DNA of 64,000 nucleotides from Candidatus Woesearchaeota archaeon. Lineage in GTDB: Archaea; Nanobdellota; Nanobdellia; Woesearchaeales; UBA9642. The translations under genes and the position numbers were made by a program. This document shows positions 1 to 64,000 of this stretch, piece by piece. The notes below the pieces were generated by a model that saw nothing but the letters and a program-made list of their open reading frames with translations, was not told where the DNA came from and searched no databases. The stretch spans positions 253,961-317,960 of the forward strand of contig QZIT01000005.1 in assembly GCA_003599145.1 (NCBI GenBank), written 5' to 3'. Numbering within the stretch: the first letter of the stretch is position 1; each line of letters begins with the position of its first letter.

Positions 1-736
1 GCAGTTCTTCTGAACTCACCGGTCTGTAATACGAGCTTCTTCCAAGGCCTCTGTCAACAGAGCCTCTGTTTAAAATAATAGCATCTTCCATATTATATCC
101 GTCATAGGACATAACGGCAACAACAACATTCTGCCCTGCAGGGTGTTTTTCAAAATTAGAAATTTCATGCGTCAGCGTATGGACTAAGGGAACCTGAGGG
201 TAATGCATCAAATTGACATCCATATCCATTCTGACAAAATAATTAGTAACGTAAAATCCGATAGCATGCTTTTGGTTTTTTGAGCCCTGCATCAGTCTGA
301 CGCTGTGATTGTAGTTTCCCAAAGGAACTAAGCTGGTACATAAGCCAACAATGTCCATAGGGCTGATTTCCAAATGCGTATGCTCCGACGTTAATTCTCC
401 TTCATAAAATGCAACTAATGCATTTTCTTCTTCAGTAGCATCAAGATATTCAATGACTCCCTGCTTTACTAAATCGCTCCAGGTTATTTCGTTCTTTTCC
501 AACTGCTGAATATGCCTTTCTGTGAGCAAAGGTTTTCCATCCTTAACAACAAGCAACGGCCTTACTGCCCTTCCTTTTGACATCTCAATAAAAACCTGGT
601 TCAAAGCCTCATTGTAGATAACGTTCAAAGTTGAGGCTATTTTTCCCATTCTTCGTTGGGAAATCAATCTGTCCACAAAACTCTTGGGGTCTTGAACGGT
701 TCCGATAAAGCTGTTGTCTAAAAACACTTCAGTCAT
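1..736 (-). CDS. rpoB1: DNA-directed RNA polymerase subunit B' (N-terminal part)
   Basis: Catalytic-half component of the split archaeal RNA polymerase second-largest subunit. The minus-strand frame opens MTEVFLDNSFIGTVQDPKSF and continues to the window edge without a stop. It includes the motif SYDGYNMEDAIILNRGSVDRG, which is characteristic of the beta/B' catalytic core. The start ATG overlaps the rpoB'' stop in an ATGA, so the two are translationally coupled. Only about 245 residues are visible; the rest lies before base 1. Identity is secure because of the motif and the rpoH-rpoB''-rpoB' order. Confidence 0.95.
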   Translation of the reverse strand, partial: MTEVFLDNSFIGTVQDPKSFVDRLISQRRMGKIASTLNVIYNEALNQVFIEMSKGRAVRPLLVVKDGKPLLTERHIQQLEKNEITWSDLVKQGVIEYLDATEEENALVAFYEGELTSEHTHLEISPMDIVGLCTSLVPLGNYNHSVRLMQGSKNQKHAIGFYVTNYFVRMDMDVNLMHYPQVPLVHTLTHEISNFEKHPAGQNVVVAVMSYDGYNMEDAIILNRGSVDRGLGRSSYYRPVSSEEL

Positions 737-2214
737 TTGATTACCTCTAATCCTGATTCTTTTAATTGCTTGATAACCAAAGCTTCATCAAGCTCGTCAG
801 TAATGTTTGCTAATAGCGCAAGGTTTTTTCTCAATCCAATATTGGTTCCTTCTGGAGTTTCGCTTGGGCACAATCTTCCTAAATGAGTACTGTGCAATGC
901 CCTTGCTTCAAAATTTTCCTGGCTGGCGCTTAATGGGCTCACCACTCTTTGTAAATGAGAAAGCGTTTGCAAAAAGTTCAATCGCTCGATTCTCTGCGAA
1001 ATACCTTTTCTTCCTCCCACCCATGTTCCGGTAGCCATGCTGCTGTAAATTCTCTGTGTTAAAAGCTTGTCTCTGATAATGACTTTGATGCTTGGGAATT
1101 TTCCTCTTTTGACAATTCTCTGGAAGTTGTACAGCAAATCTCCAATTAACACTTTTAAGTTTACTCTGAACAAATCTGCAAGCAAATCACCGCTCAACTT
1201 TAACCGCTTGTTCATGTAGTGATCTTTATCATCAACCGCATATTGCTCTGTTGAAACGAGAATGAATTTTTTTAAGATTTTACAGAGATTATACGCCTTA
1301 TAGACTCTGTCTTTTTCATCTATGCCCAAGTGGGGAAGCAAATATTTATCAAGAATCTCCTGCATTCTCTGCACCCTGATTTCCTTTGACTGCGTTATGC
1401 CTACTTTTTTAGCGACATAATCAATGGCATCATCGACTGTTTTAATATCGACAAATTCGTAAAGATTAATAAACACTTCAGAGCTTTCAGGCAAATCAAT
1501 AAAACGCATGATTTCCTCGTCTTTTAACAATCCCAATGCCTTGATGATGGCAAGAACGGGAATTCTTTTTACTCTGGTAAAGCTGATATAGAAAATTTCA
1601 TCTTTTAATTTTTCAAAACTGTGCGGAATTTTATAAGAACCTCGTTCTGAAAATAATCTTCCCGTATACTCGCTGGTTCCTCCAACATCCCTTTCAATCA
1701 GTAACTTATTTGCTGCAAGATCCTCTACTTTCACAAGCGCTTTTTCAGTGCCGTTGATAATAAAATATCCGCCAGGATCATCCGGATCTTCGCCTTTATC
1801 TATTAATTCCTGTCTCTTCATGCCATGCAAATGGCAGTATTTTGACTTGAGCATGATAGGAAGGCTGCCTATCTGTGTTTTGAATGATTCTCTCTGAACG
1901 CCGTTAATATGCGCTGAAACTTCGATAAACAAGGGAGCAGCATAAGAAATTTTTCTCAATCGCGCTTCAACAGGATAAATGACTCTTTTTGAGCCGTCTG
2001 CTTCTGTAATTTCAGGCTTGGTTATTGAAATTTTTTCAAGCCTTATTTTAAAATCGTCAATGTTGCTCGGGATAATCGTTGGTTCAATGTCCCTATTTTC
2101 ATCAATGATGTTCTGCAATTCGTGGTCTATGAAATTGTTGAAAGAATCTATATCTGGCTTGACAAAGCTGTTTTCTTCAAAATATTTTTTGATTAACACT
2201 TTTGCATAGTCCAT
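733..2214 (-). CDS. rpoB2: DNA-directed RNA polymerase subunit B''
   Basis: N-terminal half of the split RNA polymerase B subunit, 493 residues. It has the lobe/protrusion signatures DPGGYFIINGTEKALV (near residue 145) and, at the C-terminus, the fork region with LHSTHLGRLCPSETPEGTNIG. The split into B'' and B' occurs in only part of the archaea. The gene follows rpoH directly (stop of rpoH at 2215, start at 2214) and overlaps rpoB' by 4 nt, so rpoH-rpoB''-rpoB' form one operon, probably read from upstream of the tRNAs. Confidence 0.97.
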   Translation of the reverse strand: MDYAKVLIKKYFEENSFVKPDIDSFNNFIDHELQNIIDENRDIEPTIIPSNIDDFKIRLEKISITKPEITEADGSKRVIYPVEARLRKISYAAPLFIEVSAHINGVQRESFKTQIGSLPIMLKSKYCHLHGMKRQELIDKGEDPDDPGGYFIINGTEKALVKVEDLAANKLLIERDVGGTSEYTGRLFSERGSYKIPHSFEKLKDEIFYISFTRVKRIPVLAIIKALGLLKDEEIMRFIDLPESSEVFINLYEFVDIKTVDDAIDYVAKKVGITQSKEIRVQRMQEILDKYLLPHLGIDEKDRVYKAYNLCKILKKFILVSTEQYAVDDKDHYMNKRLKLSGDLLADLFRVNLKVLIGDLLYNFQRIVKRGKFPSIKVIIRDKLLTQRIYSSMATGTWVGGRKGISQRIERLNFLQTLSHLQRVVSPLSASQENFEARALHSTHLGRLCPSETPEGTNIGLRKNLALLANITDELDEALVIKQLKESGLEVIK

Positions 2215-2496
2215 TTAAACACCCTCAATGACTGCCCGGTAAAAAAAGACTTCACCTGCAGTTGTGCTGTTCCTTGAAATTTTTATGACGTCTCCTGGCT
2301 TTACATCCAACTCCTGAATGGCAGGGTCATCGGTAAAGATTTTTGGCAGATCTGCAATCGTAATGTGGTATTGCTCGAGAAGTTGCTTTTTGTCCTTTTC
2401 GGACAGTTTGGCATGTTTAGGAACAAGGTTGTGGTTTTTGACGTATGACATGTCTTTGCCACTTGATTTCCGTTTTGCGCGTTTCCGTTTTGCCAT
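2215..2496 (-). CDS. rpoH: DNA-directed RNA polymerase subunit H
   Basis: Small RNA polymerase subunit (homologue of the Rpb5 C-terminal domain) that contacts downstream DNA. From the ATG at 2496 it is 93 residues: a basic lead (MAKRKRAKRKSSG), then the RpoH core with HNLVPKH, LPKIFTDDPA and GDVIKISRNSTTAGE. The open frame extends 20 codons further, but that part lies inside tRNA-Lys, so the 2496 start is preferred. The ATG then lies 11 nt after the tRNA 3' end. The basic lead makes it a little longer than the usual 75-85 residues. Confidence 0.95.
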   Translation of the reverse strand: MAKRKRAKRKSSGKDMSYVKNHNLVPKHAKLSEKDKKQLLEQYHITIADLPKIFTDDPAIQELDVKPGDVIKISRNSTTAGEVFFYRAVIEGV

Positions 2497-2507
2497 GGTA
2501 AAAAAAG

Positions 2508-2619
2508 CGGGCCGGACGAGATTTTCAGTGTACTTTCGAACTCGCGACCACTGCATGTCTTCTTTGGTTTAAAAGTGCAGTGCTCTATTGCCCGAAACTC
2601 CAGGCTGAGCTACCGGCCC
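2508..2619 (-). tRNA. tRNA-Lys (TTT) with three introns
   Basis: Cloverleaf: acceptor GGGCCGG/CCGGCCC, anticodon stem CTGCA/TGCAG, anticodon TTT, T-stem GCGAG/CTCGT, discriminator G. Three insertions must be removed: 12 nt in the D-loop (2588-2599), 13 nt at 37/38 (2557-2569) and 13 nt in the T-loop at 59/60 (2522-2534). Each is bounded by a 4-bp central helix and two 3-nt bulges: GCCT/GGGC with GGA and AAT; CTTT/GAAG with TAA and ACA; TTCG/TGAA with AAA and AAT. Cutting after the second bulge base gives a canonical 74-nt tRNA. The rpoH ATG starts 11 nt downstream. Confidence 0.93.
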
Positions 2620-2627
2620 GTGTTGAA

Positions 2628-2754
2628 CGCCCTGGCCGGGATTTTCACTGCGTCAAGGAGGTTACCTTGACCCTGGCTTTTGAACCCGGGTCGAAGCCTT
2701 TATGCGATTTTCATCACGACAGGGCTTCATGATAGGCCACTACACTACCAGGGC
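2628..2754 (-). tRNA. tRNA-Asp (GTC) with two introns
   Basis: Acceptor GCCCTGG/CCAGGGC, anticodon stem AAGCC/GGCTT, anticodon GTC, T-stem CCGGG/CCCGG, discriminator G. There is a 17-nt intron at 37/38 (2700-2716) and a 37-nt intron in the T-loop at 59/60 (2642-2678). The T-loop intron has central helix TTCA/TGAA, bulges AAA and AAT, and an internal 7-bp hairpin GTCAAGG/CCTTGAC. Removing both leaves a regular 73-nt tRNA. It lies 8 nt upstream of tRNA-Lys on the same strand, so the two and rpoH are probably cotranscribed. Confidence 0.93.
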
Positions 2755-2880
2755 ATGAATATGATAGCGATATGTCTTTCATCACATCTGTTTTGAAAGA
2801 AAAACCACCTTCGCATTTTGCAACCCAATTCTCCTGACTAACCCAAAGTATAGTAATATCTCTTGAGGAAATTGACCCTC

Positions 2881-2888
2881 TTTATAAG
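2881..2888 (-). promoter_or_regulatory. TATA-like box upstream of the tRNA-Asp/tRNA-Lys/rpoH unit
   Basis: CTTATAAA on the minus strand. It is about 125 nt ahead of tRNA-Asp, so it would give a long leader unless something else is transcribed first. Bases 2755-2880 hold no convincing gene; a GTGATGA box-C-like string on the minus strand has no matching D box. Confidence 0.3.
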
Positions 2889-2940
2889 CTTTGCGGTTTT
2901 TTAAGAAAAAGCATAGTCAACGAATAAAATGTACGTTGTA

Positions 2941-3315
2941 TTAATAGCACATAATAGAACATTTATAGTTATAAAACTCGCCCTGCACTTTTTGATACTC
3001 TTCAGCTTTTTTATCTCCAACAGCAGGATGCCTTAAAGAAAGCGTTCCATCAGGCGCAATGGCAAATGCAGTGTAAACACTATCTGGTTCTGAACTGCCT
3101 GCATAGGGTATGGCATTATAGAACAATTGAGAACCATCAGGTTTTATTGCTTCTAGAGTTCTATAATTCAGAGAGTCAGAGCGTGCAGTATGCACTTCAA
3201 CCACATCCTCTCCTACTTTTCCACGAAAATAATCAGGGAAGAAGTGTTTTTCACCACAGGACAAAAAGGTTAGAGCTACTATGGCTGTTAATGTTGTAAA
3301 CGTTTTTCTTAACAT
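2941..3315 (-). CDS. Putative secreted lipoprotein
   Basis: A 124-residue protein of no family I recognise. It starts with a signal peptide MLRKTFTTLTAIVALTF ending in a lipobox LSC at residues 18-20, so the mature protein probably begins at Cys20, lipid-anchored on the outer face of the membrane. The mature part is short and polar with beta-type alternation and ends with two cysteines (YKCSIMCY). It stands alone between tRNA-Tyr and the tRNA-Asp unit. The style resembles the lipoprotein at 58873, but no clear homology is visible. Confidence 0.7.
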   Translation of the reverse strand: MLRKTFTTLTAIVALTFLSCGEKHFFPDYFRGKVGEDVVEVHTARSDSLNYRTLEAIKPDGSQLFYNAIPYAGSSEPDSVYTAFAIAPDGTLSLRHPAVGDKKAEEYQKVQGEFYNYKCSIMCY

Positions 3316-3356
3316 ACATGCAGAAATTATTCCTCTAATATAAATGTATTGAAGAG

Positions 3357-3479
3357 TCCCCGCTGCCGGACTTGAACCGGCAACCTTTCGGTATCAGCTG
3401 ATAACGCTTCATTAACAGCAATTATGCTTATTCTGCGCTATGTCTACAGCCGAACGCTCTACCATTGAGCTAAGCGGGG
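3357..3479 (-). tRNA. tRNA-Tyr (GTA) with one intron
   Basis: It starts at C1 (CCCCGCT pairing with AGCGGGG), the C1-G72 pair typical of archaeal and eukaryotic tRNA-Tyr, with discriminator A. Anticodon stem TTCGG/CCGAA, anticodon GTA, T-stem GCCGG/CCGGC. A 51-nt intron (3393-3443) sits at 37/38; its central helix CTGT/GCTG has a T-T mismatch. The mature tRNA is 72 nt. Confidence 0.93.
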
Positions 3480-3554
3480 CTGTTCTAAAGAAAAAGAGGG
3501 TTGTTTATAAATGTTTTATTTTTGTACAGAACATTCGTTGAGTAAGAAAAAAAA

Positions 3555-5024
3555 CTATTTTTTCTTTAATTTGTTTACTTTCAGTTCAGAAACAGGCTCT
3601 TCCTCATCAAACTGCGGAGCTATCAGAACAACTTTTGAAAACGTTGACCTTTCTTTTCCTAAGCCCGTATCAAACTTTACTTTAGTAGGCTGCAGTTTCA
3701 TAGAGCCAAATAATTTAAAGTGCGTCTGGATTTTATAGGTAATAATTCTTTCTTCATAGGCGTCAAGCTTTTCCAAGTCCCATCTGACAACCGTCATGGC
3801 TTTTTCATTTCTGATGATTTTCGTCGGTTTCAAGGTTCCCAAAACAAATTCATCCTCGATGACTTTTGCAAGCGCGGGGATTTTATCAATCACTTTGACG
3901 TTATAGACAGGCCTTTTGGTTCTATTTTTCATGAAGATTTTTACTTTCACCATCGAACTGCCTTCTTCTTTTGTTCCAAAAAACTTCGCTTTTTTCAATA
4001 CAATAATAGGAGACCTGAACAGGTAATATCCGAGAATAATGAGAATAAGAATAACGACTGCAGAAACAAATCCTCTGTAGTTTTCAACAACAACAAGATT
4101 TACTTTTTCATTAGGCTGCAGCGTAAGTTCCCATGCCAAGAGTTTTCTTCCGTTTTCAGATTGAACGGCTGCGTCAGGCTCAGTTGAGGTAAAAATTCTT
4201 GCAAAAAACCCCTTTTCTCGAGTAATACTGCTGGTTTTAATGTTATTGCCTACATTTTGTACAGTAATATAATCTGTTTGCTTGAACAGTTCTTTTACTG
4301 TATAGCTTTCTTCCTGCAAGGCTGAATAGTCAATAACCACCAGTGTTTTTTCCACTTGGCTGGCTGTTTTATTGTTGATGCTTAATTTAACAACAAGAGG
4401 GTATTCGCCTGGTTTTGTAAGAGGATCAATATCAAAAAGCAACTCCTGCGATTTTTCTTCGAGAGCATCAAGCGTTACTAGATATTGTTTGGTAAACAAT
4501 GCACTTTCAATAGAAACATTCAAAGCGTCTGTTGTTAATGCATTTCTATTTCTGATAAACAGCTCGATGCTTATTTTTTTTCTTGGATCAACTGATTCTG
4601 GAAGATCTGCGCTGAGCGCTATAGATGGCTCATACTGCTTTGGTTCCTGTGTATAGGATTTCAAGTAGACAAAAACGTTTTTATCAACAGTTTTTGATGT
4701 TGTTGATGATCTTACTGTTAAAGGAATTAAATAGGGCCCTGATATGACCGTTGTCTTTGGCTGTATGGAGATGCTTACGGTGGCAGTTCCTCCTGAAGGA
4801 ATTTCGATGCCCACAGGCGTTGTCTTGATAATCCAAGCAGGGTCGATGCTGTAAACCGTATAACGGTCAGTAAACGCTTCTTCGTTTAAGATGCTGAAAT
4901 TAAAAACAGCAAGCTCATCGGGATAAATAGTGTCCTCGCTAATAGTATAGATGACATCAAAATCTGCATGGACGGCAGTAACAAGAGCAAATAAGATAAC
5001 AAACAGTAAGATGATTCTTTTCAT
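3555..5024 (-). CDS. Membrane-anchored NEW3/CARDB-like surface protein
   Basis: A 489-residue exported protein: signal peptide at residues 1-20 (MKRIILLFVILFALVTAVHA), then about 300 residues of beta-sandwich-like repeats. Phrases such as VFNFSILNEE, VSISIQPKTT and ISIELFIRNRN are typical of NEW3/CARDB-type domains. A membrane helix lies near residues 330-348 (VVILILIILGYYLF), followed by a basic domain of about 140 residues with another sandwich-like segment (KNRTKRPVYNVKVIDKIP). The ATG at 5024 is chosen over the upstream GTG because GAGGAG precedes it. Function is unknown; a cell-envelope role is inferred. A TATA-like box lies near 5055-5064. Confidence 0.7.
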   Translation of the reverse strand: MKRIILLFVILFALVTAVHADFDVIYTISEDTIYPDELAVFNFSILNEEAFTDRYTVYSIDPAWIIKTTPVGIEIPSGGTATVSISIQPKTTVISGPYLIPLTVRSSTTSKTVDKNVFVYLKSYTQEPKQYEPSIALSADLPESVDPRKKISIELFIRNRNALTTDALNVSIESALFTKQYLVTLDALEEKSQELLFDIDPLTKPGEYPLVVKLSINNKTASQVEKTLVVIDYSALQEESYTVKELFKQTDYITVQNVGNNIKTSSITREKGFFARIFTSTEPDAAVQSENGRKLLAWELTLQPNEKVNLVVVENYRGFVSAVVILILIILGYYLFRSPIIVLKKAKFFGTKEEGSSMVKVKIFMKNRTKRPVYNVKVIDKIPALAKVIEDEFVLGTLKPTKIIRNEKAMTVVRWDLEKLDAYEERIITYKIQTHFKLFGSMKLQPTKVKFDTGLGKERSTFSKVVLIAPQFDEEEPVSELKVNKLKKK

Positions 5025-5134
5025 AGGACTCCTCACTCAATAAGGTATTCAGTAGTTTATATAGTTTTCTATGGGCGCTTGGCTTTGAGATATTTTTGCG
5101 TTTTATTTAAAAAGGCACAGATATTTCTCAAGGC

Positions 5135-5569
5135 ATGGCCATTATTCAAACCATTCCCCTAATGGACAATCCCTGTGTTATCGATATCATGATAGATTTT
5201 GCAGACACTCAGTTCAGGCAGGCTTTTGGAAAACCAAGATCAGAAATTTCTGAAACTGAACTCTATTCCTTGCTGCAGCAACGTGATGTTCACCATGACA
5301 GCATCAGAGTTATGCTGAATCTTTTAAGCAGAAATAAATTAACATCTTTGGACAAGATTTTATGTATCCATGATATGAAACTTGAGCCCTATTATCTGCA
5401 CGAAGGCTACGGCTCAGAAGCCTTGGAACAGCTTAGAGATTTAAATGCGATGTTCAAAAGTCCTTATGAATATATGCTCTGCAAGCCCATAAATGACCTT
5501 GGCTTAGAACTCGCAAAAAGAAATCGTTTCGAAGATGTAGGGCACGGCTATTTTGGGCAAGAACTTTAA
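5135..5569 (+). CDS. GNAT-like acetyltransferase-fold protein
   Basis: A 144-residue protein. The second half resembles the acetyl-CoA-binding half of GNAT enzymes: a hydrophobic strand (LDKILCIHDMKLEP), a pyrophosphate-loop-like LHEGYGSEALEQLRDL (residues 89-104), and then PINDLGLELAKRNRFEDVGHGYF, matching the N-x-A...GF pattern. The first half is not recognisable as GNAT, so activity is uncertain. A TTTATTTAAA box near 5102 places the transcription start close to the ATG. It converges on rad50 with a 4-nt overlap. Confidence 0.55.
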   Translation: MAIIQTIPLMDNPCVIDIMIDFADTQFRQAFGKPRSEISETELYSLLQQRDVHHDSIRVMLNLLSRNKLTSLDKILCIHDMKLEPYYLHEGYGSEALEQLRDLNAMFKSPYEYMLCKPINDLGLELAKRNRFEDVGHGYFGQEL

Positions 5570-7617
5570 GCTAAAACCCTGCTTACATGCTCTGTCTTCA
5601 TCACCCTGATAATATGCTGTACGTAGCTTTCCATCTTGGGCTCATGGGAAACTATAATAGTCTGCTGGGTATTCAATTTTTGCAGGATGTCTCTCATCTT
5701 ATCAAGCTGCTCTGAGCTAAAGCCGTCCGTTGGCTCATCTAAAATAATCAAGTCTTTTGTTTGTATGGTACTGACATAATCATTGATAACTCTGTTTAGA
5801 GAAAGCCTGTAGGCAAGGGCAACCGCTGTTTTTTCTCCTCCTGAAAGATTTTCAACCGTGGTTTCATAGCCGTTTTGCTCAATGATGGGAGTAAAATTTT
5901 CATCAAGCCTTACCGACAATGCCTCTTCCATCATCATGCCAAACCATTCTTTAAAGGTGTCGCTGAATTCTCCATGAATTTTAACAAAAACATGTTTTTC
6001 CATCGTGTCAATCAAAGGAGCAAAAAAGGTTTCTATCCAATGCTGCCATTCCTGGAGTCTCTGCAATTTTTCTTTTTGCTTTTCCTTCTCTTCAAGAGAA
6101 CGCTGAAGTTCAGCAACAGTCATTTCTTTCATGCGCAGTTCTTTTTCCAGAGATGCAAGCGCAATTTCAAACTTTTTTTGCTCTTGCCGGATGTTTTCAA
6201 TCTCCTGCAAAAGTTTTTTCAATTCCTCCTGCTGTTCTTCCTTGATGAGCAGTTTTATTTCTTCAATGTGCTTTTTCAAAAGCATATTTTCTCCAGAGAG
6301 CTGCTGGCTTTCTTTTTCTAATAACGCAACAGTCTTTGTTTTTTCTTCCACTTGCTTTTGCAGATATTCTTTTTCCTTCAGCTTGAATTCAAGCTTGATA
6401 ATCAGTTCTTTTTTTCTTTTTTGCTCGTCTACCTGAACTGCAAGCGTGCGCAACTGCGCTTCTGCGTCTAAAAGAATTTTTTTCTGGTTGGTAATGATGT
6501 CCTGCTGTTGCGCAGTAATGGAATGCTTATGTTCCTCGCTCACCGTTTGCATGCACAAAGGGCAGGTATCCAATACAGAAATTTTTTTAATAATCTGCTC
6601 AGCCTGCTGGCTCAAGGTTTTTAAATGAATCAAAGTACTGTGCACTTCTTCTTTTTGCGCTTCTAGCTGTTTAAGCAAAAGCTCATTTTTTTGCCTTGCT
6701 TCAACATGATTGATATCCGGAAGCTTTTGCTTGAGTTTTTCTTCAAGATTCTCAAGTTCTTCCAGTAGTTGTTTTAATGCAATACTATTTTTTTGCTGCT
6801 GCTGCTCATGATGCTTTATTTTTGTTTCAGCGACAATTATTTGCTGTTTTAATGCTGCGTAACCTTGAATTTGTTTTTCCAAAGTTTCCTTCAGCTGTTC
6901 TTTTTCCTTGAGTTTTTTTTGATAGTGCACGAGCATTGGTTTTTGCGATGCAATCTGTTCCTGCAAAACAGCAAGCTCTTGTTTTTTTTCCTGCATGTTT
7001 TTTTTCAGCAGCTCAAGGTCTTCTATTCTTGCCTCCATGACTTTTCTTTTTGTTTTTATTTCTTTCAAAAAAATTTGGCTGTTCTCCTTTATTCGTTTGT
7101 ATTTGTCAATATTAAAAATAATTCGCAGAGTATTTAATCGTTCGTCGCTATTTTCAAAGAGAATGGATTTCATTTCTTCCTGAGGAGTATACACGGTATA
7201 GCGGTACATCAGCGATTTTGATTTTGTTAACAGCTCGTCTGGATATCCCAACAGAGAAAGAATTTTGCTTTTGAGCTCTAGTGCAGTTCCTTCTGTCTTG
7301 ACGTCATTGATGACGATGTATCCTGATTCCTGCGCAATGCCTTTTTTTTGCCTTTTGAGAAAACGCTTGATGGTGATGTTATTGGCTCCTAAGCTAAACG
7401 TCAGCTCGACGCTTCCCTGATTGGTTCCATGCCTTAATAAGGAATCTGCAGACAATTCTGTTCTTCGTGTGCCGAAAATGGCAAATTCTATTGCTAATAA
7501 GATGGTCGTTTTTCCACTTCCTATATCTCCTAGCAGCAACGTAGCATTGAGGGGAAACTGAACAGTCTCTTGGATATACGAACGAATATGTTCCAGAGTG
7601 AGAGCATGAATAAGCAT
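5566..7617 (-). CDS. rad50: DNA double-strand break repair ATPase Rad50
   Basis: SMC-like ATPase that works with Mre11 in DNA end processing; 683 residues. Walker A GDIGSGKTT at residues 30-38, long coiled coil, zinc hook CPLC in the middle, returning coiled coil, ABC signature LSGGEK and Walker B LIILDEPTDGF. The frame opens 13 codons earlier, but that stretch contains a TATA-like TATATAAAT (near 7638-7646), which puts the transcription start at about the ATG at 7617. At 683 residues it is shorter than the usual 850-900, so the coiled coil is short. Mre11 is not adjacent; it lies at 35310. Confidence 0.93.
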   Translation of the reverse strand: MLIHALTLEHIRSYIQETVQFPLNATLLLGDIGSGKTTILLAIEFAIFGTRRTELSADSLLRHGTNQGSVELTFSLGANNITIKRFLKRQKKGIAQESGYIVINDVKTEGTALELKSKILSLLGYPDELLTKSKSLMYRYTVYTPQEEMKSILFENSDERLNTLRIIFNIDKYKRIKENSQIFLKEIKTKRKVMEARIEDLELLKKNMQEKKQELAVLQEQIASQKPMLVHYQKKLKEKEQLKETLEKQIQGYAALKQQIIVAETKIKHHEQQQQKNSIALKQLLEELENLEEKLKQKLPDINHVEARQKNELLLKQLEAQKEEVHSTLIHLKTLSQQAEQIIKKISVLDTCPLCMQTVSEEHKHSITAQQQDIITNQKKILLDAEAQLRTLAVQVDEQKRKKELIIKLEFKLKEKEYLQKQVEEKTKTVALLEKESQQLSGENMLLKKHIEEIKLLIKEEQQEELKKLLQEIENIRQEQKKFEIALASLEKELRMKEMTVAELQRSLEEKEKQKEKLQRLQEWQHWIETFFAPLIDTMEKHVFVKIHGEFSDTFKEWFGMMMEEALSVRLDENFTPIIEQNGYETTVENLSGGEKTAVALAYRLSLNRVINDYVSTIQTKDLIILDEPTDGFSSEQLDKMRDILQKLNTQQTIIVSHEPKMESYVQHIIRVMKTEHVSRVLA

Positions 7618-7701
7618 AGCGAGAGGATGCTGTGAAGATTTATATAGATTGCGCAAGCGTTACACCAAAACATTTAAATTGACTGCATGGTTAAAGAAAA
7701 C

Positions 7702-8499
7702 ATGAAGACCGTTGAAGAAATATACGATAGATATGCTCAAGATTATTCTGGTGACTTTGCTCCTACCACATTTACTACAAGCCATAGTGCTATGAGTTTT
7801 GCAAATGATATTACGTGGCATTTTATCTTAAAATATATTCCAAAAAATAAATCCATAAAAATTCTTGATGCTGGTGCAGGAGATGGCTATTGGTCTGAAA
7901 AATTGATAAAATCAGGATACAAAAATATTGTTCTTTCAGATATATCACAAAAAATGCTTGATGAAGCAAAAAAAAGATTAGCCAAAACAAAAGTCAGCTA
8001 TGTTAAAGCAGATATCGCAAACATGAAGGAGTTTGCTGCAAACAGCTTTGATTTTATATTTTCGCAATTCGACCCTGTTTCCTACTGCATGAAACCTGCA
8101 CATGCTCTGAAAGAAATGATGAGAGTTGCAAAAAAGAACGCCTATATTGTTGCAAGCCTAGACACTAAATTTAGACGGGTTTCTGAACTTGTTGAAGCAG
8201 GGCAAATTGATAAGGCAAAACATCTCCTTAAAACAAACATTTCCTATGATTTTGTTCATCCACAGTATAATCTTACGTGGGAAGAACTAGAAGAATATGC
8301 AAAGAAGGCAAAATTGCAGGTTATTGAAATCATCGGAGCACCTGTGTTTATGCACAGAGTTGATGAAAAAGTTTTGGAAAAACTAGAACAAGATAAAAAA
8401 ATAAGAAAACAGCTTCTCAAGATAGAACTTGAAAACTGCACGAATAAGTCACTGGTAAATTTCGCAGGCCATTTGCAGATAGTGTGTAAGAAAAGATAG
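7702..8499 (+). CDS. Class I SAM-dependent methyltransferase
   Basis: About 265 residues with a class I Rossmann fold. Motif I is ILDAGAGDGYWSEKL, motif II acidic is VLSDIS, followed by KADIANM and FDFIFSQFDPVSYCM. The substrate cannot be told; it resembles small-molecule or ubiquinone-type methyltransferases. A CATTTAAATT box at 7671-7680 favours the ATG at 7702; an in-frame ATG at 7687 is the alternative. Its last codons (IVCKKR-stop) lie in a 17-bp direct repeat also found at 10174. Confidence 0.8.
   Translation: MKTVEEIYDRYAQDYSGDFAPTTFTTSHSAMSFANDITWHFILKYIPKNKSIKILDAGAGDGYWSEKLIKSGYKNIVLSDISQKMLDEAKKRLAKTKVSYVKADIANMKEFAANSFDFIFSQFDPVSYCMKPAHALKEMMRVAKKNAYIVASLDTKFRRVSELVEAGQIDKAKHLLKTNISYDFVHPQYNLTWEELEEYAKKAKLQVIEIIGAPVFMHRVDEKVLEKLEQDKKIRKQLLKIELENCTNKSLVNFAGHLQIVCKKR
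8479..8495 (+). repeat. Direct repeat, left copy, in the 3' end of the methyltransferase gene
   Basis: ATAGTGTGTAAGAAAAG, identical to bases 10174-10190. The two copies flank the FecR-domain gene. In both places the frame ends VCKKR-stop, as expected if a segment had been inserted at the 3' end of the methyltransferase gene while restoring its reading frame. Confidence 0.75.
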
Positions 8500-8720
8500 T
8501 TCCTCTCAAAATAGTTGTATTTAAAGACAGCTCGGAGAACGTCTTATAGCAAACTAAAGTTCCCCGAAGGTTGTGTTTATTTGCTTTTGTTTCGCTCTGA
8601 ATATTTTATAACAACACTCCACAGCACGTATTCTTCTCAATGCACCGACAGCATATGCATCTAGGGTTTTTGCTGTCATTGAATCCTTCTTTCACCGATG
8701 CTTTTCTGCAGAGCCTTACG

Positions 8721-10118
8721 CTACTTTTTTTTCTTGGCAAAAAAATACCCAACGGCAAACAGTGCCAAAACTCCAATAACCAATACCCAGAAGAATCGTG
8801 TCCAACTCTTAGATTTATTTTCTCCTGATTCGAGATTTTCCCAAGACTTCTTCTCTTCCTCTAGGTCGAACCAGTCTATCTTGGAAAGGCCACTGCTATT
8901 GGCCACCAACATTTCGCCTGTCCTGACCATCTGTTTTTCTCCGGTAGCAAGACTCGTAAATTCTACCTCTCCTTGCACAACCTTTAAGACTGACTGATTT
9001 TCAGTCTCTTCTAGAACCAAAGTTGTAGCTTTGATGCCTGCAACAGCTTGGTTCATTGTCACGGACAGGGTGCCGTCCTTGATCATCTTTTCAACATTTA
9101 ATAAAATCTTTCCAGTCAACAACTGTAGCTTGCTATCCTTCTCCGGAGGTGTATCCAAAATAACCTTGCTGAAAGACTGCATACAGAATGTTGTCATATC
9201 TGCAAAGCTGATAATTGCGCTGCTGTCGCTCTCCGTAGTTATAATGCTCCCCACTTCAAGGACCATGTTCAGTTCAGCAGGCTGTGCATCCTTCGGATCT
9301 AAACCCGGGGCAACGGCAACTTCACCTGAAAAATCAGCAAACCTAGCACCTGAGTCCCTCGCATACGCTGCAGGAATTATTGTGATAAGATTCAAGAGAT
9401 CATCACTCTTCAGCTTTATTCCTGAGGAATCTGCTGATCCTGACTTAAAAAACGCAGAGCATGACACTGGACTTGACTTTTTTTCCTTTTTTGCATTATC
9501 CGAGCTCAAGTTATTACTCTTATACTCGTAGAGAAAGGTCTTATCTCCAGCAGGAAGTGTGCTGAAGCCCGATGCAAATTTCACATGTAACTCCTCACCA
9601 TCACTGCCTGAAGGCACTTTCCAAGTGATTGCCCTGGTATCAGTTAAATCCTTACCCTTTTTTAGCCAGCCTCTGATTTCCACGCGTTCCATGATCTCCC
9701 ATGAACCAGCCCAATCCCCCAATAGTTCAGACTTGCCCATATACAAGGTAACTCCAATTATGGGTTCACCGCCTGGACAATCCGTAGATTGCGACGCTGA
9801 AAGTGAAAGGGTAGAAATCATGCTTTCACCCGGCTTCAATTCTGTTGGAGGCACATTCCAGGCTGCCTTGGAATTGTACTGTGCATCGCATTCGCCTTCC
9901 TTAGCAAAATAAGTGATATAAACCGTACTATCGGTGACAACCACATTTGGAGAAAAGCAAGAGTTGCGTTCCTCGCACATAACGGTTCTGCTAGGTGTTT
10001 CCTTTAATACCCAAGCACCAAGGGATGCCTCTTCTGCAGAAACGGTTACTGTGAGTGAGAATACTAAGAACGCATACAAAATCACCAGGATAGTTATCAA
10101 TTTGGAATCCTTCGACAT
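8721..10118 (-). CDS. FecR-domain exported membrane protein
   Basis: 465 residues: N-terminal signal or anchor segment (residues 7-28), an extracytoplasmic region of about 240 residues with cysteines, then a FecR-type domain near residues 260-400. That domain shows the pattern of entries such as FADMTTFCMQSFSKVILDT, KLQLLTGKILLNVEKM, IKATTLVLEE and VVQGEVEFTSL. A C-terminal helix (WVLVIGVLALFAVGYFF) ends in KKKK. FecR domains sense or bind surface signals in bacteria; here it is a stand-alone surface protein with no sigma factor. By eye it is richer in G+C than its neighbours and is flanked by a direct repeat, which suggests transfer. A TATA-like box lies near 10137-10150. Confidence 0.75.
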   Translation of the reverse strand: MSKDSKLITILVILYAFLVFSLTVTVSAEEASLGAWVLKETPSRTVMCEERNSCFSPNVVVTDSTVYITYFAKEGECDAQYNSKAAWNVPPTELKPGESMISTLSLSASQSTDCPGGEPIIGVTLYMGKSELLGDWAGSWEIMERVEIRGWLKKGKDLTDTRAITWKVPSGSDGEELHVKFASGFSTLPAGDKTFLYEYKSNNLSSDNAKKEKKSSPVSCSAFFKSGSADSSGIKLKSDDLLNLITIIPAAYARDSGARFADFSGEVAVAPGLDPKDAQPAELNMVLEVGSIITTESDSSAIISFADMTTFCMQSFSKVILDTPPEKDSKLQLLTGKILLNVEKMIKDGTLSVTMNQAVAGIKATTLVLEETENQSVLKVVQGEVEFTSLATGEKQMVRTGEMLVANSSGLSKIDWFDLEEEKKSWENLESGENKSKSWTRFFWVLVIGVLALFAVGYFFAKKKK

Positions 10119-10173
10119 GGAAGAAGGGTGTGTTCTTTTATTAATAAACCTTGTTAATTTTATTGAGTTCTTA

Positions 10174-10190
10174 ATAGTGTGTAAGAAAAG
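10174..10190 (+). repeat. Direct repeat, right copy
   Basis: Second exact copy of ATAGTGTGTAAGAAAAG, between the FecR gene promoter and the 3' end of the DUF1697 gene. See the left copy at 8479. Confidence 0.75.
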
Positions 10191-10195
10191 GTAAA

Positions 10196-10714
10196 CTATT
10201 CCGCAATATGCATCAGCGCAGTAACCGTATTCCAGTTTCTCGTCGTTGCCGTAACGTTTAATGTTTTTTCAAAGAACGTGTTTGATAATTTCGTTCTGCC
10301 ATAGCCGTTGGGATAAAACAGGTAAATTTCTTTTCCAGAAATAAAAAACTCTTCTGAAGGATGCCTCATGCTGTTGATTTTATCGAGAGGAATTTTTTTG
10401 GGAACATCAGATAAAAAAACGACATAGATTCTTCCCGAATCTTTTTTTGCAAAAGGATTTTTGGCAATTATTTTTTTTAATTCTTCTGGCGTTCTTATCA
10501 AAACAGCAACATCAAAGCCAAAGTGCTTTTGTATTGCCTTTTCTATTGTTTCTTCTTTTATCGCGGGAGATTGAAAAACAACATTGCCGCTTTGAATGTA
10601 GGTTTTTACTTTTTTTAAGTTCAGTGATGCATACAGTTTCTTTAAAGCATCCATCGGTATTTTTTTCTGACCGCCAACATTAATAGCTCTCAAGAGGGAA
10701 ATGTACGTTGCCAT
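10196..10714 (-). CDS. DUF1697 family protein
   Basis: 172 residues. It has the DUF1697 opening YISLLRAINVGGQKKIPMDALK and YIQSGNVVF, with a later KIYLFYPNGYGRTKLSN region. The family is common in bacteria and rare in archaea; its biochemical role is unknown. Length matches the family (about 175-185), so the gene appears intact. Its 3' end abuts the direct repeat at 10174, so before any insertion it would have converged closely on the methyltransferase gene. Confidence 0.85.
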   Translation of the reverse strand: MATYISLLRAINVGGQKKIPMDALKKLYASLNLKKVKTYIQSGNVVFQSPAIKEETIEKAIQKHFGFDVAVLIRTPEELKKIIAKNPFAKKDSGRIYVVFLSDVPKKIPLDKINSMRHPSEEFFISGKEIYLFYPNGYGRTKLSNTFFEKTLNVTATTRNWNTVTALMHIAE

Positions 10715-10790
10715 GATTTGCTTATTTCACGAGAAGTTTTAAAGGTTTCTGTTTTTGAAAAATGTAGCCCCTCCCACATATGAATAGATA

Positions 10791-10838
10791 AACAGAACTC
10801 TGAGAACGTCATACACCCTATCGGAGTTCTACCAGAGC
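10791..10838. repeat. Inverted repeat between DUF1697 and the thioredoxin-CcdA gene
   Basis: Bases GAACTCTGA and TCGGAGTTC can form a 9-bp stem with a loop of about 17 nt. Its left part (10792-10814) resembles bases 8527-8548 over about 22 nt (shared core GAGAACGTC). It could be a terminator or a degenerate repeat; no T-run follows. Confidence 0.35.
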
Positions 10839-10856
10839 TGCAGTGTTTTGTAATGA

Positions 10857-11969
10857 TCATAGTAGACCAAAAACAACCAAAACTCCCAGAACTAGCATTA
10901 TTACTCCTGCTATTAAATGCAATACCCTGATGTTTTTATCCTTCCACTCTGTTGTTTTTTCAACGTTGGCAAATCCGAAATAAATCGCCAAAGTGATTAT
11001 TACAAGCGGGAGTACGAAGACTAGGTTGTACAATAACAATATAGGTATTGATGCAATCATTGTTGTCCTTTCCGCAAGTAATCCAAGAATAAAGATATAT
11101 GGCCCGCCTGTACATGGCAACTCAAAAAGACAAACTACAAAACCCATCATGAACGCCCCGAACGGCGAGGTAACCGCCCCAAGCATCTTCTTGAGTGTCG
11201 GCCTCCATGCGCGGGGGATTTCCATAACAAATCCGCCGCCGCCATACCATATAAAATCCTTAATATTAGCAAGACCAATGATTATGGCGATAATGCCTAT
11301 TAGCTTATAGAACCAGTATGATAATCCAGAAATTTGCAATGCCGAAAATAATCCTAGCCCAAAGAGGAAATATATCAGGTATATCGATATCGTGAATGCT
11401 AATCCTGCTTTCAATGCTTTCTTTTTATCTCCTGACGCTAGTAGTGCTCCAAGAAGAATTAACAAGACGGCTATCGCGCAGGGATTTATCGAATCAACAA
11501 GAGCAGCCCCAATAACGGTGAGAATGGATAATGCCCCGAGTTTTTCCATTGAAGATTTTGGCCCTGCTGTTTCTGTTGAAGATATTTGTTCAAGTGAAGG
11601 GCAGGTTTTTGCATCTTCAGATTTAGCTAAAGAGTCAACTTGCGCTATGATTGGCTGATCCCCAATGAGATATTTGTTGAAGATAAAAACTGCAGGAATC
11701 CCTCTTTCATTTTGGGGGATATCATAAGCATCAAAATACTGGTTTAGTAAGACCAAATTTGAACGGTTGTTGTAAACTTCAAAGTATCGCACATTGACAG
11801 GGTAATCTGACTGCGATTCTAAATTTCTTATTACGGGTTCCACTTTTGCGCAGTGTGGACAACCGTCTCCATAGAAGAAATAAACACATTTTGAATCCTG
11901 ACCAAAGACAAAAGGAAGAGTAAATAAAAATAATACTGCAATGAACGTAAAAAATATTGGAAGTTTCAT
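10857..11969 (-). CDS. Thioredoxin-like/CcdA (DsbD-type) membrane thiol transporter
   Basis: 370 residues. Signal segment at residues 1-23, then a thioredoxin-like domain with a CPHC active site ([16 protein letters not shown], residues 30-45), an acidic linker, and a six-helix CcdA/DsbD membrane domain from about residue 145. That domain has conserved membrane cysteines ([12 protein letters not shown] and [12 protein letters not shown]). Inferred role: passing reducing equivalents across the membrane to extracytoplasmic disulfides. The start overlaps the DUF134 stop as ATGA, so it is coexpressed with that regulator. Confidence 0.88.
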
Positions 11970-12262
11970 TTTTTCTGGTAGACTGCTCCTCCCTCTATCT
12001 TTATGGCTTTCCCATTTACGATTGCGTCAGCTATCTTTTTTCTCGCAGACAAGACTAGTCTATGAAACGTTGGCTGGGAAATATTCATTTTCCTAGCGCA
12101 TGCCTCTTGCTCCAAGCCTTCAAGATCCTTAAGTCTCACTGCCTCAAATTCATCAACAGGCAATATCACTTCTTCCAACTCCCTCAAAGGCACCCCTCTC
12201 GGCTTGAAGTAAGTTATGTGGGGACTGAACGCTATCCTCCTGAACAATCTCGGACGAACCAT
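11966..12262 (-). CDS. DUF134 family helix-turn-helix regulator
   Basis: 98 residues with the DUF134 pattern: [52 protein letters not shown]. The last part plus [19 protein letters not shown] forms a sigma-70-region-4-like helix-turn-helix. The gene is preceded, between a TTTAAAT box and the ATG, by a 16-bp near-palindrome (12264-12279). The same palindrome precedes the DUF5320 gene, so it is probably the operator of this protein (inference). It is cotranscribed with the thioredoxin-CcdA gene. Confidence 0.9.
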
Positions 12263-12263
12263 A

Positions 12264-12279
12264 ATGAATATGTATTCAT
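12264..12279. promoter_or_regulatory. Palindromic operator ahead of the DUF134 gene
   Basis: ATGAATATGTATTCAT ends 1 nt before the DUF134 ATG and follows an AAATTTAAATAG TATA-like box, so it covers the expected transcription start. It differs from the DUF5320 site by one central base. This position suits repression and autoregulation. Confidence 0.65.
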
Positions 12280-12319
12280 ATCTCTATTTAAATTTTACTA
12301 AAAGAAGAATCAAGATAAA

Positions 12320-12562
12320 CTAATTAAACTCTTTCAATCTCCTCTCTATCTCCTGCTTTTCCAGGTCAATATCCTTAAGCTCTGCTTCAAGGATTTTCTT
12401 TTGGTCTGCTTCAGATAGAGCAGCTGGCTCTACACATCTAAAACCTCTCCGTCTACCAAAGCCTCTCCCGAATCCTCTCCGCATTCCTCCGTTGCAAGGG
12501 CCTAAGCCCCTTCCCGTCAATGACCCTAGTCCTCTTGGTCCTGTTCCATCCATATTTGGCAT
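12320..12562 (-). CDS. DUF5320 family small protein
   Basis: 80 residues from the ATG at 12562, which follows a clear GGGAGGG at 6 nt; the longer frame is not needed. Gly/Arg/Pro-rich head (MPNMDGTGPRGLGSLTGRGLG, then RRGFGRGFGRRRGF) and a C-terminal coiled-coil helix rich in Glu and Lys. This is the layout of DUF5320 proteins, which often neighbour DUF134 and NifX/NifB-like genes. Function unknown. Confidence 0.85.
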   Translation of the reverse strand: MPNMDGTGPRGLGSLTGRGLGPCNGGMRRGFGRGFGRRRGFRCVEPAALSEADQKKILEAELKDIDLEKQEIERRLKEFN

Positions 12563-12583
12563 ATGTATCCCTCCCACCAGTTA

Positions 12584-12603
12584 TTATGAATATATATTCA
12601 TAA
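12584..12603. promoter_or_regulatory. Palindromic operator ahead of the DUF5320 gene
   Basis: Perfect 20-bp palindrome TTATGAATATATATTCATAA, with a TTTATATAC box just upstream (12611-12619) and the DUF5320 start downstream. Same core as 12264-12279. Confidence 0.68.
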
Positions 12604-12873
12604 CTAGTATATAAAGTTTATGAAAAAAAGGGCAGAAAAGCCAGTCTCGGAAAAGGCAATACAAAAAAAATAGAAATCTGGCTCATGCAAGCCTTGCGAG
12701 ATTCCCATGCACATCAGATAAACAGGGATAGCCCCGCCCGAGGGTATCCACACTATCGACTGATTTTGGAGCTGGAACTGATTTCTTTTTCATATTTCAG
12801 GCCTCCGATATGATTGTAAATGCACAGGTTCTTTTCAGGAATATTCCTCTTTATAAATTTAGTAATTATATCA
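12604..12873. other. Non-coding stretch between DUF5320 and TrmB-like genes
   Basis: Apart from the DUF5320 promoter at its left end I see no supported gene. A 61-codon minus-strand frame at 12753-12938 overlaps the TrmB gene and has no recognisable content. The middle part (12660-12760) is richer in G+C than its flanks and could be a gene remnant. Confidence 0.4.
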
Positions 12874-13593
12874 CTAATCTTTTGAATTTGACCATAAATA
12901 ATCAAATAGTTCTTTTTGCGACTTATAATATTCTTCATCTTCTATGACTACAACTTCAGGTTTAAGTGCATTCATTTTCAAGAAAAGAACTTTTCCTTCC
13001 TGAATAAAATAAACCACATTTTGATTTTTCATCATAATATGATGTCTTATTTCTGTCGTTTTTGAAAACGAATCATTATTTGCAAAAAATTTCTTTCCAG
13101 GTTCTATAATTGCAAATAATTTAACTTTTTTATCGATTCTTTTTTGAGCAAAATTTTCAGGATAAAAAGATAATATCTTTTCAGAAAGTTTATTATTTCC
13201 CCAACCATAAATATCTTTTTTATTTAATAATAACATATTCATTGCAGTTCTAATACCTTCAACACCATTAAATTTAGTAATTACCGATTCCGCCACAAAC
13301 TCTTTTCTAATTTTAATAAGTTCATCGACTGTTTGGGTTAAAATATCTTTTTTTAAGTTTATTTGTTCTAATAAAACATTTGGCTCTACAGCAAAATAAA
13401 GTTGTTTTTTATCTTCATTTTTCACAGAAACTAAATTTTTTTGAATAAGACTTTTAATAACATCGTATGTCGTTGTTCTTTTTATTTTGGTTTTTGTTGC
13501 AACATCCCAAACACTTCGTGAACCTTCTTTATTTAATTCGAGAAATACTTTTATCTCGTTGTCGCTCAAGCCAATTTCTTTAAGTCCTTGCAT
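12874..13593 (-). CDS. TrmB family transcriptional regulator
   Basis: 239 residues from the ATG at 13593 (a TTG two codons earlier is less likely). N-terminal winged helix typical of TrmB: LKEIGLSDNEIKVFLELNKEG, then RTTTYDVIKSLIQKNLVSVKNEDKK and YFAVEPNVLL, a short coiled coil, and an effector domain with LLLNKKDIYGWGNN. A TATATATTTG box lies about 25 nt upstream. Very AT-rich compared with its neighbours. It diverges with an 85-bp gap from the polyprenyl synthase gene, so it probably controls that gene. Confidence 0.85.
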   Translation of the reverse strand: MQGLKEIGLSDNEIKVFLELNKEGSRSVWDVATKTKIKRTTTYDVIKSLIQKNLVSVKNEDKKQLYFAVEPNVLLEQINLKKDILTQTVDELIKIRKEFVAESVITKFNGVEGIRTAMNMLLLNKKDIYGWGNNKLSEKILSFYPENFAQKRIDKKVKLFAIIEPGKKFFANNDSFSKTTEIRHHIMMKNQNVVYFIQEGKVLFLKMNALKPEVVVIEDEEYYKSQKELFDYLWSNSKD

Positions 13594-13678
13594 ATTCAAT
13601 AGAAAAACAACACAAATATATAAATTTGACGGATTTCGTCAACATAAATTAATATCTTACCTTCACATAGTAGTTATT

Positions 13679-14452
13679 ATGCAACCAACAATCAAATCTT
13701 TAGAGCATTATATCTCAAAAGGTTACGAATATGCAATGGGAATTCCTCTAACAAACAATATGAAAGAATTTGACAAAGGCATAATTATAATAGATGATAT
13801 ACTTGACAATTCAAACTATAGAAATGGGAACAAAACACTACATCAAGCAAAAGGATTAAACTCGGCCATACTTACAGGAATAGCTGCAATCTTAAACGCG
13901 CAAGAAACTCTTTACAAATTATGTCAAAATACAGATTTTATGCACACGATAAAAGCCCAACAAACATTACTTTCTTTCACTCAAGACATCATTCAAGGAG
14001 AATTAATGGACCAAAACATAAAAAGTGTTGAAGAATACTTTACAATGATAACTTTATTCACAGGCAACCACATAGCCAAAGGAATAGAAATGGGACATTA
14101 CATCGCAAACAAAACCCCTCCTACGGACCTATTGAAAGCGTGTCAGTGCGCAGGAAGAATAAGACAAATAGTAGATGACTTTGAAGACTATTACGAAGAA
14201 CACCACGAGCCATTTGGAGATTTTTTACAAAGAAAAAATAGACTTCCAGAATTACTTTTTAAAGGAAACAAAACATATGCTAAAGAATTAATCAATAATG
14301 AAAAATATGAAGAAGCAAGAAATTATATCTTGAAATTTGAAGTTAGACATAACTTATATGATTATTGTTTGAACGAACATAAAAAAGTAAAAGAACTTGA
14401 TTCGAGAGCAGAAGAATTCATAGTCAATTATGAAAAAATAATACAAACCTGA
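13679..14452 (+). CDS. Polyprenyl diphosphate synthase-like protein
   Basis: 257 residues from the ATG at 13679; the longer frame runs back through the TrmB gene. It carries both aspartate motifs of trans-isoprenyl diphosphate synthases, in reduced form: IIIIDDILDNSNYRNG and later IRQIVDDFEDYYEE. A classic enzyme has DDxxD-R-R; here the first motif is DDILD and the arginines are poor, so product and activity are uncertain. At 257 residues it is shorter than the usual 300-350. AT-rich, with its regulator as divergent partner; probably acquired. Confidence 0.75.
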   Translation: MQPTIKSLEHYISKGYEYAMGIPLTNNMKEFDKGIIIIDDILDNSNYRNGNKTLHQAKGLNSAILTGIAAILNAQETLYKLCQNTDFMHTIKAQQTLLSFTQDIIQGELMDQNIKSVEEYFTMITLFTGNHIAKGIEMGHYIANKTPPTDLLKACQCAGRIRQIVDDFEDYYEEHHEPFGDFLQRKNRLPELLFKGNKTYAKELINNEKYEEARNYILKFEVRHNLYDYCLNEHKKVKELDSRAEEFIVNYEKIIQT

Positions 14453-14487
14453 AAAAAATAGCCCTAAAAATGTTCGATATAGAAAAG

Positions 14488-14632
14488 TAGCCCCGGGCGG
14501 ATTTTCGTGGATTTCTTAGGGGACTTCCGAAGGAATGTCGCCTGCATTTAGCGAGATTTTGGCTAAAATCTCATTCGAACCGCCGTCTACGCATCCAAAG
14601 TGCGCAATGATTGGCCGCTACACTACGGGGCT
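14488..14632 (-). tRNA. tRNA-Gln (TTG) with a 72-nt T-loop intron
   Basis: Acceptor AGCCCCG/CGGGGCT, discriminator A, anticodon stem GCGCA/TGCGT with loop CTTTGGA (anticodon TTG, no intron there), T-stem GGCGG/CCGCC. The T-loop is interrupted at 59/60 by 14502-14573. Central helix TTCG/CGAA, both bulges AAT. Inside are an 8-bp hairpin GAGATTTT/AAAATCTC and a second stem around TTCC/GGAA. Removal gives a 73-nt tRNA with loop TTCGAAT. Confidence 0.92.
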
Positions 14633-14665
14633 ATACAGTAATGAAAATAATAATGATTTATAAAG

Positions 14666-15487
14666 TTACCCCATGACATGGCCAGAAAGTTTCGCATGTG
14701 TTCCTATTCTTTTCAGAATATTATCCCTGTACTTAAACCGCGAATTAAACTTCTCGGCCAAAGCAACATACTCTTCTTTTATTTTTTCAACAGAAGGAAC
14801 AGGAAGCCCTTTCAACTTATTAAAAATAGAAGGATCATGAACAGCAGCCCTGCCTATCATCACTCCTTGAACACCCATGTCTCTCAACAAAGCAACCTGT
14901 TCAGAAGTATGAATGTCTCCATTGGCAATGATGGTTTTTCCTAAAGCAACGCATTCCGGATAAATAGAAAAATCTGCAGGTTCTGCATAGGTTTGCGTTC
15001 CATAGCGTGCATGCACTATAAAATAATCTGCGTCAACAGCATCTATCAAATTAAGATACACTTTTTTTTCCTTTTCAAACTTGTTCATGCCCAATCGTAT
15101 TTTCAATGAGCATGGATAGCCATAATCCTTGACAATAGCAACTAATTTTTTCGTTAGTGCAATTCTTTTCATTAAAGCACATCCTAAGCCTATATTCAAA
15201 ACCTTAGGCGCAGGGCATCCCATGTTAAAGTTGATGCCCTTAAACTGTTTTGGAGGTTGATATTTTGAAAGAAATTTTTTCAAGGACATTTCTTTGTTTG
15301 CAGCTAGCTGAATAACGGTAGGAGTATCATCTAACATTTCAATTTTGCTCAATGTTCCCATATTTCCCTTAGCTAAACCTATGACATGGGTCATCTCTGT
15401 AAACGTAAGATCTGCACCGTATGTATGACAGATGCTTCTAAAAGCAGAATCGCTGTTGTCTTCCAGGGGAGCTGCCATGAACTGCAT
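14666..15487 (-). CDS. dus: tRNA-dihydrouridine synthase
   Basis: FMN-dependent reduction of uridines in tRNA. 273 residues. Dus signatures: MAAPLEDNSDSAFR near the start, FTEMTHVIGL, NFNMGCPAPKV with the catalytic Cys, SLKIRLGMN, DYFIVHARYGTQTYAEPADF, IIANGDIHT and GVMIGRAAVHDPSIF. It is shorter than most Dus proteins (300-330), missing much of the C-terminal helical domain. The gene lies 33 nt downstream of the tRNA-Gln 5' end on the same strand. Confidence 0.9.
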   Translation of the reverse strand: MQFMAAPLEDNSDSAFRSICHTYGADLTFTEMTHVIGLAKGNMGTLSKIEMLDDTPTVIQLAANKEMSLKKFLSKYQPPKQFKGINFNMGCPAPKVLNIGLGCALMKRIALTKKLVAIVKDYGYPCSLKIRLGMNKFEKEKKVYLNLIDAVDADYFIVHARYGTQTYAEPADFSIYPECVALGKTIIANGDIHTSEQVALLRDMGVQGVMIGRAAVHDPSIFNKLKGLPVPSVEKIKEEYVALAEKFNSRFKYRDNILKRIGTHAKLSGHVMG

Positions 15488-15522
15488 AGGACAAAGAAAA
15501 TTCTAGTTATATATTAAGGTTA

Positions 15523-16500
15523 TTAAATCCACTCTTTTTTATGGAAAAGTCTGTAACCCACATAAGCAGCAATAATCATCAGACCAAGGGCAAGAACATA
15601 GCCGTATTTCCAATAAATTTCAGGCATAAAGCGAAAGTTCATGCCGTACATGCTGGCAATCAGCGTAGGAATCATCAAGATTATCGTTAATGCAGTCATT
15701 TTTTTCATGACCACGTTTAACTCTACTGAAGTTTGTGAAAGCTCGTTGGAAATATTCGTTGATTGCAAAAACAACAGCTCAACAACCCGCTCTTTATGGC
15801 TTGTTACAATATCAATCTGATGCATAACGGTGTCATAAACATCATCCAGCAGTTTTAGAGTCTCTCTATCCATAGGTATGCCGACTAAGCCTGTTTTAAA
15901 CGCATAGATGATTTTTGAGCTCTCCCAGAATCTTCTTTGCATAAGGTTAAACTGGTCTCTTAACCCCATGACTTCCCCCATATTTTGTTCAGCGTCTTTG
16001 GGTTTGGTCAGGATGCGCTTTTCCAATGCAGACATTTGCCTGTCCATAAACTCTAAAACATCATAATTTGCCCTGATGTCGTCCCTTAAAAATTCATAGA
16101 GAACAGTGGAAATCTTCCTGTTTTTTGGGTTTTTTAAGGAGCTGATAATAGTCTGATAGAGTTTGGTGTGGGTTTCAGAAAGATTGTTCACAGCTATAAG
16201 AAGACAGTTTTTCTGCAAAATGAACAAAATAGGATTTTGCACAATGTCTTTCTCAAGGTAAAAATCAAGAATGACAAAAATAAAGGGATTTAAGCTATAG
16301 CGAACAGAGCGCTTTTCATTGTGAAATCGTTCAAAGTGCTCAGGGTGGATATCAAAGTCGCTTGAAACTTTTTCTATTTCCAGCACTGTAGGCTGTTCAA
16401 TAAAAAGAATGATGAATTCTGATTTTTTAGGAACAGGATACTTTAAGCCCTGACCCTCTTTCAGGGAAGAACTTACCAGAGTATAGCGAAGCATGTGCAT
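15523..16500 (-). CDS. corA: CorA-like magnesium transporter
   Basis: 325 residues: large cytoplasmic alpha/beta N-domain, long stalk helices (IRANYDVLEFMDRQMSALEKRI; VTSHKERVVELLFLQSTNISNEL), then two C-terminal membrane helices. The pore signature YGMNF follows the first. The ending RLFHKKEWI is a typical basic tail. Family role: Mg2+ (and Co2+/Ni2+) uptake as a pentamer. Two ATGs two codons apart are possible starts. Confidence 0.9.
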   Translation of the reverse strand: MHMLRYTLVSSSLKEGQGLKYPVPKKSEFIILFIEQPTVLEIEKVSSDFDIHPEHFERFHNEKRSVRYSLNPFIFVILDFYLEKDIVQNPILFILQKNCLLIAVNNLSETHTKLYQTIISSLKNPKNRKISTVLYEFLRDDIRANYDVLEFMDRQMSALEKRILTKPKDAEQNMGEVMGLRDQFNLMQRRFWESSKIIYAFKTGLVGIPMDRETLKLLDDVYDTVMHQIDIVTSHKERVVELLFLQSTNISNELSQTSVELNVVMKKMTALTIILMIPTLIASMYGMNFRFMPEIYWKYGYVLALGLMIIAAYVGYRLFHKKEWI

Positions 16501-16533
16501 TTTAAGCAGGTTTCCCTATATAAATATTCGTTC

Positions 16534-17280
16534 CTACTTTCCAAAAGAAACAGTACAGAGCAACGGATAGTGGTCTGACACTTCAAGGTCAAAAACTTTC
16601 ATGGCAACGTTCATATGCTTTCCGTTTTCGTGATACATGACATAATCCAGTTGTCTTGCAGGTATACGTGTTTTATTAAGCCTTTTATTGGCAAGCTTGT
16701 TTTTCTGGGCAACAGTCGTTATTGGCTTTGCATTAGGCAGTTTCAGATAATGATTGACTTTCTTGAGCTCGTCGTAGTGCATGTTAAAATCCCCCAGAAC
16801 CAACAAAGGGCGGGGAACAATAAAGCAATGGCGTTCAATGGCTGTAAACTGCTGCTTGGTTACCTGCTTATAGATGTTTTTGCTTCCCGGGTCTGATTGG
16901 TGCAGATGGGTATTGACAATATCCACTTGCTTCCCGTCATAGTCTACTTTAGTTACCATGAACCCTTTTTTTACCAGCCGTTCGTAAAGTTTATAGTGTT
17001 TTGTTGGCTTAAAGATATGCAATTTATTGGAAAGCACAGGCAACTTTGACAACGTTACCAATCCAGAGGCATTAAACAGCTTGTTTGGATTTGCTATTAC
17101 GGTATATCCCTGCATCATTTTTTTGAGTTTCTTCAAGGATGATTTTGGCCAGACTTCCTGAAGGGTAATAACTTCTGGCTCAAGGGCATGGATTAAATCA
17201 AGAATTTTTTTCAGCCTTTTTTTGTTTTGCGATGACAGATGCATAGGCATAAGCCAAGCGTTTAAGTTGAGTATTTTCAT
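16534..17280 (-). CDS. Endonuclease/exonuclease/phosphatase family hydrolase
   Basis: 248 residues with EEP-fold motifs in order: MKILNLNAW, LEPEVITLQEVW (metal-binding Glu), TLSKLPVL, VDIVNTHLHQ, LVLGDFNMH (Asp/Asn), LDYVMYH and SDHYPLLCTV (terminal Asp-His). All catalytic residues appear present. Substrates in this fold range from DNA to phospholipids, so the specific role is open. The ATG at 17280 is used; the frame three codons earlier would need TTG. Confidence 0.85.
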   Translation of the reverse strand: MKILNLNAWLMPMHLSSQNKKRLKKILDLIHALEPEVITLQEVWPKSSLKKLKKMMQGYTVIANPNKLFNASGLVTLSKLPVLSNKLHIFKPTKHYKLYERLVKKGFMVTKVDYDGKQVDIVNTHLHQSDPGSKNIYKQVTKQQFTAIERHCFIVPRPLLVLGDFNMHYDELKKVNHYLKLPNAKPITTVAQKNKLANKRLNKTRIPARQLDYVMYHENGKHMNVAMKVFDLEVSDHYPLLCTVSFGK

Positions 17281-17317
17281 AGAAAACAAGAAGAAAAGCT
17301 AGTTTATTAACGTATCG

Positions 17318-17920
17318 TTAAGGGAAGAAGTAAATTGTTTTATCAGTGATCAGCTTTCTATAATTTATCTCTGTTCTTGCACTGAAGCCCTCTTTTGCAA
17401 TAACGGAAACAAGAACCCTGTCTTCTTTTTCAATTGCTCTTGGAAGTTTAAAGCATATTCTAACAACTTCTCCTGCAACAATGGTGTCCGTATAGGTTGC
17501 TGCTCCTCTCAAATGCTGTGCACCATAGTTGTTGGCATACGTCGTATTATAGATAGAACCAGCTGAAGCATCGTTGATTGAGCAATTGATATTATTATTA
17601 TAGGTATATTCTCTGCTGTCATTGGACAAAGAAACAATAACCAGAGTGTCATTTATTTTTATTTCATCAGAGCCGTAGGGAAGCTTTATTTCCTCATAGA
17701 GATAGTCAACGTCGTTGTTGGTTGAGCCGTCTTCTCCGTAAATCTTAATGACATGAATGCCTGTTCCTATGTTCTTCTTGATAACCATGCCTGCAGAATG
17801 CGTTTCACTTTCTACAGACCTTACGACATCAAAGAAAACCATGAAAACCACAGCGGAAACGATAATCATTGAAGTAGTTAAAATGAGGGTGCTAATGCCC
17901 ATTTCACCTTTTTTTGTCAT
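17318..17920 (-). CDS. Archaellin-like (class III signal peptide) protein
   Basis: 200 residues. Class III signal peptide MTKKGEMGIS, with a likely FlaK/PibD-type cut after KKGE or KKGEM, followed by the hydrophobic filament helix TLILTTSMIIVSAVVFMVFF. The remainder is a beta-rich globular part with NDSREYTYNN glycosylation-like sequons. It is clearly paralogous to the protein at 45770 (shared YGEDxxTNNxxxYLYEEIK and PYGSDE). No other archaellum genes are near, so it could be a filament or pilus subunit. Confidence 0.8.
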   Translation of the reverse strand: MTKKGEMGISTLILTTSMIIVSAVVFMVFFDVVRSVESETHSAGMVIKKNIGTGIHVIKIYGEDGSTNNDVDYLYEEIKLPYGSDEIKINDTLVIVSLSNDSREYTYNNNINCSINDASAGSIYNTTYANNYGAQHLRGAATYTDTIVAGEVVRICFKLPRAIEKEDRVLVSVIAKEGFSARTEINYRKLITDKTIYFFP

Positions 17921-18063
17921 TAGGATAAGCCTCGTTTTGCTTTTTTGATATTCTTAGATGTACTTATTTATATACTTTTCGTTTTTTAGGCAACTAGTAT
18001 AGAAAAAAGGTAGTTAGTATAGGGTTTTAATTAACGAGTTTTGAATAAATTTATAGGAAGGAG

Positions 18064-18516
18064 TTATGCAATCCCAAACTGCTTATCCAAAGGCGGATGC
18101 GAAAAATACGCCAACACATCAAATGAAGGATCTTTAAGCTCAATCATTTCAAAATTTTTGCGAATAATTAAGCTAAACCCTTTTTGCGATAAATACTTTT
18201 TCTTGAATTCTTGATAAGAAACCGTAAAATCAGCATCTCCTAGTTCAGGCCTTGCTTTATCTGGTTTTCTGATTTTTAGCAACTGAAGTTTACCTGCAAC
18301 AGTATTAACAGGCTGAATTTGAAACAAAGGGCCTGTTGGCGTTTGCTCGATAATCTTCCCTTTTACCGCAGATACAAAATGCGTATATTGTGCATCATTC
18401 TGGCAAAAAACACAGGCATAATTAACACGAGCATTTTTTTCAGAAGTGTATGTATCCTTCAGAGAATTTGCTTTTTTTACAATGTCTTTTACCAATCGTT
18501 TGAGAGTTGCGTCCAT
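18064..18516 (-). CDS. Conserved hypothetical protein behind tRNA-Cys
   Basis: 150 residues from the ATG at 18516. The longer frame runs back through tRNA-Cys and tRNA-Arg and is rejected. Visible: basic N-terminal helix (MDATLKRLVKDIVKKANSL), a CVFC pair, and a mixed alpha/beta core with KLQLLKIRKPDKARPELGDADF and FEMIELKDPSFDVLAYFSHPPLDKQFGIA. That reads like a well-conserved archaeal domain, but I cannot name it. The ATG lies only 4 nt after the tRNA-Cys 3' end, so tRNA 3' processing would make its mRNA nearly leaderless. Confidence 0.75.
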   Translation of the reverse strand: MDATLKRLVKDIVKKANSLKDTYTSEKNARVNYACVFCQNDAQYTHFVSAVKGKIIEQTPTGPLFQIQPVNTVAGKLQLLKIRKPDKARPELGDADFTVSYQEFKKKYLSQKGFSLIIRKNFEMIELKDPSFDVLAYFSHPPLDKQFGIA

Positions 18517-18520
18517 AAAA

Positions 18521-18605
18521 AGCGGGGAGAGGGATTTGAACCCCCGCATGACCGCTTTCAACAAAACTACTGCAGGCGGTTGCCTTACCGCTTGGCTATC
18601 CCCGC
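18521..18605 (-). tRNA. tRNA-Cys (GCA) with a 13-nt intron
   Basis: Acceptor GCGGGGA/TCCCCGC, discriminator T as expected for tRNA-Cys, anticodon stem ACCGC/GCGGT, anticodon GCA, T-stem GGGGG/CCCTC. A 13-nt intron at 37/38 (18557-18569) has central helix CTGC/GTTG with one T-T mismatch. The mature tRNA is 72 nt. It has the same short-intron style as tRNA-Lys. Confidence 0.92.
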
Positions 18606-18671
18606 GTTTACCCTTGGTGAAATTGATGTTGTTAAAAAAGCTTTTGAAATTTTGTGGGTTTCTAAGAAAAA

Positions 18672-18746
18672 CGGGCCAGGTGGGATTTGAACCCACGACC
18701 TACAGCTTAGAAGGCTGTCGCCCTATCCAGGCTAGGCTACTGGCCC
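18672..18746 (-). tRNA. tRNA-Arg (TCT)
   Basis: Acceptor GGGCCAG/CTGGCCC, anticodon stem ACAGC/GCTGT with loop CTTCTAA (anticodon TCT), T-stem GTGGG/CCCAC, discriminator G. No intron; the only one of the six tRNAs here without one. It lies 66 nt upstream of tRNA-Cys. Confidence 0.95.
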
Positions 18747-18805
18747 ACGCTGTATGGATTTAGTCTAAGTTATTTAAAGTTAATGCTTTTAAAGAAATTC
18801 AAGTT

Positions 18806-21208
18806 TTACTCTATCTTTATTCTTACTCCTGCAATAACTTCCCTATCTCCAGAACCAAAAATAACTTCTTTTGCATTGCACACTGCCTTGATATCAGGCA
18901 AGAACTGCTCGATGTCTTTATCTACCTCAAGAGTTAATTTTTCAATTTCAGTCTTTAAAGACAGTTTATTTTCTGTTTTATACTTTCGCACTGCACTGAT
19001 AATTGCAGTCATGATATCCCCTGTTTTTTCCAAAGCTTCATCTGTTTTTCCTATTTCTGGCAATGGCGAAACATGAATGCTCTGCATTCCCTCTTTTTCC
19101 TTATAATAACGCTGATAGATGTCTTCTGTAATATGAGGAACAAAAGGAGCAAACAATTTAAGGATTGCCAGCAATACATGATACAGCGTGTATTTTGCAG
19201 AAGCAACAGCTTCTTCATCATAATTTTTGGGGTTATACAACCTATCTTTTACAATTTCCAGATAGTTATCGCAAAAGTTCCAGAAAAACTGCTCTGCTAT
19301 TTTTTTTGCTTCTCCTGTTTTATACTGAGAAAAATAATCATCATAGCTTTTCAGCATTTTGTTAAGCTTGCTCATCATCCATGCATCTACAGGAGTCAGA
19401 TGAGGTTTTTTTTCTGCATACTCCTGCAAGTTCATAATCACAAACTTTGAGGCATTCCACATTTTTGTTAAAAATCTTTTTCCTGCAACTAATTCTTTTT
19501 CCTGAAATGGCAAATCTTCTCCCCAGTTTGCAGTACTTACCCAATAACGCAGAGCATCAACATCATATTTTTTCAGCAAATCATCAGCCCAGACAGCATT
19601 GCCCTTGCTTTTATGCATGCCCTTTCCCTTGGGATCAAGAACATAGGTTCCTATGCCTACCTGCTTCCATGGAACTGATTTAAAATGCAGGTAGCTTTTC
19701 AAAATAGTGTAAAAAGCCCAGGTTCTGATAATATCATGACTCTGCGGCCTTAAATCCATAGGCGCAAGTTTTTTGTACAACGCTGGTTTTTCAAGCCATC
19801 GCGCTGCTATCTGCGGTGAAACAGAACTGGTCATCCAGGTGTCAAAAACATCCTGTTCAGGAATAAAAGTAGTATTTCCGCAGGAACATTTTTTTTCAGG
19901 CTTTGTTTCCAAAGGATCAACAGGCAAATCTTTTTTATCTGGAAAAACAGGGTTATGGCATTTTTCGCAATACCAAACAGGAATAGGAACGCCATAAAAT
20001 CGCTGTCTAGAAATGCACCAGTCCCATTGCAGATTCTTTGTCCAGTCATCAAATCTTACTTTATAAAAAGAAGGATACCACTCTATTTTTTCTGCTTGCT
20101 TTAATAAAGCATCTTTATACTGCAATGTTTTGATAAACCACTGCTTTGTTACCATAAATTCAACAGGCGTATTGCATCTCCAGCAGGTTCCAACAGTTTG
20201 ATGCAAAAATTCCTGCTTTACCAGCAATTGCTTTTCTTTCAACTCTTCTATAATAAGCTCTTTTGCTTCTGCTGTTTTTTTGCCTTGAAACTTGCCCGCA
20301 AGCTCATTCATCAATCCATCTGGAGTTATAGAAACTTTCAAAGGCAGTTTATACTGCTTCCACCATTCAATATCTGTTTTATCACCGAACGTGCAAATCA
20401 TGACAATGCCTGTTCCAAATTCCCTGTCAACTTTTTCATCAGCCATAATTGAAACTGTTTGATTAAACAAGGGAACAATTGCTTTTTTACCGATTAATTG
20501 TTTATATCGCTCATCTTCAGGATGGACAAAAATTCCTACACAAGAGGGCAATAATTCAGGTCTTGAAGTAGCAATGCAGATAGTTTCATCGCTGTTTTCC
20601 AAGGCAAAGTTGATGTAATTCAAGTTTGATGTTCTGTCAACATCCTCAATTTCTGCCTGCGCAAGCGCAGTGTGATGTTTCGTACACCAAATGGTTGGTT
20701 CCTCACTCCTATAACAATCATGCTTTTCAACCAAATCAAGAAATGATGTTTGCGCAACTTTTTGCGCTTCAGGGTCTATAGTTGTATAGAGCAAGCTCCA
20801 GTCATAGCTATGCCCTAATGTTTTAAAGACTCTATCAACATAATTTGCCTCAACTTTCCTGCTTTCCTCCAAACAAAGCTTTCGAAATTCAGCTCTTGAC
20901 AGCTGATTTTTGGTAATCTTGAATTTCTCTTCTACATATTTTTCTGTTGGCAATCCGTTATTGTCAAAGCAGGGAGCAAAATAGACATTAAAGCCCTTCA
21001 TTCGCTTATATCTGGCAATTATTTCAAACTGGGTATAATGCAATGCATGGCCTATATGCAAATGCCCTGAGGATGCATAAGGCGGAGGAACATCTATGGA
21101 AAAAACAGGTTTTTTGCTTTCTTCATTAAATGCATAGATATTGCTCTCTGCCCAAAACGCCTGCCACTGCTGCTCAACTTCTTTAGGATTATAAACCGGA
21201 AATTCCAT
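18806..21208 (-). CDS. valS: Valine--tRNA ligase
   Basis: Class I aminoacyl-tRNA synthetase, 800 residues. HIGH motif in SSGHLHIGHAL (residues about 46-56), the editing CP1 domain with TSRPELLPSCVG and the zinc-like CWRC...C elements, WCISRQRFYGVPIPVW, a variant KMSKS loop GMHKSKGN, and an anticodon-binding helical domain. The start MEFPVYNPKEVEQQWQ is typical of archaeal ValRS. Length is slightly short for the family (about 860-900). It stands upstream of tRNA-Arg on the same strand. Confidence 0.93.
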   Translation of the reverse strand: MEFPVYNPKEVEQQWQAFWAESNIYAFNEESKKPVFSIDVPPPYASSGHLHIGHALHYTQFEIIARYKRMKGFNVYFAPCFDNNGLPTEKYVEEKFKITKNQLSRAEFRKLCLEESRKVEANYVDRVFKTLGHSYDWSLLYTTIDPEAQKVAQTSFLDLVEKHDCYRSEEPTIWCTKHHTALAQAEIEDVDRTSNLNYINFALENSDETICIATSRPELLPSCVGIFVHPEDERYKQLIGKKAIVPLFNQTVSIMADEKVDREFGTGIVMICTFGDKTDIEWWKQYKLPLKVSITPDGLMNELAGKFQGKKTAEAKELIIEELKEKQLLVKQEFLHQTVGTCWRCNTPVEFMVTKQWFIKTLQYKDALLKQAEKIEWYPSFYKVRFDDWTKNLQWDWCISRQRFYGVPIPVWYCEKCHNPVFPDKKDLPVDPLETKPEKKCSCGNTTFIPEQDVFDTWMTSSVSPQIAARWLEKPALYKKLAPMDLRPQSHDIIRTWAFYTILKSYLHFKSVPWKQVGIGTYVLDPKGKGMHKSKGNAVWADDLLKKYDVDALRYWVSTANWGEDLPFQEKELVAGKRFLTKMWNASKFVIMNLQEYAEKKPHLTPVDAWMMSKLNKMLKSYDDYFSQYKTGEAKKIAEQFFWNFCDNYLEIVKDRLYNPKNYDEEAVASAKYTLYHVLLAILKLFAPFVPHITEDIYQRYYKEKEGMQSIHVSPLPEIGKTDEALEKTGDIMTAIISAVRKYKTENKLSLKTEIEKLTLEVDKDIEQFLPDIKAVCNAKEVIFGSGDREVIAGVRIKIE

Positions 21209-21248
21209 TTGCTGAAAGAACAGAGGATGGTTTTTAAAGTTTGTTTTT

Positions 21249-21989
21249 TTACGTTAAGAACGATTCAATAGCTCTTGCAGTATCCTTTGTGTGGGTAATC
21301 GGAAAAACATGATCTGTGTTTCCGCTAAGCGTTAAAACCTGAACATTACTTCCAAGTGCGTACAGCTCTGACATTCTGGTCAAGGGATTAGGAAAAAAGA
21401 AATCCTTCTCGCCTTCAACTATCAAGCAGGGCTGCTGAATTCTTCCTCTTAAATCTTCATAGGAATGCTCGCTCACCTCTCTTGTCAGTTTGGATAAAAG
21501 ACTCGGCTCAGCCAAGGCATTTTTGATATATCCAAAATCCCCATCCTGCAAGAGACGTCTAAGGCCCTGAAGAATTAAGCTGTATGATGAGCGTGAAGTG
21601 GGCAATAAAGGAGCTAAAGCGACAATTTTGTCAACGCTTTGCTGTGTTGCAAGCCTAATTGCCAATGCTCCTCCAAAAGAATGGCCTGCAAGGTAATCAA
21701 GCTCTGTTTCTATGCCTGACTGCTGAATAGCCTGATAGGCGAGTTCAACGTTTTCATTCACTGAACGAGGAGGATGAGCAAATCCAACGCTCTTTCCTGA
21801 CAACCCGTTAATTCCAAAAAAAGTAACATGATACTGATTCTCCAGCTCTGCAACAAACCTTTCAAAATGGCGTAGAGACAGCCCGAATCCAGGAAAAAAC
21901 GCAACACGTGGCTTGCCGTTTTCACTGCTCTGATAAAGAGGAATTGCGTTGCCTGAAACCAGCATATGTCTTTGATTCATTGTCTCCAT
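21249..21989 (-). CDS. Alpha/beta hydrolase
   Basis: 246 residues. Nucleophile elbow GHSFGGAL (Ser near residue 109), oxyanion-type PGFGLSLRHFERF, acid region VEGEKDFFFPNPL and catalytic His in GNTDHVFPIT. The full triad is visible. The closest general group is the small esterase/thioesterase or BioH-like hydrolases; substrate unknown. In-frame ATGs at 21989 and 21980 are both possible starts. Convergent with nothing; the vapBC pair starts divergently 150 nt away. Confidence 0.8.
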   Translation of the reverse strand: METMNQRHMLVSGNAIPLYQSSENGKPRVAFFPGFGLSLRHFERFVAELENQYHVTFFGINGLSGKSVGFAHPPRSVNENVELAYQAIQQSGIETELDYLAGHSFGGALAIRLATQQSVDKIVALAPLLPTSRSSYSLILQGLRRLLQDGDFGYIKNALAEPSLLSKLTREVSEHSYEDLRGRIQQPCLIVEGEKDFFFPNPLTRMSELYALGSNVQVLTLSGNTDHVFPITHTKDTARAIESFLT

Positions 21990-22138
21990 AGTACAAGAGT
22001 GATTCTCCTCTTTATAAACATTTCTATTTTTATCACTTATAAGTAGTATAAATTCTCATAATGCAGAACCATAAGCAGCAGGAAAAATAACAACATTTAA
22101 ATATAATTATCTTTTAATATAATTATACAGGTGATCCA

Positions 22139-22360
22139 ATGGAAATAGAATGTACAGTAAGAGACTGGGGAAACTCGCTGGGAATAACCATACCCAAAGA
22201 AATTGCCAGAAAAGCTCAAATCAAATCAGGAGAAAAGATAAAGATAGAGATAAAGAAACGCGAAGGACTTCAAGCAATCTATGGTATACTAAAAAAGAAA
22301 GGCGTGCATGTCGACGGACAAAAAATGAAAGATGAACTCAGAGAGGAATGGAATTGGTAA
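22139..22360 (+). CDS. vapB: VapB/MazE-type SpoVT-AbrB antitoxin
   Basis: 73 residues. N-terminal swapped-hairpin AbrB domain: CTVRDWGNSLGITIPKEIARKAQIKSGEKIKIEI. The C-terminal tail (GILKKKGVHVDGQKMKDELREEW) would wrap the toxin. It overlaps the PIN toxin gene by 13 nt, the usual antitoxin-first order. AT-rich promoter with CATTTAAATA near 22093-22102. Confidence 0.88.
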   Translation: MEIECTVRDWGNSLGITIPKEIARKAQIKSGEKIKIEIKKREGLQAIYGILKKKGVHVDGQKMKDELREEWNW

Positions 22361-22728
22361 GCATCTATTACTTTGATTCCTATGCACTCATAAAACTGCT
22401 CGAGGGCGCTGACAGCTATGACACCATGCAGCGTGCAGAAGTGGTAACGCATAAACTCAATCTTATGGAAGTCTGCTTTCAGCTGATTAAAAAGAAAATG
22501 CCCAAAAAAGATGTTATGCTTATTTATGAATACTTAAAGCAATACTCCTTTGAAGAAATAGACGACGAACTGCTGTTTGAAGCAATGTACTTGCGCATGC
22601 AAAATTACCATAAAAAACTTTCCTATGTCGATGCGCTAGGGTATGTCTTTGCCAAGAAAAATAACATAAAATTCTTAACAGGCGACAATGCATTTCAAGA
22701 CCTTCCCAATGTACAGTTTATCAAATAA
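22348..22728 (+). CDS. vapC: VapC-type PIN-domain toxin
   Basis: 126 residues. PIN-domain acidic residues: YYFDSYALIKLL (first Asp), then THKLNLMEVCFQL (Glu), LSYVDALGYVFAKK (Asp) and FLTGDNAF (Asp). Family members are Mg2+-dependent ribonucleases that cut tRNA or rRNA. It is paired with the AbrB-type antitoxin upstream through an overlapping start. The gene looks intact. Confidence 0.88.
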   Translation: MELVSIYYFDSYALIKLLEGADSYDTMQRAEVVTHKLNLMEVCFQLIKKKMPKKDVMLIYEYLKQYSFEEIDDELLFEAMYLRMQNYHKKLSYVDALGYVFAKKNNIKFLTGDNAFQDLPNVQFIK

Positions 22729-22768
22729 CAAAAATTTGCCTTTTAAACTTTAGCGGCGAATTTTTGGA

Positions 22769-22820
22769 ATTGAAAAGCACACCCAAGGTATGAGATATCG
22801 ACACCTGTGTGCCTTTCAAT
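22769..22820. repeat. 14-bp inverted repeat downstream of vapC
   Basis: ATTGAAAAGCACAC and GTGTGCCTTTCAAT, one mismatch, 24 nt apart. It lies between vapC and the promoter of the 22905 gene. It could act as a terminator hairpin or a dimer-binding site; no T-run follows directly. Confidence 0.45.
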
Positions 22821-22904
22821 AACTTTATAAACGGCCAATGGGTTCTGCACAAACTATATAAATAAGCGAGTTCATAAAATACGTTTTTAAGGAGGAAGAG
22901 AACA

Positions 22905-23504
22905 ATGAAAAATAGGATAAGCGGAATTAATCAACATATGTTTCATGCTACACAGCAGAGCTTGCGATTACCACAGGATAGATCTTCGATATTGTGGAGA
23001 AAGAGAGTTGCTCTAGCACATAAAGAAGGATTGCACAATCTCACGATTATGCACGGACACAGCAATGGGCATAACGGGCACTATGCTGCTGCAACACAAT
23101 TTGAAAATGCACTTCCAGAAACCGTAGTTGAATTAGAAGCCTACAGAACACAACACGGATTTCAAGGTATGAGCGTTGTACCCTATCACGGCATGGCAAT
23201 CTTAGTTCCCGATTATTTGCGAGCAGAATTAGCAGCCTATGATTTGCAGAATGCTGACCAGCTTGATGAATTAGACGACATAGGCTTAATCAAACTTGAG
23301 CCAGTAGGAGAATTTGTATTTCAAGCAAAACAAACTCCTGTCTATGACAGACCGCTTCAGATGCCAAGCCTTGAGAATCTGCTCTACGGAGAATATAGAG
23401 ATGCAAGTCCTGTTGTAAGAGACGGTACAGGAAAATTCGTCATGACTCCTTACGGACCTTCAAGTCACGATGGAGAACATGCTTTCGAACAGGCAACAAA
23501 ATAA
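22905..23504 (+). CDS. Hypothetical protein, His/Gly-rich centre
   Basis: 199 residues, no family recognised. Basic N-terminal third, a conspicuous MHGHSNGHNGHYAAA stretch near residue 49, a beta-rich middle (MSVVPYHGMAILVPDYLRAELAAY) and an acidic turn (ADQLDELDDIGLIKLEP). The His cluster could bind metal (inference). The start is secure: AAGGAGGAAG lies 8 nt upstream, an unusually strong ribosome-binding site here, and two TATA-like boxes (ACTTTATAAA, CTATATAAAT) precede it, suggesting high expression. Confidence 0.65.
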   Translation: MKNRISGINQHMFHATQQSLRLPQDRSSILWRKRVALAHKEGLHNLTIMHGHSNGHNGHYAAATQFENALPETVVELEAYRTQHGFQGMSVVPYHGMAILVPDYLRAELAAYDLQNADQLDELDDIGLIKLEPVGEFVFQAKQTPVYDRPLQMPSLENLLYGEYRDASPVVRDGTGKFVMTPYGPSSHDGEHAFEQATK

Positions 23505-23506
23505 AT

Positions 23507-24904
23507 TTATTTCTTTTTAATTTTTATTCCCTGAGGAGTATCGTCAAGGGAGTATCCCTTTTTCTCAATCATTGCGCGTAATTTATCTGCAAGGCTAAAG
23601 TCTTTTTCTTTCCTTGCCTGCTGTCTTTTTTCAACTAACTCCATAATCTCTTCAGGAACATCAATCTTTTCTTCCTCAATATTTTCCAAACTCAATCCAA
23701 AGACGTTATCAAAGTCAAAAGCAAGGGCAAGCTTTTCATCGCTGGATAAATCATCATCCTTTAAAACAGTCCATAAAACTGCAAGCGCCTGAGGAATGTT
23801 TACATCATCATTGATAGCTTCTAAAAATTGCTGTTTGTACTTATCATCTTCAGTAATATTCTTAGTTTTTGATGATGCATCTTCTTTTAATTCAATGATT
23901 TTTCTTTTTAATGCAGCAAAAGCATTTCTTGCTCCTTCAAGGCCTTCAATGTTAAACTGCAATTGTTTTCTATAGTGAGTATTAAGACATAAATATCTGA
24001 AATCCAGAGGATCAAAACCTTTTTCTTCCAATACGCTTATGGTTAAAATATTGCCTTCACTTTTAGCCATTTTTTCCTTATCCAAAACTAAAAATTCTCC
24101 GTGCAGCCAGTAATTCACCGATTTTTTTCCTGTTGCTCCTTCACTTTGGGCTATTTCATTGGTATGATGCACAGGGATATGGTCTATGCCCCCGCAATGC
24201 ATATCAAACTGCTCTCCTAAATATTTCATGCTCATAGCAGAGCATTCAATGTGCCATCCAGGATATCCTTTTCCCCATGGACTGTCCCATACCATGGCGT
24301 GGTTTTGAAATTTTGATTTAGTAAACCACAAAACAAAATCATGAGGATTTTTTTTATTTTCATCAACCGCAATTCTTGCTCCTGCTTTCAGCTCATCCTG
24401 CTGCAATTTTGCCAGTTTTCCGTAGTCTTTGAATTTCGTTATGTCATAATAGACATTGCCCTCTGCAACATACGTATAGCCATTTTTTTCAAGTTTCTGA
24501 ATAAGCGCTATCATTTCAGGAATGTGCTCTGTTGCCTTGCAGGTAATATCAGGATCCATAATATTAAGTTTTTTGGTGTCTTTGAAAAAAGCATCGGTAT
24601 AAAATTTTGCAATATCCCAAACAGAGCGTTGCTCTCTTCTGGCTGCTTTTTCCATTTTGTCTTCGCCTTCATCAGCATCGCTGGTTAAATGGCCAACATC
24701 AGTAACATTCATCACTTGTTTTACCTTCAACTTATTATAGAGCAGCATTCTTCGCAGTAAATCAGAAAAAATATAGGTTCGCAAATTGCCAATATGCGCA
24801 TAATAATAAACCGTTGGACCGCAGCAGTACATGCCGGCAGAGCCCTTATGCAAAGGACTAAAATTCTCCTTTTTCCTGCTTAACGTGTTATAGAGCTTAA
24901 TCAT
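23507..24904 (-). CDS. cysS: Cysteine--tRNA ligase
   Basis: Class I synthetase, 465 residues from the ATG at 24904. Zinc-site Cys in MYCCGPTVYYYAHIGNLRT with a HIGN-type first motif, TDVGHLTSDADEGEDKM, GWHIECSAMSMKYLG (zinc Cys), HHTNEIAQSEGATG (zinc His/Glu), and a KMSKS variant KMAKSEGN. The C-terminal tail KGYSLDDTPQGIKIK is typical of CysRS. The longer frame overlaps the upstream hydrolase gene and is not needed. Confidence 0.95.
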   Translation of the reverse strand: MIKLYNTLSRKKENFSPLHKGSAGMYCCGPTVYYYAHIGNLRTYIFSDLLRRMLLYNKLKVKQVMNVTDVGHLTSDADEGEDKMEKAARREQRSVWDIAKFYTDAFFKDTKKLNIMDPDITCKATEHIPEMIALIQKLEKNGYTYVAEGNVYYDITKFKDYGKLAKLQQDELKAGARIAVDENKKNPHDFVLWFTKSKFQNHAMVWDSPWGKGYPGWHIECSAMSMKYLGEQFDMHCGGIDHIPVHHTNEIAQSEGATGKKSVNYWLHGEFLVLDKEKMAKSEGNILTISVLEEKGFDPLDFRYLCLNTHYRKQLQFNIEGLEGARNAFAALKRKIIELKEDASSKTKNITEDDKYKQQFLEAINDDVNIPQALAVLWTVLKDDDLSSDEKLALAFDFDNVFGLSLENIEEEKIDVPEEIMELVEKRQQARKEKDFSLADKLRAMIEKKGYSLDDTPQGIKIKKK

Positions 24905-24929
24905 ACCAGCATAGAATAAGGATGCCTTT

Positions 24930-25691
24930 TTATGTTTTACGTATAAATGCAACAAGATGATTCATGTACTGCTTCCAGTGCTTTTTAAAAGAATGGGAGG
25001 CTCCTTTAATCAAAACAAGTTTTTTTGGCTTATGGGCAAAATCATAGAGCTCCAGAGGGTCTTTTGATGCAGGAACCGCTTCATCTGCTGTGCCATGCAT
25101 GATAAGCAAAGGTTTCTTGAACTTTTTTATTGCAGCAGGGATGTTCAAGGTAAAAAACTCATCATAGAATTTTTTGCTTAATTTTTTTCTATGATAGTAT
25201 CTTCTATCGCTTTTTAAGCGTGCATATCCCTTCATCCAGAAATCTCGTATTTGCCTGTCAGAAAAATCGTAGTGCACTGCTTCATCGAGCTTGCTGACTA
25301 CTCCGGTTAAAACAAGCTTTGCTATCCGTTTATCTTTCCAAGCATAAAGTGCACCGACAATGGCGCCAGTAGATTGGCCTATAAGGATAAGGCGTTTAAA
25401 CCGGTAATGCTTATAGAGATAATCTATCGCAAACTTTGTATCGCTAACCATGGCACTCATCAACATATCTTCAACATTTCCGTCGCTATACTGGCAATGG
25501 CTGTAGCTGAATCGCAACGTAAGAAAACCCGCTTTTTCTAAAGAAAACGCAATTCTTGTAGGTGCAGTTCCCTTGTAATGGGTTGGAAAGCCGTGAAGAA
25601 AAACAACAGCAGCGTCATATGTTTTTGGAATATGCACCATGCCTCTTAACGTCAATCCTTTTCCGTTCTTGAAGGAAACTTGTTTTTGCAT
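24930..25691 (-). CDS. Alpha/beta hydrolase (dienelactone-hydrolase/esterase-like)
   Basis: 253 residues from the ATG at 25691 (a GTG lies seven codons earlier). VFLHGFPTHYKG oxyanion region, GQSTGAIVGALY nucleophile elbow, HGTADEAVPASKD acid region and KGASHSFKKHW catalytic His. The GQSTG elbow and SYSHCQYSDG segment are like small acyl-ester or peptide hydrolases. Substrate unknown. It lies between cysS and the ThiF-like gene, all on the minus strand and closely spaced. Confidence 0.82.
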   Translation of the reverse strand: MQKQVSFKNGKGLTLRGMVHIPKTYDAAVVFLHGFPTHYKGTAPTRIAFSLEKAGFLTLRFSYSHCQYSDGNVEDMLMSAMVSDTKFAIDYLYKHYRFKRLILIGQSTGAIVGALYAWKDKRIAKLVLTGVVSKLDEAVHYDFSDRQIRDFWMKGYARLKSDRRYYHRKKLSKKFYDEFFTLNIPAAIKKFKKPLLIMHGTADEAVPASKDPLELYDFAHKPKKLVLIKGASHSFKKHWKQYMNHLVAFIRKT

Positions 25692-25711
25692 TGTACCATC
25701 AAAAAGGTTCA

Positions 25712-26668
25712 CTATTTAAATATTTTCAAAATAGCTTCAATGTTTTCTTTATCCTTGACATAAAATCCCATTCTGCCGTCATCATGGAGAAGAAACGTAG
25801 TATTGTCTAGCTTCAACAATTGCATGCTGCCCAATTCTTTTATTACTTTTGGATTTCTTTTCAGAAATGCTTTGACATCAACAGGCTCGTGCAACTCAAC
25901 AAAATAACTATTCTTGCTTTTGCAAAATCCCATAACATACTTTTTTTTGTGATGCAAATATTGATAATTGCCATCGCACGCAGAACAGTTTTTTCTTTTC
26001 TGCACCTTTATTTTTTCTATCGTAGCATTCCAAGCATTGACGACCAATAAGGATTTTTCATAGTCTTTTTTCAGCAGCAGTTTCAGCGCTTGAGTAACCT
26101 GCAAAGCACTGACGGCAAACGTCACGGTATTTAACACGCCGTAGCTTTCGCAATCATCATAGCTTATTTTATTTTCAAAAATGCAGTTAAAACAGGCGTC
26201 CTGATGAATAACGCATATCATGCCCGAAACGCCGACAGCGCTTGCGTAAATCCATGGCAGTTTGTTTTTCAAGCAGTAGTCATTGATTAAGAATCGCGTC
26301 GGAAAATTATCAGTGCAATCAAGAAGAATATCACATCGCGGCAATGTCTTTATGGTTTCTGCAGAGAGAAATGTTTTTATTTTTTCTATTGCAACATCCT
26401 TGTTTATTGCCTCTAATTTTTTTTCTGCAGCATCTATCTTTAGTTTTCCAACATCAGCGTCATCATACAAGCTCTGACGCTGTAAATTGGTTATGTCAAC
26501 AGCATCATGGTCTATCAAAATAAGTTTTCCTATGCCTGCTCTGCACAGTAATTCTGCGCTGACGCTTCCTAATGCTCCCACACCCACAATGCACACTGTT
26601 TTTTTCCGCAACTGGTTTTGTCCTTCTTTTCCTATTTCAGCAAGCATTTCCTGACGTGCGTATCTCAT
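25712..26668 (-). CDS. ThiF/MoeB-type E1-like adenylyltransferase
   Basis: Adenylates the C-terminus of a ubiquitin-like sulfur carrier. 318 residues from the ATG at 26668, which follows a TTTAAAAATA box by about 25 nt. ATP motif VCIVGVGALGSVSAELLCRAG, LILIDHDAVDITNLQRQ, DCTDNFPTRFLIND, and zinc-site pairs CFNC and CSAC. After the zinc site there is an extra C-terminal domain of about 80 residues (VELHEPVDVKAFLKRN to the end) that ordinary MoeB lacks. No small sulfur-carrier gene is visible nearby, so the partner (MoaD- or SAMP-like) must be elsewhere. Confidence 0.9.
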   Translation of the reverse strand: MRYARQEMLAEIGKEGQNQLRKKTVCIVGVGALGSVSAELLCRAGIGKLILIDHDAVDITNLQRQSLYDDADVGKLKIDAAEKKLEAINKDVAIEKIKTFLSAETIKTLPRCDILLDCTDNFPTRFLINDYCLKNKLPWIYASAVGVSGMICVIHQDACFNCIFENKISYDDCESYGVLNTVTFAVSALQVTQALKLLLKKDYEKSLLVVNAWNATIEKIKVQKRKNCSACDGNYQYLHHKKKYVMGFCKSKNSYFVELHEPVDVKAFLKRNPKVIKELGSMQLLKLDNTTFLLHDDGRMGFYVKDKENIEAILKIFK

Positions 26669-26679
26669 AGTTAAAGAAA

Positions 26680-27306
26680 TCAAGGAGTATTTTTAAATAT
26701 GCTCATCAGCTCTTTTTCTGACAGTGGTTTTTTGTAAAGCTCGTTAACCTGCCACATGCCGCTTTCTCTTATTTTTTGCTTTGGAGAATGCAAACCCAAC
26801 CATGTTGAAGACGAATGGCAATCTTCACAAAGAGAAACCGTCGAGATGCACTTTGATTCTAAAGCTAATCTTTTTTCTTTTTCTTCAACGGGAATGACGA
26901 TAAAGGTAAAATTATTCTGGATATAGCAAGTTACTTTTTTTTCAATAGTGCGTTGCTGTTCTGCATCGATAGCGTATTTACCTTTAGCTTCTTTTGTAGT
27001 TAAATCAAGTTCCCATGTTTTCAAAAAAGAATTGTTTTCTTTTTTCAGCAACGCTCTGCCAATATTTTTCCTAAAAATGCTCCTGTCCTTATTTTCCATT
27101 AAAAAATGCTGCTGCAATCGAGAACGTAATTGATGGTGTCCTGTATGCGTTCCAACACGAACTATTCTATCAGTTCCATGTCTCTTTTCTCCTTTCTCAA
27201 AAAGAAGATAAACACCGTTCAGCGGAAGTTCTTTCTCGTTAAAAGGAAACCCGTGCTTTTTTTGTTTTGCACACCAATCATGAAGTTGCTGGCAGATGTT
27301 GCTCAT
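26680..27306 (-). CDS. GIY-YIG-like nuclease-domain protein
   Basis: 208 residues. Strand and helix pattern of the GIY-YIG fold: NGVYLLFEKGE (GIY equivalent), RIVRVGTHTGHHQLRSRLQQHF (YIG equivalent, with Arg), and ALESKCISTV providing the catalytic Glu position. A later CEDCHSSSTWLGLHSPKQKIRESGMW looks like a DNA-contact or zinc-like tail. The start overlaps the DUF6884 stop by 4 nt, forming a two-gene unit. The role is unproven; repair, defence or a mobile function are all possible. Confidence 0.7.
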   Translation of the reverse strand: MSNICQQLHDWCAKQKKHGFPFNEKELPLNGVYLLFEKGEKRHGTDRIVRVGTHTGHHQLRSRLQQHFLMENKDRSIFRKNIGRALLKKENNSFLKTWELDLTTKEAKGKYAIDAEQQRTIEKKVTCYIQNNFTFIVIPVEEKEKRLALESKCISTVSLCEDCHSSSTWLGLHSPKQKIRESGMWQVNELYKKPLSEKELMSIFKNTP

Positions 27307-27713
27307 GCAATCGCCCGTTTCAAGTATTGCAATTGTTTCCCGATGCTAAGACCCTGTAATGGAATTTTATAGTGGCTTAGCGAAGGAATCAAATATTTGC
27401 GATACTGCTCTCCTGCAAGAAAAATAAGCGTGTCATTATGCACGTCTGCGACCTTTCTCAACTGTAAAAGTACTTGTTCCGCCCATTTCTTTTTTTGCGG
27501 CATAGTCATCGTGTTTAAGGTAACGTTATACGGTTCAATAGTTTTATCTAAAGCCAACAATCCATATTTTGCAGAGAGAATGAAAATAACATCAGGCTTA
27601 AGCGATTCTGCATAGCGCAATGCATACGAGAATAACGTGCTTACATACAGCTCTTTTGCTTTTGCCTTTTTATTCTGTTTTTTGCTTGCGCAGGCAATAA
27701 GGACAACATCCAT
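27303..27713 (-). CDS. DUF6884-type protein
   Basis: 136 residues. Pattern: VLIACASKKQNKKAKAKELYVSTLFSYALRYAE, IFILSAKYGLLALDKTIEPYNVTL, KWAEQVLLQL and FLAGEQYRKYL. This matches the DUF6884 family (a YaaA-like, nucleotide-handling fold by resemblance). It is the first gene of a two-gene unit with the GIY-YIG protein (ATGA overlap), which implies joint function. It diverges from the aRF1 gene with a 74-nt gap. Confidence 0.7.
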   Translation of the reverse strand: MDVVLIACASKKQNKKAKAKELYVSTLFSYALRYAESLKPDVIFILSAKYGLLALDKTIEPYNVTLNTMTMPQKKKWAEQVLLQLRKVADVHNDTLIFLAGEQYRKYLIPSLSHYKIPLQGLSIGKQLQYLKRAIA

Positions 27714-27787
27714 AAAAACGTGTATCGTTCCACTCTATTTAAAGTTTGTTGCATTACATTTATATACCCCTACTTTCTTCTTTGAGC

Positions 27788-28900
27788 ATGGAAGATATTA
27801 AAGTCAATGCCCAACAAAAGCATAAGCTGAAACAGCTTGTGAAAGAGTTAGAATCGCATAGAGGGCGCCATACAGAATTAGTTACGGTATATGTTCCTGC
27901 GGGCTATGACTTAAATAAAATTATCAATCATTTACAGCAAGAACAGGGAACAGCCAGCAACATCAAAAGCAAGTCAACAAGAGACAATGTCATTACTGCT
28001 CTAGAACGGATGATTCAGCATTTAAAATTATTCAAAGGAACACCAGATCACGGTTTAGCGGCATTCAGCGGAAATGTTGCAGAAAGAGAAGGACAGCAGG
28101 ATTTTCAAGTCTGGTCTGTTGAACCTCCTTTGCCGTTAAAGATTCGCATTTATCGCTGCGATAAGGAATTTATTTTGGATCCCCTGAGGGAAATGCTTGA
28201 CGACAAAAGCATGTATGGATTAGTTGTCATGGACAGGCGAGAAGGCAATATTGCCCTGTTAAAAGGAAAAACTATTATCCCGTTAATCAATGAAGAATCC
28301 ATGGTTCCTGGAAAGTTCAGGGCAGGAGGACAATCCAGCGTCAGGTTTGCAAGAAACAGGGAGCTTTCTGCAAAAGATTTTTACAAAAAATTAGGAGAGT
28401 ACATGAAAGAGCAGTTTTTATTCAAAGAAGGATTAAAGGGCATTGTTGTAGGCGGCCCTGGACCTACTAAATATGAATTTGTCGAGGGAAACTACATCAC
28501 CAATGAGGTCAAAAAGAAAATTCTCGCTGTAAAGGATGTCACCTACACAGGCATGTTCGGGTTGCAGGAATTGCTTGAACGTTCTGAAGATGTGCTTGCC
28601 AATGAAGAAGTTGCAGAAGAAAAGCAAATCATGAGAAAGTTTTTTGAATTACTAGCAACAAGACCGAGCATGGTAACGTATGGAAAGAATGAAACGCTGA
28701 ATCAACTGCAGATGGGCATTGTTGACACCTTGCTGTTAAGCGAAGAATTAGAAGATGCAGTGATTGAAGAATTTGAAAAGGAAGCTGAAAAAATGGGAAG
28801 CAAAGTCATGATTATCAGCATTGAAACAAGAGAAGGAGCACAGTTAAAAGAAATTGGAAAAATAGCAGCAATTTTAAGATACGAAACCCATCAGGAATAA
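27788..28900 (+). CDS. prf1: Peptide chain release factor aRF1
   Basis: Stop-codon decoding factor, 370 residues from the ATG at 27788, 24 nt after a TTTATATACC box; the longer frame includes that box and is rejected. NIKS at residues 58-61 and GGQ at 180-182 are both intact. The C-terminal domain is continuous, but the zinc-binding mini-domain found in many aRF1 proteins (about 415 residues) is absent: there are no CxxC pairs after GGQ. It leads a plus-strand run with the membrane gene at 28902. Confidence 0.95.
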   Translation: MEDIKVNAQQKHKLKQLVKELESHRGRHTELVTVYVPAGYDLNKIINHLQQEQGTASNIKSKSTRDNVITALERMIQHLKLFKGTPDHGLAAFSGNVAEREGQQDFQVWSVEPPLPLKIRIYRCDKEFILDPLREMLDDKSMYGLVVMDRREGNIALLKGKTIIPLINEESMVPGKFRAGGQSSVRFARNRELSAKDFYKKLGEYMKEQFLFKEGLKGIVVGGPGPTKYEFVEGNYITNEVKKKILAVKDVTYTGMFGLQELLERSEDVLANEEVAEEKQIMRKFFELLATRPSMVTYGKNETLNQLQMGIVDTLLLSEELEDAVIEEFEKEAEKMGSKVMIISIETREGAQLKEIGKIAAILRYETHQE

Positions 28901-28901
28901 G

Positions 28902-29279
28902 ATGAACGAAAAACAGAAAAATATCCTTCTGATGATGCTTTTTTTAGCAGTCGGCTTAGGCCTTGCATTTTCTGTTGGGGCAGTACAAAACACCTTGCTT
29001 ATTTGGGCGTTCAATATTCTTGCGGTAATAAGCTTTTCTTTTGCAACCAGCTTTTTTATGAAGGAAATCAACAGGGGATTTCACCTCGTAACCTATGGCC
29101 TGCTTCGTTTCATAGCTATGATGGCTATAGGAACTATTTTTTTAAGCTATGGACTGATGTCTTATTTCAGCAGCCATGAACTGGCGAGCAAATTAGCTAA
29201 TTTCTTCTTAGGCATATCCTTGACCATCATTCCTACGGAAATCATAGCATATAGAAAAAACCACAAAGAGAAAAAATGA
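28902..29279 (+). CDS. Small four-helix membrane protein
   Basis: 125 residues with about four predicted membrane segments (9-27, 32-50, 64-85 and 97-113) and short charged ends (KNHKEKK). No family recognised. It starts 2 nt after the aRF1 stop and overlaps the metallopeptidase start by 4 nt, so it lies in the same transcript. Confidence 0.7.
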   Translation: MNEKQKNILLMMLFLAVGLGLAFSVGAVQNTLLIWAFNILAVISFSFATSFFMKEINRGFHLVTYGLLRFIAMMAIGTIFLSYGLMSYFSSHELASKLANFFLGISLTIIPTEIIAYRKNHKEKK

Positions 29280-29935
29280 ACCTCGCAGAGCAGGCATTCC
29301 ACGACTTATTTCCTGAAAAGGAAATTCCCCAGTGCACTATCAAATATTCTGCTGCATTTCGAGGCTACAATGCAAATGTCAAGTATGCCTATGACCATTC
29401 CAGAATACATTTTAGATTATCGAAAGAATGGAAAAGTGTCAGCGATGATATCGCCATCGGATTACTGCAAAGTCTTATGGTTAAGGTGTTCAAGGTTAAA
29501 AAAAGAACAGTGCAGATGGAATTGTACGAAAAATTTTTAAAAAACTTGTCAACCTATTCCAAAGTTGAAAAAAGCGATCCTTTGTTAGAACAATCCTTTC
29601 ACAGGGTTATTCAGGAATACTTTCACAACTTTATGGACAAGCCAAATTTAGTATGGGGAAGCGATAGTTTCAGAAAACTCGGCAGCTATGAATACGCAAC
29701 AGACACCATCGTCATCAGCACGCTGTTTAAACAGGAAACAGAGCTGCTAGACTATATCATGTATCACGAATTGCTGCACAAAAAACTGAAGTTTGAGAGC
29801 AAAAACGGCAGGCAAGTACATCATTCTCCAGAATTTAAGGCAATGGAGCGGAAATTTAAGAATAAAAACATAGAAAAAGACCTTGACACGTTCTTAAGAA
29901 AACAGAAGTTTAAGAGTTTATTCAGGTTCTGGTGA
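29276..29935 (+). CDS. SprT/YgjP-like metallopeptidase
   Basis: 219 residues. Zinc motif HELLHKKLKF (HExxH) near residue 162, with a downstream VHHSPEFKAMERKF giving a third ligand and the usual H-S-x-x-F pattern of SprT/WSS1-like predicted metalloproteases. The N-terminal half has YDHSRIHFRLSKEWKSV and helices. Members of this fold act in DNA-protein crosslink repair, but that is not established for this protein. It overlaps the upstream gene by 4 nt. Confidence 0.8.
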   Translation: MNLAEQAFHDLFPEKEIPQCTIKYSAAFRGYNANVKYAYDHSRIHFRLSKEWKSVSDDIAIGLLQSLMVKVFKVKKRTVQMELYEKFLKNLSTYSKVEKSDPLLEQSFHRVIQEYFHNFMDKPNLVWGSDSFRKLGSYEYATDTIVISTLFKQETELLDYIMYHELLHKKLKFESKNGRQVHHSPEFKAMERKFKNKNIEKDLDTFLRKQKFKSLFRFW

Positions 29936-29973
29936 CCAAAAGCTTTTTAAATATCCCGTTAGTTCTTTGCAGT

Positions 29974-30375
29974 ATGACAGGATCTACAGTGCCAAAAGGC
30001 GTGGGAACGTTGCAGAAAGGCAACTATGTAGTTATTGATGGGATTGCAAGCGTTGTTACCGACACCCAGACTTCAAGGCCTGGCAAGCACGGCCATGCAA
30101 AAGTTCGATTAGAGGCAGTAGGCATTATAGACGGCAAGAAAAGACAGGTAGTTCTTCCTGGACATGATTCTGTTGATGCTCCTATTATCGAAAAAAAGAA
30201 CGCTCAGGTATTATCCATAAGCGGAGCCATGGCTAACGTCATGGACAGCGAAACGTATGAAACCTTTGACTTAAAAATTCCCGACGAATTAAAAGATGAA
30301 TGCGTTGAAGGCTCTACGGTAGTTTATTGGGTCATTCTTAATGATAAGGTCATGAAGCAGATTAAAGCAGAATAG
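29974..30375 (+). CDS. eif5A: Translation initiation factor aIF5A
   Basis: 133 residues from the ATG at 29974, which is about 28 nt after a CTTTTTAAATAT box; the longer frame contains this box. The hypusine or deoxyhypusine loop is TSRPGKHGHAK, with the modified Lys in GKHG; the usual residues before it (ST-K-T-G) are replaced by SRP. The C-terminal OB-fold follows. It relieves ribosome stalling. Immediately followed by rpl40e (7 nt). Confidence 0.95.
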   Translation: MTGSTVPKGVGTLQKGNYVVIDGIASVVTDTQTSRPGKHGHAKVRLEAVGIIDGKKRQVVLPGHDSVDAPIIEKKNAQVLSISGAMANVMDSETYETFDLKIPDELKDECVEGSTVVYWVILNDKVMKQIKAE

Positions 30376-30382
30376 GTATCCT

Positions 30383-30544
30383 ATGGTAAAATTTCCAGAA
30401 GCAGCAGCAAGGTTGACGAAAAACATTTTCATTTGCAGAAGATGCAAAAGCAAGATTAGAACGACCAATATGAAAGTGCTTGCAGGAAAAGTCCGATGCA
30501 GAAAATGCACTGCCAAAGTATTGCGGCCTATGCGAAAGAAGTAG
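30383..30544 (+). CDS. rpl40e: Ribosomal protein L40e
   Basis: 53 residues, too short for routine ORF lists. MVKFPEAAARLTKN, then a zinc ribbon with CRRC and CRKC pairs (residues 18-21 and 39-42) and a basic tail RPMRKK. This is the typical archaeal L40e layout. It lies 7 nt after the aIF5A stop, so it is cotranscribed. Confidence 0.93.
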   Translation: MVKFPEAAARLTKNIFICRRCKSKIRTTNMKVLAGKVRCRKCTAKVLRPMRKK

Positions 30545-30580
30545 AAAACTATTTATAGTTGCTTTTTCTTTATAAGGTAT

Positions 30581-30658
30581 ATGAGAAGAATTGTAGCGTA
30601 TATTTTGTTGTTAATTTTTCTGGTAGTGCTAGCAGTCGTGATTATTCAACTTATATAG
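30581..30658 (+). CDS. 25-residue single-helix membrane peptide
   Basis: Reads MRRIVAYILLLIF then VVLAVVIIQLI: two arginines followed by one long membrane helix. A CTATTTATAG box (30549-30558) lies about 24-30 nt upstream, so the ATG coincides with the expected start of a leaderless transcript. The next gene has its own TATA box at 30666-30675. No homologue is known to me; reality is supported only by promoter position and composition. Confidence 0.5.
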   Translation: MRRIVAYILLLIFLVVLAVVIIQLI

Positions 30659-30696
30659 AACAAAAGATTTATAAACATTCTCTTACCCAACAGACT

Positions 30697-31872
30697 ATGG
30701 CATTTATAGATTTTCTTATTCACAATAAATGGATTATTTTGTTTTATCTGGTCATTTTGGCTATCGTCATTATCAACAGAAAAAAATTCGAGTTTCAGGC
30801 AAAATTTATTGCATTGTATAAAACCAAGATAGGCATTCCCTTCATGCAGAAATTTGCCGATAAATACGGAGAAGTTATCAGGATTTTTGGCTATATGGCC
30901 ATGGGTATTGGCTTTGTGGGCATGTTAGTCATCACTGCGTTCATGATTCAGGGAATTTATACGTTATTGTTTCAGCCATCAGCTCCTGCTGTTTTATCTC
31001 CTTTTATTCCCGGAGTGCAAATACCTGGAAGTCCTTTAAAGCCGCCGTTTTGGGAATCCATTATTGCACTGTTCATTGTCGTTGTAGTTCATGAAGGCAG
31101 CCACGGCGTTGTTTCAAAATTATATAAAATTCCTATCAAAAATACAGGCATTGTTTTTTTCGGCCCGTTAATAGGGGCATTTGTTGAGCCTGATGAAAAA
31201 AAGCTTGAAAAGCAATCGGATATTGTTAAACACTCTATTTTTGCAGCAGGGCCATTCTCAAATGTCTTATTGGCAGTGGTTGTCGCTCTTTTATTATTGC
31301 TTATTATTAACCCCCTGCAAAGTTCAATGACGACACCATCTGGATTTACTTTTTCACAAGTGCAAGAAGGATACCCTGCAGCGAGCTCTGGATTGCAACC
31401 AAACATCGTTTATGACTCCATCAATGGAAAGCCCATAAAAACTATTGAGCAAATGTACAATGAACTGCAGTGCATCATGCCCAATCAATCCATCACCATC
31501 AGCAATGCAAATGCATCCTACAGCTTCGTTACTGCAGCAAATCCTCAAAATCCCGAGAGAGGATATTTAGGAATAATGAATATTCAGGAAAAGCAAACTC
31601 TGAAAAGCGATACGGCATTCAACAGAACAGCCTATGCAATACTCCACTGGCTGCAAAAATTGTTTGAATGGATCATCATCATCAGCTTAGGCATTGGATT
31701 AGCAAACCTGCTTCCTATCGGCCCTGTTGACGGAGGAAGAATGCTTCATACTGCCTTAACAACCGCTATGGGAAAAGAGCGAGGCCATAAAGCATGGGCG
31801 AGAATAAGCATAATAGGAGTTATTGTCATTGTTATTCTGTTGTTTGTTCCTATTATTAAAGCTATTATCTAG
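30697..31872 (+). CDS. Site-2 protease family (M50) membrane metalloprotease
   Basis: 391 residues from the ATG at 30697, about 25 nt after TTTATAAACA. Several membrane helices, the zinc motif HEGSH in VVVVHEGSHGVVSKLY, a PDZ-like domain in the middle (GYPAASSGLQPNIVYDSINGKPIKTIEQM), and the second signature LLPIGPVDGGRML with the third ligand Asp. All catalytic residues are present. Inferred role: intramembrane proteolysis of regulators or signal-peptide remnants. Confidence 0.9.
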   Translation: MAFIDFLIHNKWIILFYLVILAIVIINRKKFEFQAKFIALYKTKIGIPFMQKFADKYGEVIRIFGYMAMGIGFVGMLVITAFMIQGIYTLLFQPSAPAVLSPFIPGVQIPGSPLKPPFWESIIALFIVVVVHEGSHGVVSKLYKIPIKNTGIVFFGPLIGAFVEPDEKKLEKQSDIVKHSIFAAGPFSNVLLAVVVALLLLLIINPLQSSMTTPSGFTFSQVQEGYPAASSGLQPNIVYDSINGKPIKTIEQMYNELQCIMPNQSITISNANASYSFVTAANPQNPERGYLGIMNIQEKQTLKSDTAFNRTAYAILHWLQKLFEWIIIISLGIGLANLLPIGPVDGGRMLHTALTTAMGKERGHKAWARISIIGVIVIVILLFVPIIKAII

Positions 31873-31880
31873 AGGTGAGC

Positions 31881-33047
31881 ATGGAAAAAAATTACGATGT
31901 GATTATCGTAGGTGCAGGTCCTGCTGGAGCTCACTGTGCACGTCTTCTTTCACAGCAAAGCAAGCTGAACATTCTTGTTCTTGACAGAACGCAAGAAATT
32001 GGAGAACCAAAGAAGTCTACAGCAGCCACTTTTGAAAGCACTATCAAAGATCATAACATTCCTTCTGAAGTAATAATGCAGAAGACAAACGAATTTGTGA
32101 TTGAAGGTCCTACGCAAGAAGCAAGATTTTCCATTCCAGGAGTTGTGCTTGATTTTCATCAGCTGAAACATGCGCTTATTGATCAGGCAGTAAACAACGG
32201 CATTGATTTAGAAATCGCAACAAATGTTACAGGTCCTCTGATTGAAAATGGAAAAGTTTGCGGAGTAAAATATCATAACTTAGAGGGAAGCGGAGAAATA
32301 AGAGCAAACATCATCGTTGATGCATCTGGCCCAGAGGGCATTTTAGCAAGGCAGGTAGGGTTAAGAAAAATCGAAGCCAAGGAACATGCTACAGGGATGG
32401 AATATGAACTTGAAAGAATTGACCTTCCAGAAAAAGTCATGCTTTTCAGATTGGACCAGAATTTTGCGCCAGGAGGGTATTCATGGATTTGCTCCTTGCA
32501 AGGGCACCAGGCAAAAGTTGGAAATTGCTGGTATGATGCATACTTTCAGTCAATGAAAGGCCAAGGTTCTTCTGTTGCCTATTTGCATAAATGGATGCAC
32601 GAAGACAAACGGCTTCAACAAACCAGGGCTTTGGAGATACATGCAGGCGATGCTTATTTGACAGGAAAACTGCTTACCAGAACCTATCCTGGCTTGATAT
32701 GCATAGGAGACAGTGTCTGCTCTATCAATCCTTTAAGCGGAGAAGGCATACGAACAGGGATGAATTCTGCAGCATTTGCAGCTGAAGCCATTCTGAATGC
32801 GCAAGGAGACTACAGCAAGGAAAAAATGAGTGCATACCAAAAAAAATGGAATGCCTATGCAAAGGCATGGAAATACAGTTCTTTAATGGCAAAAGTCATT
32901 TATCAACTGCCCAATAAAAAGCTCGATACCTTGATAAAAGTCGTGCGGCAACTAGAGGTTAGCAGCATGGAAGCAATCATCAACTATCGCTTTGGCATAA
33001 AAGAAATGGCAAAATTAGTCAAGCCTGTCATTCTTAACAAACTATAA
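31881..33047 (+). CDS. Geranylgeranyl reductase family flavoprotein
   Basis: 388 residues. FAD-binding YDVIIVGAGPAGAHCARLLSQ, the C-terminal FAD motif CIGDSVCSINPLSGEGIRTGM, and the family hallmark YSWICSLQGHQAKVGNCWY. Family members saturate the isoprenoid chains of archaeal lipids. Start at 31881, preceded by GAGGTGAGC. Together with the polyprenyl synthase at 13679, it hints at some capacity to modify isoprenoid lipids. Confidence 0.88.
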   Translation: MEKNYDVIIVGAGPAGAHCARLLSQQSKLNILVLDRTQEIGEPKKSTAATFESTIKDHNIPSEVIMQKTNEFVIEGPTQEARFSIPGVVLDFHQLKHALIDQAVNNGIDLEIATNVTGPLIENGKVCGVKYHNLEGSGEIRANIIVDASGPEGILARQVGLRKIEAKEHATGMEYELERIDLPEKVMLFRLDQNFAPGGYSWICSLQGHQAKVGNCWYDAYFQSMKGQGSSVAYLHKWMHEDKRLQQTRALEIHAGDAYLTGKLLTRTYPGLICIGDSVCSINPLSGEGIRTGMNSAAFAAEAILNAQGDYSKEKMSAYQKKWNAYAKAWKYSSLMAKVIYQLPNKKLDTLIKVVRQLEVSSMEAIINYRFGIKEMAKLVKPVILNKL

Positions 33048-33072
33048 AAACAGCAGATTATTCTTTTATGAT

Positions 33073-33747
33073 ATGATATCAGTTATCATCGTAGAGCCTG
33101 AAACTGCTGGCAATGTTGGCGCAGTAGCGAGAGTTATGAAAAACTTCGGATTTTCAAATTTGATTTTGGTAAATCCAAAATGCAATCATCTTTCAAAGGA
33201 CGCAGTAGACAGGGCATCCCATGCAAAAGACATACTAGAAAAAGCAAAGGCAACTAAAAGCATTCCCAATCTAGACTATTTAATTGCGACAACAGGCAAA
33301 ATAGGCACTGATTATAATCTTGCAAGAAGCCCGTTAAATCCCAAACAACTTGCAGAAAAAGTTTCAAGAATTCAAAACAGTGTAGGAATTGTTTTCGGCA
33401 GGGAAAGTTTTGGATTAACGAATACGGAAATTGCCCAGTGCGATTTTACCGTGACCATCAATGCATCAAAAAAATATCCAATATTAAATCTTAGCCACGC
33501 TGTTGCCATTGTTTTGTATGAACTGCATGCAGTCACGGGAAAGGAAAAAATACACAATTTTGCAGTTATGAATGCGAAAGAAAAAGAGCAGATGCTCAAG
33601 CTTATCGATAAAGCCCTTGACAAGATGGAATTTGCAACAGCAGGAAAGAAACTCACACAAAAAAAACTCTGGAAAAGAATGATAGGAAAATCTATGTTGA
33701 CAAAAAGAGAGGCATTTGCCCTTATGGGATTTTTGAGGAAACTATGA
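33073..33747 (+). CDS. trmJ: tRNA 2'-O-methyltransferase, TrmJ-like (SPOUT)
   Basis: 224 residues. SpoU-type motifs: IIVEPETAGNVGAVARVMKNFGF, LIATTGK, IVFGRESFGLTNTEIAQCD and the knot region YPILNLSHAVAIVLYEL. TrmJ methylates position 32 of the tRNA anticodon loop. The C-terminal helical extension is present, typical of TrmJ rather than minimal SpoU enzymes. Overlaps the NUDIX gene by 4 nt. Confidence 0.88.
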   Translation: MISVIIVEPETAGNVGAVARVMKNFGFSNLILVNPKCNHLSKDAVDRASHAKDILEKAKATKSIPNLDYLIATTGKIGTDYNLARSPLNPKQLAEKVSRIQNSVGIVFGRESFGLTNTEIAQCDFTVTINASKKYPILNLSHAVAIVLYELHAVTGKEKIHNFAVMNAKEKEQMLKLIDKALDKMEFATAGKKLTQKKLWKRMIGKSMLTKREAFALMGFLRKL

Positions 33748-34142
33748 ACCTTATAAAATGCGCGGGAGGCATTGTGCAAAACAAGAACAGAGTAGTTTTA
33801 GTGCAATCACACAGGTATGAGTATTGGGGTTTTCCCAAAGGCAAAATAAGGAAAAATGAAACTGCACTGCAGGCTGCACAAAGAGAAATTTACGAGGAAA
33901 CAGGATTGCAAAAGCTCCATTTGGTGAAGAAACTAGGCAGCTATACGAGGCCTACGAATAGCAAGAATGCGATAAAAAAGATCACGTTATTTTCATTTTA
34001 TGCAGAGGAGAACAAGGTACAACCATTACGGAAAAAAAAGAATGATGATGTGCGCAACGCAAAGTTTTTTTCGTTTTCTCAGGTTCCCAAAAAATTAGGA
34101 TGGCAGGAAGACAAGGATTTCTTTTTAAAAATTAAGCTGTGA
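33744..34142 (+). CDS. NUDIX hydrolase
   Basis: 132 residues with a full Nudix box: G-KIRKN-E-TALQAAQ-RE-IYEETGL. The opening KCAGGIVQNKNRVVLVQS and WGFPKGK resemble the diadenosine-polyphosphate or dATP-type hydrolases. The substrate cannot be fixed. Convergent with tgt (11-nt overlap). Confidence 0.9.
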   Translation: MNLIKCAGGIVQNKNRVVLVQSHRYEYWGFPKGKIRKNETALQAAQREIYEETGLQKLHLVKKLGSYTRPTNSKNAIKKITLFSFYAEENKVQPLRKKKNDDVRNAKFFSFSQVPKKLGWQEDKDFFLKIKL

Positions 34143-35232
34143 AGTTTTTCAAAAATTCTTTTTTAAATCTTTGAAACGTATTTTCTTTTATCGCTGTTCT
34201 TATTTTTCTCATGAGCGCGTTCATAAAATAAATATTGTGAATGCTTCTGTATCTTTTTCCTGCAGGCTCGTTGATTTTGCTTAAGTGATGCAGGTAGCCT
34301 TTAGAAAAATTTTTGCAGACAAAGCAATCGCATGATTCGTCGATAGGTTTTTTATCCACTGCATATTTGCCTTTATCCAAATCAATCTTGCCTTTCCAGG
34401 TGAAAAGAGAATTGTGTCTTGCATTCATGGTGGGGAAAACACTGTCAAAACAATCAATGCCCTTTTCAACACATAAGACGATGTCCTCGGGACTTCCAAC
34501 TCCCATGACATAACGCGGTTTTTCTTTTGGCAAAAATGGAGTGCAGTAATTGACTGCCTTGTACATTAATGGTTTTGGTTCTCCAATAGCAACACCGCCG
34601 ATGGCAACACCGTCAAAATCCAATCCTGCAATAAACTTTGCGCTTTTTTCCCTCAAATCTTTATAAAATCCTCCCTGCACAATGCCAAAGAGCAATTGTT
34701 TTTTATCCGAATGATATTTCAAGGATTCTTTTGCCCAAGCATGCGTGTTTATCAAAGATGCTGCAAATTGTTCTTTTGTTGCTCCATAAGGGCTTACATC
34801 GTCGAGCATCATCGCAACATCGCTTTTAATCGTCATTTCAATATGCATGATTTTTTCAGGCGTCAAGAGGATGTTCTGTTTGTTAAAAGGATTGGTAAAC
34901 TGAATGCCCTTTGCAGTAGTTCCCTGCATGAAGCTTTCTCTGAGCATTTGAAAGCCGCCGCAGTCAGTAAAAATAGTTTTGTCAAAGTTCATGAACTTGT
35001 GCACTCCATCATACTGCTTCATGACCTCTAAACCGGGTTTTAAGGAAAGAATAAACGCATTGCAGATAATGGCTTGCGTTTTTGCAAGCGCATAATCGTC
35101 AACGCCTACAAATTTTCCCACCGCCTTTGTTGCAACAGGCATGAAAAAAGGAGTTTCTACCGTACCATGCCTTGTTTTTAATGTTCCTGTTCTTGCAGAG
35201 CCGTGTTCATGAGTTATTTTAAACATACCCAT
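34132..35232 (-). CDS. tgt: tRNA-guanine transglycosylase, bacterial-type length
   Basis: Exchanges guanine for a 7-deazaguanine in tRNA. 366 residues: TRHGTVETPFFMPVAT, IFTDCGGFQML with catalytic Asp, MMLDDVSPYGA, LLFGIVQGG, MGVGSPEDIVLCVEKGIDCFDSVFPTMNARH with the nucleophile Asp, and zinc site CDCFVC with a later His. Archaeal ArcTGT is about 580 residues with a PUA domain that reaches G15; this one stops where bacterial and eukaryotic Tgt (acting at G34) stop. ATGs at 35232 and 35226 are both possible, 20-25 nt after TTTAAAATAC. Confidence 0.92.
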   Translation of the reverse strand: MGMFKITHEHGSARTGTLKTRHGTVETPFFMPVATKAVGKFVGVDDYALAKTQAIICNAFILSLKPGLEVMKQYDGVHKFMNFDKTIFTDCGGFQMLRESFMQGTTAKGIQFTNPFNKQNILLTPEKIMHIEMTIKSDVAMMLDDVSPYGATKEQFAASLINTHAWAKESLKYHSDKKQLLFGIVQGGFYKDLREKSAKFIAGLDFDGVAIGGVAIGEPKPLMYKAVNYCTPFLPKEKPRYVMGVGSPEDIVLCVEKGIDCFDSVFPTMNARHNSLFTWKGKIDLDKGKYAVDKKPIDESCDCFVCKNFSKGYLHHLSKINEPAGKRYRSIHNIYFMNALMRKIRTAIKENTFQRFKKEFLKNFTA

Positions 35233-35309
35233 AAGAAAAAGAGGCGTATTTTAAAGGTTATTGTTTTCAACCGTGTTTAGCCAATAGGGGCAATTGGTTC
35301 ATCAGGAAA

Positions 35310-36500
35310 CTAATCAGGAAGTTCTTCTGTTTCTTTTTTTAATCGTTCTTCGAATTCGTACTGCTTTTCTCCTTCGTGTTTTTCCATGTTTAAGAGCAAA
35401 AGCAATTTTTTTGCCATGGCAATCTCGTCAAAATGCACTTTTAACTGCCCTGCATTTTCCCTTATTAATTTTTCTTCGATTTCCTCTGGGGTTTCCTGGC
35501 TGACTTTGACTTCTTCAAAATCCTCGCTTACTAATTTATTGGTGTTTTTCATCACAAAAAATGCAGATTTGCTGTAGAGATAGGCAAAAACATCCCTAAA
35601 ATTGATATCGCTGGTTTTTCCTGTTATTTTTCCATGCAGCCGTAGCAAGACAATAGTGTCAATGAATTCTTTTTTTTCAAGCTTCTGCATGAGCAAATCA
35701 TAAATGTCATTGCTGTGCTTATGGGAAACATCAAGGTCAACGCAAAAAACATTTTTTACTACAATAGGCTGATAGGTTATTTTGCCGTCTTCATAAAGAT
35801 AAAAACCACCTGTTTTTAGTTCCTCAAGCTCTTCAAAATTCGCGGGAAATAAAGGACCAGGATAAACAATTTTTCCATAGTCAGGCTCGTCTTTCTCAAA
35901 AATATAATGGACATGGCCTCCTGCATAGTAATCGCAATGTTTAGGAAGCAAGCTTAAAGGAGCGCTGTTCATGGATTCATACCCCTTAGGTTTAAATTCG
36001 CTTAAGCAGGTGTGAAACATGAAAATTTTGAATCCTTCTTCCTGCTCAATATTTTCCTTGATTAAGTTTTCGTAAAACGTCCTGTCAAGCATGCCTCTTT
36101 TTCCTAAAATGCCTGTAATTTTTGCCCCAGAAGCATCTTCTGTAAACTTTAACTTTAATTTTCCATCGTGCACAGAACCTTTGACCACATTGATCAACAA
36201 TCCTGCCTCTTCGAGAACATCAAGCATGGTTTTCCCCGAAGGAGAAAAATCATGGCTCCCTGCGATGGCATAGACAGGAATATCTTTTTTCTGGAGTTTC
36301 TTTAATTCTTTAACAACGAGTTTTAAGCTGTCGATAGGAGGAAGCGCCGTATTGAATAAGTCTCCTGAAATCAGCACAAAATCCACTTTTTTTTCCAAGC
36401 AGACAGCAACTGCTTTTGCAAAGGCAATGCTGCTCAATTCCTTTAATTTAGGGTCTCTCCAGCTTCCAATATGCACATCTGCCATGTGGGCGAATTTCAT
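35310..36500 (-). CDS. mre11: DNA repair exonuclease Mre11
   Basis: 396 residues. Phosphoesterase motifs: HMADVHIG, LISGDLFN, AIAGSHDFSP (GSHD in place of GNHD), FHTCLSEF, and YYAGGHVHYIF with YPGPLFPANF. This is the Mre11/SbcD pattern with metal ligands intact. The C-terminal acidic helices (about residues 300-396) would bind Rad50. The partner gene rad50 is about 28 kb away, whereas the two are often adjacent in archaea. Confidence 0.92.
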   Translation of the reverse strand: MKFAHMADVHIGSWRDPKLKELSSIAFAKAVAVCLEKKVDFVLISGDLFNTALPPIDSLKLVVKELKKLQKKDIPVYAIAGSHDFSPSGKTMLDVLEEAGLLINVVKGSVHDGKLKLKFTEDASGAKITGILGKRGMLDRTFYENLIKENIEQEEGFKIFMFHTCLSEFKPKGYESMNSAPLSLLPKHCDYYAGGHVHYIFEKDEPDYGKIVYPGPLFPANFEELEELKTGGFYLYEDGKITYQPIVVKNVFCVDLDVSHKHSNDIYDLLMQKLEKKEFIDTIVLLRLHGKITGKTSDINFRDVFAYLYSKSAFFVMKNTNKLVSEDFEEVKVSQETPEEIEEKLIRENAGQLKVHFDEIAMAKKLLLLLNMEKHEGEKQYEFEERLKKETEELPD

Positions 36501-36614
36501 AAAAACAAGGAATATTTTTGAGTATATATAGTTAGTTGTTAGAAAATAAAATTATTTAAAACGAAGCTCTTGCAAAAACAAAAAACATATATAGACGAAT
36601 GCCTTAAAAGAGGC

Positions 36615-36854
36615 ATGGCAACAAAATTAGAAGTTTTTTTCGTTGTTCTTATTGCATTGATTTCGGTTGTTGCACTTGCTTTGTTTTTAAGAAGCTACGG
36701 CCATGATTTATTGGGTGAGGCATTCACAGGAACAAAAACCTGCGGCTGCACTGATTTCTACAGGCCGGTGTGCGGTGATAATTTAATAACCTATGATAAT
36801 GCCTGCGTTGCTGTCTGCAATAGGGCTTCTGTTTTTTATGAAGGTGTTTGTTAA
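36615..36854 (+). CDS. Membrane-anchored Kazal-type domain protein
   Basis: 79 residues from the ATG at 36615, about 25 nt after a CATATATAGA box. One membrane helix (residues 5-24: LEVFFVVLIALISVVALALF), a short linker, then a Kazal-like domain: CGCTDFYRPVCGDNLITYDNACVAVC and a last Cys at the C-terminus. The spacing C-x-C-x7-C-x10-C-x3-C-x10-C and the PVCG...Y.NAC core match Kazal inhibitors. It would face outside the cell. A protease-inhibitor role is inferred only from the fold. Confidence 0.8.
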   Translation: MATKLEVFFVVLIALISVVALALFLRSYGHDLLGEAFTGTKTCGCTDFYRPVCGDNLITYDNACVAVCNRASVFYEGVC

Positions 36855-36902
36855 TTAACAAACTTTATAAATCATTTTTTCTTTATGCAGGCGGGGGAAA
36901 TC

Positions 36903-38003
36903 ATGAGGATACATGTTAAAAATTCTTATAGTGTAGTAAATCCTAAAAAAGCTATCGACAGTTTTGGAACACTGACAACGCCGCACATGTTCACAAGAGT
37001 TTTTGGAGAAGATACTTGGGAAGATGGATGGATTGACCAAAGGCATTCCATAGAACTCGATCCGTCTGCATTTGTGCTTCATTATGCAGGCAATGTCTTT
37101 GAAGGCATGAAGGCCATAAGAACCGTTGATGGAAACGTCAACATCATCAGGCCCCATGAACACGCAATGCGGTTTAACCGTTCATGCGACAGAATGGTTG
37201 CTCCTGAAATGCCTGAACCAGAATTTATTGAAGCAATAGATGCCTTAGTGCATATCGATAACGGATTTGTTCCTGACAGCAATGAAGGAGCCTATTGCTA
37301 TATACGACCTAATATCATTGCAACGACACCTGCACTAGGATTAAACCCTCCTGCAGAATTTTTATTTTACATTATTTTATCTCCATCAAAGCCTTTTTTT
37401 GGAGCAAATCCTGCACCACAGAGCTTGCTGGCAGTTGATCAGGCAAGAGCGCATCCTGGAGGAACAGGACAAGCAAAAACAGGAGGCAATTATGCAGGCT
37501 CTTTGTTATTTAAAAAAAGAGCAAGAGACCACGGACATATTGAAGCACTGTATATTGACCAAAATCAAGTTACCGAAACAGGAGCTGCAAATTTTTATAT
37601 GATTAAAGACGGTGTTTTTATTACTCCACCTTTAAACGGCTTTGAGGGAAAATCAGGAGTTATTTTGCAGGGAATAACCAGGAAATCTATTCTCGAAATT
37701 TTGCCTGATTTAAACATTCCTGTATCGGAAAGAGCAATAACCCTTGATGAACTGCTCACGGGCATCACCACGGGAAACGTAACTGAAATGGGCATCATGG
37801 GAACAGCTGCAGTAATACAGCCTATAAAAACGATTGCCTACGACAGGGGAACGTACACTGTTGCATCACAACAGCTAGGAACAATAACCTCTGCAGTAAG
37901 AAATCACCTTTTGAATATTTACAGAGGCATTGAAGAAGATAAGCATAACTGGCTGCATCCTGTTACAGCTGCGTCGTTATCAATGGTTTATCAAGAACGA
38001 TAA
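36903..38003 (+). CDS. ilvE: Branched-chain amino acid aminotransferase
   Basis: PLP class IV enzyme, 366 residues. The Lys motif QAKTGGNYAGSL, EALYIDQNQVTETGAANFYMI, the GVILQGITRKSIL segment and the TGNVTEMGIMGTAAVI region correspond to BCAT type II. Start at 36903, preceded by GGGGGA; another ATG at 36885 is possible. The last 41 nt overlap the 3' end of map on the other strand. Confidence 0.92.
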   Translation: MRIHVKNSYSVVNPKKAIDSFGTLTTPHMFTRVFGEDTWEDGWIDQRHSIELDPSAFVLHYAGNVFEGMKAIRTVDGNVNIIRPHEHAMRFNRSCDRMVAPEMPEPEFIEAIDALVHIDNGFVPDSNEGAYCYIRPNIIATTPALGLNPPAEFLFYIILSPSKPFFGANPAPQSLLAVDQARAHPGGTGQAKTGGNYAGSLLFKKRARDHGHIEALYIDQNQVTETGAANFYMIKDGVFITPPLNGFEGKSGVILQGITRKSILEILPDLNIPVSERAITLDELLTGITTGNVTEMGIMGTAAVIQPIKTIAYDRGTYTVASQQLGTITSAVRNHLLNIYRGIEEDKHNWLHPVTAASLSMVYQER

Positions 38004-38850
38004 CACTGTGCTCTGCCTGGCTCACTAATCCATTTGCTTTTTCTGGCAATGGCGGATGATCTTTGATAATGCCGAGATTCATTAATTCTTTTAAGGCAAA
38101 GCTTGTTTTTCCTAATCCAAATTTCCTCACAAGCCATCGTCTAGCAAAAGGCAATCCATTATACTCCTGAATTTCCCTTAAAACTTCCCTGCTGAAAGGG
38201 CTTCTGACAGGTTTATTGGCTACCTGAGCAAAAATCGTTGGATTGCTACTTTCATATATCCAGCCTTGCCCGTTGGTTGCAAAAGGCTCAATCGCAATAA
38301 CCATGCCCTCTGCTAAAACTGTTTTATCCTTCGTATCAAAATTAGGAATGCTGGGATTGCTATGAATTTCCCACTGATCTAATCCATGGCCTGAAAGATT
38401 TTTTATAGGTGTTAAATTATACGCAGTAATGGTTTCCTGAATGGTTCTTCCTATTTCTCCTAACGTAACTCCTGGTTTTACAATAGAAAGCGCATTCTGC
38501 AATGCTTTCTGAGAAGCTTCAACAATGTCTTTATGATTGCCTAAATCAACGGTTACTGCAGAATCTCCAACAAAACCATCAACATGGCAGCCAACATCCA
38601 ATTTCACTAAATCTCCTACTTTAAAGACCGTTGCATCGTCGTGATCAGGGCAATAATGTGCAGCTATATGGTTAACAGAAATCTGGGCAGGAAATGCCAA
38701 GCCAGCATTCTTTTTTTTTACAAACTCCTCAACAGCATCAACAACATCCAAAAGTTTAACCTCTGGCTTGATTAAATTTTTTCCATAAGCCAACGCTTCT
38801 GCAGTTATTTTTCCTGCCTGTTTGTATTTCTCGAGTGTTTCCTCATCCAT
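37963..38850 (-). CDS. map: Methionine aminopeptidase (type II, archaeal)
   Basis: 295 residues. Metal ligands in order: VKLDVGCHVDGFVGDSAVTV (two Asp), SGHGLDQWEIHSNPSIPNF (His), AIEPFATNG (Glu) and the C-terminal SQAEHSVIV (Glu). FPAQISVNHIAAHY provides the conserved His. The helical insert marks type II. Convergent overlap with ilvE. Confidence 0.95.
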   Translation of the reverse strand: MDEETLEKYKQAGKITAEALAYGKNLIKPEVKLLDVVDAVEEFVKKKNAGLAFPAQISVNHIAAHYCPDHDDATVFKVGDLVKLDVGCHVDGFVGDSAVTVDLGNHKDIVEASQKALQNALSIVKPGVTLGEIGRTIQETITAYNLTPIKNLSGHGLDQWEIHSNPSIPNFDTKDKTVLAEGMVIAIEPFATNGQGWIYESSNPTIFAQVANKPVRSPFSREVLREIQEYNGLPFARRWLVRKFGLGKTSFALKELMNLGIIKDHPPLPEKANGLVSQAEHSVIVLDKPLITTQL

Positions 38851-38942
38851 GCTTATGGCGATTAATCGGTTGTTTATAAATATTTAGGAAACTTCAAAAA
38901 AAGTTCAAAAAGTATAAAAAGACGAGTACAAATAAAAGAATC

Positions 38943-39368
38943 ATGAAAACACATGCACAATGCGGCATTATTCTGGAAAACAAAGAAGGAAAAATTCTTT
39001 TGCAGTTAAGAGACAATAAAAAAACAATAGAGTATCCCCATTGCTGGGGAACGTTTGGAGGGGCTATTGAAGATGGTGAAACGCCCTTGCAAGCCGTTAT
39101 CAGGGAAATCAAAGAAGAGCTTGATTATGATTTAAAAAAACCAGAGCATTTTGGCACCTTTCCTTTTGAAAAATACAGCATTTTTATGTTCAGGAAAGTT
39201 GACGCCCAAATAACCATAGAGCAATTAAACGTTCGTGAAGGGCAAAAAGGAGCGTTTTTTTCTTTGGAAGAAATACGAACATTGCCATGCGCCTTTAACT
39301 GCAAAGAAATTGCTGAAATCTATTTTAAAACATTCAGCTCCAGAAAGCATGCAAAAAATCATCAATAG
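38943..39368 (+). CDS. NUDIX hydrolase (MutT-like)
   Basis: 141 residues. Nudix box GAIEDGETPLQAVIREIKEELDY intact, preceded by CGIILENKEGKILLQLRDN and WGTFGGAI, as in 8-oxo-dGTP or CTP pyrophosphohydrolase types. Its last 35 nt overlap the minus-strand gene at 39334. Confidence 0.9.
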   Translation: MKTHAQCGIILENKEGKILLQLRDNKKTIEYPHCWGTFGGAIEDGETPLQAVIREIKEELDYDLKKPEHFGTFPFEKYSIFMFRKVDAQITIEQLNVREGQKGAFFSLEEIRTLPCAFNCKEIAEIYFKTFSSRKHAKNHQ

Positions 39369-39690
39369 TTTTTTTTGCGACAGGCTCTTCAGGCAGCGCA
39401 AGGACTTGCAGTGCATCTCTGTATTTGATAGTTTTTGGCTCATCAAACGTTAAAATGTGCACAGGAGCAGATACTACGCGAGACTGCCAAGCAAGCATCC
39501 CTGATAAAAGATATTGATTCATTCCCCATGCCGTCCAGTAAGAATGGCACTCAGGAAATTCATCTCCCACATGTGTCATCCAATCTTCCTTTGGCTTGTC
39601 TTTCCTTCGCTTATCTCCTCTTGGACAGTCTTGCAAAACAGCCCGATAAATACCCAAATCTCCTGCAATCACGCGATAATATTGCTGCAT
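39334..39690 (-). CDS. Conserved-looking hypothetical protein
   Basis: 118 residues from the ATG at 39690 (another ATG at 39702). YYRVIAGDLGIYRAVLQDCPRGDKRR followed by DWMTHVGDEFPECHSYWTAWGMNQYL and an SAPVHILTFDEP strand read as a compact alpha/beta domain, but I cannot name it. It ends inside the NUDIX gene. It starts just past the small peptide gene at 39692, so it belongs to the signal peptidase transcript. Confidence 0.55.
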   Translation of the reverse strand: MQQYYRVIAGDLGIYRAVLQDCPRGDKRRKDKPKEDWMTHVGDEFPECHSYWTAWGMNQYLLSGMLAWQSRVVSAPVHILTFDEPKTIKYRDALQVLALPEEPVAKKTIDDFLHAFWS

Positions 39691-39691
39691 G

Positions 39692-39781
39692 TTAATAAAC
39701 ACCCATGAAAACAGTCAAGGCAATAATAAGCAATGCAATGACGCCAAATAACGCTCTTTTTATTTTTTTAAGTTCGTGCAT
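39692..39781 (-). CDS. 29-residue membrane peptide downstream of signal peptidase
   Basis: Reads MHELKKIKRALFGVIALLIIALT then VFMGVY: a basic head and one membrane helix. AAAGGTGATT lies 2-6 nt before the ATG and overlaps the end of the signal peptidase gene, 10 nt upstream. Too short for usual annotation. Composition, ribosome-binding site and tight placement support it. Confidence 0.6.
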   Translation of the reverse strand: MHELKKIKRALFGVIALLIIALTVFMGVY

Positions 39782-39791
39782 AGAATCACCT

Positions 39792-40277
39792 TTAATAGAT
39801 AATGGCAACAACAACACGCTTTATCTGAGAAAATCGCACTCTTCCAGGATCGCTGGTAGGATTATTGTCTCCTTTCAATACAAAATAGGTTCCGTCTTCG
39901 TCATTGCCTTTATAGACAACCCTATGGATAATGGTGCCTTCTGCATATTGAGATTTATAGGCAACAATATCCCCTACTTGAATTTCATCCTCTGATTTTG
40001 GAACAACTTCAATGGCATGGCTGTTTTCATTCAGCACAGGCTCCATAGAGCCAGTAGCCGTAAACATAGCCCATTCAGGGTCTTTAATGTCCAAAACAAC
40101 TCTGTTGCTGTAGACTTCAATTTGATTTTCTTTAATTCTGTCTGAAGGTGTTTTTACGACTTGCTCTGTTATCTGTACGGTATTCAAAGGCATTTCCTTA
40201 TGCAAGTTTGCATAGATGCTTGTAGAAAACACTCCCAAGAAAAATACCAAGATAAGGATGATTATTTTCTTTAGCAT
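39792..40277 (-). CDS. Signal peptidase I (archaeal/ER type)
   Basis: 161 residues from the ATG at 40277. One N-terminal membrane helix (KKIIILILVFFLGVFSTSIYA), then the S26B catalytic domain: nucleophile in FTATGSMEPVL, IQVGDIVAYK, IIHRVV with His replacing the bacterial Lys, and the KGDNNPTSDPGRV box. It removes signal peptides at the outer face of the membrane. Two small genes follow in the same direction. Confidence 0.92.
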   Translation of the reverse strand: MLKKIIILILVFFLGVFSTSIYANLHKEMPLNTVQITEQVVKTPSDRIKENQIEVYSNRVVLDIKDPEWAMFTATGSMEPVLNENSHAIEVVPKSEDEIQVGDIVAYKSQYAEGTIIHRVVYKGNDEDGTYFVLKGDNNPTSDPGRVRFSQIKRVVVAIIY

Positions 40278-40394
40278 ATAAATCCCCAATAGAGATAATA
40301 GGTATTAGCTCCTTTATAAAGTTTTCTATTTTGTTGTCTTTTATTAGTAGTTACATTAGGAAATATTTATAAAGCAAACAACGATTCCAACAGC

Positions 40395-40976
40395 ATGCTA
40401 ATACGACATACAAGACCGAGCGACGCAGACCAGATTTATGAACATTTTCAGAGTGCGCAGGTCACTGAAAAAGACATTCCAAGAATGCCTAAAAGAGGAT
40501 TTTATGAATATCCTTTGAGTTTTAAAGATATGGCTCAGAGAGCAGGCAGTCCATTGTCATTCGTCATGGAAGAATCTGGAAGGATCAGAGGATATGTTTT
40601 AGCGTATACCGTACAGCAGCTTTCAAAAGAAGACCCTATACACCAATACGTTGCAATGCTAGATCAAAGTGTCGTTTATCTTGACCAAGTTTTTTTGCAT
40701 GCTCAGTTACCCTTGCCAATAGCGGGAAGACTATTTGATGTTTTAGATAGTCTATTGCAGAATGAGAAAGTGCCTGGCGTTGTTGCTGCAATTCCTGAGC
40801 ATCCCTGGAAAAACCAAAGCTCCGTAAGAATGGCTTATGCAAGAGGATTTTCGCCAAGAGAACTTATAACAACAGAGAAGGTTGGCCTGCGCCTATTCAC
40901 AAAACCCTATTTGCGATTAGACAACCCATTCGAAGGATTCGGAGATAGTGCGTTAGTCTCAACACATTCTTTTTAA
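40395..40976 (+). CDS. GNAT family N-acetyltransferase-like protein
   Basis: 193 residues. Opening IRHTRPSDADQIYEHF is typical GNAT, followed by MEESGRIRGYVLAYTV (strands 3-4), VVYLDQVFLHAQLPLPIAGRLFDVLDSLL at the CoA position and NQSSVRMAYARGFSPRE (GF motif). The pyrophosphate loop R/Q-x-x-G-x-G/A is weak (LPIAGR), so activity is uncertain. TATTTATAAAG at 40365 and an upstream TTAGTAGTTA motif precede the start. Confidence 0.7.
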   Translation: MLIRHTRPSDADQIYEHFQSAQVTEKDIPRMPKRGFYEYPLSFKDMAQRAGSPLSFVMEESGRIRGYVLAYTVQQLSKEDPIHQYVAMLDQSVVYLDQVFLHAQLPLPIAGRLFDVLDSLLQNEKVPGVVAAIPEHPWKNQSSVRMAYARGFSPRELITTEKVGLRLFTKPYLRLDNPFEGFGDSALVSTHSF

Positions 40977-41014
40977 AAAGAAAATTTTATATAGCCTTTC
41001 CATTAAAATAAAGA

Positions 41015-43657
41015 ATGTTAAAAAAAGGAGGGCTTACCAAGAAAGAGGCAGAGGAAAAACTCGTCCAATTTGGACGGAACGAAATCGAAGACAAAACAAA
41101 AGCAACTCCCTTTAAGATAGTATTGCGACAGATTAAAAGCAATTTCATCCTTTATCTTCTTGCTGTTGCCATGCTTATTTCTTTTTCTGTAGGAAAAGCG
41201 ACAACAGGATACACTATTCTTATCGTCATAGCCATGGTGGTCGTCATAGGATTTATCCAGGAGTACAGAGCAGAAAGGGCCATCGCTGCGTTAAAAGGAT
41301 TGCTCGTTCCCGTTTCCATTGTCATAAGAGACGGCAACGAGCAGGAAATACCTTCCATCAATATTGTCCCTGGAGATGTTCTCATATTAAGAAACGGCGA
41401 GAAGATACCTGCAGATTGCCTCATTTTGGAAGAGCAGGAATTGAGAATAAATGAATCTATCTTGACAGGCGAATCAAAAGAAGTAGGCAAAAAAACAGGG
41501 GATGAGGAAAAATACACCGATGAAAACGTCATCTTTATGGGCACATATATTGTCAATGGACGATGCATTGCAAAAGTAATCCACACAGGCATGAATACCA
41601 AGTTCGGAAAAATTGCAGGCATGATTTCTGCTGCAGAGAAAGAACTTCCGCTTCAGGAAAAGGTCAATAAAATAGCAAAATACACCGCGCTTTTTGCCAT
41701 GGTTATTTCCATACTTGCAGGCGTACTCATGCTCTTGAGAATTCCTTTCATAAATGAAGAAGCAATCATCAATACACTGATTGTAGTCATTGCCATGTCT
41801 GTTGCTGCATTTCCAGAAGGATTTCCAGTTGTGCTTATGACGACGCTAGCTTCAGGAGCACATAAGATGGCAAAACAAAATGTGATTGTCAATAGAATGT
41901 CCATCATAGAAACCATCGGAGAAACAACCGTCATCTGCTCCGATAAAACAGGAACCATTACCAAGGGAGAGATGACCATAAAAAAAGTTTTTGCGGGAAA
42001 CACGTTTTATACGGTCACAGGAACAGGATATGACGGGAAAGGCGAAATTCTCTACAACAACAAAAAAGCAGAGCTTGAGAAGAATCCTTCATTGCAGCTG
42101 CTGATACGCAACGCCGTACTCTGCAACGACGCAATCATTACCCAAGGCGATAATGGCACAGACCTCAAAATCATCGGCTCTCCAACAGAATCTGCGCTTT
42201 TGATTCTAGGGGCGAAAGCAGGGATATTCAAAGAAGACCTTTCCTATAAAAGAGTTCAGGAAATTCCCTTCAATTCCGAGCGAAAAATGATGTCGGTCTT
42301 ATGCGAAGCAGACAGAGAAAAAATAGTCTACTCCAAAGGAGCTCCAGAATACATTCTGAGAAAATGTGCATATATCCAAAAAAACAATGAGATCGCTCCC
42401 TTAGCAGAAAAAGACAAGGCCAAAATTCTTGATGCAAACAAAAGCATGACCCTTCACGCCTTAAGAACCGTAGCTTTCGCCTATAAAAAAGTCAGTACCT
42501 TTCAAAAGGACCACTTTGAAGAAGCACTGGTTTTTACCGGGCTTGCGGGAATGGAAGATGCTGCACGAGAAGAAGTAAAAGAAGCCATTGCGATGTGCAG
42601 CACGGCAGGCATAAAAGTGAAAATGATTACAGGGGATAATAAAGAAACAGCATTGGCTATCGCAAAAGAGATAGGGCTATCAGGAAACTTGATGGAAGGC
42701 CCTGAACTTGACAACATTACAGATGATGAGCTCGCCAAAGTAATTAACACTATCTCAATCTTTACAAGGGTCAAGCCTGAACATAAACTGAGAATAGTCC
42801 ACGCCTTGAAAAAAAACGGAGAAGTAGTGGCCATGACAGGCGATGGCGTTAATGATGCTCCTGCATTAAAAGAAGCACATATAGGGATTGCCATGGGAAA
42901 AAACGGAACAGACGTATCTCGCTCGGTAGCAGATTTGACATTGAAGGACGATAATTTCAAAACCATTGTTTCCGCTATCAGCGGAGGAAGAACGATTTTT
43001 AAGAACATCAGAAAATTTTCAACCTATCAGCTGTCCTGCACGTTTGCAGAGATGACTATTTTGCTTTTAGGCATTATCCTAGCACCGCTTTTAGGATGGC
43101 AGATTCCCATTTTATTAGCTTTGCAAATACTCTTTATGAATCTCGTAACCTCAGATCTGCCGGCAATAACGCTCGGGGTGAATCCTCAATCCCAAGACGT
43201 CATGAAAGATGCTCCAAGGAAAAATTCCATGATCATGAATAAGAACTCAATGCTGCTGCTTTTTTTCACCAGCAGCTTATTAGCGGTGTTGGTTTTAGCT
43301 TCCTACTTTATAGCTTTCAATATTCTCGGGCAAAGTGCTGGCTATGCAAGAACCGTTGCTTTATTCTCGCTTATCTGTCTAGAAATAGCCTCTGCATTCA
43401 ACTATAGATCATTTAGAAAAGGAGTCTTGACAAGAAGTTTATTGGTAAATAAACCTTTGTTTTATGCATCGGTCATTTCGCTCATCGCAACGCTTGCAAT
43501 TATCTTTTCCCCACTTAACAGGGTATTTGAAACTGTTCCGATTATGGCCGACGGTTTTCTTATAGCGGTTGCTGTTTCTTTCATATTGATTATCGTTTTT
43601 GACCTTGTAAAGCGAGCGAATAATGAAAAGAAGTTTTTTGACCTTGAGCATATCTAG
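41015..43657 (+). CDS. Calcium-type P-type ATPase
   Basis: 880 residues, P2-type cation pump. Actuator TGES (151-154), fourth-helix PEGFPVV (267-273), phosphorylation DKTGTITKG with Asp310, KMMSVLCE and SKGAPEYIL in the nucleotide domain, hinge MTGDGVNDAPALKEAHIGIAMG, and helix six NLVTSDLPAITLG carrying the Asn and Asp of a Ca2+ site. No N-terminal metal-binding domain. Ca2+ (or Mn2+) export is inferred from family residues. Starts about 27 nt after a TATATAGCC box. Confidence 0.93.
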   Translation: MLKKGGLTKKEAEEKLVQFGRNEIEDKTKATPFKIVLRQIKSNFILYLLAVAMLISFSVGKATTGYTILIVIAMVVVIGFIQEYRAERAIAALKGLLVPVSIVIRDGNEQEIPSINIVPGDVLILRNGEKIPADCLILEEQELRINESILTGESKEVGKKTGDEEKYTDENVIFMGTYIVNGRCIAKVIHTGMNTKFGKIAGMISAAEKELPLQEKVNKIAKYTALFAMVISILAGVLMLLRIPFINEEAIINTLIVVIAMSVAAFPEGFPVVLMTTLASGAHKMAKQNVIVNRMSIIETIGETTVICSDKTGTITKGEMTIKKVFAGNTFYTVTGTGYDGKGEILYNNKKAELEKNPSLQLLIRNAVLCNDAIITQGDNGTDLKIIGSPTESALLILGAKAGIFKEDLSYKRVQEIPFNSERKMMSVLCEADREKIVYSKGAPEYILRKCAYIQKNNEIAPLAEKDKAKILDANKSMTLHALRTVAFAYKKVSTFQKDHFEEALVFTGLAGMEDAAREEVKEAIAMCSTAGIKVKMITGDNKETALAIAKEIGLSGNLMEGPELDNITDDELAKVINTISIFTRVKPEHKLRIVHALKKNGEVVAMTGDGVNDAPALKEAHIGIAMGKNGTDVSRSVADLTLKDDNFKTIVSAISGGRTIFKNIRKFSTYQLSCTFAEMTILLLGIILAPLLGWQIPILLALQILFMNLVTSDLPAITLGVNPQSQDVMKDAPRKNSMIMNKNSMLLLFFTSSLLAVLVLASYFIAFNILGQSAGYARTVALFSLICLEIASAFNYRSFRKGVLTRSLLVNKPLFYASVISLIATLAIIFSPLNRVFETVPIMADGFLIAVAVSFILIIVFDLVKRANNEKKFFDLEHI

Positions 43658-43667
43658 GCATGCAAAA

Positions 43668-45080
43668 TCAGGCAATGTGCTCTTCCATCACTACTTTATC
43701 TAAAACTTGCTGGGCTATTTTCAGAAAGGATGCTTCATCGTCTGTTTTGATAACTGCACCTGCTGCATAAGGATGACCGCCGCCTTCGCCATGCCCCAAT
43801 AAGGCAATCATTTGGTTAATGATGTCTTTCAAATTGACATCTTCACTATTGCCTGTTATTCTTAAAGAAATTTTCGTGGTCAAATCATCGTTCTGCGCCA
43901 TGCCCAAAAGATAATAATTTGGCTTGAAATCGTTGTTTTTAGAGAGTATTGAAGTTAAGGTTCCTATCATGGTTGCCATGATGCTTGTTTCTGCGTTGAT
44001 AATCATATAATTGTCTTTCTTGATGACTATCGCAGAGTTATGTTTATTTTCGCTGAACCACGTGAGTGCGTTCATGATTTCTCGTTTATAGTTGACCAAA
44101 TGTCGCACTGCCTGCGCTTTCAATTTTTTATCGTTCAAGCACGCGCCAATGCCTAAACTCGCTTTATTCATCCTGCCACAGGCATTTAAGAGCGTTGAAA
44201 ATTCCTTTGCCTCTTTTAATGGAGACGTATCATTTTCTTCGGTAAGCAGATAAACATCGGTAAAGATATTATCAGGGCGAGGCAAATCTACTCTTTTCAT
44301 GATGATGCCTGCAACCAACTTTTGTTTTTCCTCATCAGTCAAATCCGTGAGCCTTTTCCATCCATTGCCATTTTTAGGATGAATTCCTAAACTCATTAAA
44401 AACTGAATGGCGTTGCTTTCACTTCCGGTAACTCCTGGAATAACCGTATCAGTGCTATATTGCAAAAGCTTTGGCAAAGGCCTTGTTTGCAATCCAAAAA
44501 ATTTCAATCCTTGAGTTACCTGCATTTTTCCTGATGCAACGGCATCGTTGAGTATTTCTTTGTTCAAATCTGAAAATCCTTCTTTATCCTGAATGTCTCC
44601 AATAGCTCCTATAATAGCTATATGGCTCATCTCTGTATTTTGTAATAAGGCCTTGCTGAACAAATAAACAACGCCTGCTCCAGAAATGACCGTAGAACCG
44701 TCAATGCCGTGCAGGCATGGATTAACATGAATGATGTTTTTAGCTGTTTTTTCAGACTGGGGAACGTGATGGTCAAGGATAAAAACCGTTTTATGGTGCA
44801 AAACCTTATGAATAACATCCAATTGCCCTGAGCCTAAATCCGTAAAGACAAAAATATTTCCGCTTTCTTTTGCAAGCTCTTTCAAATTTTCTTCTTTTAA
44901 CTGAGGAAGAATGGAAATAGTATACCTTCTATTTTCTTTATTCAGGGCATTAATCATGATCGCTGCAGAGCAAATGCCGTCTGCATCCAAATGGCTTACT
45001 ACTCTGATAATCTCCTTTTTATCAAGCAATTGAAAACGCCGTGCAGATTCCTCAATCAAGTTCTTAAAAGCAGCATACAT
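43668..45080 (-). CDS. DHH family phosphoesterase (RecJ-like)
   Basis: 470 residues. DHH domain motifs: VVSHLDADGICSAAI, FVFTDLGSGQ, FILDHHVPQ (DHH), and GAIGDIQD; C-terminal DHHA1 domain with GHGEGGGHPYAAGAVI. Archaeal relatives include the GINS-associated nuclease GAN and other RecJ homologues. A role in replication or repair is likely from family knowledge. Convergent with the Ca2+-type ATPase by 11 nt. Confidence 0.88.
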   Translation of the reverse strand: MYAAFKNLIEESARRFQLLDKKEIIRVVSHLDADGICSAAIMINALNKENRRYTISILPQLKEENLKELAKESGNIFVFTDLGSGQLDVIHKVLHHKTVFILDHHVPQSEKTAKNIIHVNPCLHGIDGSTVISGAGVVYLFSKALLQNTEMSHIAIIGAIGDIQDKEGFSDLNKEILNDAVASGKMQVTQGLKFFGLQTRPLPKLLQYSTDTVIPGVTGSESNAIQFLMSLGIHPKNGNGWKRLTDLTDEEKQKLVAGIIMKRVDLPRPDNIFTDVYLLTEENDTSPLKEAKEFSTLLNACGRMNKASLGIGACLNDKKLKAQAVRHLVNYKREIMNALTWFSENKHNSAIVIKKDNYMIINAETSIMATMIGTLTSILSKNNDFKPNYYLLGMAQNDDLTTKISLRITGNSEDVNLKDIINQMIALLGHGEGGGHPYAAGAVIKTDDEASFLKIAQQVLDKVVMEEHIA

Positions 45081-45135
45081 GAAAAATCTAATTGATGAGT
45101 GTTTAATAAAGTTTTTGGTTGAAAAGAAAAAAAAA

Positions 45136-45591
45136 TTATTCAGTATAGAGTTTTGCCTTTTCTGGGTCGTATTTCCAGTCTGCTGGCAATCTTCCTGACA
45201 ATTTGTAATATTTTACCAGTCTTCGAATTTTTGATTCGGTTAGCTGGTAGCCTCTCTTGGCAGTTGCATCCTGCTTGTTTTCCGCAAGGTGCTTTTTTAC
45301 CTGAATTGATTTTTTGATTAACGCCAATAAATCTTCAGGAATGTCTGGCAAGGCGTTCTTTTCCTTCAGTATCTGGCTTATTTTCTTTTTGGTTATCAAT
45401 TCTACATCGGGAATGCCGTATAAATCCCTTAAGTGAATGCCTATCTGACTAGGCGTGTAGTTCTCCTTTGCCAATTTCACTATCAAAAGTTCAACTTCCT
45501 TTGGCTTATACCTTACCCATGTAGGAAGGGCTTTTTTCAGCATTGTCTTGCTGCCGCTTTTACCTTTTGCTCTGCTGTGCATTCGTGCCAT
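45136..45591 (-). CDS. rps15: Ribosomal protein S15
   Basis: 151 residues, archaeal/eukaryotic-length uS15. MARMHSRAKGKSGS lead, PSQIGIHLRDLYGIPDVELIT and the rRNA-binding ending RRLVKYYKLSGRLPADWKYDPEKA. Start is preceded by GGGAGG, 8 nt away. The leader contains a 10-bp hairpin (45603-45628) that runs into the ribosome-binding site, so translational control is possible. Confidence 0.96.
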   Translation of the reverse strand: MARMHSRAKGKSGSKTMLKKALPTWVRYKPKEVELLIVKLAKENYTPSQIGIHLRDLYGIPDVELITKKKISQILKEKNALPDIPEDLLALIKKSIQVKKHLAENKQDATAKRGYQLTESKIRRLVKYYKLSGRLPADWKYDPEKAKLYTE

Positions 45592-45602
45592 ATCAAAACC
45601 TC

Positions 45603-45628
45603 CCAGAAATAATCTTGGTTATTCCTGG
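45603..45628 (-). promoter_or_regulatory. Hairpin in the rps15 leader abutting the Shine-Dalgarno
   Basis: On the minus strand CCAGGAATAA pairs with TTATTTCTGG (10 bp, one G-U) around a CCAAGA loop. The last two bases of the stem are the first two bases of the GGGAGG ribosome-binding site. The TATA-like CCTATAAAGG at 45655 implies the hairpin is near the 5' end of the mRNA. Confidence 0.55.
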
Positions 45629-45769
45629 CATAAGCAAGCTTTCACCGGCTTATCCTTTATAGGAGAAAAAAGAGGGTGTTTATAAATATGCTGATTTTAG
45701 GAAAACCGCAAAGTATATAAACCTGAAAGCTCAGAAAAGACGTATAAACTTAGGGAAGAGGTAATAATC

Positions 45770-46375
45770 ATGGGAAAAAAAGCAGAATTGGGTATCAGCA
45801 CGTTAATTCTCGTTACAGCAACAATTCTTGTGGCTGCCTTAATCTTTGTTGTCTTTTTCGACGTAGTAGGAAGCGTTCAGCAGGAAACAAGGGCAGTAGG
45901 CATGAGCATACGGCAGAATGTAGGAACAGGCATTACGGTCATTCAATTTTACGGAGAAGATGCAACAACAAATAATAATATAGAATATCTTTATGAGGAA
46001 ATAAAAATGCCTTACGGTTCTGATGAAATGAAATTCAACGAAACATTAGTTGTGCTTTCCTTAAACAATGAAAGCAGGGAGCTTACCTATAATACCAATA
46101 TAGACTGCACAGTTAAAAACACATCTGACACACTTTCTATCTATAACGACACCAATGATGCATATTTTGGAGTATATTGGATGGACGGCTCAGCTGAATT
46201 CACCGATGCACTCACGGCAGGAGAAGCAGCAAGGCTTTGCTTCAGGTCATTAAGCGGCATTGAAAAAGACGATAGAATCATCGTAACGGTTTTGACCAAA
46301 AATGGATTCAGCTCAAGAATAGACGTTACGCCAACAAAGCTGATGACTGATAAAACGATTTATCTGTATCCTTAA
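45770..46375 (+). CDS. Archaellin-like (class III signal peptide) protein
   Basis: 201 residues. Class III signal peptide MGKKAELGIS then a filament helix TLILVTATILVAALIFVVFF. The head domain shares YGEDATTNN, YLYEEIKMPYGSDE and SRELTYN with the protein at 17318; the two are paralogues. Good promoter: AGTATATAAACC at 45712 and GGGAAGAGG before the ATG. No archaellum motor genes in the window. Confidence 0.82.
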   Translation: MGKKAELGISTLILVTATILVAALIFVVFFDVVGSVQQETRAVGMSIRQNVGTGITVIQFYGEDATTNNNIEYLYEEIKMPYGSDEMKFNETLVVLSLNNESRELTYNTNIDCTVKNTSDTLSIYNDTNDAYFGVYWMDGSAEFTDALTAGEAARLCFRSLSGIEKDDRIIVTVLTKNGFSSRIDVTPTKLMTDKTIYLYP

Positions 46376-46380
46376 TTTTT

Positions 46381-47115
46381 TTATTTTTTTACAAGTTCTT
46401 TTATGTCTCGAAAGACATTTTTCTGCAGAATTTCATGATGATACGTTCCTGTTTTCCAGTATACTTTATAGGCATGTGCTGATTTCTTCGAAGCAATGAT
46501 TTTATACCGATTTTCGATAATTTCTATTGCACAGCAATTATCTAAAGCGATCGCGACGCCTCCTTTTTTCATCATATTTTTTAAGCTTTGCACTCTTCCT
46601 TTTTCTGCGTCATAATGAGGGCAAAAAAGCAAAGGAAAAAGATTCAATCCCTTTACTTTAATCAAATCGGCCTTAGGATTTTTGAATTTCCTAGAATCAG
46701 AGTTGCCATATTTAAACCAGCAAATTGCTCCTGCGCTTACGCCGGAAAGAACAATATTCTTTTTGTAGGCCTTTTTCAAAAGAGCATCAACACCTTTTTT
46801 TCTCCATAGCTTCACCATTTTTAAAGTGTTTCCTCCGCCAACGTAAAGAATATCTGAAGAAAAAATTTTATTTTTTATTTCTGTTTTGGATACTTTGTTG
46901 TATAAATACAGTATATCAACTTTGCAGGATAATTTTTCATACTGCTTTCTGAATAATCTTGCGTAGTTCTCAGAATCATGGCTTGCTGTTGGAATGAACA
47001 GAACATGCGGGTGTTTTTTTCCTGAGAGCTTCACTATCTCTTTATCTATTGCAGTTGTCTCTACTTTTCCAAATCTTCCTATTTCCCCTCCTCCTAGAGC
47101 AACAATTTTTCCCAT
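46381..47115 (-). CDS. Peptidase E-like (S51) / class I glutamine amidotransferase-like protein
   Basis: 244 residues from the ATG at 47115. KIVALGGGEIGRF at the start, VLFIPTASHDSENY, ILYVGGGNTLKMVKLW, and nucleophile elbow LSGVSAGAICWF (Ser), with FCPHYDAEKGR as the His region. This is the Asp-specific dipeptidase E pattern. A CATATAAATAC box (47162-47172) precedes it. Confidence 0.85.
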   Translation of the reverse strand: MGKIVALGGGEIGRFGKVETTAIDKEIVKLSGKKHPHVLFIPTASHDSENYARLFRKQYEKLSCKVDILYLYNKVSKTEIKNKIFSSDILYVGGGNTLKMVKLWRKKGVDALLKKAYKKNIVLSGVSAGAICWFKYGNSDSRKFKNPKADLIKVKGLNLFPLLFCPHYDAEKGRVQSLKNMMKKGGVAIALDNCCAIEIIENRYKIIASKKSAHAYKVYWKTGTYHHEILQKNVFRDIKELVKK

Positions 47116-47175
47116 AGTGCTGGTCAAGAAAGCATTTTAATAAATCTATCGAAACCGAAAAGTATTTATATGTAG

Positions 47176-47190
47176 TTCTGAATATCAGAA
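47176..47190. promoter_or_regulatory. Operator copy 1 upstream of the AbrB-like gene
   Basis: TTCTGA-ATA-TCAGAA: 6-bp inverted arms with a 3-nt spacer. It matches the copy at 47256 in 13 of 15 positions. It lies beside the divergent peptidase E promoter, so it could affect both genes. Confidence 0.55.
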
Positions 47191-47255
47191 TATTATTAAG
47201 AAAAAAAGAATAACTATTTAAATATCAGCTTAAATATACTAAAATAAGCAGAAAT

Positions 47256-47270
47256 TACTGAATTTCAGAA
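47256..47270. promoter_or_regulatory. Operator copy 2 at the AbrB-like gene start
   Basis: TACTGA-ATT-TCAGAA ends one base before the ATG at 47272 and follows CTTAAATATACT (47229-47240), so it covers the predicted transcription start. This suits autorepression. Confidence 0.55.
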
Positions 47271-47271
47271 A

Positions 47272-47553
47272 ATGAAAAAATACGCTAGAATCGTGCAGTG
47301 TGATGAAAGAGGTCAAATTGTGATACCGAAAGAAGTAAGAACGGCACTGCGCGTTGAAGAAGGCACGGGTTTCTACGTTTACACCATTGAAGATGAAGGA
47401 TTTCTCTTAAAGATAATTCCTCGCAAAGACCTTGCAGATCATGACAAAATGGTTGAAGAGGTCAAAAAAAATGCTCAAAAGCTGAACATCAAAAAAGAAA
47501 ATATAGACAAATCGCTGAAAAAAACAGCAAGAGGTAACTTCCAAGATATCTGA
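47272..47553 (+). CDS. AbrB-family transcriptional regulator
   Basis: 93 residues. Swapped-hairpin DNA-binding domain: RIVQCDERGQIVIPKEVRTALRVEEGTGFYVYTIEDEGFLLKII, then a charged helical tail. No toxin gene follows, so it looks like a free-standing regulator, not an antitoxin. Two near-identical inverted repeats lie upstream (47176 and 47256), which suggests autoregulation. A hairpin with a T-run ends the transcript. Confidence 0.88.
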   Translation: MKKYARIVQCDERGQIVIPKEVRTALRVEEGTGFYVYTIEDEGFLLKIIPRKDLADHDKMVEEVKKNAQKLNIKKENIDKSLKKTARGNFQDI

Positions 47554-47558
47554 CGCTT

Positions 47559-47630
47559 AAGTGGAACCATCGGGTTTTTCTTCTGAATCCCCCAACAACT
47601 CAGTTGCCCTTTGGTTTCACTTATCTTTTT
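47559..47630 (+). terminator. Hairpin plus T-run after the AbrB-like gene
   Basis: AAGTGGAACCA (47559-47569) pairs with TGGTTTCACTT (47612-47622), with inner CGGG/CCC pairing, and is followed by ATCTTTTTTTC. Hairpins are not required for archaeal termination, but the T-run is typical. Confidence 0.5.
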
Positions 47631-47668
47631 TTCAATAACTTTATAAAAACCCCTTTTTTACAGCCACC

Positions 47669-48436
47669 ATGGGGAAGGTGTTAATTAAAAAGGAAAAAAA
47701 GGAGTTTATTCCTGAGCTCAATAAAACGGTTATTGTGCAGAAAGCTAAAAAATACCTTATTGAAGATACAGACAAGGATTATGCAACAGAATACGGCATT
47801 ATTGCACACAAAGATTTTTCAAAAGACAAAGCCGTTAGCAGTACAGGAAAGGAATTTTTTGTTCTGGAGCCTGAATTTATTGATTATTATAAAAGAATTA
47901 AAAGACTTCCGCAAACCATTTCCTTAAAAGACATAGGAACCATCATCACGACCTGCGGCATAAACAAAAACAGCATTGTTGCAGAATCAGGAACAGGCAG
48001 TGCCGGTTTAACCAGCTTTTTAGCCATGGTGTGCAAAAAAGTGCACAGTTATGATATTGAAGATGCCCATCTTGAATTAAGCAAAAAAACGCTTGAAAAA
48101 TTGAAAATAAAAAATGTTGTTTTAAAAAAGCACGATATTTACAAAAACTTCCCTGTAAAAAATGTCGATGTTGTATGCTTGGATGTTCCTGAACCATGGC
48201 ATGCAGTCAAAAGCGCCATGAACGCAGTAAAAAAAGGAGGATTTATCGTAAGTTACAGCCCGTGCATTACGCAGTCAATGGAATTCGTAGAAGCAGTAAG
48301 AAAAGAAGAAAATTTATTATATATAAAAACAGTGGAAACCATTGAACGAGCGTGGAAAATTGAAGGCAAAGCAGTACGGCCAAAAAGCGAATTAAGCCAC
48401 AGCGCATTTATCAGTTTTGTAAGAAGATTGGGGTGA
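47669..48436 (+). CDS. trmI: tRNA (adenine-N1)-methyltransferase TrmI
   Basis: 255 residues. N-terminal beta domain, then the SAM domain: EFIDYYKRIKRLPQTISLKDIGTIITTCGI, SIVAESGTGSAGLTSFLA (motif I), VVCLDVPEPWHAV (catalytic motif), GGFIVSYSPCITQ, and the C-terminal signature RPKSELSHSAFISFVRR. It makes m1A57/58 in the tRNA T-loop, the same loop that is interrupted by introns in three tRNAs here. Confidence 0.93.
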   Translation: MGKVLIKKEKKEFIPELNKTVIVQKAKKYLIEDTDKDYATEYGIIAHKDFSKDKAVSSTGKEFFVLEPEFIDYYKRIKRLPQTISLKDIGTIITTCGINKNSIVAESGTGSAGLTSFLAMVCKKVHSYDIEDAHLELSKKTLEKLKIKNVVLKKHDIYKNFPVKNVDVVCLDVPEPWHAVKSAMNAVKKGGFIVSYSPCITQSMEFVEAVRKEENLLYIKTVETIERAWKIEGKAVRPKSELSHSAFISFVRRLG

Positions 48437-48440
48437 AGCC

Positions 48441-48668
48441 ATGTTAGCATATGTATTAATTGGATTAGAACAAGCAGATGAAAAGGAAATCATGCAAAAA
48501 TTAAGCAAACTGTCGGAAGTAAAGGAAACCCACATTTTATTCGGAGAATGGGACCTTATCATAAAGATAGAAGCAGAAACAACCGATGCACTGGGAAATT
48601 TTGTCATGGATCACATACGACAGTTCAAGGGCATTAAATTGAGCACTACCTTAATCTGCGCAAAATAA
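48441..48668 (+). CDS. Stand-alone Lrp/AsnC ligand-binding (RAM) domain
   Basis: 75 residues: AYVLIGLEQADEKEIMQKLSKLSEVKETHILFGEWDLIIKIEAE matches the RAM domain of Lrp/AsnC proteins. The helix-turn-helix half is missing, so it cannot bind DNA by itself; small RAM proteins often act as amino-acid sensors. It starts 4 nt after trmI, in the same transcript. Confidence 0.88.
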   Translation: MLAYVLIGLEQADEKEIMQKLSKLSEVKETHILFGEWDLIIKIEAETTDALGNFVMDHIRQFKGIKLSTTLICAK

Positions 48669-48669
48669 A

Positions 48670-49377
48670 TCAGCGTTTTTTAAGAAAAATATTTCCGATA
48701 ATTCCCAAGACTAAAGCAATGCCTGTAAAGACGCACATCAAGGTCAGTGCATTTTTCACATAGGCAACAAAAAAAGATTCTGGGAATAGAGTAATCAGCA
48801 AAGAGTCTGCAGGAAACTGCCAGTTGCTGACAAAGAAGAGTTTATGGAACAGATTAAAGGCAAAATTGAAGTTCAGGAAAAGAACCAGCAAAATAATCAA
48901 AAAAATAAGCATATATAATCCTGCCCTGAGCAAAATTTTTGCATAGAGCAGAAAAAATTCTTTCAGCAATTTCTTTCGCTTGTGCATAAAAAAAAAGAAG
49001 AACGTGAAAAACAAAAACAGAAGCACGGCAAAATAGAAAATCCACAACCAAACCATTAAAGTTGTTTTGACATCATACATGTGGGAAATTTCATTTTCAG
49101 TAAAGGCAAACGTCTGATTGTGGTATTCATAAGGTATCTGCAAAGACGTGCAGTCTGTTTTGCATTTAAAAAAACTGAAAATATTGAACGTTGCCAATAA
49201 TGCATTATTTTTTCCTATCTCGTCATAGACGTTGTTTTTTTCATACTGATTTGCATAAAACTGCAGGTTAAACGTGGTAAGTATAAAAGGAACCGTGATG
49301 ATTAAAAGCATGACGGCAATAACAAGAATAGTAACAGGAACGTTAAGAACTTTTTGCTGCTTGCCAGATAATTTCAT
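48670..49377 (-). CDS. DUF1461 (TIGR01906-like) integral membrane protein
   Basis: 235 residues, four membrane helices: 15-33, about 106-130, 150-172 and 208-230. The conserved loop FAFNLFHKLFFVSNWQFPADSLLITLFPESFF is diagnostic of DUF1461. Function unknown. Its start adjoins the end of the ABCE1 gene on the same strand. Confidence 0.85.
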   Translation of the reverse strand: MKLSGKQQKVLNVPVTILVIAVMLLIITVPFILTTFNLQFYANQYEKNNVYDEIGKNNALLATFNIFSFFKCKTDCTSLQIPYEYHNQTFAFTENEISHMYDVKTTLMVWLWIFYFAVLLFLFFTFFFFFMHKRKKLLKEFFLLYAKILLRAGLYMLIFLIILLVLFLNFNFAFNLFHKLFFVSNWQFPADSLLITLFPESFFVAYVKNALTLMCVFTGIALVLGIIGNIFLKKR

Positions 49378-49378
49378 T

Positions 49379-51118
49379 TTAGTAATATAATTTTCCTGTG
49401 CCTTTTTGTTCCATGTCTTTTTGCGAATCTAATTTGTTCGCCCTCGGTCTATTGGTTTCAGGATCTCTTCTAAAGGTAATCTGCAAGTCCTGAAGAAAGT
49501 TGTTCATGCCCTGCTCCATAGGAAAAGGACCATGAACAGTGCCGTTAACTGCAGGCTGTCCTTCAAAAACAACGAGTTCATCGCTTAAATAATCAATGAA
49601 GAGCAAATCGTGATCTATGATTAATGCAGATTTTCCTGTCAAGGATAAAAAATCCTGCATGACTTTTGAAAGATTCAAGCGCTGTTCAACATCCATATAT
49701 GCAGAAGGTTCATCCAATAAAAAAACGTCTGCATCCTGAGACAAACAATAGGCAATGGCAACTCTCTGCAGTTCACCGCCGCTTAATTCATTGACTTTTC
49801 TTTCAAATAATGGCTTAAGATTCAATGGCCTGATGATGCTGTTTTCATGATGAGTTATTGCTCTCTGCAAAACAATCATGACAAGTTCTTCGCTTGGCTC
49901 AAGATACTGCGATTTATAGGAAATTTTAATTTTCAACGGATGGTTTTTTATTTCTCCTGCAAGAATTCTTGCAAAGCTTGTTTTTCCTATGCCGTTTTCT
50001 CCTAAGATGCCTATGCAGTTATGTTTATAGATGACTCCTTTATTTGCCTTTAGCGTGAAAGAGCCTATTTTTTCTTCAAAATCTTCCCACGAAGTGAGCA
50101 ATTCTTTTTTTTGCGCAGTATGGCTTGCCTTTGAAGGAAAGCTTATGGGTTTTTCCCTGAAGCGCACATTTTCTTCTTTGAGATAGCCCTGCAGATAAAC
50201 ATTGATGCCTGCCTTTGCGGCCTTTGGCTGGCTTACGATACCATACTCAGCTTCATTTCCATACAGCAAATGCACGGTATCTGCTAAATAATCCAAAATA
50301 ATTAAATCGTGCTCAACCACCATGACTGCAGTGTTTTCATCTGCTAGATTTTTAATGAACTGCGCTATTTTCAAACGCTGTTTAATATCTAAGTAGCTGG
50401 TTGGTTCATCAAAAAAATACACATTTGCCTTTTTCAAGACCGTTGCAGCAATGGCAACTCTCTGCAGTTCACCGCCTGAAATATTCTTAATGTCATGGTC
50501 AAGAACAGCAGTTAATTCCAAAAGCTTTGCAATGGTGCTTAATTCTTTTTTTTCGTCTGCCTTTTCTAACAGCTGTTTAACGGTTCCTTGAAATTGTTTT
50601 GGTATGGCATCAACCTGCTGTGGTTTATAAGCAACCTTGATTTCTTTTTTTTGCAGTTTTTCAAAATAAGACTGTGCCTCTGTTCCTTTGAAATAATTGA
50701 TGACTTCTTTGTCATCTGCAGCTGTTTTTCCTAAATTTGGCTTGATAATGCCTGCGAGAATTTTTACTGCAGTGCTTTTTCCTATGCCGTTTCTTCCTAA
50801 AACACCGACTACCTTGCCAAAGACAGGTGTTGGGAGATTAAACAGGGCAAATCCGTTTTTTCCATAGCGATGAATAGGCTCTTTATCGAGAGATTCAGGC
50901 AAATTGACAACAGCTAACGCATGAAATGGACATTTGTTTACGGCAATGCTGATGCCAGAACCGCATAACTCTTCGTTGATGGCCACTTTTTTATCTACGT
51001 CAACGTAAATGCTTTCAATGCCCTGCCTGTTGTCGGGGTTTACTTTCATGCATAAATACCCTCCACATCCAACAGGATTGCATTTTTCTTTCTTGACTAC
51101 TGCAATTCTTTTTGCCAT
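49379..51118 (-). CDS. Ribosome recycling ATPase ABCE1 (Rli1)
   Basis: 579 residues. N-terminal iron-sulfur domain with CNPVGCGGYLC and later Cys in ELCGSG and NKCPF. Two ABC cassettes follow: Walker A GRNGIGKST and GENGIGKTS, signatures ISGGELQRV and LSGGELQRV, Walker B FFDEPTSYLD and LLDEPSAYMD. It splits ribosomes after aRF1-mediated termination. Upstream is the toxin-antitoxin cassette. Confidence 0.96.
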   Translation of the reverse strand: MAKRIAVVKKEKCNPVGCGGYLCMKVNPDNRQGIESIYVDVDKKVAINEELCGSGISIAVNKCPFHALAVVNLPESLDKEPIHRYGKNGFALFNLPTPVFGKVVGVLGRNGIGKSTAVKILAGIIKPNLGKTAADDKEVINYFKGTEAQSYFEKLQKKEIKVAYKPQQVDAIPKQFQGTVKQLLEKADEKKELSTIAKLLELTAVLDHDIKNISGGELQRVAIAATVLKKANVYFFDEPTSYLDIKQRLKIAQFIKNLADENTAVMVVEHDLIILDYLADTVHLLYGNEAEYGIVSQPKAAKAGINVYLQGYLKEENVRFREKPISFPSKASHTAQKKELLTSWEDFEEKIGSFTLKANKGVIYKHNCIGILGENGIGKTSFARILAGEIKNHPLKIKISYKSQYLEPSEELVMIVLQRAITHHENSIIRPLNLKPLFERKVNELSGGELQRVAIAYCLSQDADVFLLDEPSAYMDVEQRLNLSKVMQDFLSLTGKSALIIDHDLLFIDYLSDELVVFEGQPAVNGTVHGPFPMEQGMNNFLQDLQITFRRDPETNRPRANKLDSQKDMEQKGTGKLYY

Positions 51119-51150
51119 GGTTATAAGAAAAGAACTGTATTTTTAAATGT

Positions 51151-51420
51151 TTATCTTCTGTAGGCGTTATCGTGATGCTCAAAAGATAGCAAGACTATTG
51201 TTTTTGCGTTTTCATCAACACTGAAAATAAGAACAAAGCTTTTAAGAATGTGAACTCTTCTTTCTCCTTTTAGCGCATATTTCAATGGTTTATAATGAAG
51301 AGGATTTTGAGAAAGTTCTTGGATTTTATTTCTTATTATATTTTCTAAAACAGGGTTCTTACTGGATGCTTTGGCAATTTGCTTCTGACAGTAGGGGTTA
51401 TAAGCGATAGCATAGGTCAT
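51151..51420 (-). CDS. RelE/ParE-type toxin
   Basis: 89 residues. YAIAYNPYCQKQIAKASSKNPVLENIIRNKIQEL, PLKYALKGERRVHILKSFVLIFSVDENAKTIVLLSFEHHDNAYR: the short alpha-alpha-beta-sheet pattern of RelE-superfamily toxins with C-terminal HHDNAYR. The start overlaps the upstream antitoxin stop by 4 nt. Last gene of a three-gene minus-strand cassette. Confidence 0.85.
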   Translation of the reverse strand: MTYAIAYNPYCQKQIAKASSKNPVLENIIRNKIQELSQNPLHYKPLKYALKGERRVHILKSFVLIFSVDENAKTIVLLSFEHHDNAYRR

Positions 51421-51704
51421 TGTTTAAACAGTTCATCAACAGACTTCATTTTTTTGGTGTTTTGATATCTTTTTTCAAGTTTTTTGAGATAGTCTTTTTT
51501 AAGAGGCAGCTCATCAACAGGGTGCCAGTCTATTTGTTCACAGAATAACCAGTCAGCATCAGAAATTTTTTTTGTTTTCAAATATTTTTCAAAAATGGCT
51601 TTCTTTTTTAATTCTTCACGGGCTATAGCACTCCAATTAACCCAGGGAAACTGCTCTATGCGCTGCACAATAGCTTCTTCAAGGGGAAACGTTATGCTTA
51701 CCAT
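51417..51704 (-). CDS. Ribbon-helix-helix-like antitoxin
   Basis: 95 residues. SITFPLEEAIVQRIEQFPWVNWSAIAREELKKKAIFEKYL forms a ribbon-helix-helix-like DNA-binding half; the rest (DADWLFCEQIDWHPVDELPLKKDYLKKLEKRY) would wrap the RelE toxin. It resembles its 49-residue upstream neighbour at 51679 in the NWSAIARE/YWPEIAKQ region. Overlaps both neighbours. Confidence 0.78.
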   Translation of the reverse strand: MVSITFPLEEAIVQRIEQFPWVNWSAIAREELKKKAIFEKYLKTKKISDADWLFCEQIDWHPVDELPLKKDYLKKLEKRYQNTKKMKSVDELFKQ

Positions 51705-51828
51705 GTTCTAACTCCTGGAGTTTTTTGATAATAGCCTGCTTGGCGATTTCAGGCCAATAAATATGAGGAAGAGTATCTAATTCTCTTTTTAAGTCTTTGG
51801 GGATTGAAACCGTAAATCTTTTGGTCAT
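51679..51828 (-). CDS. 49-residue ribbon-helix-helix protein, first gene of the toxin-antitoxin cassette
   Basis: Reads MTKRFTVSIPKDLKRELDTL followed by PHIYWPEIAKQAIIKKLQEL: a classic beta-strand and two helices of MetJ/Arc type. Short enough to be missed. It overlaps the next antitoxin by 26 nt. A TTTAAATAG-type box and a perfect 16-bp palindrome (51838-51853) lie just upstream, so it is the likely autorepressor. Confidence 0.75.
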   Translation of the reverse strand: MTKRFTVSIPKDLKRELDTLPHIYWPEIAKQAIIKKLQELEHGKHNVSP

Positions 51829-51837
51829 TGTGTTAGT

Positions 51838-51853
51838 AAACGTAATTACGTTT
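51838..51853. promoter_or_regulatory. Palindromic operator of the toxin-antitoxin cassette
   Basis: AAACGTAATTACGTTT is a perfect 16-bp palindrome, 9 nt before the first ATG. It overlaps the downstream edge of the TATA-like CTATTTAAAC (minus strand). Expected position for autorepression by the ribbon-helix-helix protein. Confidence 0.68.
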
Positions 51854-51880
51854 AAATAGTTTTCGAATTAAAGTATTTTA

Positions 51881-51917
51881 TTACTCAATAGTAGTTAAAA
51901 ATAGAAACATTTAAATA
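51881..51917 (+). promoter_or_regulatory. Promoter of the 51939 gene with upstream element
   Basis: TTACTCAATAGTAGTTA followed, after an A-rich gap, by ACATTTAAATAG. The same layout occurs before the RHH-kinase pair (52852-52890). The TATA-to-ATG distance of about 25 nt predicts a leaderless mRNA. Confidence 0.5.
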
Positions 51918-51938
51918 GATGTTCAAAATAACAAAACC

Positions 51939-52835
51939 ATGGATGACGAAGAAAAAATTCCTGCAGAGGAAACGTTGCTTCTTGCGATAAATTCTAGTGA
52001 TCTTGATGCGAGAGTGTTGAACACTTCAAATCAAGAAATAACACTTCTCCGAAAATTTTTTGAGGTTGCAGGAAAAGACGAAGCAATTTATGTCGTACAA
52101 GTTCCTAGAAGGACCGTCAATAAATATCACAGGCTTAACAAAACAGGGTTTAAAGCAAGCGGTGGTACGTTAGTAGATTATGCACCGGCGCTACATATCC
52201 ACGTAAGCGAAGATGAACTGGAAATTGGAACCTTAAAAGACCCCGAGTCTGATGAAAGAATAGGCGGTGGCATTTATTACCCTGAAGACGTATTAGATCT
52301 AGAAATTTTAAATCCAACAAAACTCACAGGATATCATATGAGAATCGTTATGGATAGAAGAACAGGGATATATACGCCTATACCTGAACAAGGAAGCAAA
52401 CTTGCAGGCAATAGTGTAGGAGCAAGAGATCTTATCCCTCTCCAAAAATTTCGGTTTGGGAGTGTTCATAATAGCCACTTAACAGATGAAGAGCAAAGAG
52501 CATTTCAAACAAGAACAGAGGGACGGGAAATGCCTTATTTCAAAAGAACAGAGCCAGGTTGTTACAGAATAGTTGATCCGAAATTAGATTCTATAGATTA
52601 CGCTCCAGAGTACGTTGAACTTTTAAAGCAATCAAGAGCTGAAAGAGCTAATCTAAAGAGAGATGGCATGACAAGAGAAAAACTCAGTGCACTGGTGAAC
52701 AGTTCATTGCTGCATACTCCAACTATAGGCGGCAGCGATAAATATAGAATAGCTGCGCATCGCGTTTTGAAACAGATACCTCAGGAACTACCTGTAGAAC
52801 TCAATATACAGTATATTCCCGTTACACAAACGTAA
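51939..52835 (+). CDS. Hypothetical protein
   Basis: 298 residues; no family recognised. No signal peptide or membrane helix. Acidic head, then a beta-rich body: IYVVQVPRRTVNKYHRL, FKASGGTLVDYAPALHIHVSEDELEIGT, TGYHMRIVMDRRTGIYTPIP and FKRTEPGCYRIVD. A helical, charged C-terminal part (VELLKQSRAERANLKRDGMTREKLSALV) follows. Its promoter has the same upstream element as the kinase unit, so co-regulation with the kinase is likely. Confidence 0.65.
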   Translation: MDDEEKIPAEETLLLAINSSDLDARVLNTSNQEITLLRKFFEVAGKDEAIYVVQVPRRTVNKYHRLNKTGFKASGGTLVDYAPALHIHVSEDELEIGTLKDPESDERIGGGIYYPEDVLDLEILNPTKLTGYHMRIVMDRRTGIYTPIPEQGSKLAGNSVGARDLIPLQKFRFGSVHNSHLTDEEQRAFQTRTEGREMPYFKRTEPGCYRIVDPKLDSIDYAPEYVELLKQSRAERANLKRDGMTREKLSALVNSSLLHTPTIGGSDKYRIAAHRVLKQIPQELPVELNIQYIPVTQT

Positions 52836-52851
52836 TCTTCTCAGTATTTTC

Positions 52852-52890
52852 ATCACTAATAAGTAGCTACAAAAACGAAACATTTAAATA
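52852..52890 (+). promoter_or_regulatory. Promoter of the RHH-kinase unit with shared upstream element
   Basis: ATCACTAATAAGTAGCTAC, then CGAAACATTTAAATA. About 30 of 38 positions match the promoter at 51881 by eye. The ATG at 52914 is about 25 nt after the TATA box. Confidence 0.5.
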
Positions 52891-52913
52891 TCCGTACTAC
52901 TCTATCCTACTCA

Positions 52914-53039
52914 ATGAAGTACAAAATAAGCATCTCTGTTGATGAAAAAACCTTATTAAAAATACGAAAAGGCATGTTAGAAGGCAGATTTAGAAATAAA
53001 TCCCATGCTTTTGAATACGCTGTTGAGGTGATGGAATGA
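52914..53039 (+). CDS. 41-residue ribbon-helix-helix (CopG-like) protein
   Basis: Reads MKYKISISVDEKTLLKIRKG followed by MLEGRFRNKSHAFEYAVEVM: a basic strand SISVDEKTLLKI, a helix, and the turn GRFRNKSHAFEYAV characteristic of ribbon-helix-helix DNA-binding proteins. Its stop overlaps the kinase start as ATGA, so the two are translated together. Pairing a mini-repressor with a kinase gene is unusual. Confidence 0.75.
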   Translation: MKYKISISVDEKTLLKIRKGMLEGRFRNKSHAFEYAVEVME

Positions 53040-54550
53040 ACCCTGCAGTACGTCCAAAACTTTCTCAGTACACTATTGAAGATTTTATAGGAAGAGGAAG
53101 CTGGGGACAAGTATGGAAAGCAAGAAGAATTACAGACGGCTCTACATGGGCATTGAAAGTTTTAGATCTTACCCCTGAAGCAGAAAAACAATTAGCCCAC
53201 AGAGGTTTGACTGTTCAGGCAGTGTGGGATAAAGAAAGTTTGGGAGGATATACTACCACGCACACTCATTTAACACACGGATTTATTGACATAGATAATG
53301 GCATGCAGTTCCTTGCAGAAGAATATGTTAACCGATTTTTATCAGATTATTTAAGAGGACACAACATTCCTGATCTTAATGAAACCGTAAAAATTGCAGA
53401 GGGCATTGTTTCAGGATTAAGCATATTGCATAAAAAAGTAAAAAGAGTCCATGGCGATTTAAAGCCGGATAATATAGGCTATACTCATGATGGCATCGTA
53501 AAGCTTACAGATTTTGGAACATCAACTATCGCAAGATACATTGACAATACCGTAAGAGACAATATGGGCTGCTTATACACAAGAGCACCTGAATGTTTTA
53601 GAGAAGGAAGCCATCCTACTGAACGTTCAGATGTCTGGTCATTTGGCTCATTGCTGTATAGATTATTTACAGGAAAATATATTTTTCAGGATGAATTAGA
53701 TAACGCAAAAGACCCTGCAAGATTTTATGAGCAGATGGATGCAGATATAGCACAGAAAGTTATTAAACAAAAATTGCAGCATGTTCCTAAAAAATTCAGA
53801 AATCTTCTGAAAAGATCATTGCAGTACCAATCCCATGAACGATATGCTGACGCTGAAGCATTGCAAACAGATTTAGACAAAGTCATTGAAATGCTTGACA
53901 GCAAAAAAGCAGCATGGAACTATACAAAAAGAGCATTACTTCCAACTATGGGAGCATTGGCGTTCGGTACATTAATGTATCTGGCAGCAACTCATGAGCC
54001 TTCAAAAATTGAAATGCCAAAAGTAGAACTGGTAGGTCCTGCATCTGACATCACTACAGAGCCAGCATTAGAATTTACACGAGAGTATATCGAACTTCCA
54101 AGGGCAGTTCCGCAAGAAGACAATGGAACTGCAAGAATAGTTACGAATAATAAATATGTTGCATATCTTATGAATACCTATATGAAAACAGCAAATCAAT
54201 TAGATATTCAAGAAATAGTTACAGAAGAACAGTTCAAGCTGTATATGGCGTATACAACTCCTGAAGAAAGACAGATGACCGTGCGAGATTATCATCCTGT
54301 TGCAAAAGCCATAGAAGTTGCCCTTAATAAAAGCCAGATGGTTGATGGAAAAATAGATTTAGAGGATTTCTGCACGATTGCAAGAGTTGGAGAAAACCAG
54401 TGGAATCAAACAAGAAAAGCAGCAAACAGCTTTGAGTTTGGCAATTATATCAACGCACAGCGTTTTGCAGGCAACGGCAACTTTAATTATCCAATCATTC
54501 CAGAAAAAGAACAGGAATTTATCAAAACATGGCTTGCTCACATAGAGTAA
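53036..54550 (+). CDS. Membrane-anchored Hanks-type Ser/Thr protein kinase
   Basis: 504 residues. Kinase domain at residues 12-290: glycine loop GRGSWGQV (19-26), Lys41 in ALKV, HGDLKPDN with catalytic Asp141 and Asn146, DFG at 159-161, APE at 184-186. A membrane helix lies near 303-322, then an external part of about 180 residues without PASTA repeats (helical, with TPEERQMTVRDYHPVAKAIEVALNKS). HGD replaces the common HRD, so activation-loop control may differ. Cotranscribed with the 41-residue RHH protein. Its end overlaps the AbrB-PhoU gene by 13 nt. Confidence 0.93.
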   Translation: MNPAVRPKLSQYTIEDFIGRGSWGQVWKARRITDGSTWALKVLDLTPEAEKQLAHRGLTVQAVWDKESLGGYTTTHTHLTHGFIDIDNGMQFLAEEYVNRFLSDYLRGHNIPDLNETVKIAEGIVSGLSILHKKVKRVHGDLKPDNIGYTHDGIVKLTDFGTSTIARYIDNTVRDNMGCLYTRAPECFREGSHPTERSDVWSFGSLLYRLFTGKYIFQDELDNAKDPARFYEQMDADIAQKVIKQKLQHVPKKFRNLLKRSLQYQSHERYADAEALQTDLDKVIEMLDSKKAAWNYTKRALLPTMGALAFGTLMYLAATHEPSKIEMPKVELVGPASDITTEPALEFTREYIELPRAVPQEDNGTARIVTNNKYVAYLMNTYMKTANQLDIQEIVTEEQFKLYMAYTTPEERQMTVRDYHPVAKAIEVALNKSQMVDGKIDLEDFCTIARVGENQWNQTRKAANSFEFGNYINAQRFAGNGNFNYPIIPEKEQEFIKTWLAHIE

Positions 54551-55428
54551 GTTTCTGATAGCAATATTGCCAGTACAGGACTGGTTCCTATCTGTATTAA
54601 CCTGAATAATTCTCGTATATGGGAAATGATAATGGCATCTTTGCCTTTCGTTAAAGCTTTTCTGCACGCTTCCTGATAGCTATTTTTTTGGCTGTTGATT
54701 TTATGGATATATGCCATTTTTTTAGTGTAAAAGGCATTGTAGAATAAATCAAAGTAAATCTCTAGGTCTTTCAATAGTTGAATAATCTCTGGATTTTTCT
54801 TGTAGTTTTTTTCTGCATACTGGTAGAGATAAAAATAAGCATGCTGGATATGCATTAAAAACGTCAGTAATTCCCAGTTTAACATCTGCTGTTTTGCAAG
54901 CTCTTTTTGAATGCTTCTCCTGCAGAATAAAACATATCTATCTGACTGCAGGGTTAATTCTTCTATTTGCTTGAAATTTTTTAAACCAGTTTGAAGGTCA
55001 TTGATGGTTATTTTTTGCGTTTCCTTGATGATGAAAAAAGTCCTTTTCAATAAAACGTCATATTTGTTTTCCTCTGGCTCTGAAATGCTTTCCAGCGTTA
55101 TTTTCTGGTTTTCTTTTTCGGTTATTTCAAATCCTAAGAGCAAGGGCAATTTTATTTGATTTTCCGTTATCAACCCTTTTAAAATGATAGTATCAAATCC
55201 TGCTCGGTAGGCATGGGTAAGAATGTTTTTGAGGTCGTGCTTGTTTTCTTCTGTTATTTCTATGGTTATTTGCTTTTTTTCTTTTAATGTTGCATCGATG
55301 ATGAGCCCAGTCTGGCTTTCTTCAATGGAAATTTCATCGCCTGCCTTTAACCCTTTGCGGTCAATCCATTTTTTAGGCAGATAGATGGTAAATCCAGACA
55401 TGCCCTGCTTGATAAGCTTGCGTTTCAT
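54538..55428 (-). CDS. AbrB-PhoU fusion regulator
   Basis: 296 residues from the ATG at 55428. SpoVT-AbrB domain at the N-terminus (RKLIKQGMSGFTIYLPKKWIDRKGLKAGDEISIEE), then a helical PhoU-like domain with two long helix pairs. Archaeal proteins of this layout are thought to regulate phosphate or stress genes. Here it lies tail-to-tail with the kinase and diverges from the long unknown operon at 55.5 kb, so it could control that operon (inference). Confidence 0.85.
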   Translation of the reverse strand: MKRKLIKQGMSGFTIYLPKKWIDRKGLKAGDEISIEESQTGLIIDATLKEKKQITIEITEENKHDLKNILTHAYRAGFDTIILKGLITENQIKLPLLLGFEITEKENQKITLESISEPEENKYDVLLKRTFFIIKETQKITINDLQTGLKNFKQIEELTLQSDRYVLFCRRSIQKELAKQQMLNWELLTFLMHIQHAYFYLYQYAEKNYKKNPEIIQLLKDLEIYFDLFYNAFYTKKMAYIHKINSQKNSYQEACRKALTKGKDAIIISHIRELFRLIQIGTSPVLAILLSETYSM

Positions 55429-55552
55429 GCTCAAAAGAAGCTTTATTTATATATAAATATTTCCATTTTAATATGAATAATATCATTCATATCAGTTAAA
55501 TATTAATGCTCAATAGTAACCACCAGATAGTAATAATAATAAAAAAGGTGAA

Positions 55553-56077
55553 ATGAACATGATGCCAAATCCACTAAAAGTAATGGTTATCGCTGCAGTA
55601 AGCATGGCTGCATATATAGGAATAGGTCAAATTCGCATCAATGAGTACAAAACTACCCACAATACCAGCGCCATAACATATCTAGAAAATTGTTATGACT
55701 TTCCTCCGTCCAGAGAGCTCAACAGAATGACTATTCAAGGTACAAACGGATTATTTGAGTTTACAGATGAGAAAGATGAAACCAACATCAGCTTCGCTCC
55801 AGGAATTGATTTTTTAGATGACAAACTGGAAAGAGTTATGGCAAAAAACATTAACGGCACGGATAGCTTTGTCTATACCTCATCTGAAATTGATTCTACA
55901 GCATATGGACAGGAAGTTGCAAAAATATTCGAGAATGCAAATAAGACGTATAACACACTGAGATTAAAAATAAGGTCAGAAAAACTTAGCGCACAAGAAG
56001 AAATCAGACAAGCAAATCTTCAATGTGCCCAAGTAAACAAAGCATACATGCAAAGTTTAGATTCATTAATGAGGTGA
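55553..56077 (+). CDS. Single-helix membrane protein, first gene of the unknown operon
   Basis: 174 residues; ATGs at 55553, 55559 and 55562 are candidates, with GGTGA at 55548 favouring the later ones. One membrane helix (residues about 9-25: KVMVIAAVSMAAYIGIGQI), then an outward-facing domain of about 145 residues: acidic beta-rich middle (GLFEFTDEKDETNISFAPGIDFLDD), NGTDS sequon, helical tail. No family recognised. Upstream are CAATAGTA and a TTAAATATTAAT-type box. Confidence 0.65.
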   Translation: MNMMPNPLKVMVIAAVSMAAYIGIGQIRINEYKTTHNTSAITYLENCYDFPPSRELNRMTIQGTNGLFEFTDEKDETNISFAPGIDFLDDKLERVMAKNINGTDSFVYTSSEIDSTAYGQEVAKIFENANKTYNTLRLKIRSEKLSAQEEIRQANLQCAQVNKAYMQSLDSLMR

Positions 56078-56081
56078 AAAC

Positions 56082-56894
56082 ATGCACGAAGATGTAAGAA
56101 TACCAACAACTATTGACGGAAGAATATTTCAAGATGAAAAAATGTACGTTGCACTGAGAAACTGTGAACGTGAACATCACCGTCCATTATTCATGACTGA
56201 AGTTGCAGAAGCACTATCAATGAGTCAAGAAGATTCACGACTCTGGAGACCAGGCATTACCACTCCGAGTGTTCAGGTAACAGGAAAAACAAATAGAGGC
56301 AATAACGTTGTTGTTTTTGCACATATTCCCAATTACTTTTCTAAACCTAAGAGCATTCAAAGAGCAATATCCAACGGGTTGGTTGATGGCGCAGGACAAT
56401 ATCCTCAATGTGAATTTGAATATCTTTTGAGCAAAGAAGATGGAAAAAATGTTTTTGTTGTTGATTACACTGTTTTAGTAGACGCATCGCAGAAAATGTA
56501 TGACTCATTCAATCTAGAAAAACACCCTATGGTTATTCCTTTTTTGGGAGCAGCAGCAGAACAGTATTTATCGAATGCCAGCAGTCTAAAAATGAGAATA
56601 ACATTCCAACAGGATTTACATGAAAAGCCATACGCTCGTTTGTTGCAAATCAGCACTGTTGAAGATGATATGGAAGTATTAACAGTTCATGAACTCAGTG
56701 CAGCACACCCTCTAGACGGAGCAGGAAGATTTCTAGCAAGAAAGCCAAGAAGTTTGACGCCTTTGGAAAGATTAGCAGGAAAAGGCACTGATGTTGGAAG
56801 AGGTTTGATTGTTCTGTATTCAGAAGCATTGGATGATGTTCAGTATCAAAAATTAACCTATAATCCCCCATTAATGAGATCAAGGAGGCAATAA
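56082..56894 (+). CDS. Unknown family A, copy 1
   Basis: 270 residues, no signal peptide or membrane helix. Shares with copies 2 (56897) and 3 (58145) an ordered set of motifs: RPLFMTEVAEA, VQVTGKTNRGNNVVVFAHIPN, DGKNVFVVDY, HPMVIPFLGAAAEQYL. This copy has an added C-terminal basic region (RFLARKPRSLTPLERLAGKG). Preceded by GAGGTGAAAAC. I do not recognise the family; a ligand- or carbohydrate-handling beta fold is only a guess. Confidence 0.7.
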   Translation: MHEDVRIPTTIDGRIFQDEKMYVALRNCEREHHRPLFMTEVAEALSMSQEDSRLWRPGITTPSVQVTGKTNRGNNVVVFAHIPNYFSKPKSIQRAISNGLVDGAGQYPQCEFEYLLSKEDGKNVFVVDYTVLVDASQKMYDSFNLEKHPMVIPFLGAAAEQYLSNASSLKMRITFQQDLHEKPYARLLQISTVEDDMEVLTVHELSAAHPLDGAGRFLARKPRSLTPLERLAGKGTDVGRGLIVLYSEALDDVQYQKLTYNPPLMRSRRQ

Positions 56895-56896
56895 AA

Positions 56897-57664
56897 ATGG
56901 AAACAACACAACTACCAATAAGTGCACCAAAAAAAATTGAAGCAATGGTGCTTGAAGACAATGTTGTCAATATGATTAAAAACATGGAACATTCTGGCTA
57001 CAGGCCATTGTTTATGCCTGAACTTGTTGACGCAAGGATCAGTACAGGAAGGAACAATCCTGTCTGGAAAGATGTAGCAACTGCAAGCATTAAAGTAACG
57101 GGAGAATCAAGACATGGCAATTACGTCGTTGTTTATGCCCACATGCCACATCCAATGCTCATTGCAGACCATGTAAGAAACGGGTATGATAATAACCAAT
57201 TCACTCAGAAGTTTGGAATACTCAATATGCCCACTGTTCTTTTTCAGCAACTGCTTGACAAAGAGGATGGAAAAAATGTTTTTGTGCTTGATGCAACTAC
57301 TGCTGAACAATCAGTTCCTGAAAAAGCAGATATGCCTGGAATAGGAACTATAGAATTAAAGGTTGAAGATGCAATCAAACATCCATTAGTTATTCCTTTT
57401 TTAGGCGGATGTGAACGAGCAGAAAAATACCTTGCAAAACATGCAAAAACTGCAGGAAGAAGAATTTCCCTTTACAACACACCTGATAGCAAGTATATGG
57501 GCAGTTTTCCTATTGTTCGTTTTCTTTCCAATGCCGCATGGCATACGGGAAGCTTCGATGACAACTGGTATAAGCCAAGCAACACGCATCTTTGGATAGG
57601 TGTTCCTAAAAGCTACAGCATAAAAGGAGATAACGGAAAGCTTGTTTTGCAACAGGGTGAATGA
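56897..57664 (+). CDS. Unknown family A, copy 2
   Basis: 255 residues, 2 nt after copy 1. Motifs: GYRPLFMPELVDARIS, IKVTGESRHGNYVVVYAHMPH, LLDKEDGKNVFVLDA, IKHPLVIPFLGGCERAEKYLAKHAKTAG. Closer to copy 3 than to copy 1. The middle part (NNQFTQKFGILNMPTVLFQQL) differs from the other two, which may set specificity. No exported features. Confidence 0.7.
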   Translation: METTQLPISAPKKIEAMVLEDNVVNMIKNMEHSGYRPLFMPELVDARISTGRNNPVWKDVATASIKVTGESRHGNYVVVYAHMPHPMLIADHVRNGYDNNQFTQKFGILNMPTVLFQQLLDKEDGKNVFVLDATTAEQSVPEKADMPGIGTIELKVEDAIKHPLVIPFLGGCERAEKYLAKHAKTAGRRISLYNTPDSKYMGSFPIVRFLSNAAWHTGSFDDNWYKPSNTHLWIGVPKSYSIKGDNGKLVLQQGE

Positions 57665-57666
57665 AC

Positions 57667-58143
57667 ATGTTACGAAACTTAGTTAACAAATCATTGGGAA
57701 GAACAAAAACAGTTGATGAAATTATTGTGTTTAACCAAGCAATTGAACTGCTCAGAGATAATGAAACAAGTGAACGGTATTACCAAGATGTGCATCATCA
57801 GCCATCAAATAAGACCAGAGGAAATTTAGCAAGTCAGAGTGTATTACGAAACAGAGATATTGTTGAAGACAGACAAATTCAACTATATGGCGTTGTCTTA
57901 GCAGAAATCATCGACGCATTCAAAGCAGTAGCATTTGATGTTGCAAGCAAAGGCGCAGCATACAACATGCCCAGATTTACGTTTGATGAAATAAGACACC
58001 GGTGCTATACTGGAGATGACGGAGAGCAGCATTACATCGATTATGTTTCAGGAAGGGCAAGAAAGCATCATAGAAATGGCAGTTACACAATCATTCCTGA
58101 AAAGACTTGCTCCATTGATTTTTTGGTGAGAAGAGGGAGATAA
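57667..58143 (+). CDS. Hypothetical protein between family A copies
   Basis: 158 residues from the ATG at 57667, chosen because GGGTGA directly abuts the earlier ATG at 57661 and leaves it too close. Helical first half (FNQAIELLRDNETSERYYQDVHH; LYGVVLAEIIDAFKAVAFDVASKG), then a basic strand-rich end with RHRCYTGDDGEQHYIDYVSGRARKHHRNGSYTII. No family recognised. Its placement inside the operon between copies 2 and 3 suggests a shared function. Confidence 0.65.
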   Translation: MLRNLVNKSLGRTKTVDEIIVFNQAIELLRDNETSERYYQDVHHQPSNKTRGNLASQSVLRNRDIVEDRQIQLYGVVLAEIIDAFKAVAFDVASKGAAYNMPRFTFDEIRHRCYTGDDGEQHYIDYVSGRARKHHRNGSYTIIPEKTCSIDFLVRRGR

Positions 58144-58144
58144 A

Positions 58145-58876
58145 ATGACTGATGTAAAAATACCCATGACTATTGAGGGAAAGTTATTTTATCATAGCAC
58201 TACTGAAGGCGCGTTGAGAAATATTCAGTCTGTGCAATACCGACCGTTGTTTATGCCTGAAATTATTGATGCAAGGATTGCTGCTGATGACACGAGTCCG
58301 TTGTGGATGAATGGACTTACCGCTATGAGTGTGAGTGTTACAGGAAAAACAAAAGGTGGCAAGGCAGTTGTTGTGTATGCTCACGTTCCTCATTATTTTA
58401 GCAATCCTGAAAATGTTGCGAACACTGTTAAGGCTGGTTTAACTAATGGTGCTGGACCTTATGATGCCGTTGATTTTCGAAGATTGTTGGATTTGCAGGA
58501 TGATAAAACCGTTTTTGTTGTCGATTATAGTACATTAAAGACTTCTGTTTCAGGCACTATCGAAGTAAGTGAAGCACTGAAACATCCGCAAGTTATTCCA
58601 TTTCTCGGAGGAAAAGAAAGAGCAGAAGCCTATTTGGAAAAACACGCAAAAGTTGTTGGAGACAAAATAGGAATCTTCCACACAGACCTTGCAAAAAAGC
58701 CACTCGGCAGCATGCTATTCGTCAATGACCGGTATGACAGTGGCTTCCTTGGTCATCTCGTTGAGATTGGTCTTAAGAACTATGGTCCTTTCGTTGGGGT
58801 ACCAGTAAGCACCGCAGACGCCGTGAAAAAAACAGGCTCTTTAGACAGCGCGCAGTTCTTAGGAGGCTCAAAATGA
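58145..58876 (+). CDS. Unknown family A, copy 3
   Basis: 243 residues. Motifs: YRPLFMPEIIDARIAADD, SVSVTGKTKGGKAVVVYAHVPHYF, LLDLQDDKTVFVVDY, LKHPQVIPFLGGKERAEAYLEKHAKVVG. Shares SNPENV...GLTNGAGPYDAVDF with copy 1 (SKPKSI...GLVDGAGQYPQCEF), so copies 1 and 3 are alike in this region while copy 2 is alike to 3 at the C-terminus. GGGAGATAAA ribosome-binding site. Overlaps the lipoprotein gene by 4 nt. Confidence 0.7.
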   Translation: MTDVKIPMTIEGKLFYHSTTEGALRNIQSVQYRPLFMPEIIDARIAADDTSPLWMNGLTAMSVSVTGKTKGGKAVVVYAHVPHYFSNPENVANTVKAGLTNGAGPYDAVDFRRLLDLQDDKTVFVVDYSTLKTSVSGTIEVSEALKHPQVIPFLGGKERAEAYLEKHAKVVGDKIGIFHTDLAKKPLGSMLFVNDRYDSGFLGHLVEIGLKNYGPFVGVPVSTADAVKKTGSLDSAQFLGGSK

Positions 58877-59307
58877 AAACACTAGCCGCGATTGTTTTGG
58901 CAGCAGCGATTACGGGCTGTACGAATGTTGAATATGATGGAAATTTGGTAAATCCTCAAACAGGAAAAAAAGAACATGTCTCATATGAAAAAACAAAAGC
59001 TGTAAATGTTAAGTTGGATGAAGATTTAACAATTACAAGAGACGACAGCACAAAAATAGTTTTTGACACTTATTGGATTGATGCTAACAAAGTAAGTGAA
59101 ATAGAAGTAACAACTCCACATACTAAATACACACTTGAGATGTGTGAATATCCTAAAGAAGAAAGGATCATCTTCCAGCAATCGCTCAATAATTATCGTG
59201 TATGGATAGAGCATGCAAAACAAGTACATGAAGACTCTGTGCGCAACGCAGAACGAGCGCGTGCAGATTCTATAAAAAATTTCTTCAGAGACGCATTACA
59301 AAGGTGA
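58873..59307 (+). CDS. Putative lipoprotein
   Basis: 144 residues. Signal peptide MKTLAAIVLAAAITGC with lipobox ITGC (Cys16). Mature part: beta-rich (NVKLDEDLTITRDDSTKIVFDTYWID) and a long charged helix at the end (HEDSVRNAERARADSIKNFFRDAL) that could form a coiled coil. Start secure: GGAGG seven nt before the ATG. Surface component of the operon. Confidence 0.75.
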   Translation: MKTLAAIVLAAAITGCTNVEYDGNLVNPQTGKKEHVSYEKTKAVNVKLDEDLTITRDDSTKIVFDTYWIDANKVSEIEVTTPHTKYTLEMCEYPKEERIIFQQSLNNYRVWIEHAKQVHEDSVRNAERARADSIKNFFRDALQR

Positions 59308-59312
59308 ACAAG

Positions 59313-60305
59313 ATGAAATCATTACTCATAGGAACACTAGTAACAGCGCTTGCAGCAACTGCAAACGCAGGAAACGTTCAAATAGAAACAAGAGCAGACT
59401 ATAAAGAAAAAATAGAAATGCAGAGAATACGAACAAAGGCAATTACAGACCATGTAACATTTACTTTAGATCAGAATTTTACTCAAGCAACAAAAAAAAA
59501 AGATGAATACAAAGCATGGCTTTCAGGAAAAGCAAAAAATACCTATGTAGGTTTTGTTATCCAAGGTGATTGCAATGTTGTTGATTCAATGGACCATAGA
59601 AGAACCGATATTGGTTTATTTGTTTCTCAGCCTGTAGGAAATACTGCCTATGAAGGTTTTATTGCAACCATTGTGAAAGATGGCAAAAAGCCGATGTTAT
59701 TTTATCAAACAGCAGTAAGAGCAAAAGCAGACATTGTAGGAACCATCGTGCAGGATAATAATATTCCTGTTACGTTGCACAATCTTGATGCAACGCTGTA
59801 TGCAACATGGAATAACAATCCTGCTATTGCAGGCTTGGGAGTTTTTCATAGTTTAGGAAATATGGAAAAAGTCTATGGCGGTTTAGGATACAATGACAGT
59901 ACCAATACAGGATTGGCTGTTTTTAATTATCAGCTTTCTGAAAAATGTCTTGAACTTGACGCAAGATTAGGACATGGCAATCCTTCTGGAATTGTTTCAA
60001 AAGCAACCATGAATTACTGGAATGAATTAAACGGTGTTGGTATAAGAAAAGTTGGCCAGCCATATACAAAATCATTTTTAATGGATGCAGATGCAACAGC
60101 TCGATTGTATCTTCTTGATGATAGCTATGAAGCAATGGTAGGAAAAAAGTTTGGAGATTTTAGAATAGGCATGGGCATTGCAGATGACCATATAGCAATG
60201 CATACAGCAACGTCTTTCAACATTGGCAAAGGAACGCTGTATGTTGAAGGGCGATTAAAAGAAAGTGAATCAAGAGTATATGTGCAATATCAGCAAGGAT
60301 GGTGA
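59313..60305 (+). CDS. Exported beta-rich protein
   Basis: 330 residues. Cleavable signal peptide MKSLLIGTLVTALAATANA, Ala-x-Ala ending at residue 19. The rest is built of short amphipathic strands in hairpin order (TDIGLFVSQPVGN, AGLGVFHSLGN, YGGLGYNDSTNTGLAVFNYQL, MDADATARLYLLDD, FRIGMGIADDHIAMHT, GTLYVEGRL, SRVYVQYQQGW) and it ends in Trp. The pattern is reminiscent of outer-membrane barrels, which archaea with one membrane do not need. A beta-solenoid or adhesin-like sheet is the alternative. GTG at 59304 rejected; ATG at 59313 follows GGTGA. Confidence 0.65.
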   Translation: MKSLLIGTLVTALAATANAGNVQIETRADYKEKIEMQRIRTKAITDHVTFTLDQNFTQATKKKDEYKAWLSGKAKNTYVGFVIQGDCNVVDSMDHRRTDIGLFVSQPVGNTAYEGFIATIVKDGKKPMLFYQTAVRAKADIVGTIVQDNNIPVTLHNLDATLYATWNNNPAIAGLGVFHSLGNMEKVYGGLGYNDSTNTGLAVFNYQLSEKCLELDARLGHGNPSGIVSKATMNYWNELNGVGIRKVGQPYTKSFLMDADATARLYLLDDSYEAMVGKKFGDFRIGMGIADDHIAMHTATSFNIGKGTLYVEGRLKESESRVYVQYQQGW

Positions 60306-60310
60306 TACTT

Positions 60311-60595
60311 ATGAGAATAATTGTTGATGAAATGGACCATGAACAAATGGCAGCAATGCAAGACTATATTAAACGCGATCTGAAAAGGCCCAGTTTTAAG
60401 CATAGCCAGTTTACTGCATACATATCTGCAATTGCAGGAGTTGAGGCTAGAAAATATGATGCAAGAAGAGACGAAGGAAGCAAGGACGCTGCGCAGATAT
60501 ACAAAGGCGTTGAAATAACCGTTGTTGAGGAAGAAATAGCTGATACATCGGGAAATTTAGACAAGCTTCTGGAAATTCTCTGGAAGAAAAAATGA
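60311..60595 (+). CDS. Small hypothetical protein
   Basis: 94 residues from the ATG at 60311, preceded by GGTGATACTT. Helix-rich N-terminus (DEMDHEQMAAMQDYIKRDLKRP), a strand (AQIYKGVEITVVEEEI) and a C-terminal helix with basic end LLEILWKKK. Size and layout are like small adaptor or antitoxin-like proteins, but no family is recognised. Overlaps the zinc-ribbon gene by 4 nt. Confidence 0.6.
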   Translation: MRIIVDEMDHEQMAAMQDYIKRDLKRPSFKHSQFTAYISAIAGVEARKYDARRDEGSKDAAQIYKGVEITVVEEEIADTSGNLDKLLEILWKKK

Positions 60596-60690
60596 ACTGC
60601 ACACTATGCAACTATCGATGGAAATCAAGAGTTGAACAGCCGAAAAGCTGTCCTCGATGCAAAAGAAGATTTGATTATTATGGAGGATAA
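60592..60690 (+). CDS. 32-residue zinc-ribbon protein
   Basis: Reads MNCTLCNYRWKSRVEQPKSC followed by PRCKRRFDYYGG. Two CxxC pairs, C-TL-C and C-PR-C, 14 residues apart, form one zinc ribbon; basic surface (WKSR, KRR) suggests nucleic acid or protein binding. The ATG overlaps the previous stop (ATGA). Its last codons (GGA GGA TAA) supply the ribosome-binding site of the next gene, which is strong evidence that it is translated in the operon. Confidence 0.75.
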   Translation: MNCTLCNYRWKSRVEQPKSCPRCKRRFDYYGG

Positions 60691-60691
60691 T

Positions 60692-61246
60692 ATGGCAGAC
60701 ATTACAAGAATACTGAGAGAGTTTGAAAAAGCCAGACAAGAAAAATGGCTCGGGGCAGCGTCATATGCCAGCCATCGAGAAGATCAAACTTCGTTGACAG
60801 AAGAAGATGTTCGATTATTGGAAAACAATGCACGGTTGGGATTTCATAGCCATGAACTGTTTACCTATCTTCGAGAAATTAAGCAACCGCGAATTGCAGT
60901 AAATTATACCCTTGCAAGGCCAAAAGCAATCATAATACCTAAAGAAGATGATTATAGCATGCTTCAACAATTATCGAAAGCAGGTGATTTATTGGCAAAT
61001 AAAATCGAAGTGTTTTTCGAAGTGTTCAAGCCTGTTTACGATGCAAGATCGAGAATATGCAAGTCGGGTATTATCAGAGAGTTAGTAACGAGAACCATGA
61101 GCTTTGACACATACAGGGCTTTGTATAACGGAGAAAGGCATTTGTTTTATGATAACCAAGGACCAGTATGCCTGCCCAACATTCCAACGCTGGATTACTG
61201 GATGCATTTAGAAACACAAACGGAGACAGAACATGAACGCAGATGA
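60692..61246 (+). CDS. Unknown family B, copy 1
   Basis: 184 residues from the ATG at 60692, set by GGAGG at 60682-60686; the longer frame overlaps the zinc-ribbon gene. Mostly helical. Shares with copies 2 and 3: LSKAGDLLANKI near the middle, R.LVTRTMSFDTYRALYNG, and the ending LETQTE. Distinct N-terminal half. Overlaps copy 2 by 14 nt. Confidence 0.68.
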   Translation: MADITRILREFEKARQEKWLGAASYASHREDQTSLTEEDVRLLENNARLGFHSHELFTYLREIKQPRIAVNYTLARPKAIIIPKEDDYSMLQQLSKAGDLLANKIEVFFEVFKPVYDARSRICKSGIIRELVTRTMSFDTYRALYNGERHLFYDNQGPVCLPNIPTLDYWMHLETQTETEHERR

Positions 61247-61682
61247 TTTGTTATATGAACTTGAACAAAAAGCAGAAGATAAAGCAGATTTTCTACGCCA
61301 TCGCAAACAGCAAAGACAATTAACTCCTGAACTGGATAGATTAATTGAGAACAATCCAGAAGTTTATGGATTATTTCTGAAGTTTGAGAAAGTCAAATAT
61401 GAAGTATTTCACGGACTTGCACAAAAAGACCCCTTAGCACAAAAAATTGTTCAGCTGGCAACTGAAGAAAATCTGCCAGATTACAGAACGAGAGACTCTG
61501 AGTATTTGGGAATTCTTCGAAAATTGGTAGGGAGGACTATGACGTTGCAGGAATATAGAAAACTCTTTGATGGCAAGCAACCTGCGTTTACTGCAGGAGA
61601 ACGTATGGATACTTATTTCTATGTTGCAGCAACTCCAAAATTAGCAGACCTCATTGACTTGAAAACGCAGGTGGAAAAATGA
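61233..61682 (+). CDS. Unknown family B, copy 2
   Basis: 149 residues, helical. Shared elements: HGLAQKDPLAQKIVQLA, LRKLVGRTMTLQEYRKLFDGK, TYFYVAATPKLADLIDLKTQVEK. The last residues QVEK are identical in copy 3. Overlaps copy 3 by 4 nt. No membrane or export signals. Confidence 0.68.
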   Translation: MNADDLLYELEQKAEDKADFLRHRKQQRQLTPELDRLIENNPEVYGLFLKFEKVKYEVFHGLAQKDPLAQKIVQLATEENLPDYRTRDSEYLGILRKLVGRTMTLQEYRKLFDGKQPAFTAGERMDTYFYVAATPKLADLIDLKTQVEK

Positions 61683-62209
61683 AAAACATAACTCCTGAAT
61701 ATATACTGCATAAATCAGAGCAGTTGTATGCAAAAGCAAGGCACATGCATAAAGTAGCATCTGCAATGACCTATCAGCATTCTATTTCAGACGAACAAAA
61801 CCGTATTGGTTTGCTTGCAGAAAGCGCCTTTGGAGAATCCGCAATTGACTGGATTAAAAATATCTACGACTCTCCTATGTTGGTAAGCTGCAAGAGAGCA
61901 TTGCGAAGCATGGCAAAAAGTGGAGACCCTTTGGCAAACGCAATAATCGCTTTGGAAACTGACGATACGCTGAAAGGCATGAGATTTTTTGACGGTATTG
62001 CCAGCTTGCTGCATCAAAAAACAGTTAACGACGGTAAAACAGCACAGATTATGTTTAAGCTTTTAAATAGAACCATGAAACAAGAAGAATATGCAGCATA
62101 TCTGAACGGCACTGCGTGCATTGGAGAATTTCTTGGTTATACCGTCTATGTGAAAGAAACCAAAGAACTGTCTGATGTTATGGATATGGAAACGCAGGTG
62201 GAAAAATGA
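61679..62209 (+). CDS. Unknown family B, copy 3
   Basis: 176 residues. Shared elements: RSMAKSGDPLANAIIALE, FKLLNRTMKQEEYAAYLNGTA, GYTVYVKETKELSDVMDMETQVEK. N-terminal helix pair is specific to this copy. Closest to copy 2 at the C-terminus. The ending motif L-x-D-x-x-x-(L/M)-(E/K)-T-Q-V-E-K could be a docking tail (inference). Confidence 0.68.
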   Translation: MKNITPEYILHKSEQLYAKARHMHKVASAMTYQHSISDEQNRIGLLAESAFGESAIDWIKNIYDSPMLVSCKRALRSMAKSGDPLANAIIALETDDTLKGMRFFDGIASLLHQKTVNDGKTAQIMFKLLNRTMKQEEYAAYLNGTACIGEFLGYTVYVKETKELSDVMDMETQVEK

Positions 62210-62231
62210 GCGATCTCTAACACTTAAAAAT

Positions 62232-62942
62232 ATGACAACCCACGGCTTTATCGGAACAGGAGTTATTGGAACAATGCTGATGAACAGGTTTAAAGGCAAA
62301 ACCATCATTTCATCAAACAAGCCAGAAACAAATCCTGAGGTGATTAAGCAGTCAGATATTGTTTATCTCTGCGTAAGGCCTCAGCATTTAGAAGATGTTT
62401 ATCAAGATTTACAGGGAAATCTAGAGGGAAAATTACTCGTAACAGCTATTGCTGCAGTGGAATGTGCTTCATATTATAAACAGCTAGGAGACATACCATT
62501 AATAAGAATAACGCCATCTCTAACAAATATTATTCACGGTTCAATCTTGGCGCATTCTGGAGTATTCGTCACTCTTGCAAATAGAGCACAAATGTACAAT
62601 CGTTTGGCAAGAATAGCAACCTTATATGAGGTTTCGGAAAAAGAAATGGACGCTTATGCACATCTTTCCAGTTGCTCTCCTGCAGTCATTGCTGCCTTTG
62701 TGAGAGAGTATATACGCTCAGTCAATGGCATTGACGAAAAGAAGGGAACAGACATCATGGTTGATGCTTTACTCAATACTGCATTGCTGTTAAAACAAGA
62801 CGGCTATAAAATTATAGATCAAGTATGCACGAGAGAAGGCATCAGCAGAGTCGGTGCTGATTTTGTAAGCACATTTCCAATGCAATCATTGTCAGATGCA
62901 CTGCATGAAAGAATGCAGTATGTAAAGGAGAGATTTGGATGA
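62232..62942 (+). CDS. Pyrroline-5-carboxylate reductase-like protein
   Basis: 236 residues from the ATG at 62232. Rossmann motif THGFIGTGVIGTMLM, SDIVYLCVRPQHLEDV, LVTAIAAVE, IPLIRITPSLTNIIHGSILAHSG (P5CR signature region RxMPN replaced by RITPS), and a helical dimer domain with VCTREGISRVGAD in place of the PGGTT motif. The missing motif suggests a different substrate from proline biosynthesis (ComER/ProC-like). It sits in the unknown operon with no other metabolic genes. Confidence 0.8.
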   Translation: MTTHGFIGTGVIGTMLMNRFKGKTIISSNKPETNPEVIKQSDIVYLCVRPQHLEDVYQDLQGNLEGKLLVTAIAAVECASYYKQLGDIPLIRITPSLTNIIHGSILAHSGVFVTLANRAQMYNRLARIATLYEVSEKEMDAYAHLSSCSPAVIAAFVREYIRSVNGIDEKKGTDIMVDALLNTALLLKQDGYKIIDQVCTREGISRVGADFVSTFPMQSLSDALHERMQYVKERFG

Positions 62943-63895
62943 ATCTTGAACGTTTGCTCATAGAAACAGGCATGGGATTTGTTTATGGGTATGCTGTTGG
63001 AAGAATGATTGATAGCTCTAGTGGATTTAGGAATGAAAAAGCATTAGCAGAAATTGATGCTGCATTGCAATTGGAAAAGCAAGATTTTTTAGGAAGATGG
63101 TCTGATAATAAAAAACATCTCGAGTCAAAACGTAAAAGTTATACGAGAGGTGATTTTTTGTTCCCTCCTTTCTATATACCGCCTTTGTTTGGCATAGCAG
63201 CATATGAGGTGGTCCAGTTTCATAATCATAAGTTTCTTAGCGCGGTAATAACTTCAGGAATTGCTACCATAGCAACCTATTTTGGAATAAAAACAGGAAA
63301 CTGGCATGGACGATGGAGTAGGCATAGAAGAGTTTTAGAAGAAAAAGACATAAAACAATTGGACACCTTTATCTATCGATGGCAAATTAGAACCATGAAT
63401 GACTGCTCTGAAGCAGAAATGCAAAAGGCGATGTATGAAATGCAAGAATGCGGTAAATTCCTTGTTGAAAAAAAGAAAAACCCTCAACTTGAAAAAGTCG
63501 TTGATGCAAGAATACTGGAAGGAATAGAATACGCTGCACTGTATACTTGTATTGAGCAGGCATTGGAAAGCAAAAGTGCCGTAAGCGTACTGCCTTTAAA
63601 CCAGCATTCCTATACAAATACTATCTTGCTTATTCCTGATGACAATGAATTGACTGTTTTGAATATACGTTCAACAGGAGTTGACAAAATACAGGATGAA
63701 ACCATGACTGCAACCATAGGACAGCATAGTGTAGAGCAAGAATTTCTTCCTTGGAAAAACGACATTCATGCACTGATAACTTATGCAAAAAAGGATGCAG
63801 CTGTTGTTTTGGTTACCGGAACTGCACCTTGGCATCAAAGATATATGATAGGGCTGAAGGATGCAATTCGGCAATATAAAAGCGAAGTGCTTTGA
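62939..63895 (+). CDS. Membrane-anchored hypothetical protein
   Basis: 318 residues; overlaps the ProC-like gene by 4 nt. A weak hydrophobic N-terminus, then a helical linker and two membrane helices near residues 76-92 and 98-116 (PPFYIPPLFGIAAYEVV; AVITSGIATIATYFGI). A soluble C-terminal domain of about 190 residues contains helices and then strands (TILLIPDDNELTVLNI; DAAVVLVTGTAPW). Last gene of the operon; no family recognised. Confidence 0.65.
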   Translation: MNLERLLIETGMGFVYGYAVGRMIDSSSGFRNEKALAEIDAALQLEKQDFLGRWSDNKKHLESKRKSYTRGDFLFPPFYIPPLFGIAAYEVVQFHNHKFLSAVITSGIATIATYFGIKTGNWHGRWSRHRRVLEEKDIKQLDTFIYRWQIRTMNDCSEAEMQKAMYEMQECGKFLVEKKKNPQLEKVVDARILEGIEYAALYTCIEQALESKSAVSVLPLNQHSYTNTILLIPDDNELTVLNIRSTGVDKIQDETMTATIGQHSVEQEFLPWKNDIHALITYAKKDAAVVLVTGTAPWHQRYMIGLKDAIRQYKSEVL

Positions 63896-63982
63896 AACTG
63901 TTTCGGCAATAGGCGTAAAACTTACAGAGTTATGATAAGCAAGCATAAATAACTGAAAAATCTCTTCTCAGAAATAAAAAAC

Positions 63983-63992
63983 TTTATATATA
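63983..63992 (+). promoter_or_regulatory. TATA-like box at the window end
   Basis: TTTATATATA on the plus strand, 88 nt after the last stop. It probably belongs to a gene starting just outside the window. Confidence 0.4.
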
Positions 63993-64000
63993 TGACTTCA

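What the first reader, a model, noticed from the sequence alone, without database searches (positions are those of the whole stretch)
2508..2619. tRNA-Lys carries three mini-introns, one each in the D-loop, anticodon loop and T-loop
The 112-nt gene becomes a canonical 74-nt tRNA only if 12, 13 and 13 nt are removed. All three insertions fit the same bulge-helix-bulge geometry: a 4-bp central helix, two 3-nt bulges cut after the second base, and only 5-6 nt of inner loop. Multiple-intron tRNAs are known from Thermoproteales; three such minimal introns in one tRNA of a DPANN-like genome would be remarkable. Introns this small test the lower limit of what a splicing endonuclease can recognise.
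Basis: partly seen in the sequence, partly recalled or inferred. Interest (0 to 1): 0.85.

Follow-up and report, generated by a model that had tools for sequence, protein, structure and literature searches.

The report
Three-intron lysine tRNA in Woesearchaeota
A lysine transfer-RNA gene of a tiny uncultured archaeon is interrupted three times by very short introns that must be cut out and rejoined; the same three-site pattern recurs in its other tRNAs and across its relatives, which appear to have only one gene for the cutting enzyme.

Summary
On the minus strand at 2508-2619, removing 12, 13 and 13 nt gives an exact 74-nt tRNA-Lys(TTT). Each insertion has the archaeal splice geometry (4-bp helix between loop exon and intron, 3-nt bulge, cut after the second base). 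It is the only TTT copy found; the separate tRNA-Lys(CTT) is intronless. Of 70 orthologues at the same rpoH-linked locus in Woesearchaeota and close kin, 6 have no intron, 34 one, 20 two and 10 three. Across 104 introns the central helix is perfect in 91, and the exact register is lost when the 3' arm is slid. On an rpoB tree the D-loop and T-loop introns need at least 19 and 21 changes. The genome has three more three-intron tRNAs (Pro 12/13/13, Ile 17/18/14, Glu 86/35/22) and at least 41 introns in 40 tRNA genes. Size and positions are not records: 11-129 nt and sites 20/21, 37/38 and 59/60 are published. The surprise is the enzyme. This genome and nearly all of 112 in its class show one EndA gene and no beta subunit, a type reported as unable to process relaxed motifs efficiently, yet it carries the Arg-Trp pair of broad-specificity enzymes. 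Splicing itself is inferred; no RNA data were available.

The parts
2508..2619 (-). tRNA-Lys(TTT) gene with three introns (74 nt mature)
   Evidence: intron-aware model 70.4 bits, gene in training set
2600..2619 (-). exon 1 (acceptor 5' strand, D-stem 5' strand, D-loop to G19)
   Evidence: identical to intronless relative L075
2588..2599 (-). intron 1, D-loop (about 19/20), 12 nt AGTTTCGGGCAA; helix GCCT/GGGC
2570..2587 (-). exon 2 (end of D-arm, anticodon stem 5' strand, loop 32-37 with anticodon TTT)
2557..2569 (-). intron 2, anticodon loop 37/38, 13 nt AACCAAAGAAGAC; helix CTTT/GAAG (an equal-product shift by one base is possible)
2535..2556 (-). exon 3 (nt 38, anticodon stem 3' strand, variable loop, T-stem 5' strand, T-loop to A59)
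2522..2534 (-). intron 3, T-loop 59/60, 13 nt AGTACACTGAAAA; helix TTCG/TGAA
2508..2521 (-). exon 4 (U60, T-stem 3' strand, acceptor 3' strand, discriminator G)
2628..2754 (-). adjacent tRNA-Asp(GTC) with two introns (17 nt anticodon, 37 nt T-loop), missed by ARAGORN and by Rfam at its gathering score
   Evidence: intron-aware model 42.0 bits
2215..2496 (-). rpoH, starting at the ATG 11 nt downstream of tRNA-Lys, followed by rpoB'' (733-2214); the anchor used to find orthologous tRNA-Lys genes. Gene names assigned from sequence by inspection

Best explanation
The gene is a functional, essential tRNA-Lys(UUU) whose precursor carries one short intron in each of its three hairpin loops. In each arm the tRNA's own stem is the outer helix, four loop nucleotides pair with four intron nucleotides to form the central helix, and the 3' splice site lies in the 3-nt bulge between them (in the D-arm a 1x4 internal loop). 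EndA cuts after the second bulge base at both ends of each intron and RtcB joins the exons (both inferred from homology). The enzyme is most likely a single-gene alpha-type EndA that assembles with itself: it keeps an N-terminal domain and an acidic L10-like loop, and it has the Arg-Trp base-clamp pair found in broad-specificity enzymes. Shown here: anatomy, conservation, recurrence, gene content. Inferred: splicing, order of cuts, oligomeric state of EndA. The confidence given is for the introns being spliced by EndA; for the self-assembling single-gene EndA alone it is about 0.6.
For: Exact canonical product. Only copy found: BLAST with the spliced exons finds this locus and otherwise weaker partial tRNA matches; tRNA-Lys(CTT) is separate and intronless. 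Orthologues with 0-3 introns at the same sites around near-identical exons. Register-specific central helix against slid and shuffled controls. At least 19 (D) and 21 (T) state changes on an rpoB tree for 22 and 27 occurrences, as expected of removable units. Same three-site pattern in Pro(TGG), Ile(TAT) and Glu(CTC) of the same genome. One EndA with its conserved Tyr, His and Lys and one RtcB. EndA R197 and W224 align with ARMAN-2 R275 and W384 (PMC12397907); its DAEGD loop aligns with the M. jannaschii DADGD loop and with N. equitans beta (SEGD), while N. equitans alpha lacks it.
Against: No RNA evidence. The T-loop central helix is weak in silico (pair probability 0.11-0.17; contribution -0.7 kcal/mol), and the D-loop can also fold as a 6-bp hairpin that pairs the 5' splice-site bases. 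Single-gene alpha4 and alpha'2 EndAs are described as unable to remove relaxed-motif introns efficiently (PMC6379350), so the enzyme part goes against current expectation.
Confidence: 0.9

Rival explanations
1. The introns are real, but EndA is heteromeric: a strongly diverged structural (beta) subunit or an unrelated partner, perhaps the conserved gene directly downstream of endA, gives the broad specificity.
For: Broad specificity is so far tied to (alpha-beta)2 and epsilon2 enzymes (PMC6379350). A gene of about 300 aa (winged helix plus nuclease-like domain) was recognised in most of the 31 Woesearchaeal endA loci examined and lies next to endA in nearly all of these. Very reduced beta subunits exist (96 aa in Pyrobaculum aerophilum).
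Against: Profile searches find only one EndA in the genome, apart from a weak Pfam match (E = 0.13) with stops in frame. The same Pfam search does find an adjacent second copy in four genomes of one family of the class (f21), as in N. equitans, so an ordinary beta would be seen. The neighbour's fold matches restriction-endonuclease and winged-helix proteins, not EndA. The single EndA carries both the acidic loop and the Trp that N. equitans divides between its two subunits.
Confidence: 0.3
2. The gene is a decaying or non-functional copy, or the insertions stay in the mature RNA.
For: Standard tRNA finders miss it.
Against: It is the only TTT isoacceptor found; exons are free of damage and all stems pair; the insertions obey a strict splice grammar; three other isoacceptors in the genome have the same architecture.
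Confidence: 0.03
3. The D-loop intron uses another register, for example removal of GCCTGGAGTTTC leaving AGGGCAATA in the D-loop.
For: The generic solver scores both products equally.
Against: The chosen register leaves the D-loop AGCCTGGTA found in intronless orthologues such as L075; 21/22 D-introns fit it and none fits a slid register.
Confidence: 0.04

Closest known systems
Multiple-intron tRNAs of Thermoproteales (e.g. Pyrobaculum islandicum tRNA-Pro(UGG), introns at 25/26, 37/38 and 56/57; PMC4090602)
   Same: Up to three bulge-helix-bulge-type introns in one tRNA, at one canonical and two non-canonical sites; relaxed motifs occur.
   Different: Here DPANN archaea; sites are one per hairpin loop (about 19/20, 37/38, 59/60); all three minimal (38 nt together); Thermoproteales are crenarchaea, in which the heteromeric (alpha-beta)2 EndA is usual, while only a single EndA gene is seen here.
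Nanoarchaeum equitans non-canonical and split tRNAs with (alpha-beta)2 EndA (3IEY)
   Same: Closest solved catalytic subunit; Arg and Trp recognition residues.
   Different: No beta gene found here; the single Woesearchaeal EndA keeps an N-terminal domain and the acidic loop that the N. equitans catalytic subunit lacks; trans-splicing was not tested.
ARMAN-1/2 multi-intron tRNAs with epsilon2 EndA (4FZ2)
   Same: Ultrasmall archaea with multiple-intron tRNAs and the R275/W384 clamp.
   Different: No three-unit fused EndA here; whether a loop comparable to the ARMAN-specific loop exists was not settled.
Methanocaldococcus jannaschii alpha4 EndA (1A79)
   Same: Single alpha gene, acidic loop DADGD aligned with DAEGD.
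   Different: Reported narrow specificity; Tyr where Woesearchaeal EndA has an invariant Trp.

Membership tests
archaeal BHB-type tRNA intron | removal restores a canonical tRNA | tested here: met
archaeal BHB-type tRNA intron | 4-bp central helix with cuts after the second base of 3-nt bulges | tested here: met
   4/4 pairs in all three; register test in orthologues
archaeal BHB-type tRNA intron | strict form with inner intron helix (hBHBh') | tested here: not met
   inner loops of only 5-6 nt; relaxed hBH / bulge-helix-loop form
archaeal BHB-type tRNA intron | excision seen in RNA | not testable with these tools
   no transcript data
multiple-intron tRNA | two or more introns in one gene | tested here: met
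(alpha-beta)2 EndA | separate structural beta subunit gene | tested here: not met
   one EndA gene only; positive control in family f21; extreme divergence not excluded
(alpha-beta)2 EndA | Arg+Trp base clamp | tested here: met
   R197, W224 invariant, aligned to ARMAN-2 R275/W384
crenarchaeal EndA | Crenarchaea-specific loop with Lys | tested here: inconclusive
   A. pernix alpha is 9 residues longer over the aligned N-domain, suggesting absence; no structure-based check
epsilon2 EndA | three fused units (about 390 aa) | tested here: not met
   227 aa, single catalytic domain
alpha4 EndA | single gene, N- and C-domains, acidic L10 loop | tested here: met
   PF02778+PF01974; D212/E214/D216 invariant; that this loop is L10 is inferred from the M. 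jannaschii alignment
alpha4 EndA | homotetramer | not testable with these tools
   needs biochemistry

The most novel reading that the evidence does not exclude
Woesearchaeota splice introns from all three tRNA hairpin loops with a single-gene, self-assembling alpha-type EndA that has broad specificity without a beta subunit or a known specificity loop. This would break the rule that broad specificity needs an (alpha-beta)2 or epsilon2 enzyme, and would resemble a state from which the N. equitans alpha and beta subunits could have split.
Probability: 0.45. Interest if true: 0.75.

Novelty: new member of a known kind. Interest (0 to 1): 0.6.

Why it matters
It documents an archaeal group, beyond the crenarchaea, Nanoarchaeum and ARMAN listed in reviews, in which multi-intron tRNAs are widespread, with about one intron per tRNA gene in this genome against the published Thermoproteales average of 0.84. 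Rfam at its gathering cut-off finds 23 of the 40 tRNA genes, so tRNA counts and completeness scores for such genomes may be too low. It sets up a direct test of how EndA specificity and intron spread co-evolve, because intron-rich and intronless orthologues sit at the same conserved locus.

Tried and rejected
ARAGORN and Rfam miss the gene. The downstream endA neighbour was modelled and compared with PDB in the hope of finding a hidden EndA beta; the matches are MspJI-type and winged-helix proteins, so it is not filed as a subunit. The AlphaFold model of EndA was poor (mean pLDDT 65.9) and was not used. My first alignment template for tRNA-Lys was one base too long and misplaced some anticodon introns; it was corrected. 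Two of the 72 extracted orthologues were incomplete and left out (L047, L071). The long-intron repeat was checked against Rfam (no match).

Full report
WHAT IS THERE. The gene lies on the minus strand, 2508-2619, 8 bases downstream of tRNA-Asp and 11 bases upstream of the rpoH start codon. Its 112 nt become an exact 74-nt tRNA-Lys(TTT) after removal of 12 nt in the D-loop (2588-2599), 13 nt in the anticodon loop at 37/38 (2557-2569) and 13 nt in the T-loop at 59/60 (2522-2534). ARAGORN and Rfam miss it; a covariance model built with introns, in which this gene was one of 25 training rows, scores it 70.4 bits.

GEOMETRY. In each loop four exon nucleotides pair with four intron nucleotides: GCCT/GGGC, CTTT/GAAG, TTCG/TGAA. 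The cuts fall after the second base of a 3-nt bulge. Because only 5-6 nt remain inside, there is no inner helix; the tRNA's own stem is the outer helix. These are relaxed bulge-helix-loop (hBH) motifs rather than strict bulge-helix-bulge. Energy calculations favour the anticodon helix (pair probability above 0.8), are balanced for the D-loop (0.54) and weak for the T-loop (0.11-0.17).

NOT CHANCE. A scan with rpoB'' brought in 80 loci, nearly all labelled Woesearchaeota, Nanoarchaeota or other DPANN or unnamed archaea (one labelled Aminicenantes and one Parcubacteria are presumably mis-binned). At the rpoH-linked position I annotated 70 complete tRNA-Lys(TTT) genes, this one included: 6 without introns, 34 with one, 20 with two, 10 with three. 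Exons stay nearly constant while introns vary from 12 to 122 nt. The 4-bp helix is perfect at the exact register in 21/22 D, 20/27 T, 39/44 anticodon and 10/10 anticodon-stem introns, and in the single T-stem intron (91 of 104 in all). Shuffled introns would give 0.33, 0.69, 3.1 and 0.07 for the first four classes. Sliding the 3' arm by one to four bases leaves 0/22 and 0/10 in the D and anticodon-stem classes, at most 2/27 in T and at most 6/44 in the A/T-rich anticodon class. On an rpoB tree the D and T introns need at least 19 and 21 state changes for 22 and 27 occurrences.

IN THE SAME GENOME. G000 has 1.307 Mb in 6 contigs and is 97.5% complete. Combining Rfam, the intron-aware model and a splice-aware solver, I decoded 40 tRNA genes; 29 carry introns, 41 in all, a lower bound because several isoacceptors are not yet located (the 15-nt intron of tRNA-Leu(CAA), L022, was read by hand). 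Four genes carry three: Lys(TTT) 12/13/13, Pro(TGG) 12/13/13, Ile(TAT) 17/18/14, Glu(CTC) 86/35/22. All use the D-loop, anticodon loop and T-loop. No second tRNA-Lys(TTT) was found; tRNA-Lys(CTT) is intronless.

THE ENZYMES. One EndA (227 aa; PF02778 + PF01974) and one RtcB. Searches down to E = 10 give no second EndA beyond a weak Pfam match (E = 0.13) with stops in frame. Of 40 genomes reached through relatives' loci, 35 have EndA, 34 of them a single match. In 112 genomes of the class 109 have EndA, nearly always single; most other second matches are fragments, several at contig ends, but four genomes of one family (f21) show an adjacent second, weaker copy, which also shows that a beta subunit of the N. 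equitans type would be detected. The Woesearchaeal protein aligns best with N. equitans alpha. It combines features that N. equitans divides between two subunits: the acidic loop (DAEGD here; SEGD in N. equitans beta; missing in alpha) and the C-terminal Trp (in alpha, not in beta). R197 and W224 match the ARMAN-2 R275/W384 clamp that sandwiches the bulged base; Arg+Trp is described for broad (alpha-beta)2 and epsilon2 enzymes and two Arg for narrow alpha4 and alpha'2 enzymes, although the same paper notes that the Trp/Arg position is variable (PMC12397907; PMC6379350). A. pernix alpha is nine residues longer over the aligned N-domain, consistent with its specificity loop being absent here. 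My reading is a homomeric enzyme with broad-type recognition. The oligomeric state is inferred.

COMPARISON WITH WHAT IS KNOWN. Three introns per tRNA, the sites 20/21, 37/38 and 59/60, and lengths of 11-129 nt (medians mostly 12-25) are all published (PMC4090602; PMC8450103, with 0.84 introns per tRNA gene in Thermoproteales). Reviews list multi-intron tRNAs in Crenarchaeota, N. equitans, two euryarchaea, Korarchaeum and ARMAN (PMC4033280). I found no description for Woesearchaeota in the open-access library, which does not hold most subscription journals. So the tRNA is a new member of a known kind. The possibly new part is the pairing of relaxed-motif introns in all three loops with a single-gene EndA, against the statement that only (alpha-beta)2 and epsilon2 EndAs remove such introns efficiently (PMC6379350). 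A partial exception is already known: A. fulgidus alpha'2 EndA can remove a bulge-helix-loop intron at 37/38 from full-length pre-tRNA (same source).

LIMITS. No RNA data. A very diverged beta subunit cannot be excluded. Intron boundaries can shift by a base or so where equal products result. The census depends on my own solver, and single-intron calls with 3/4 helices are less certain than the three-intron genes.

Noticed in passing
G000 long tRNA introns: L152 (window about 14488-14632, tRNA-Gln TTG), L161 (Glu TTC), L149 (Met CAT), L024 (Arg CCT), L164 (Glu CTC, D-loop): Five long introns in different tRNAs, four in T-loops and one in a D-loop, share a core like GCAGGSG..(TTCG)..GYCCCYTAA, most with a preceding GAGATTTT..AAAATCTC hairpin. 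No Rfam match; the two exact genome-wide pattern matches are both in tRNA introns, and it was not seen in the relatives' loci. Looks like an intron family that spreads between tRNA genes and sites.
   Followed up: partly
L025:1767-2861 and relatives' endA loci: A conserved gene of about 300 aa directly downstream of endA in most Woesearchaeal loci: winged helix plus MspJI-like nuclease fold, no significant Pfam family; function unknown.
   Followed up: partly
window 18521-18605: ARAGORN's 'tRNA-Ala(tgc)' is better read as tRNA-Cys(GCA) with a 13-nt anticodon intron.
   Followed up: yes
window 3357-3479 and G000:C2:78298-78420: Two tRNA-Tyr(GTA) genes with identical exons and near-identical 51-nt introns in one genome.
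   Followed up: no
L087:3599-3734: One orthologue has an intron at the T-stem/T-loop border (53/54) instead of 59/60; ten others have an anticodon-stem intron near 29/30.
   Followed up: no
L025:1105-1270: EndA of the Woesearchaeota has a variable, often lysine-rich N-terminal tail (about 56 aa here), a candidate RNA-binding extension.
   Followed up: no

Follow-up and report, generated by a model that had tools for sequence, protein, structure and literature searches.

Genes of the operon and its flank

Fourteen genes, all on the plus strand, lie tightly packed between positions 55553 and 63895 of the window, the whole 64,000-nt stretch of DNA that was analyzed and to whose positions all coordinates refer. 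The thirteen junctions between them measure, from 5' to 3', +4, +2, -4, +1, -4, -4, +5, -4, +1, -14, -4, +22 and -4 bp, the extremes being a 14-bp overlap and a 22-bp gap, which confirmed the packed fourteen-gene operon that an earlier note on this DNA had described, with genes overlapping or lying a few bases apart. Start codons were revised with respect to the raw list of open reading frames for the small protein (60311), the zinc ribbon (60592-60690), B1 (60692) and the ProC-like gene (62232). The GGTGA/GGAGG sites that the note had attributed to the genes were recognized by eye in exact form 5' of 8 of the 14 starts (with 59313, the second start, used for the exported protein) and as weaker GGGAG, GGAGA or GGTGG sites at four more; no clear site of this type was seen at the zinc ribbon and ProC-like starts.

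The operon opens with op01, a protein of 174 aa with an N-terminal membrane anchor (55553-56077; TM segment at about residues 7-30), for which a homologue was not found among the loci searched, followed by A1 (56082-56894), A2 (56897-57664), a hypothetical protein of 160 aa (57661-58143) and A3 (243 aa; 58145-58876). Next come a 144-aa lipoprotein (58873-59307), whose lipobox was read from the sequence as TGC, a 333-aa exported protein with a signal peptide and a C-terminal W residue (59304-60305), for which no homologue was found, a small protein of 94 aa (60311-60595) and a 32-aa zinc ribbon with a CxxC...CxxC pattern (60592-60690). B1 (60692-61246), B2 (61233-61682), B3 (61679-62209), a 236-aa ProC-like oxidoreductase (62232-62942) and mem318, a protein of 318 aa with N-terminal membrane segments (62939-63895), complete the set. 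Families A and B are true paralogue triplets, as had been proposed, with identities of 38-45% and 29-35%, respectively, family B being the more divergent, and the mixture of cytoplasmic triplets with exported and membrane proteins in one operon was likewise supported. A toxin-antitoxin-like pair lies directly downstream.

Upstream of the operon, a membrane-anchored Ser/Thr kinase of 504 aa is encoded on the plus strand at 53036-54550 (Pkinase, E 1.1e-32); its single TM segment and outside tail come from sequence reading. The 3' end of the kinase gene overlaps by 13 bp, tail-to-tail, the gene of an AbrB-PhoU regulator (54538-55434, minus strand) that is divergent from the operon, and both neighbors are located where the note had placed them. 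The MazE/AbrB domain of the regulator scored slightly under the Pfam cut-off, and the PhoU part of its name, which was given by the earlier reader, is not a Pfam match. A ribbon-helix-helix-like protein of 41 aa (52914-53039, plus strand) overlaps the start of the kinase gene; it is 68% identical over 38 aa to a counterpart in genome G162, whose Pfam RHH_1 match is below the cut-off, and has a counterpart in genome G003 too. Bacterial-type membrane Ser/Thr kinases, PASTA-type and similar, consist of a kinase domain, one TM segment and an extracellular tail. The window kinase resembles these kinases in this layout but differs from them in that its gene tail-overlaps that of an AbrB-PhoU regulator and has a divergent operon linked to it. 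The PADLOC matches mad6 and PD-T4-6 on this protein reflect the kinase domain only.

The recurring frame and its probable control region

The same frame, i.e. a kinase gene tail-to-tail with an AbrB-PhoU gene that is divergent from a variable operon, was found in the window, again just downstream in the same genome, and in four other genomes. AbrB-PhoU homologues are encoded in G003, G162, G164 and G063 as well as in the second, downstream copy, and the six kinase-type/AbrB-PhoU pairs, for which homology z-scores were computed, overlap at their tails by 4-32 bp. The kinase homologue of G003 is 38% identical over 339 aa, that of G063 is truncated by the end of its contig and matches weakly (E 0.01), and the kinase-like protein of G162, which has no Pfam match and no significant direct alignment to the window kinase, is linked to it via G164. 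As a conserved member of the frame, mem318 has a homologue in the AbrB-PhoU-divergent operon of three of the four other genomes (G162, G164 and G063). Its profile matched 8 of the 351 other genomes of the order, and the cassette was in the same operon in three of these eight non-self matches, nearby in one and absent from the fetched DNA in four. Homology between the exported proteins of different loci was not detectable. Conservation of the fourteen genes as a unit, on which the earlier note had staked its proposal, was not observed, homologues of family B and mem318 occurring elsewhere among different neighbors or in a smaller version of the set. Judged from these comparisons, conservation applies to the frame and not to the complete operon, and the coupling of the operon to the AbrB-PhoU gene and the kinase is the best-conserved part.

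Pairwise local alignments of the six intergenic regions revealed a common TATA-like element (55450-55470), at a distance of about 20 nt from where AbrB-PhoU starts, and the intergenic DNA was found to be conserved as two classes. The class I footprint, at 55485-55510 around ATCAGTTAnnTATTAAT (core 55491-55507), is in common with G162; the window and locus L098 each contain it a single time, and its alignment score is 56, the highest score reached by 300 dinucleotide shuffles being 44. When the window frame is denoted G000_1 and the downstream copy G000_2, not one of 300 shuffles exceeded the intergenic alignment of G000_1-G162, of G000_2-G063 or of G000_2-G164; the G164-G063 pair has a short motif in common, in an alignment that is not significant (54/300). 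Identity in the AbrB N-terminal part versus the rest of the regulator was 59% versus 25% for G000_1-G162, 61% versus 25% for G000_2-G164, 57% versus 31% for G000_2-G063 and 57% versus 25% for G164-G063, the values being 33% versus 47% for G000_1-G003 and 41% versus 56% for G162-G164. Because the intergenic class tracks the AbrB domain but not the remainder of the protein, the regulator probably acts at the intergenic DNA. Inverted repeats were no better than those of shuffles in five regions (25, 122, 18, 16 and 33 of 200) and beat them in that of G003 (0/200), and a palindromic operator is therefore not claimed.

A genome that is streamlined and in which lineage-specific genes stand in long stretches of one orientation could also have brought these genes together by coincidence, giving them a common transcript and no common function, as would agree with a full gene set that was seen nowhere else and with the scattered homologues of its members. 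However, the frame, the zinc ribbon (74% identical over 27 aa to that of the G162 operon) and mem318 recur jointly in G162, a genome of another family, and the intergenic control region is conserved, so that coincidental packing appears rather unlikely. An alignment of the ProC-like protein with a 258-aa protein of G162 (z 5.1) was set aside as one among 98 comparisons.

Family A and its probable retroelement ancestry

Sequence homology and, for the CLec fold, a model of A3 identified family A as AvpA, which is the variable protein, of the C-type-lectin (CLec) type, in archaeal diversity-generating retroelements (DGRs). A nine-row profile matched 5ioo_A with an E value of 3.3e-88, and the model of A3, the copy that was modelled (pLDDT 85.9), gave TMt 0.93 and rmsd 1.6 against 5ioo; the structure alignment used 25 of 29 rows, L041, L047, L058 and L059 being dropped. 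The motifs GxxVVVYAH, HPxxxPFxG and RFxGV are common to family A and AvpA. The sequences contain no TM segment and no visible signal peptide, and surface display would therefore require a route other than these. In a tree calculated without L059 (masked stretch), A1, A2 and A3 cluster with the AvpA that is DGR-linked in G003, which belongs to the same family as the window genome (SH-aLRT 92); no starred branch contains the window copies, the branches of A1 and A2 are long (1.78 and 2.26) and that of A3 is short (0.65), and a label test on the window rows was not significant (174/500 shuffles). A single origin of A1, A2 and A3 is likely, not proven, from these data. Eight of the 34 AvpA loci (L052, L055, L056, L057, L063, L066, L068 and L070) were kept out of the alignments as fragments or odd frames, and no other operon members were found near the AvpA relatives.

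The DGR-linked relatives carry template and variable repeats; in four of their DGR loci, 6/6, 14/14, 17/18 and 13/15 of the changes are located at template adenines, and further repeat pairs were also found; in the L058 repeat only 8 of 16 changes are at adenines. A3 retains an apparent variable-region remnant (58724-58801, plus strand) whose 3' end is TTTCGTTGGGGTA (VR-type IMH), with a signature made of GGGGTA and pyrimidine-ending codons at 18 of 20, the highest run in the A3 gene; GGGGTA occurs once on the plus strand of the window, in A3, and four times on the minus strand. The variable region is decayed in A1 and replaced in A2, and both fast-evolving copies have lost GGGGTA and the run of pyrimidine-ending codons. 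The window genome, assembled in 6 contigs at 97.5% completeness, contains no RVT_1 match above the cut-off and no match to a DGR RT query that finds 22 of 98 relatives; its single sub-cut-off RVT_1 match was rejected as an RT, the open frame around it reading by eye like a methyltransferase. Neither a VR search nor a pattern search that recovers the templates of all three control genomes found a template repeat in this genome. A 2-mismatch pattern match (G000:C1:110099, G000 being the window genome) is located in A-rich DNA that lacks an AAY framework, and the reversed control pattern gave three matches in the same genome. No stem of at least 5 bp was found in the 70 nt past GGGGTA of A3; a hairpin follows the VR in 11 of the 13 relatives examined (some distant or AT-rich). 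These features mark A1-A3 as DGR targets that are orphaned and probably domesticated.

Alternatively, A3 might be a live target, diversified remotely by an RT and a template located in the missing 2.5% or so of the genome or lost in assembly. The kept GGGGTA and pyrimidine-ending codons speak for this, as do the 26 of 34 AvpA loci showing no RT match in the fetched DNA, a figure that is no orphan count because many of these loci are cut by contig ends. In contrast, the lack of RT and template in so complete a genome, the absent hairpin and an insertion in the A3 VR relative to those of the relatives make a live target improbable.

Handa et al. 2016 (PMC5006420) had already listed proteins of Woesearchaeota that resemble AvpA but have no DGR. 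Compared with AvpA (PDB 5IOO), as presented in that paper, the window proteins are of the same family, CLec fold and motifs, and the GV that the IMH encodes persists in A3 as GGGGTA; they differ in being present in three copies within one operon, among lipoprotein, exported and membrane genes, and in that RT, template and hairpin were not detected and the VR signature of A1 and A2 is lost. They also resemble the RT-less partial DGRs of DUSEL4 Nanoarchaeota, VR-bearing target genes without an RT beside them, which are read as fossils or remote targets by Paul et al. 2015 (PMC4372165); those genomes also hold intact DGRs, whereas the window genome has no detected RT and its target is triplicated within an operon.

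Other operon genes and a proposed role

Searches of Pfam (13 of the 14 operon genes, the zinc ribbon being left out), PHROGs, NCBIfam and PADLOC (A2, A3, the small protein, B1, B3, the ProC-like protein and the zinc ribbon each absent from at least one of the latter three) yielded a convincing family for no tested gene except the ProC-like one; the description of the operon as mostly unknown families has to be given up for family A, which has a crystal structure. Weak library matches (WSS_VP, NAT_N and DUF7902) were judged to be chance. The product of 62232-62942 is, by its matches, ProC-like only, since P5CR_dimer and F420_oxidored scored above the Pfam cut-offs and the ProC equivalog model TIGR00112 failed (78.2 bits, cut-off 196.75). 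Family B, which would represent a second local paralogue expansion, gave a structure model with pLDDT 45 from three rows and only chance-level profile matches in the PDB; a single weak homologue was found in 4 of the 351 other genomes of the order, with unrelated neighbors, and a one-sequence search of 98 relatives gave one weak match, in G080, with an internal stop.

The lipoprotein, the exported protein, two membrane proteins and the extracellular kinase tail, in or beside the operon, could belong to an assembled surface apparatus or contact-dependent machine, as the earlier note had suggested. Nevertheless, no secretion ATPase, motor, pilin, pore homologue or structural subunit was recognized by Pfam in the 13 genes scanned, the nine of the 14 genes searched against PADLOC gave no match, and such a machine, for which evidence was not found, is very improbable. 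A viral or mobile island, which the toxin-antitoxin-like pair and the unusual gene content might bring to mind, can be virtually dismissed, since no homologue was found in a viral contig collection for AvpA, for family B, for the exported protein, for mem318 or for the protein of 160 aa, and the GC content of the operon is the same as that of the rest of the window.

We propose that the operon could well form the output side of a module controlled by signals in Woesearchaeota-type DPANN archaea, into which AvpA targets were recruited and triplicated and where they are now fixed binders, the function being presumably a signal-controlled surface interaction. The kinase would read an outside signal via its extracellular tail, the AbrB-PhoU protein would bind the common intergenic region and switch the operon, and the operon would yield membrane, lipid-anchored, exported and ligand-binding proteins for the cell surface or a partner cell. 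The lineage would have recruited into the frame, and triplicated, an AvpA-type CLec protein that was once a variable DGR target. Since no retroelement can be detected any longer, all three proteins are probably binders that no longer vary, A3 being the least changed and A1 and A2 having possibly diverged toward new ligands or structural roles. More tentatively, the locus may exemplify an undescribed modular control system, based on the gene of a kinase with an extracellular tail overlapping an AbrB-PhoU gene, in which a swappable AbrB domain and its matching operator drive a divergent operon that is rapidly re-stocked with surface and binding proteins from local paralogue expansions, here including three receptors domesticated from the hypervariable protein of a retroelement after its mutagenic machinery was lost.

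If true, this would be a prokaryotic parallel to the germ-line freezing of useful antibodies, and it would offer a testable case of the fate of DGR-made binding proteins once diversification ends. In addition, a kinase/AbrB-PhoU cassette that recurs and has a predicted operator is now defined, and with it the regulator, the DNA site and the target operon could be tested without culturing the archaeon.

Operon layout and the divergent frame

The 14-gene operon proposed in the earlier note is present on a single strand (55553-63895, + strand), with coordinates, frames and spacing confirmed. The claimed close packing stands, with 13 junctions ranging from -14 to +22 bp, and the claimed GGTGA/GGAGG sites hold in part, exact ones lying upstream of 8 of the 14 starts. 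The window corresponds to bases 253961-317960 of contig C1, in a genome of 1.31 Mb and 6 contigs that is 97.5% complete. Directly 3' of the operon, beyond the window end, L018:12981-13665 encodes a TumE-like toxin (match below the cut-off) and then an HVO_A0114-type winged-helix protein, probably a toxin-antitoxin pair. A short bacterial-looking lipoprotein at window:2941-3315 resembles the operon lipoprotein in style.

Conservation does not extend to the 14-gene set as a whole. A tblastn search found no other operon members near relatives of AvpA, the family to which the family A proteins belong (see below). For family B, 4 of the 351 other genomes of the order each hold one weak homologue, in unrelated neighbourhoods, and the exported protein has no homologue in 98 relatives. 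Homologues of mem318, the product of the last operon gene, were detected in 2/351 genomes with a single sequence and in 8/351 with a profile, and this search led to a frame consisting of a membrane kinase gene and an AbrB-PhoU regulator gene, the latter divergent from a variable operon. In G162, a genome of another family, the order is a ribbon-helix-helix-like (RHH) protein, a kinase-like membrane protein, AbrB-PhoU (reverse), a REC-like protein, a 258-aa protein, a zinc ribbon (74% identical over 27 aa to that of the window), an exported protein and the mem318 homologue. AbrB-PhoU recurs in G164 and G063, with the mem318 homologue in the divergent operon, and G003 has the RHH, kinase (38%) and AbrB-PhoU (43%) genes with a different divergent operon; no AbrB-PhoU gene was found within the DNA fetched for G286, G120, G273 and G204. 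Adjoining the G063 mem318 homologue, L108:7108-9303 encodes a 731-aa protein whose matches are of sigma-70 region 2 and region 4 type, which is unusual for an archaeon and may come from contamination. At L097:9612-16099 and L110:9750-17808, mem318-family proteins are clustered with E1-like proteins (ThiF by Pfam in the former, called by eye in the latter), and the L110 cluster also holds three paralogues of another family.

The window genome carries a second set just past the window end (L018:13891-18918 and L019:1-1784), in which the AbrB-PhoU gene overlaps by 4 bp the gene of a 972-aa membrane protein whose kinase match is of APH type. The divergent operon of this set encodes an exported protein, two paralogues and a protein with two TM segments, followed by DNA polymerase B. 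The 3' ends of the kinase-type and AbrB-PhoU genes overlap in all six sets (13, 4, 30, 21, 32 and 6 bp), a non-random sample reached via mem318 or adjoining the window, in which the G063 partner is a fragment.

Family A and its probable retroelement ancestry

Family A, part of an operon that the earlier note described as mostly of unknown families, is AvpA. A nine-member profile strongly matched the AvpA structure 5ioo (E 3.3e-88), the sole solved structure so matched, and when an AlphaFold model of A3 (25 alignment rows, pLDDT 85.9) was compared by Foldseek, 5ioo alone reached E <=0.001 (target TM 0.93, rmsd 1.6). The named relatives are bins of Woesearchaeota, Pacearchaeota and Nanoarchaeota. 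AvpA is the variable protein, of CLec fold, of a nanoarchaeal diversity-generating retroelement (DGR) (PMC5006420), and because Table 3 of that paper already includes Woesearchaeota AvpA-like proteins without a DGR, avpA genes lacking a reverse transcriptase (RT) are not in themselves new.

In DGR-linked relatives, the 3' portion of avpA is repeated close to the RT gene, and the changes fall at template adenines in 6/6 (L021), 14/14 (L022), 17/18 (L027) and 13/15 (L030) cases. Among 34 AvpA loci of the genome collection, 8 had an RT match and 7 direct repeats, with adenine-site changes of 15/17, 17/20, 13/14, 14/14, 8/16, 13/14 and 6/6, although not all repeat loci are independent, since L054 and L065 apparently equal the L022 and L021 contigs (equal lengths and repeats). 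At L022:10744-11986 and L027:7621-8832 the RT open frame begins with the DGR template, read in frame, and the L022 RT is divided between two frames. Three genomes carry close to avpA a winged-helix/nucleotidyltransferase-like plus HEPN-like pair, named by eye (L020:10737-11754, L021:10593-11609, L023:4504-5515), possibly a toxin-antitoxin system.

No such DGR parts were detected in the window genome. An RVT_1 search gave nothing above the cut-off, and the RT of G003, a genome of the same family, found no match there but matched, as a control, 22 of 98 relatives, including 3 of that family. No second copy of the A3 variable region was found, and the template pattern, which recovered exact templates in G003, G004 and G010, gave a single chance-like match with two mismatches. 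The A3 GV codons are GGGGTA, a variable-type sequence shared with several DGR-linked relatives; within the 64 kb it occurs on the + strand in A3 only and four times on the - strand. Pyrimidine-ending codons make up 18/20 of the A3 variable region, the richest stretch of the gene, versus 56% overall. Unlike several relatives, A3 has no hairpin after this region, and A1 and A2 lack both GGGGTA and a corresponding variable region. In the tree, A1-A3 cluster with the DGR-linked AvpA of G003 (SH-aLRT 92, branch not starred), with end branches of 0.65 (A3), 1.78 (A1) and 2.26 (A2). These features suggest that a DGR target was copied within this family and that the retroelement was lost, so that A1-A3 would now be fixed copies, presumably acting as fixed binders.

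Conserved control DNA

Local alignments among the six intergenic regions were exceeded by 0 of 300 dinucleotide shuffles each for the window set with G162, and for the second set with G063 and with G164. The window and L098, the G162 locus, each contain the class I motif ATCAGTTAnnTATTAAT a single time, in both cases at this intergenic place, and the class II motif TATATA[CG]TTTAA has an equal intergenic position in the second set, G063 and G164. Regulators of one operator class share 57-61% identity in the AbrB domain, versus 20-50% between classes, a threshold noticed post hoc among only six regulators. The remainder of the protein does not track operator class: the window regulator and that of G003 share 33% in the AbrB part and 47% in the remainder, and those of G162 and G164 share 41% and 56%.

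In the open-access literature on AvpA, archaeal and DPANN DGRs, orphan variable proteins of archaea, the CLec fold and AbrB/PhoU/kinase clusters, no description of the operon or the cassette appeared among the matches listed. Paul et al. 2017, a major survey of DGRs in such lineages that falls outside this set, may contain one.

The arrangement is consistent with a cassette in which AbrB-PhoU would bind the conserved intergenic DNA, the kinase would act on AbrB-PhoU, and the operon products would work at the cell surface.
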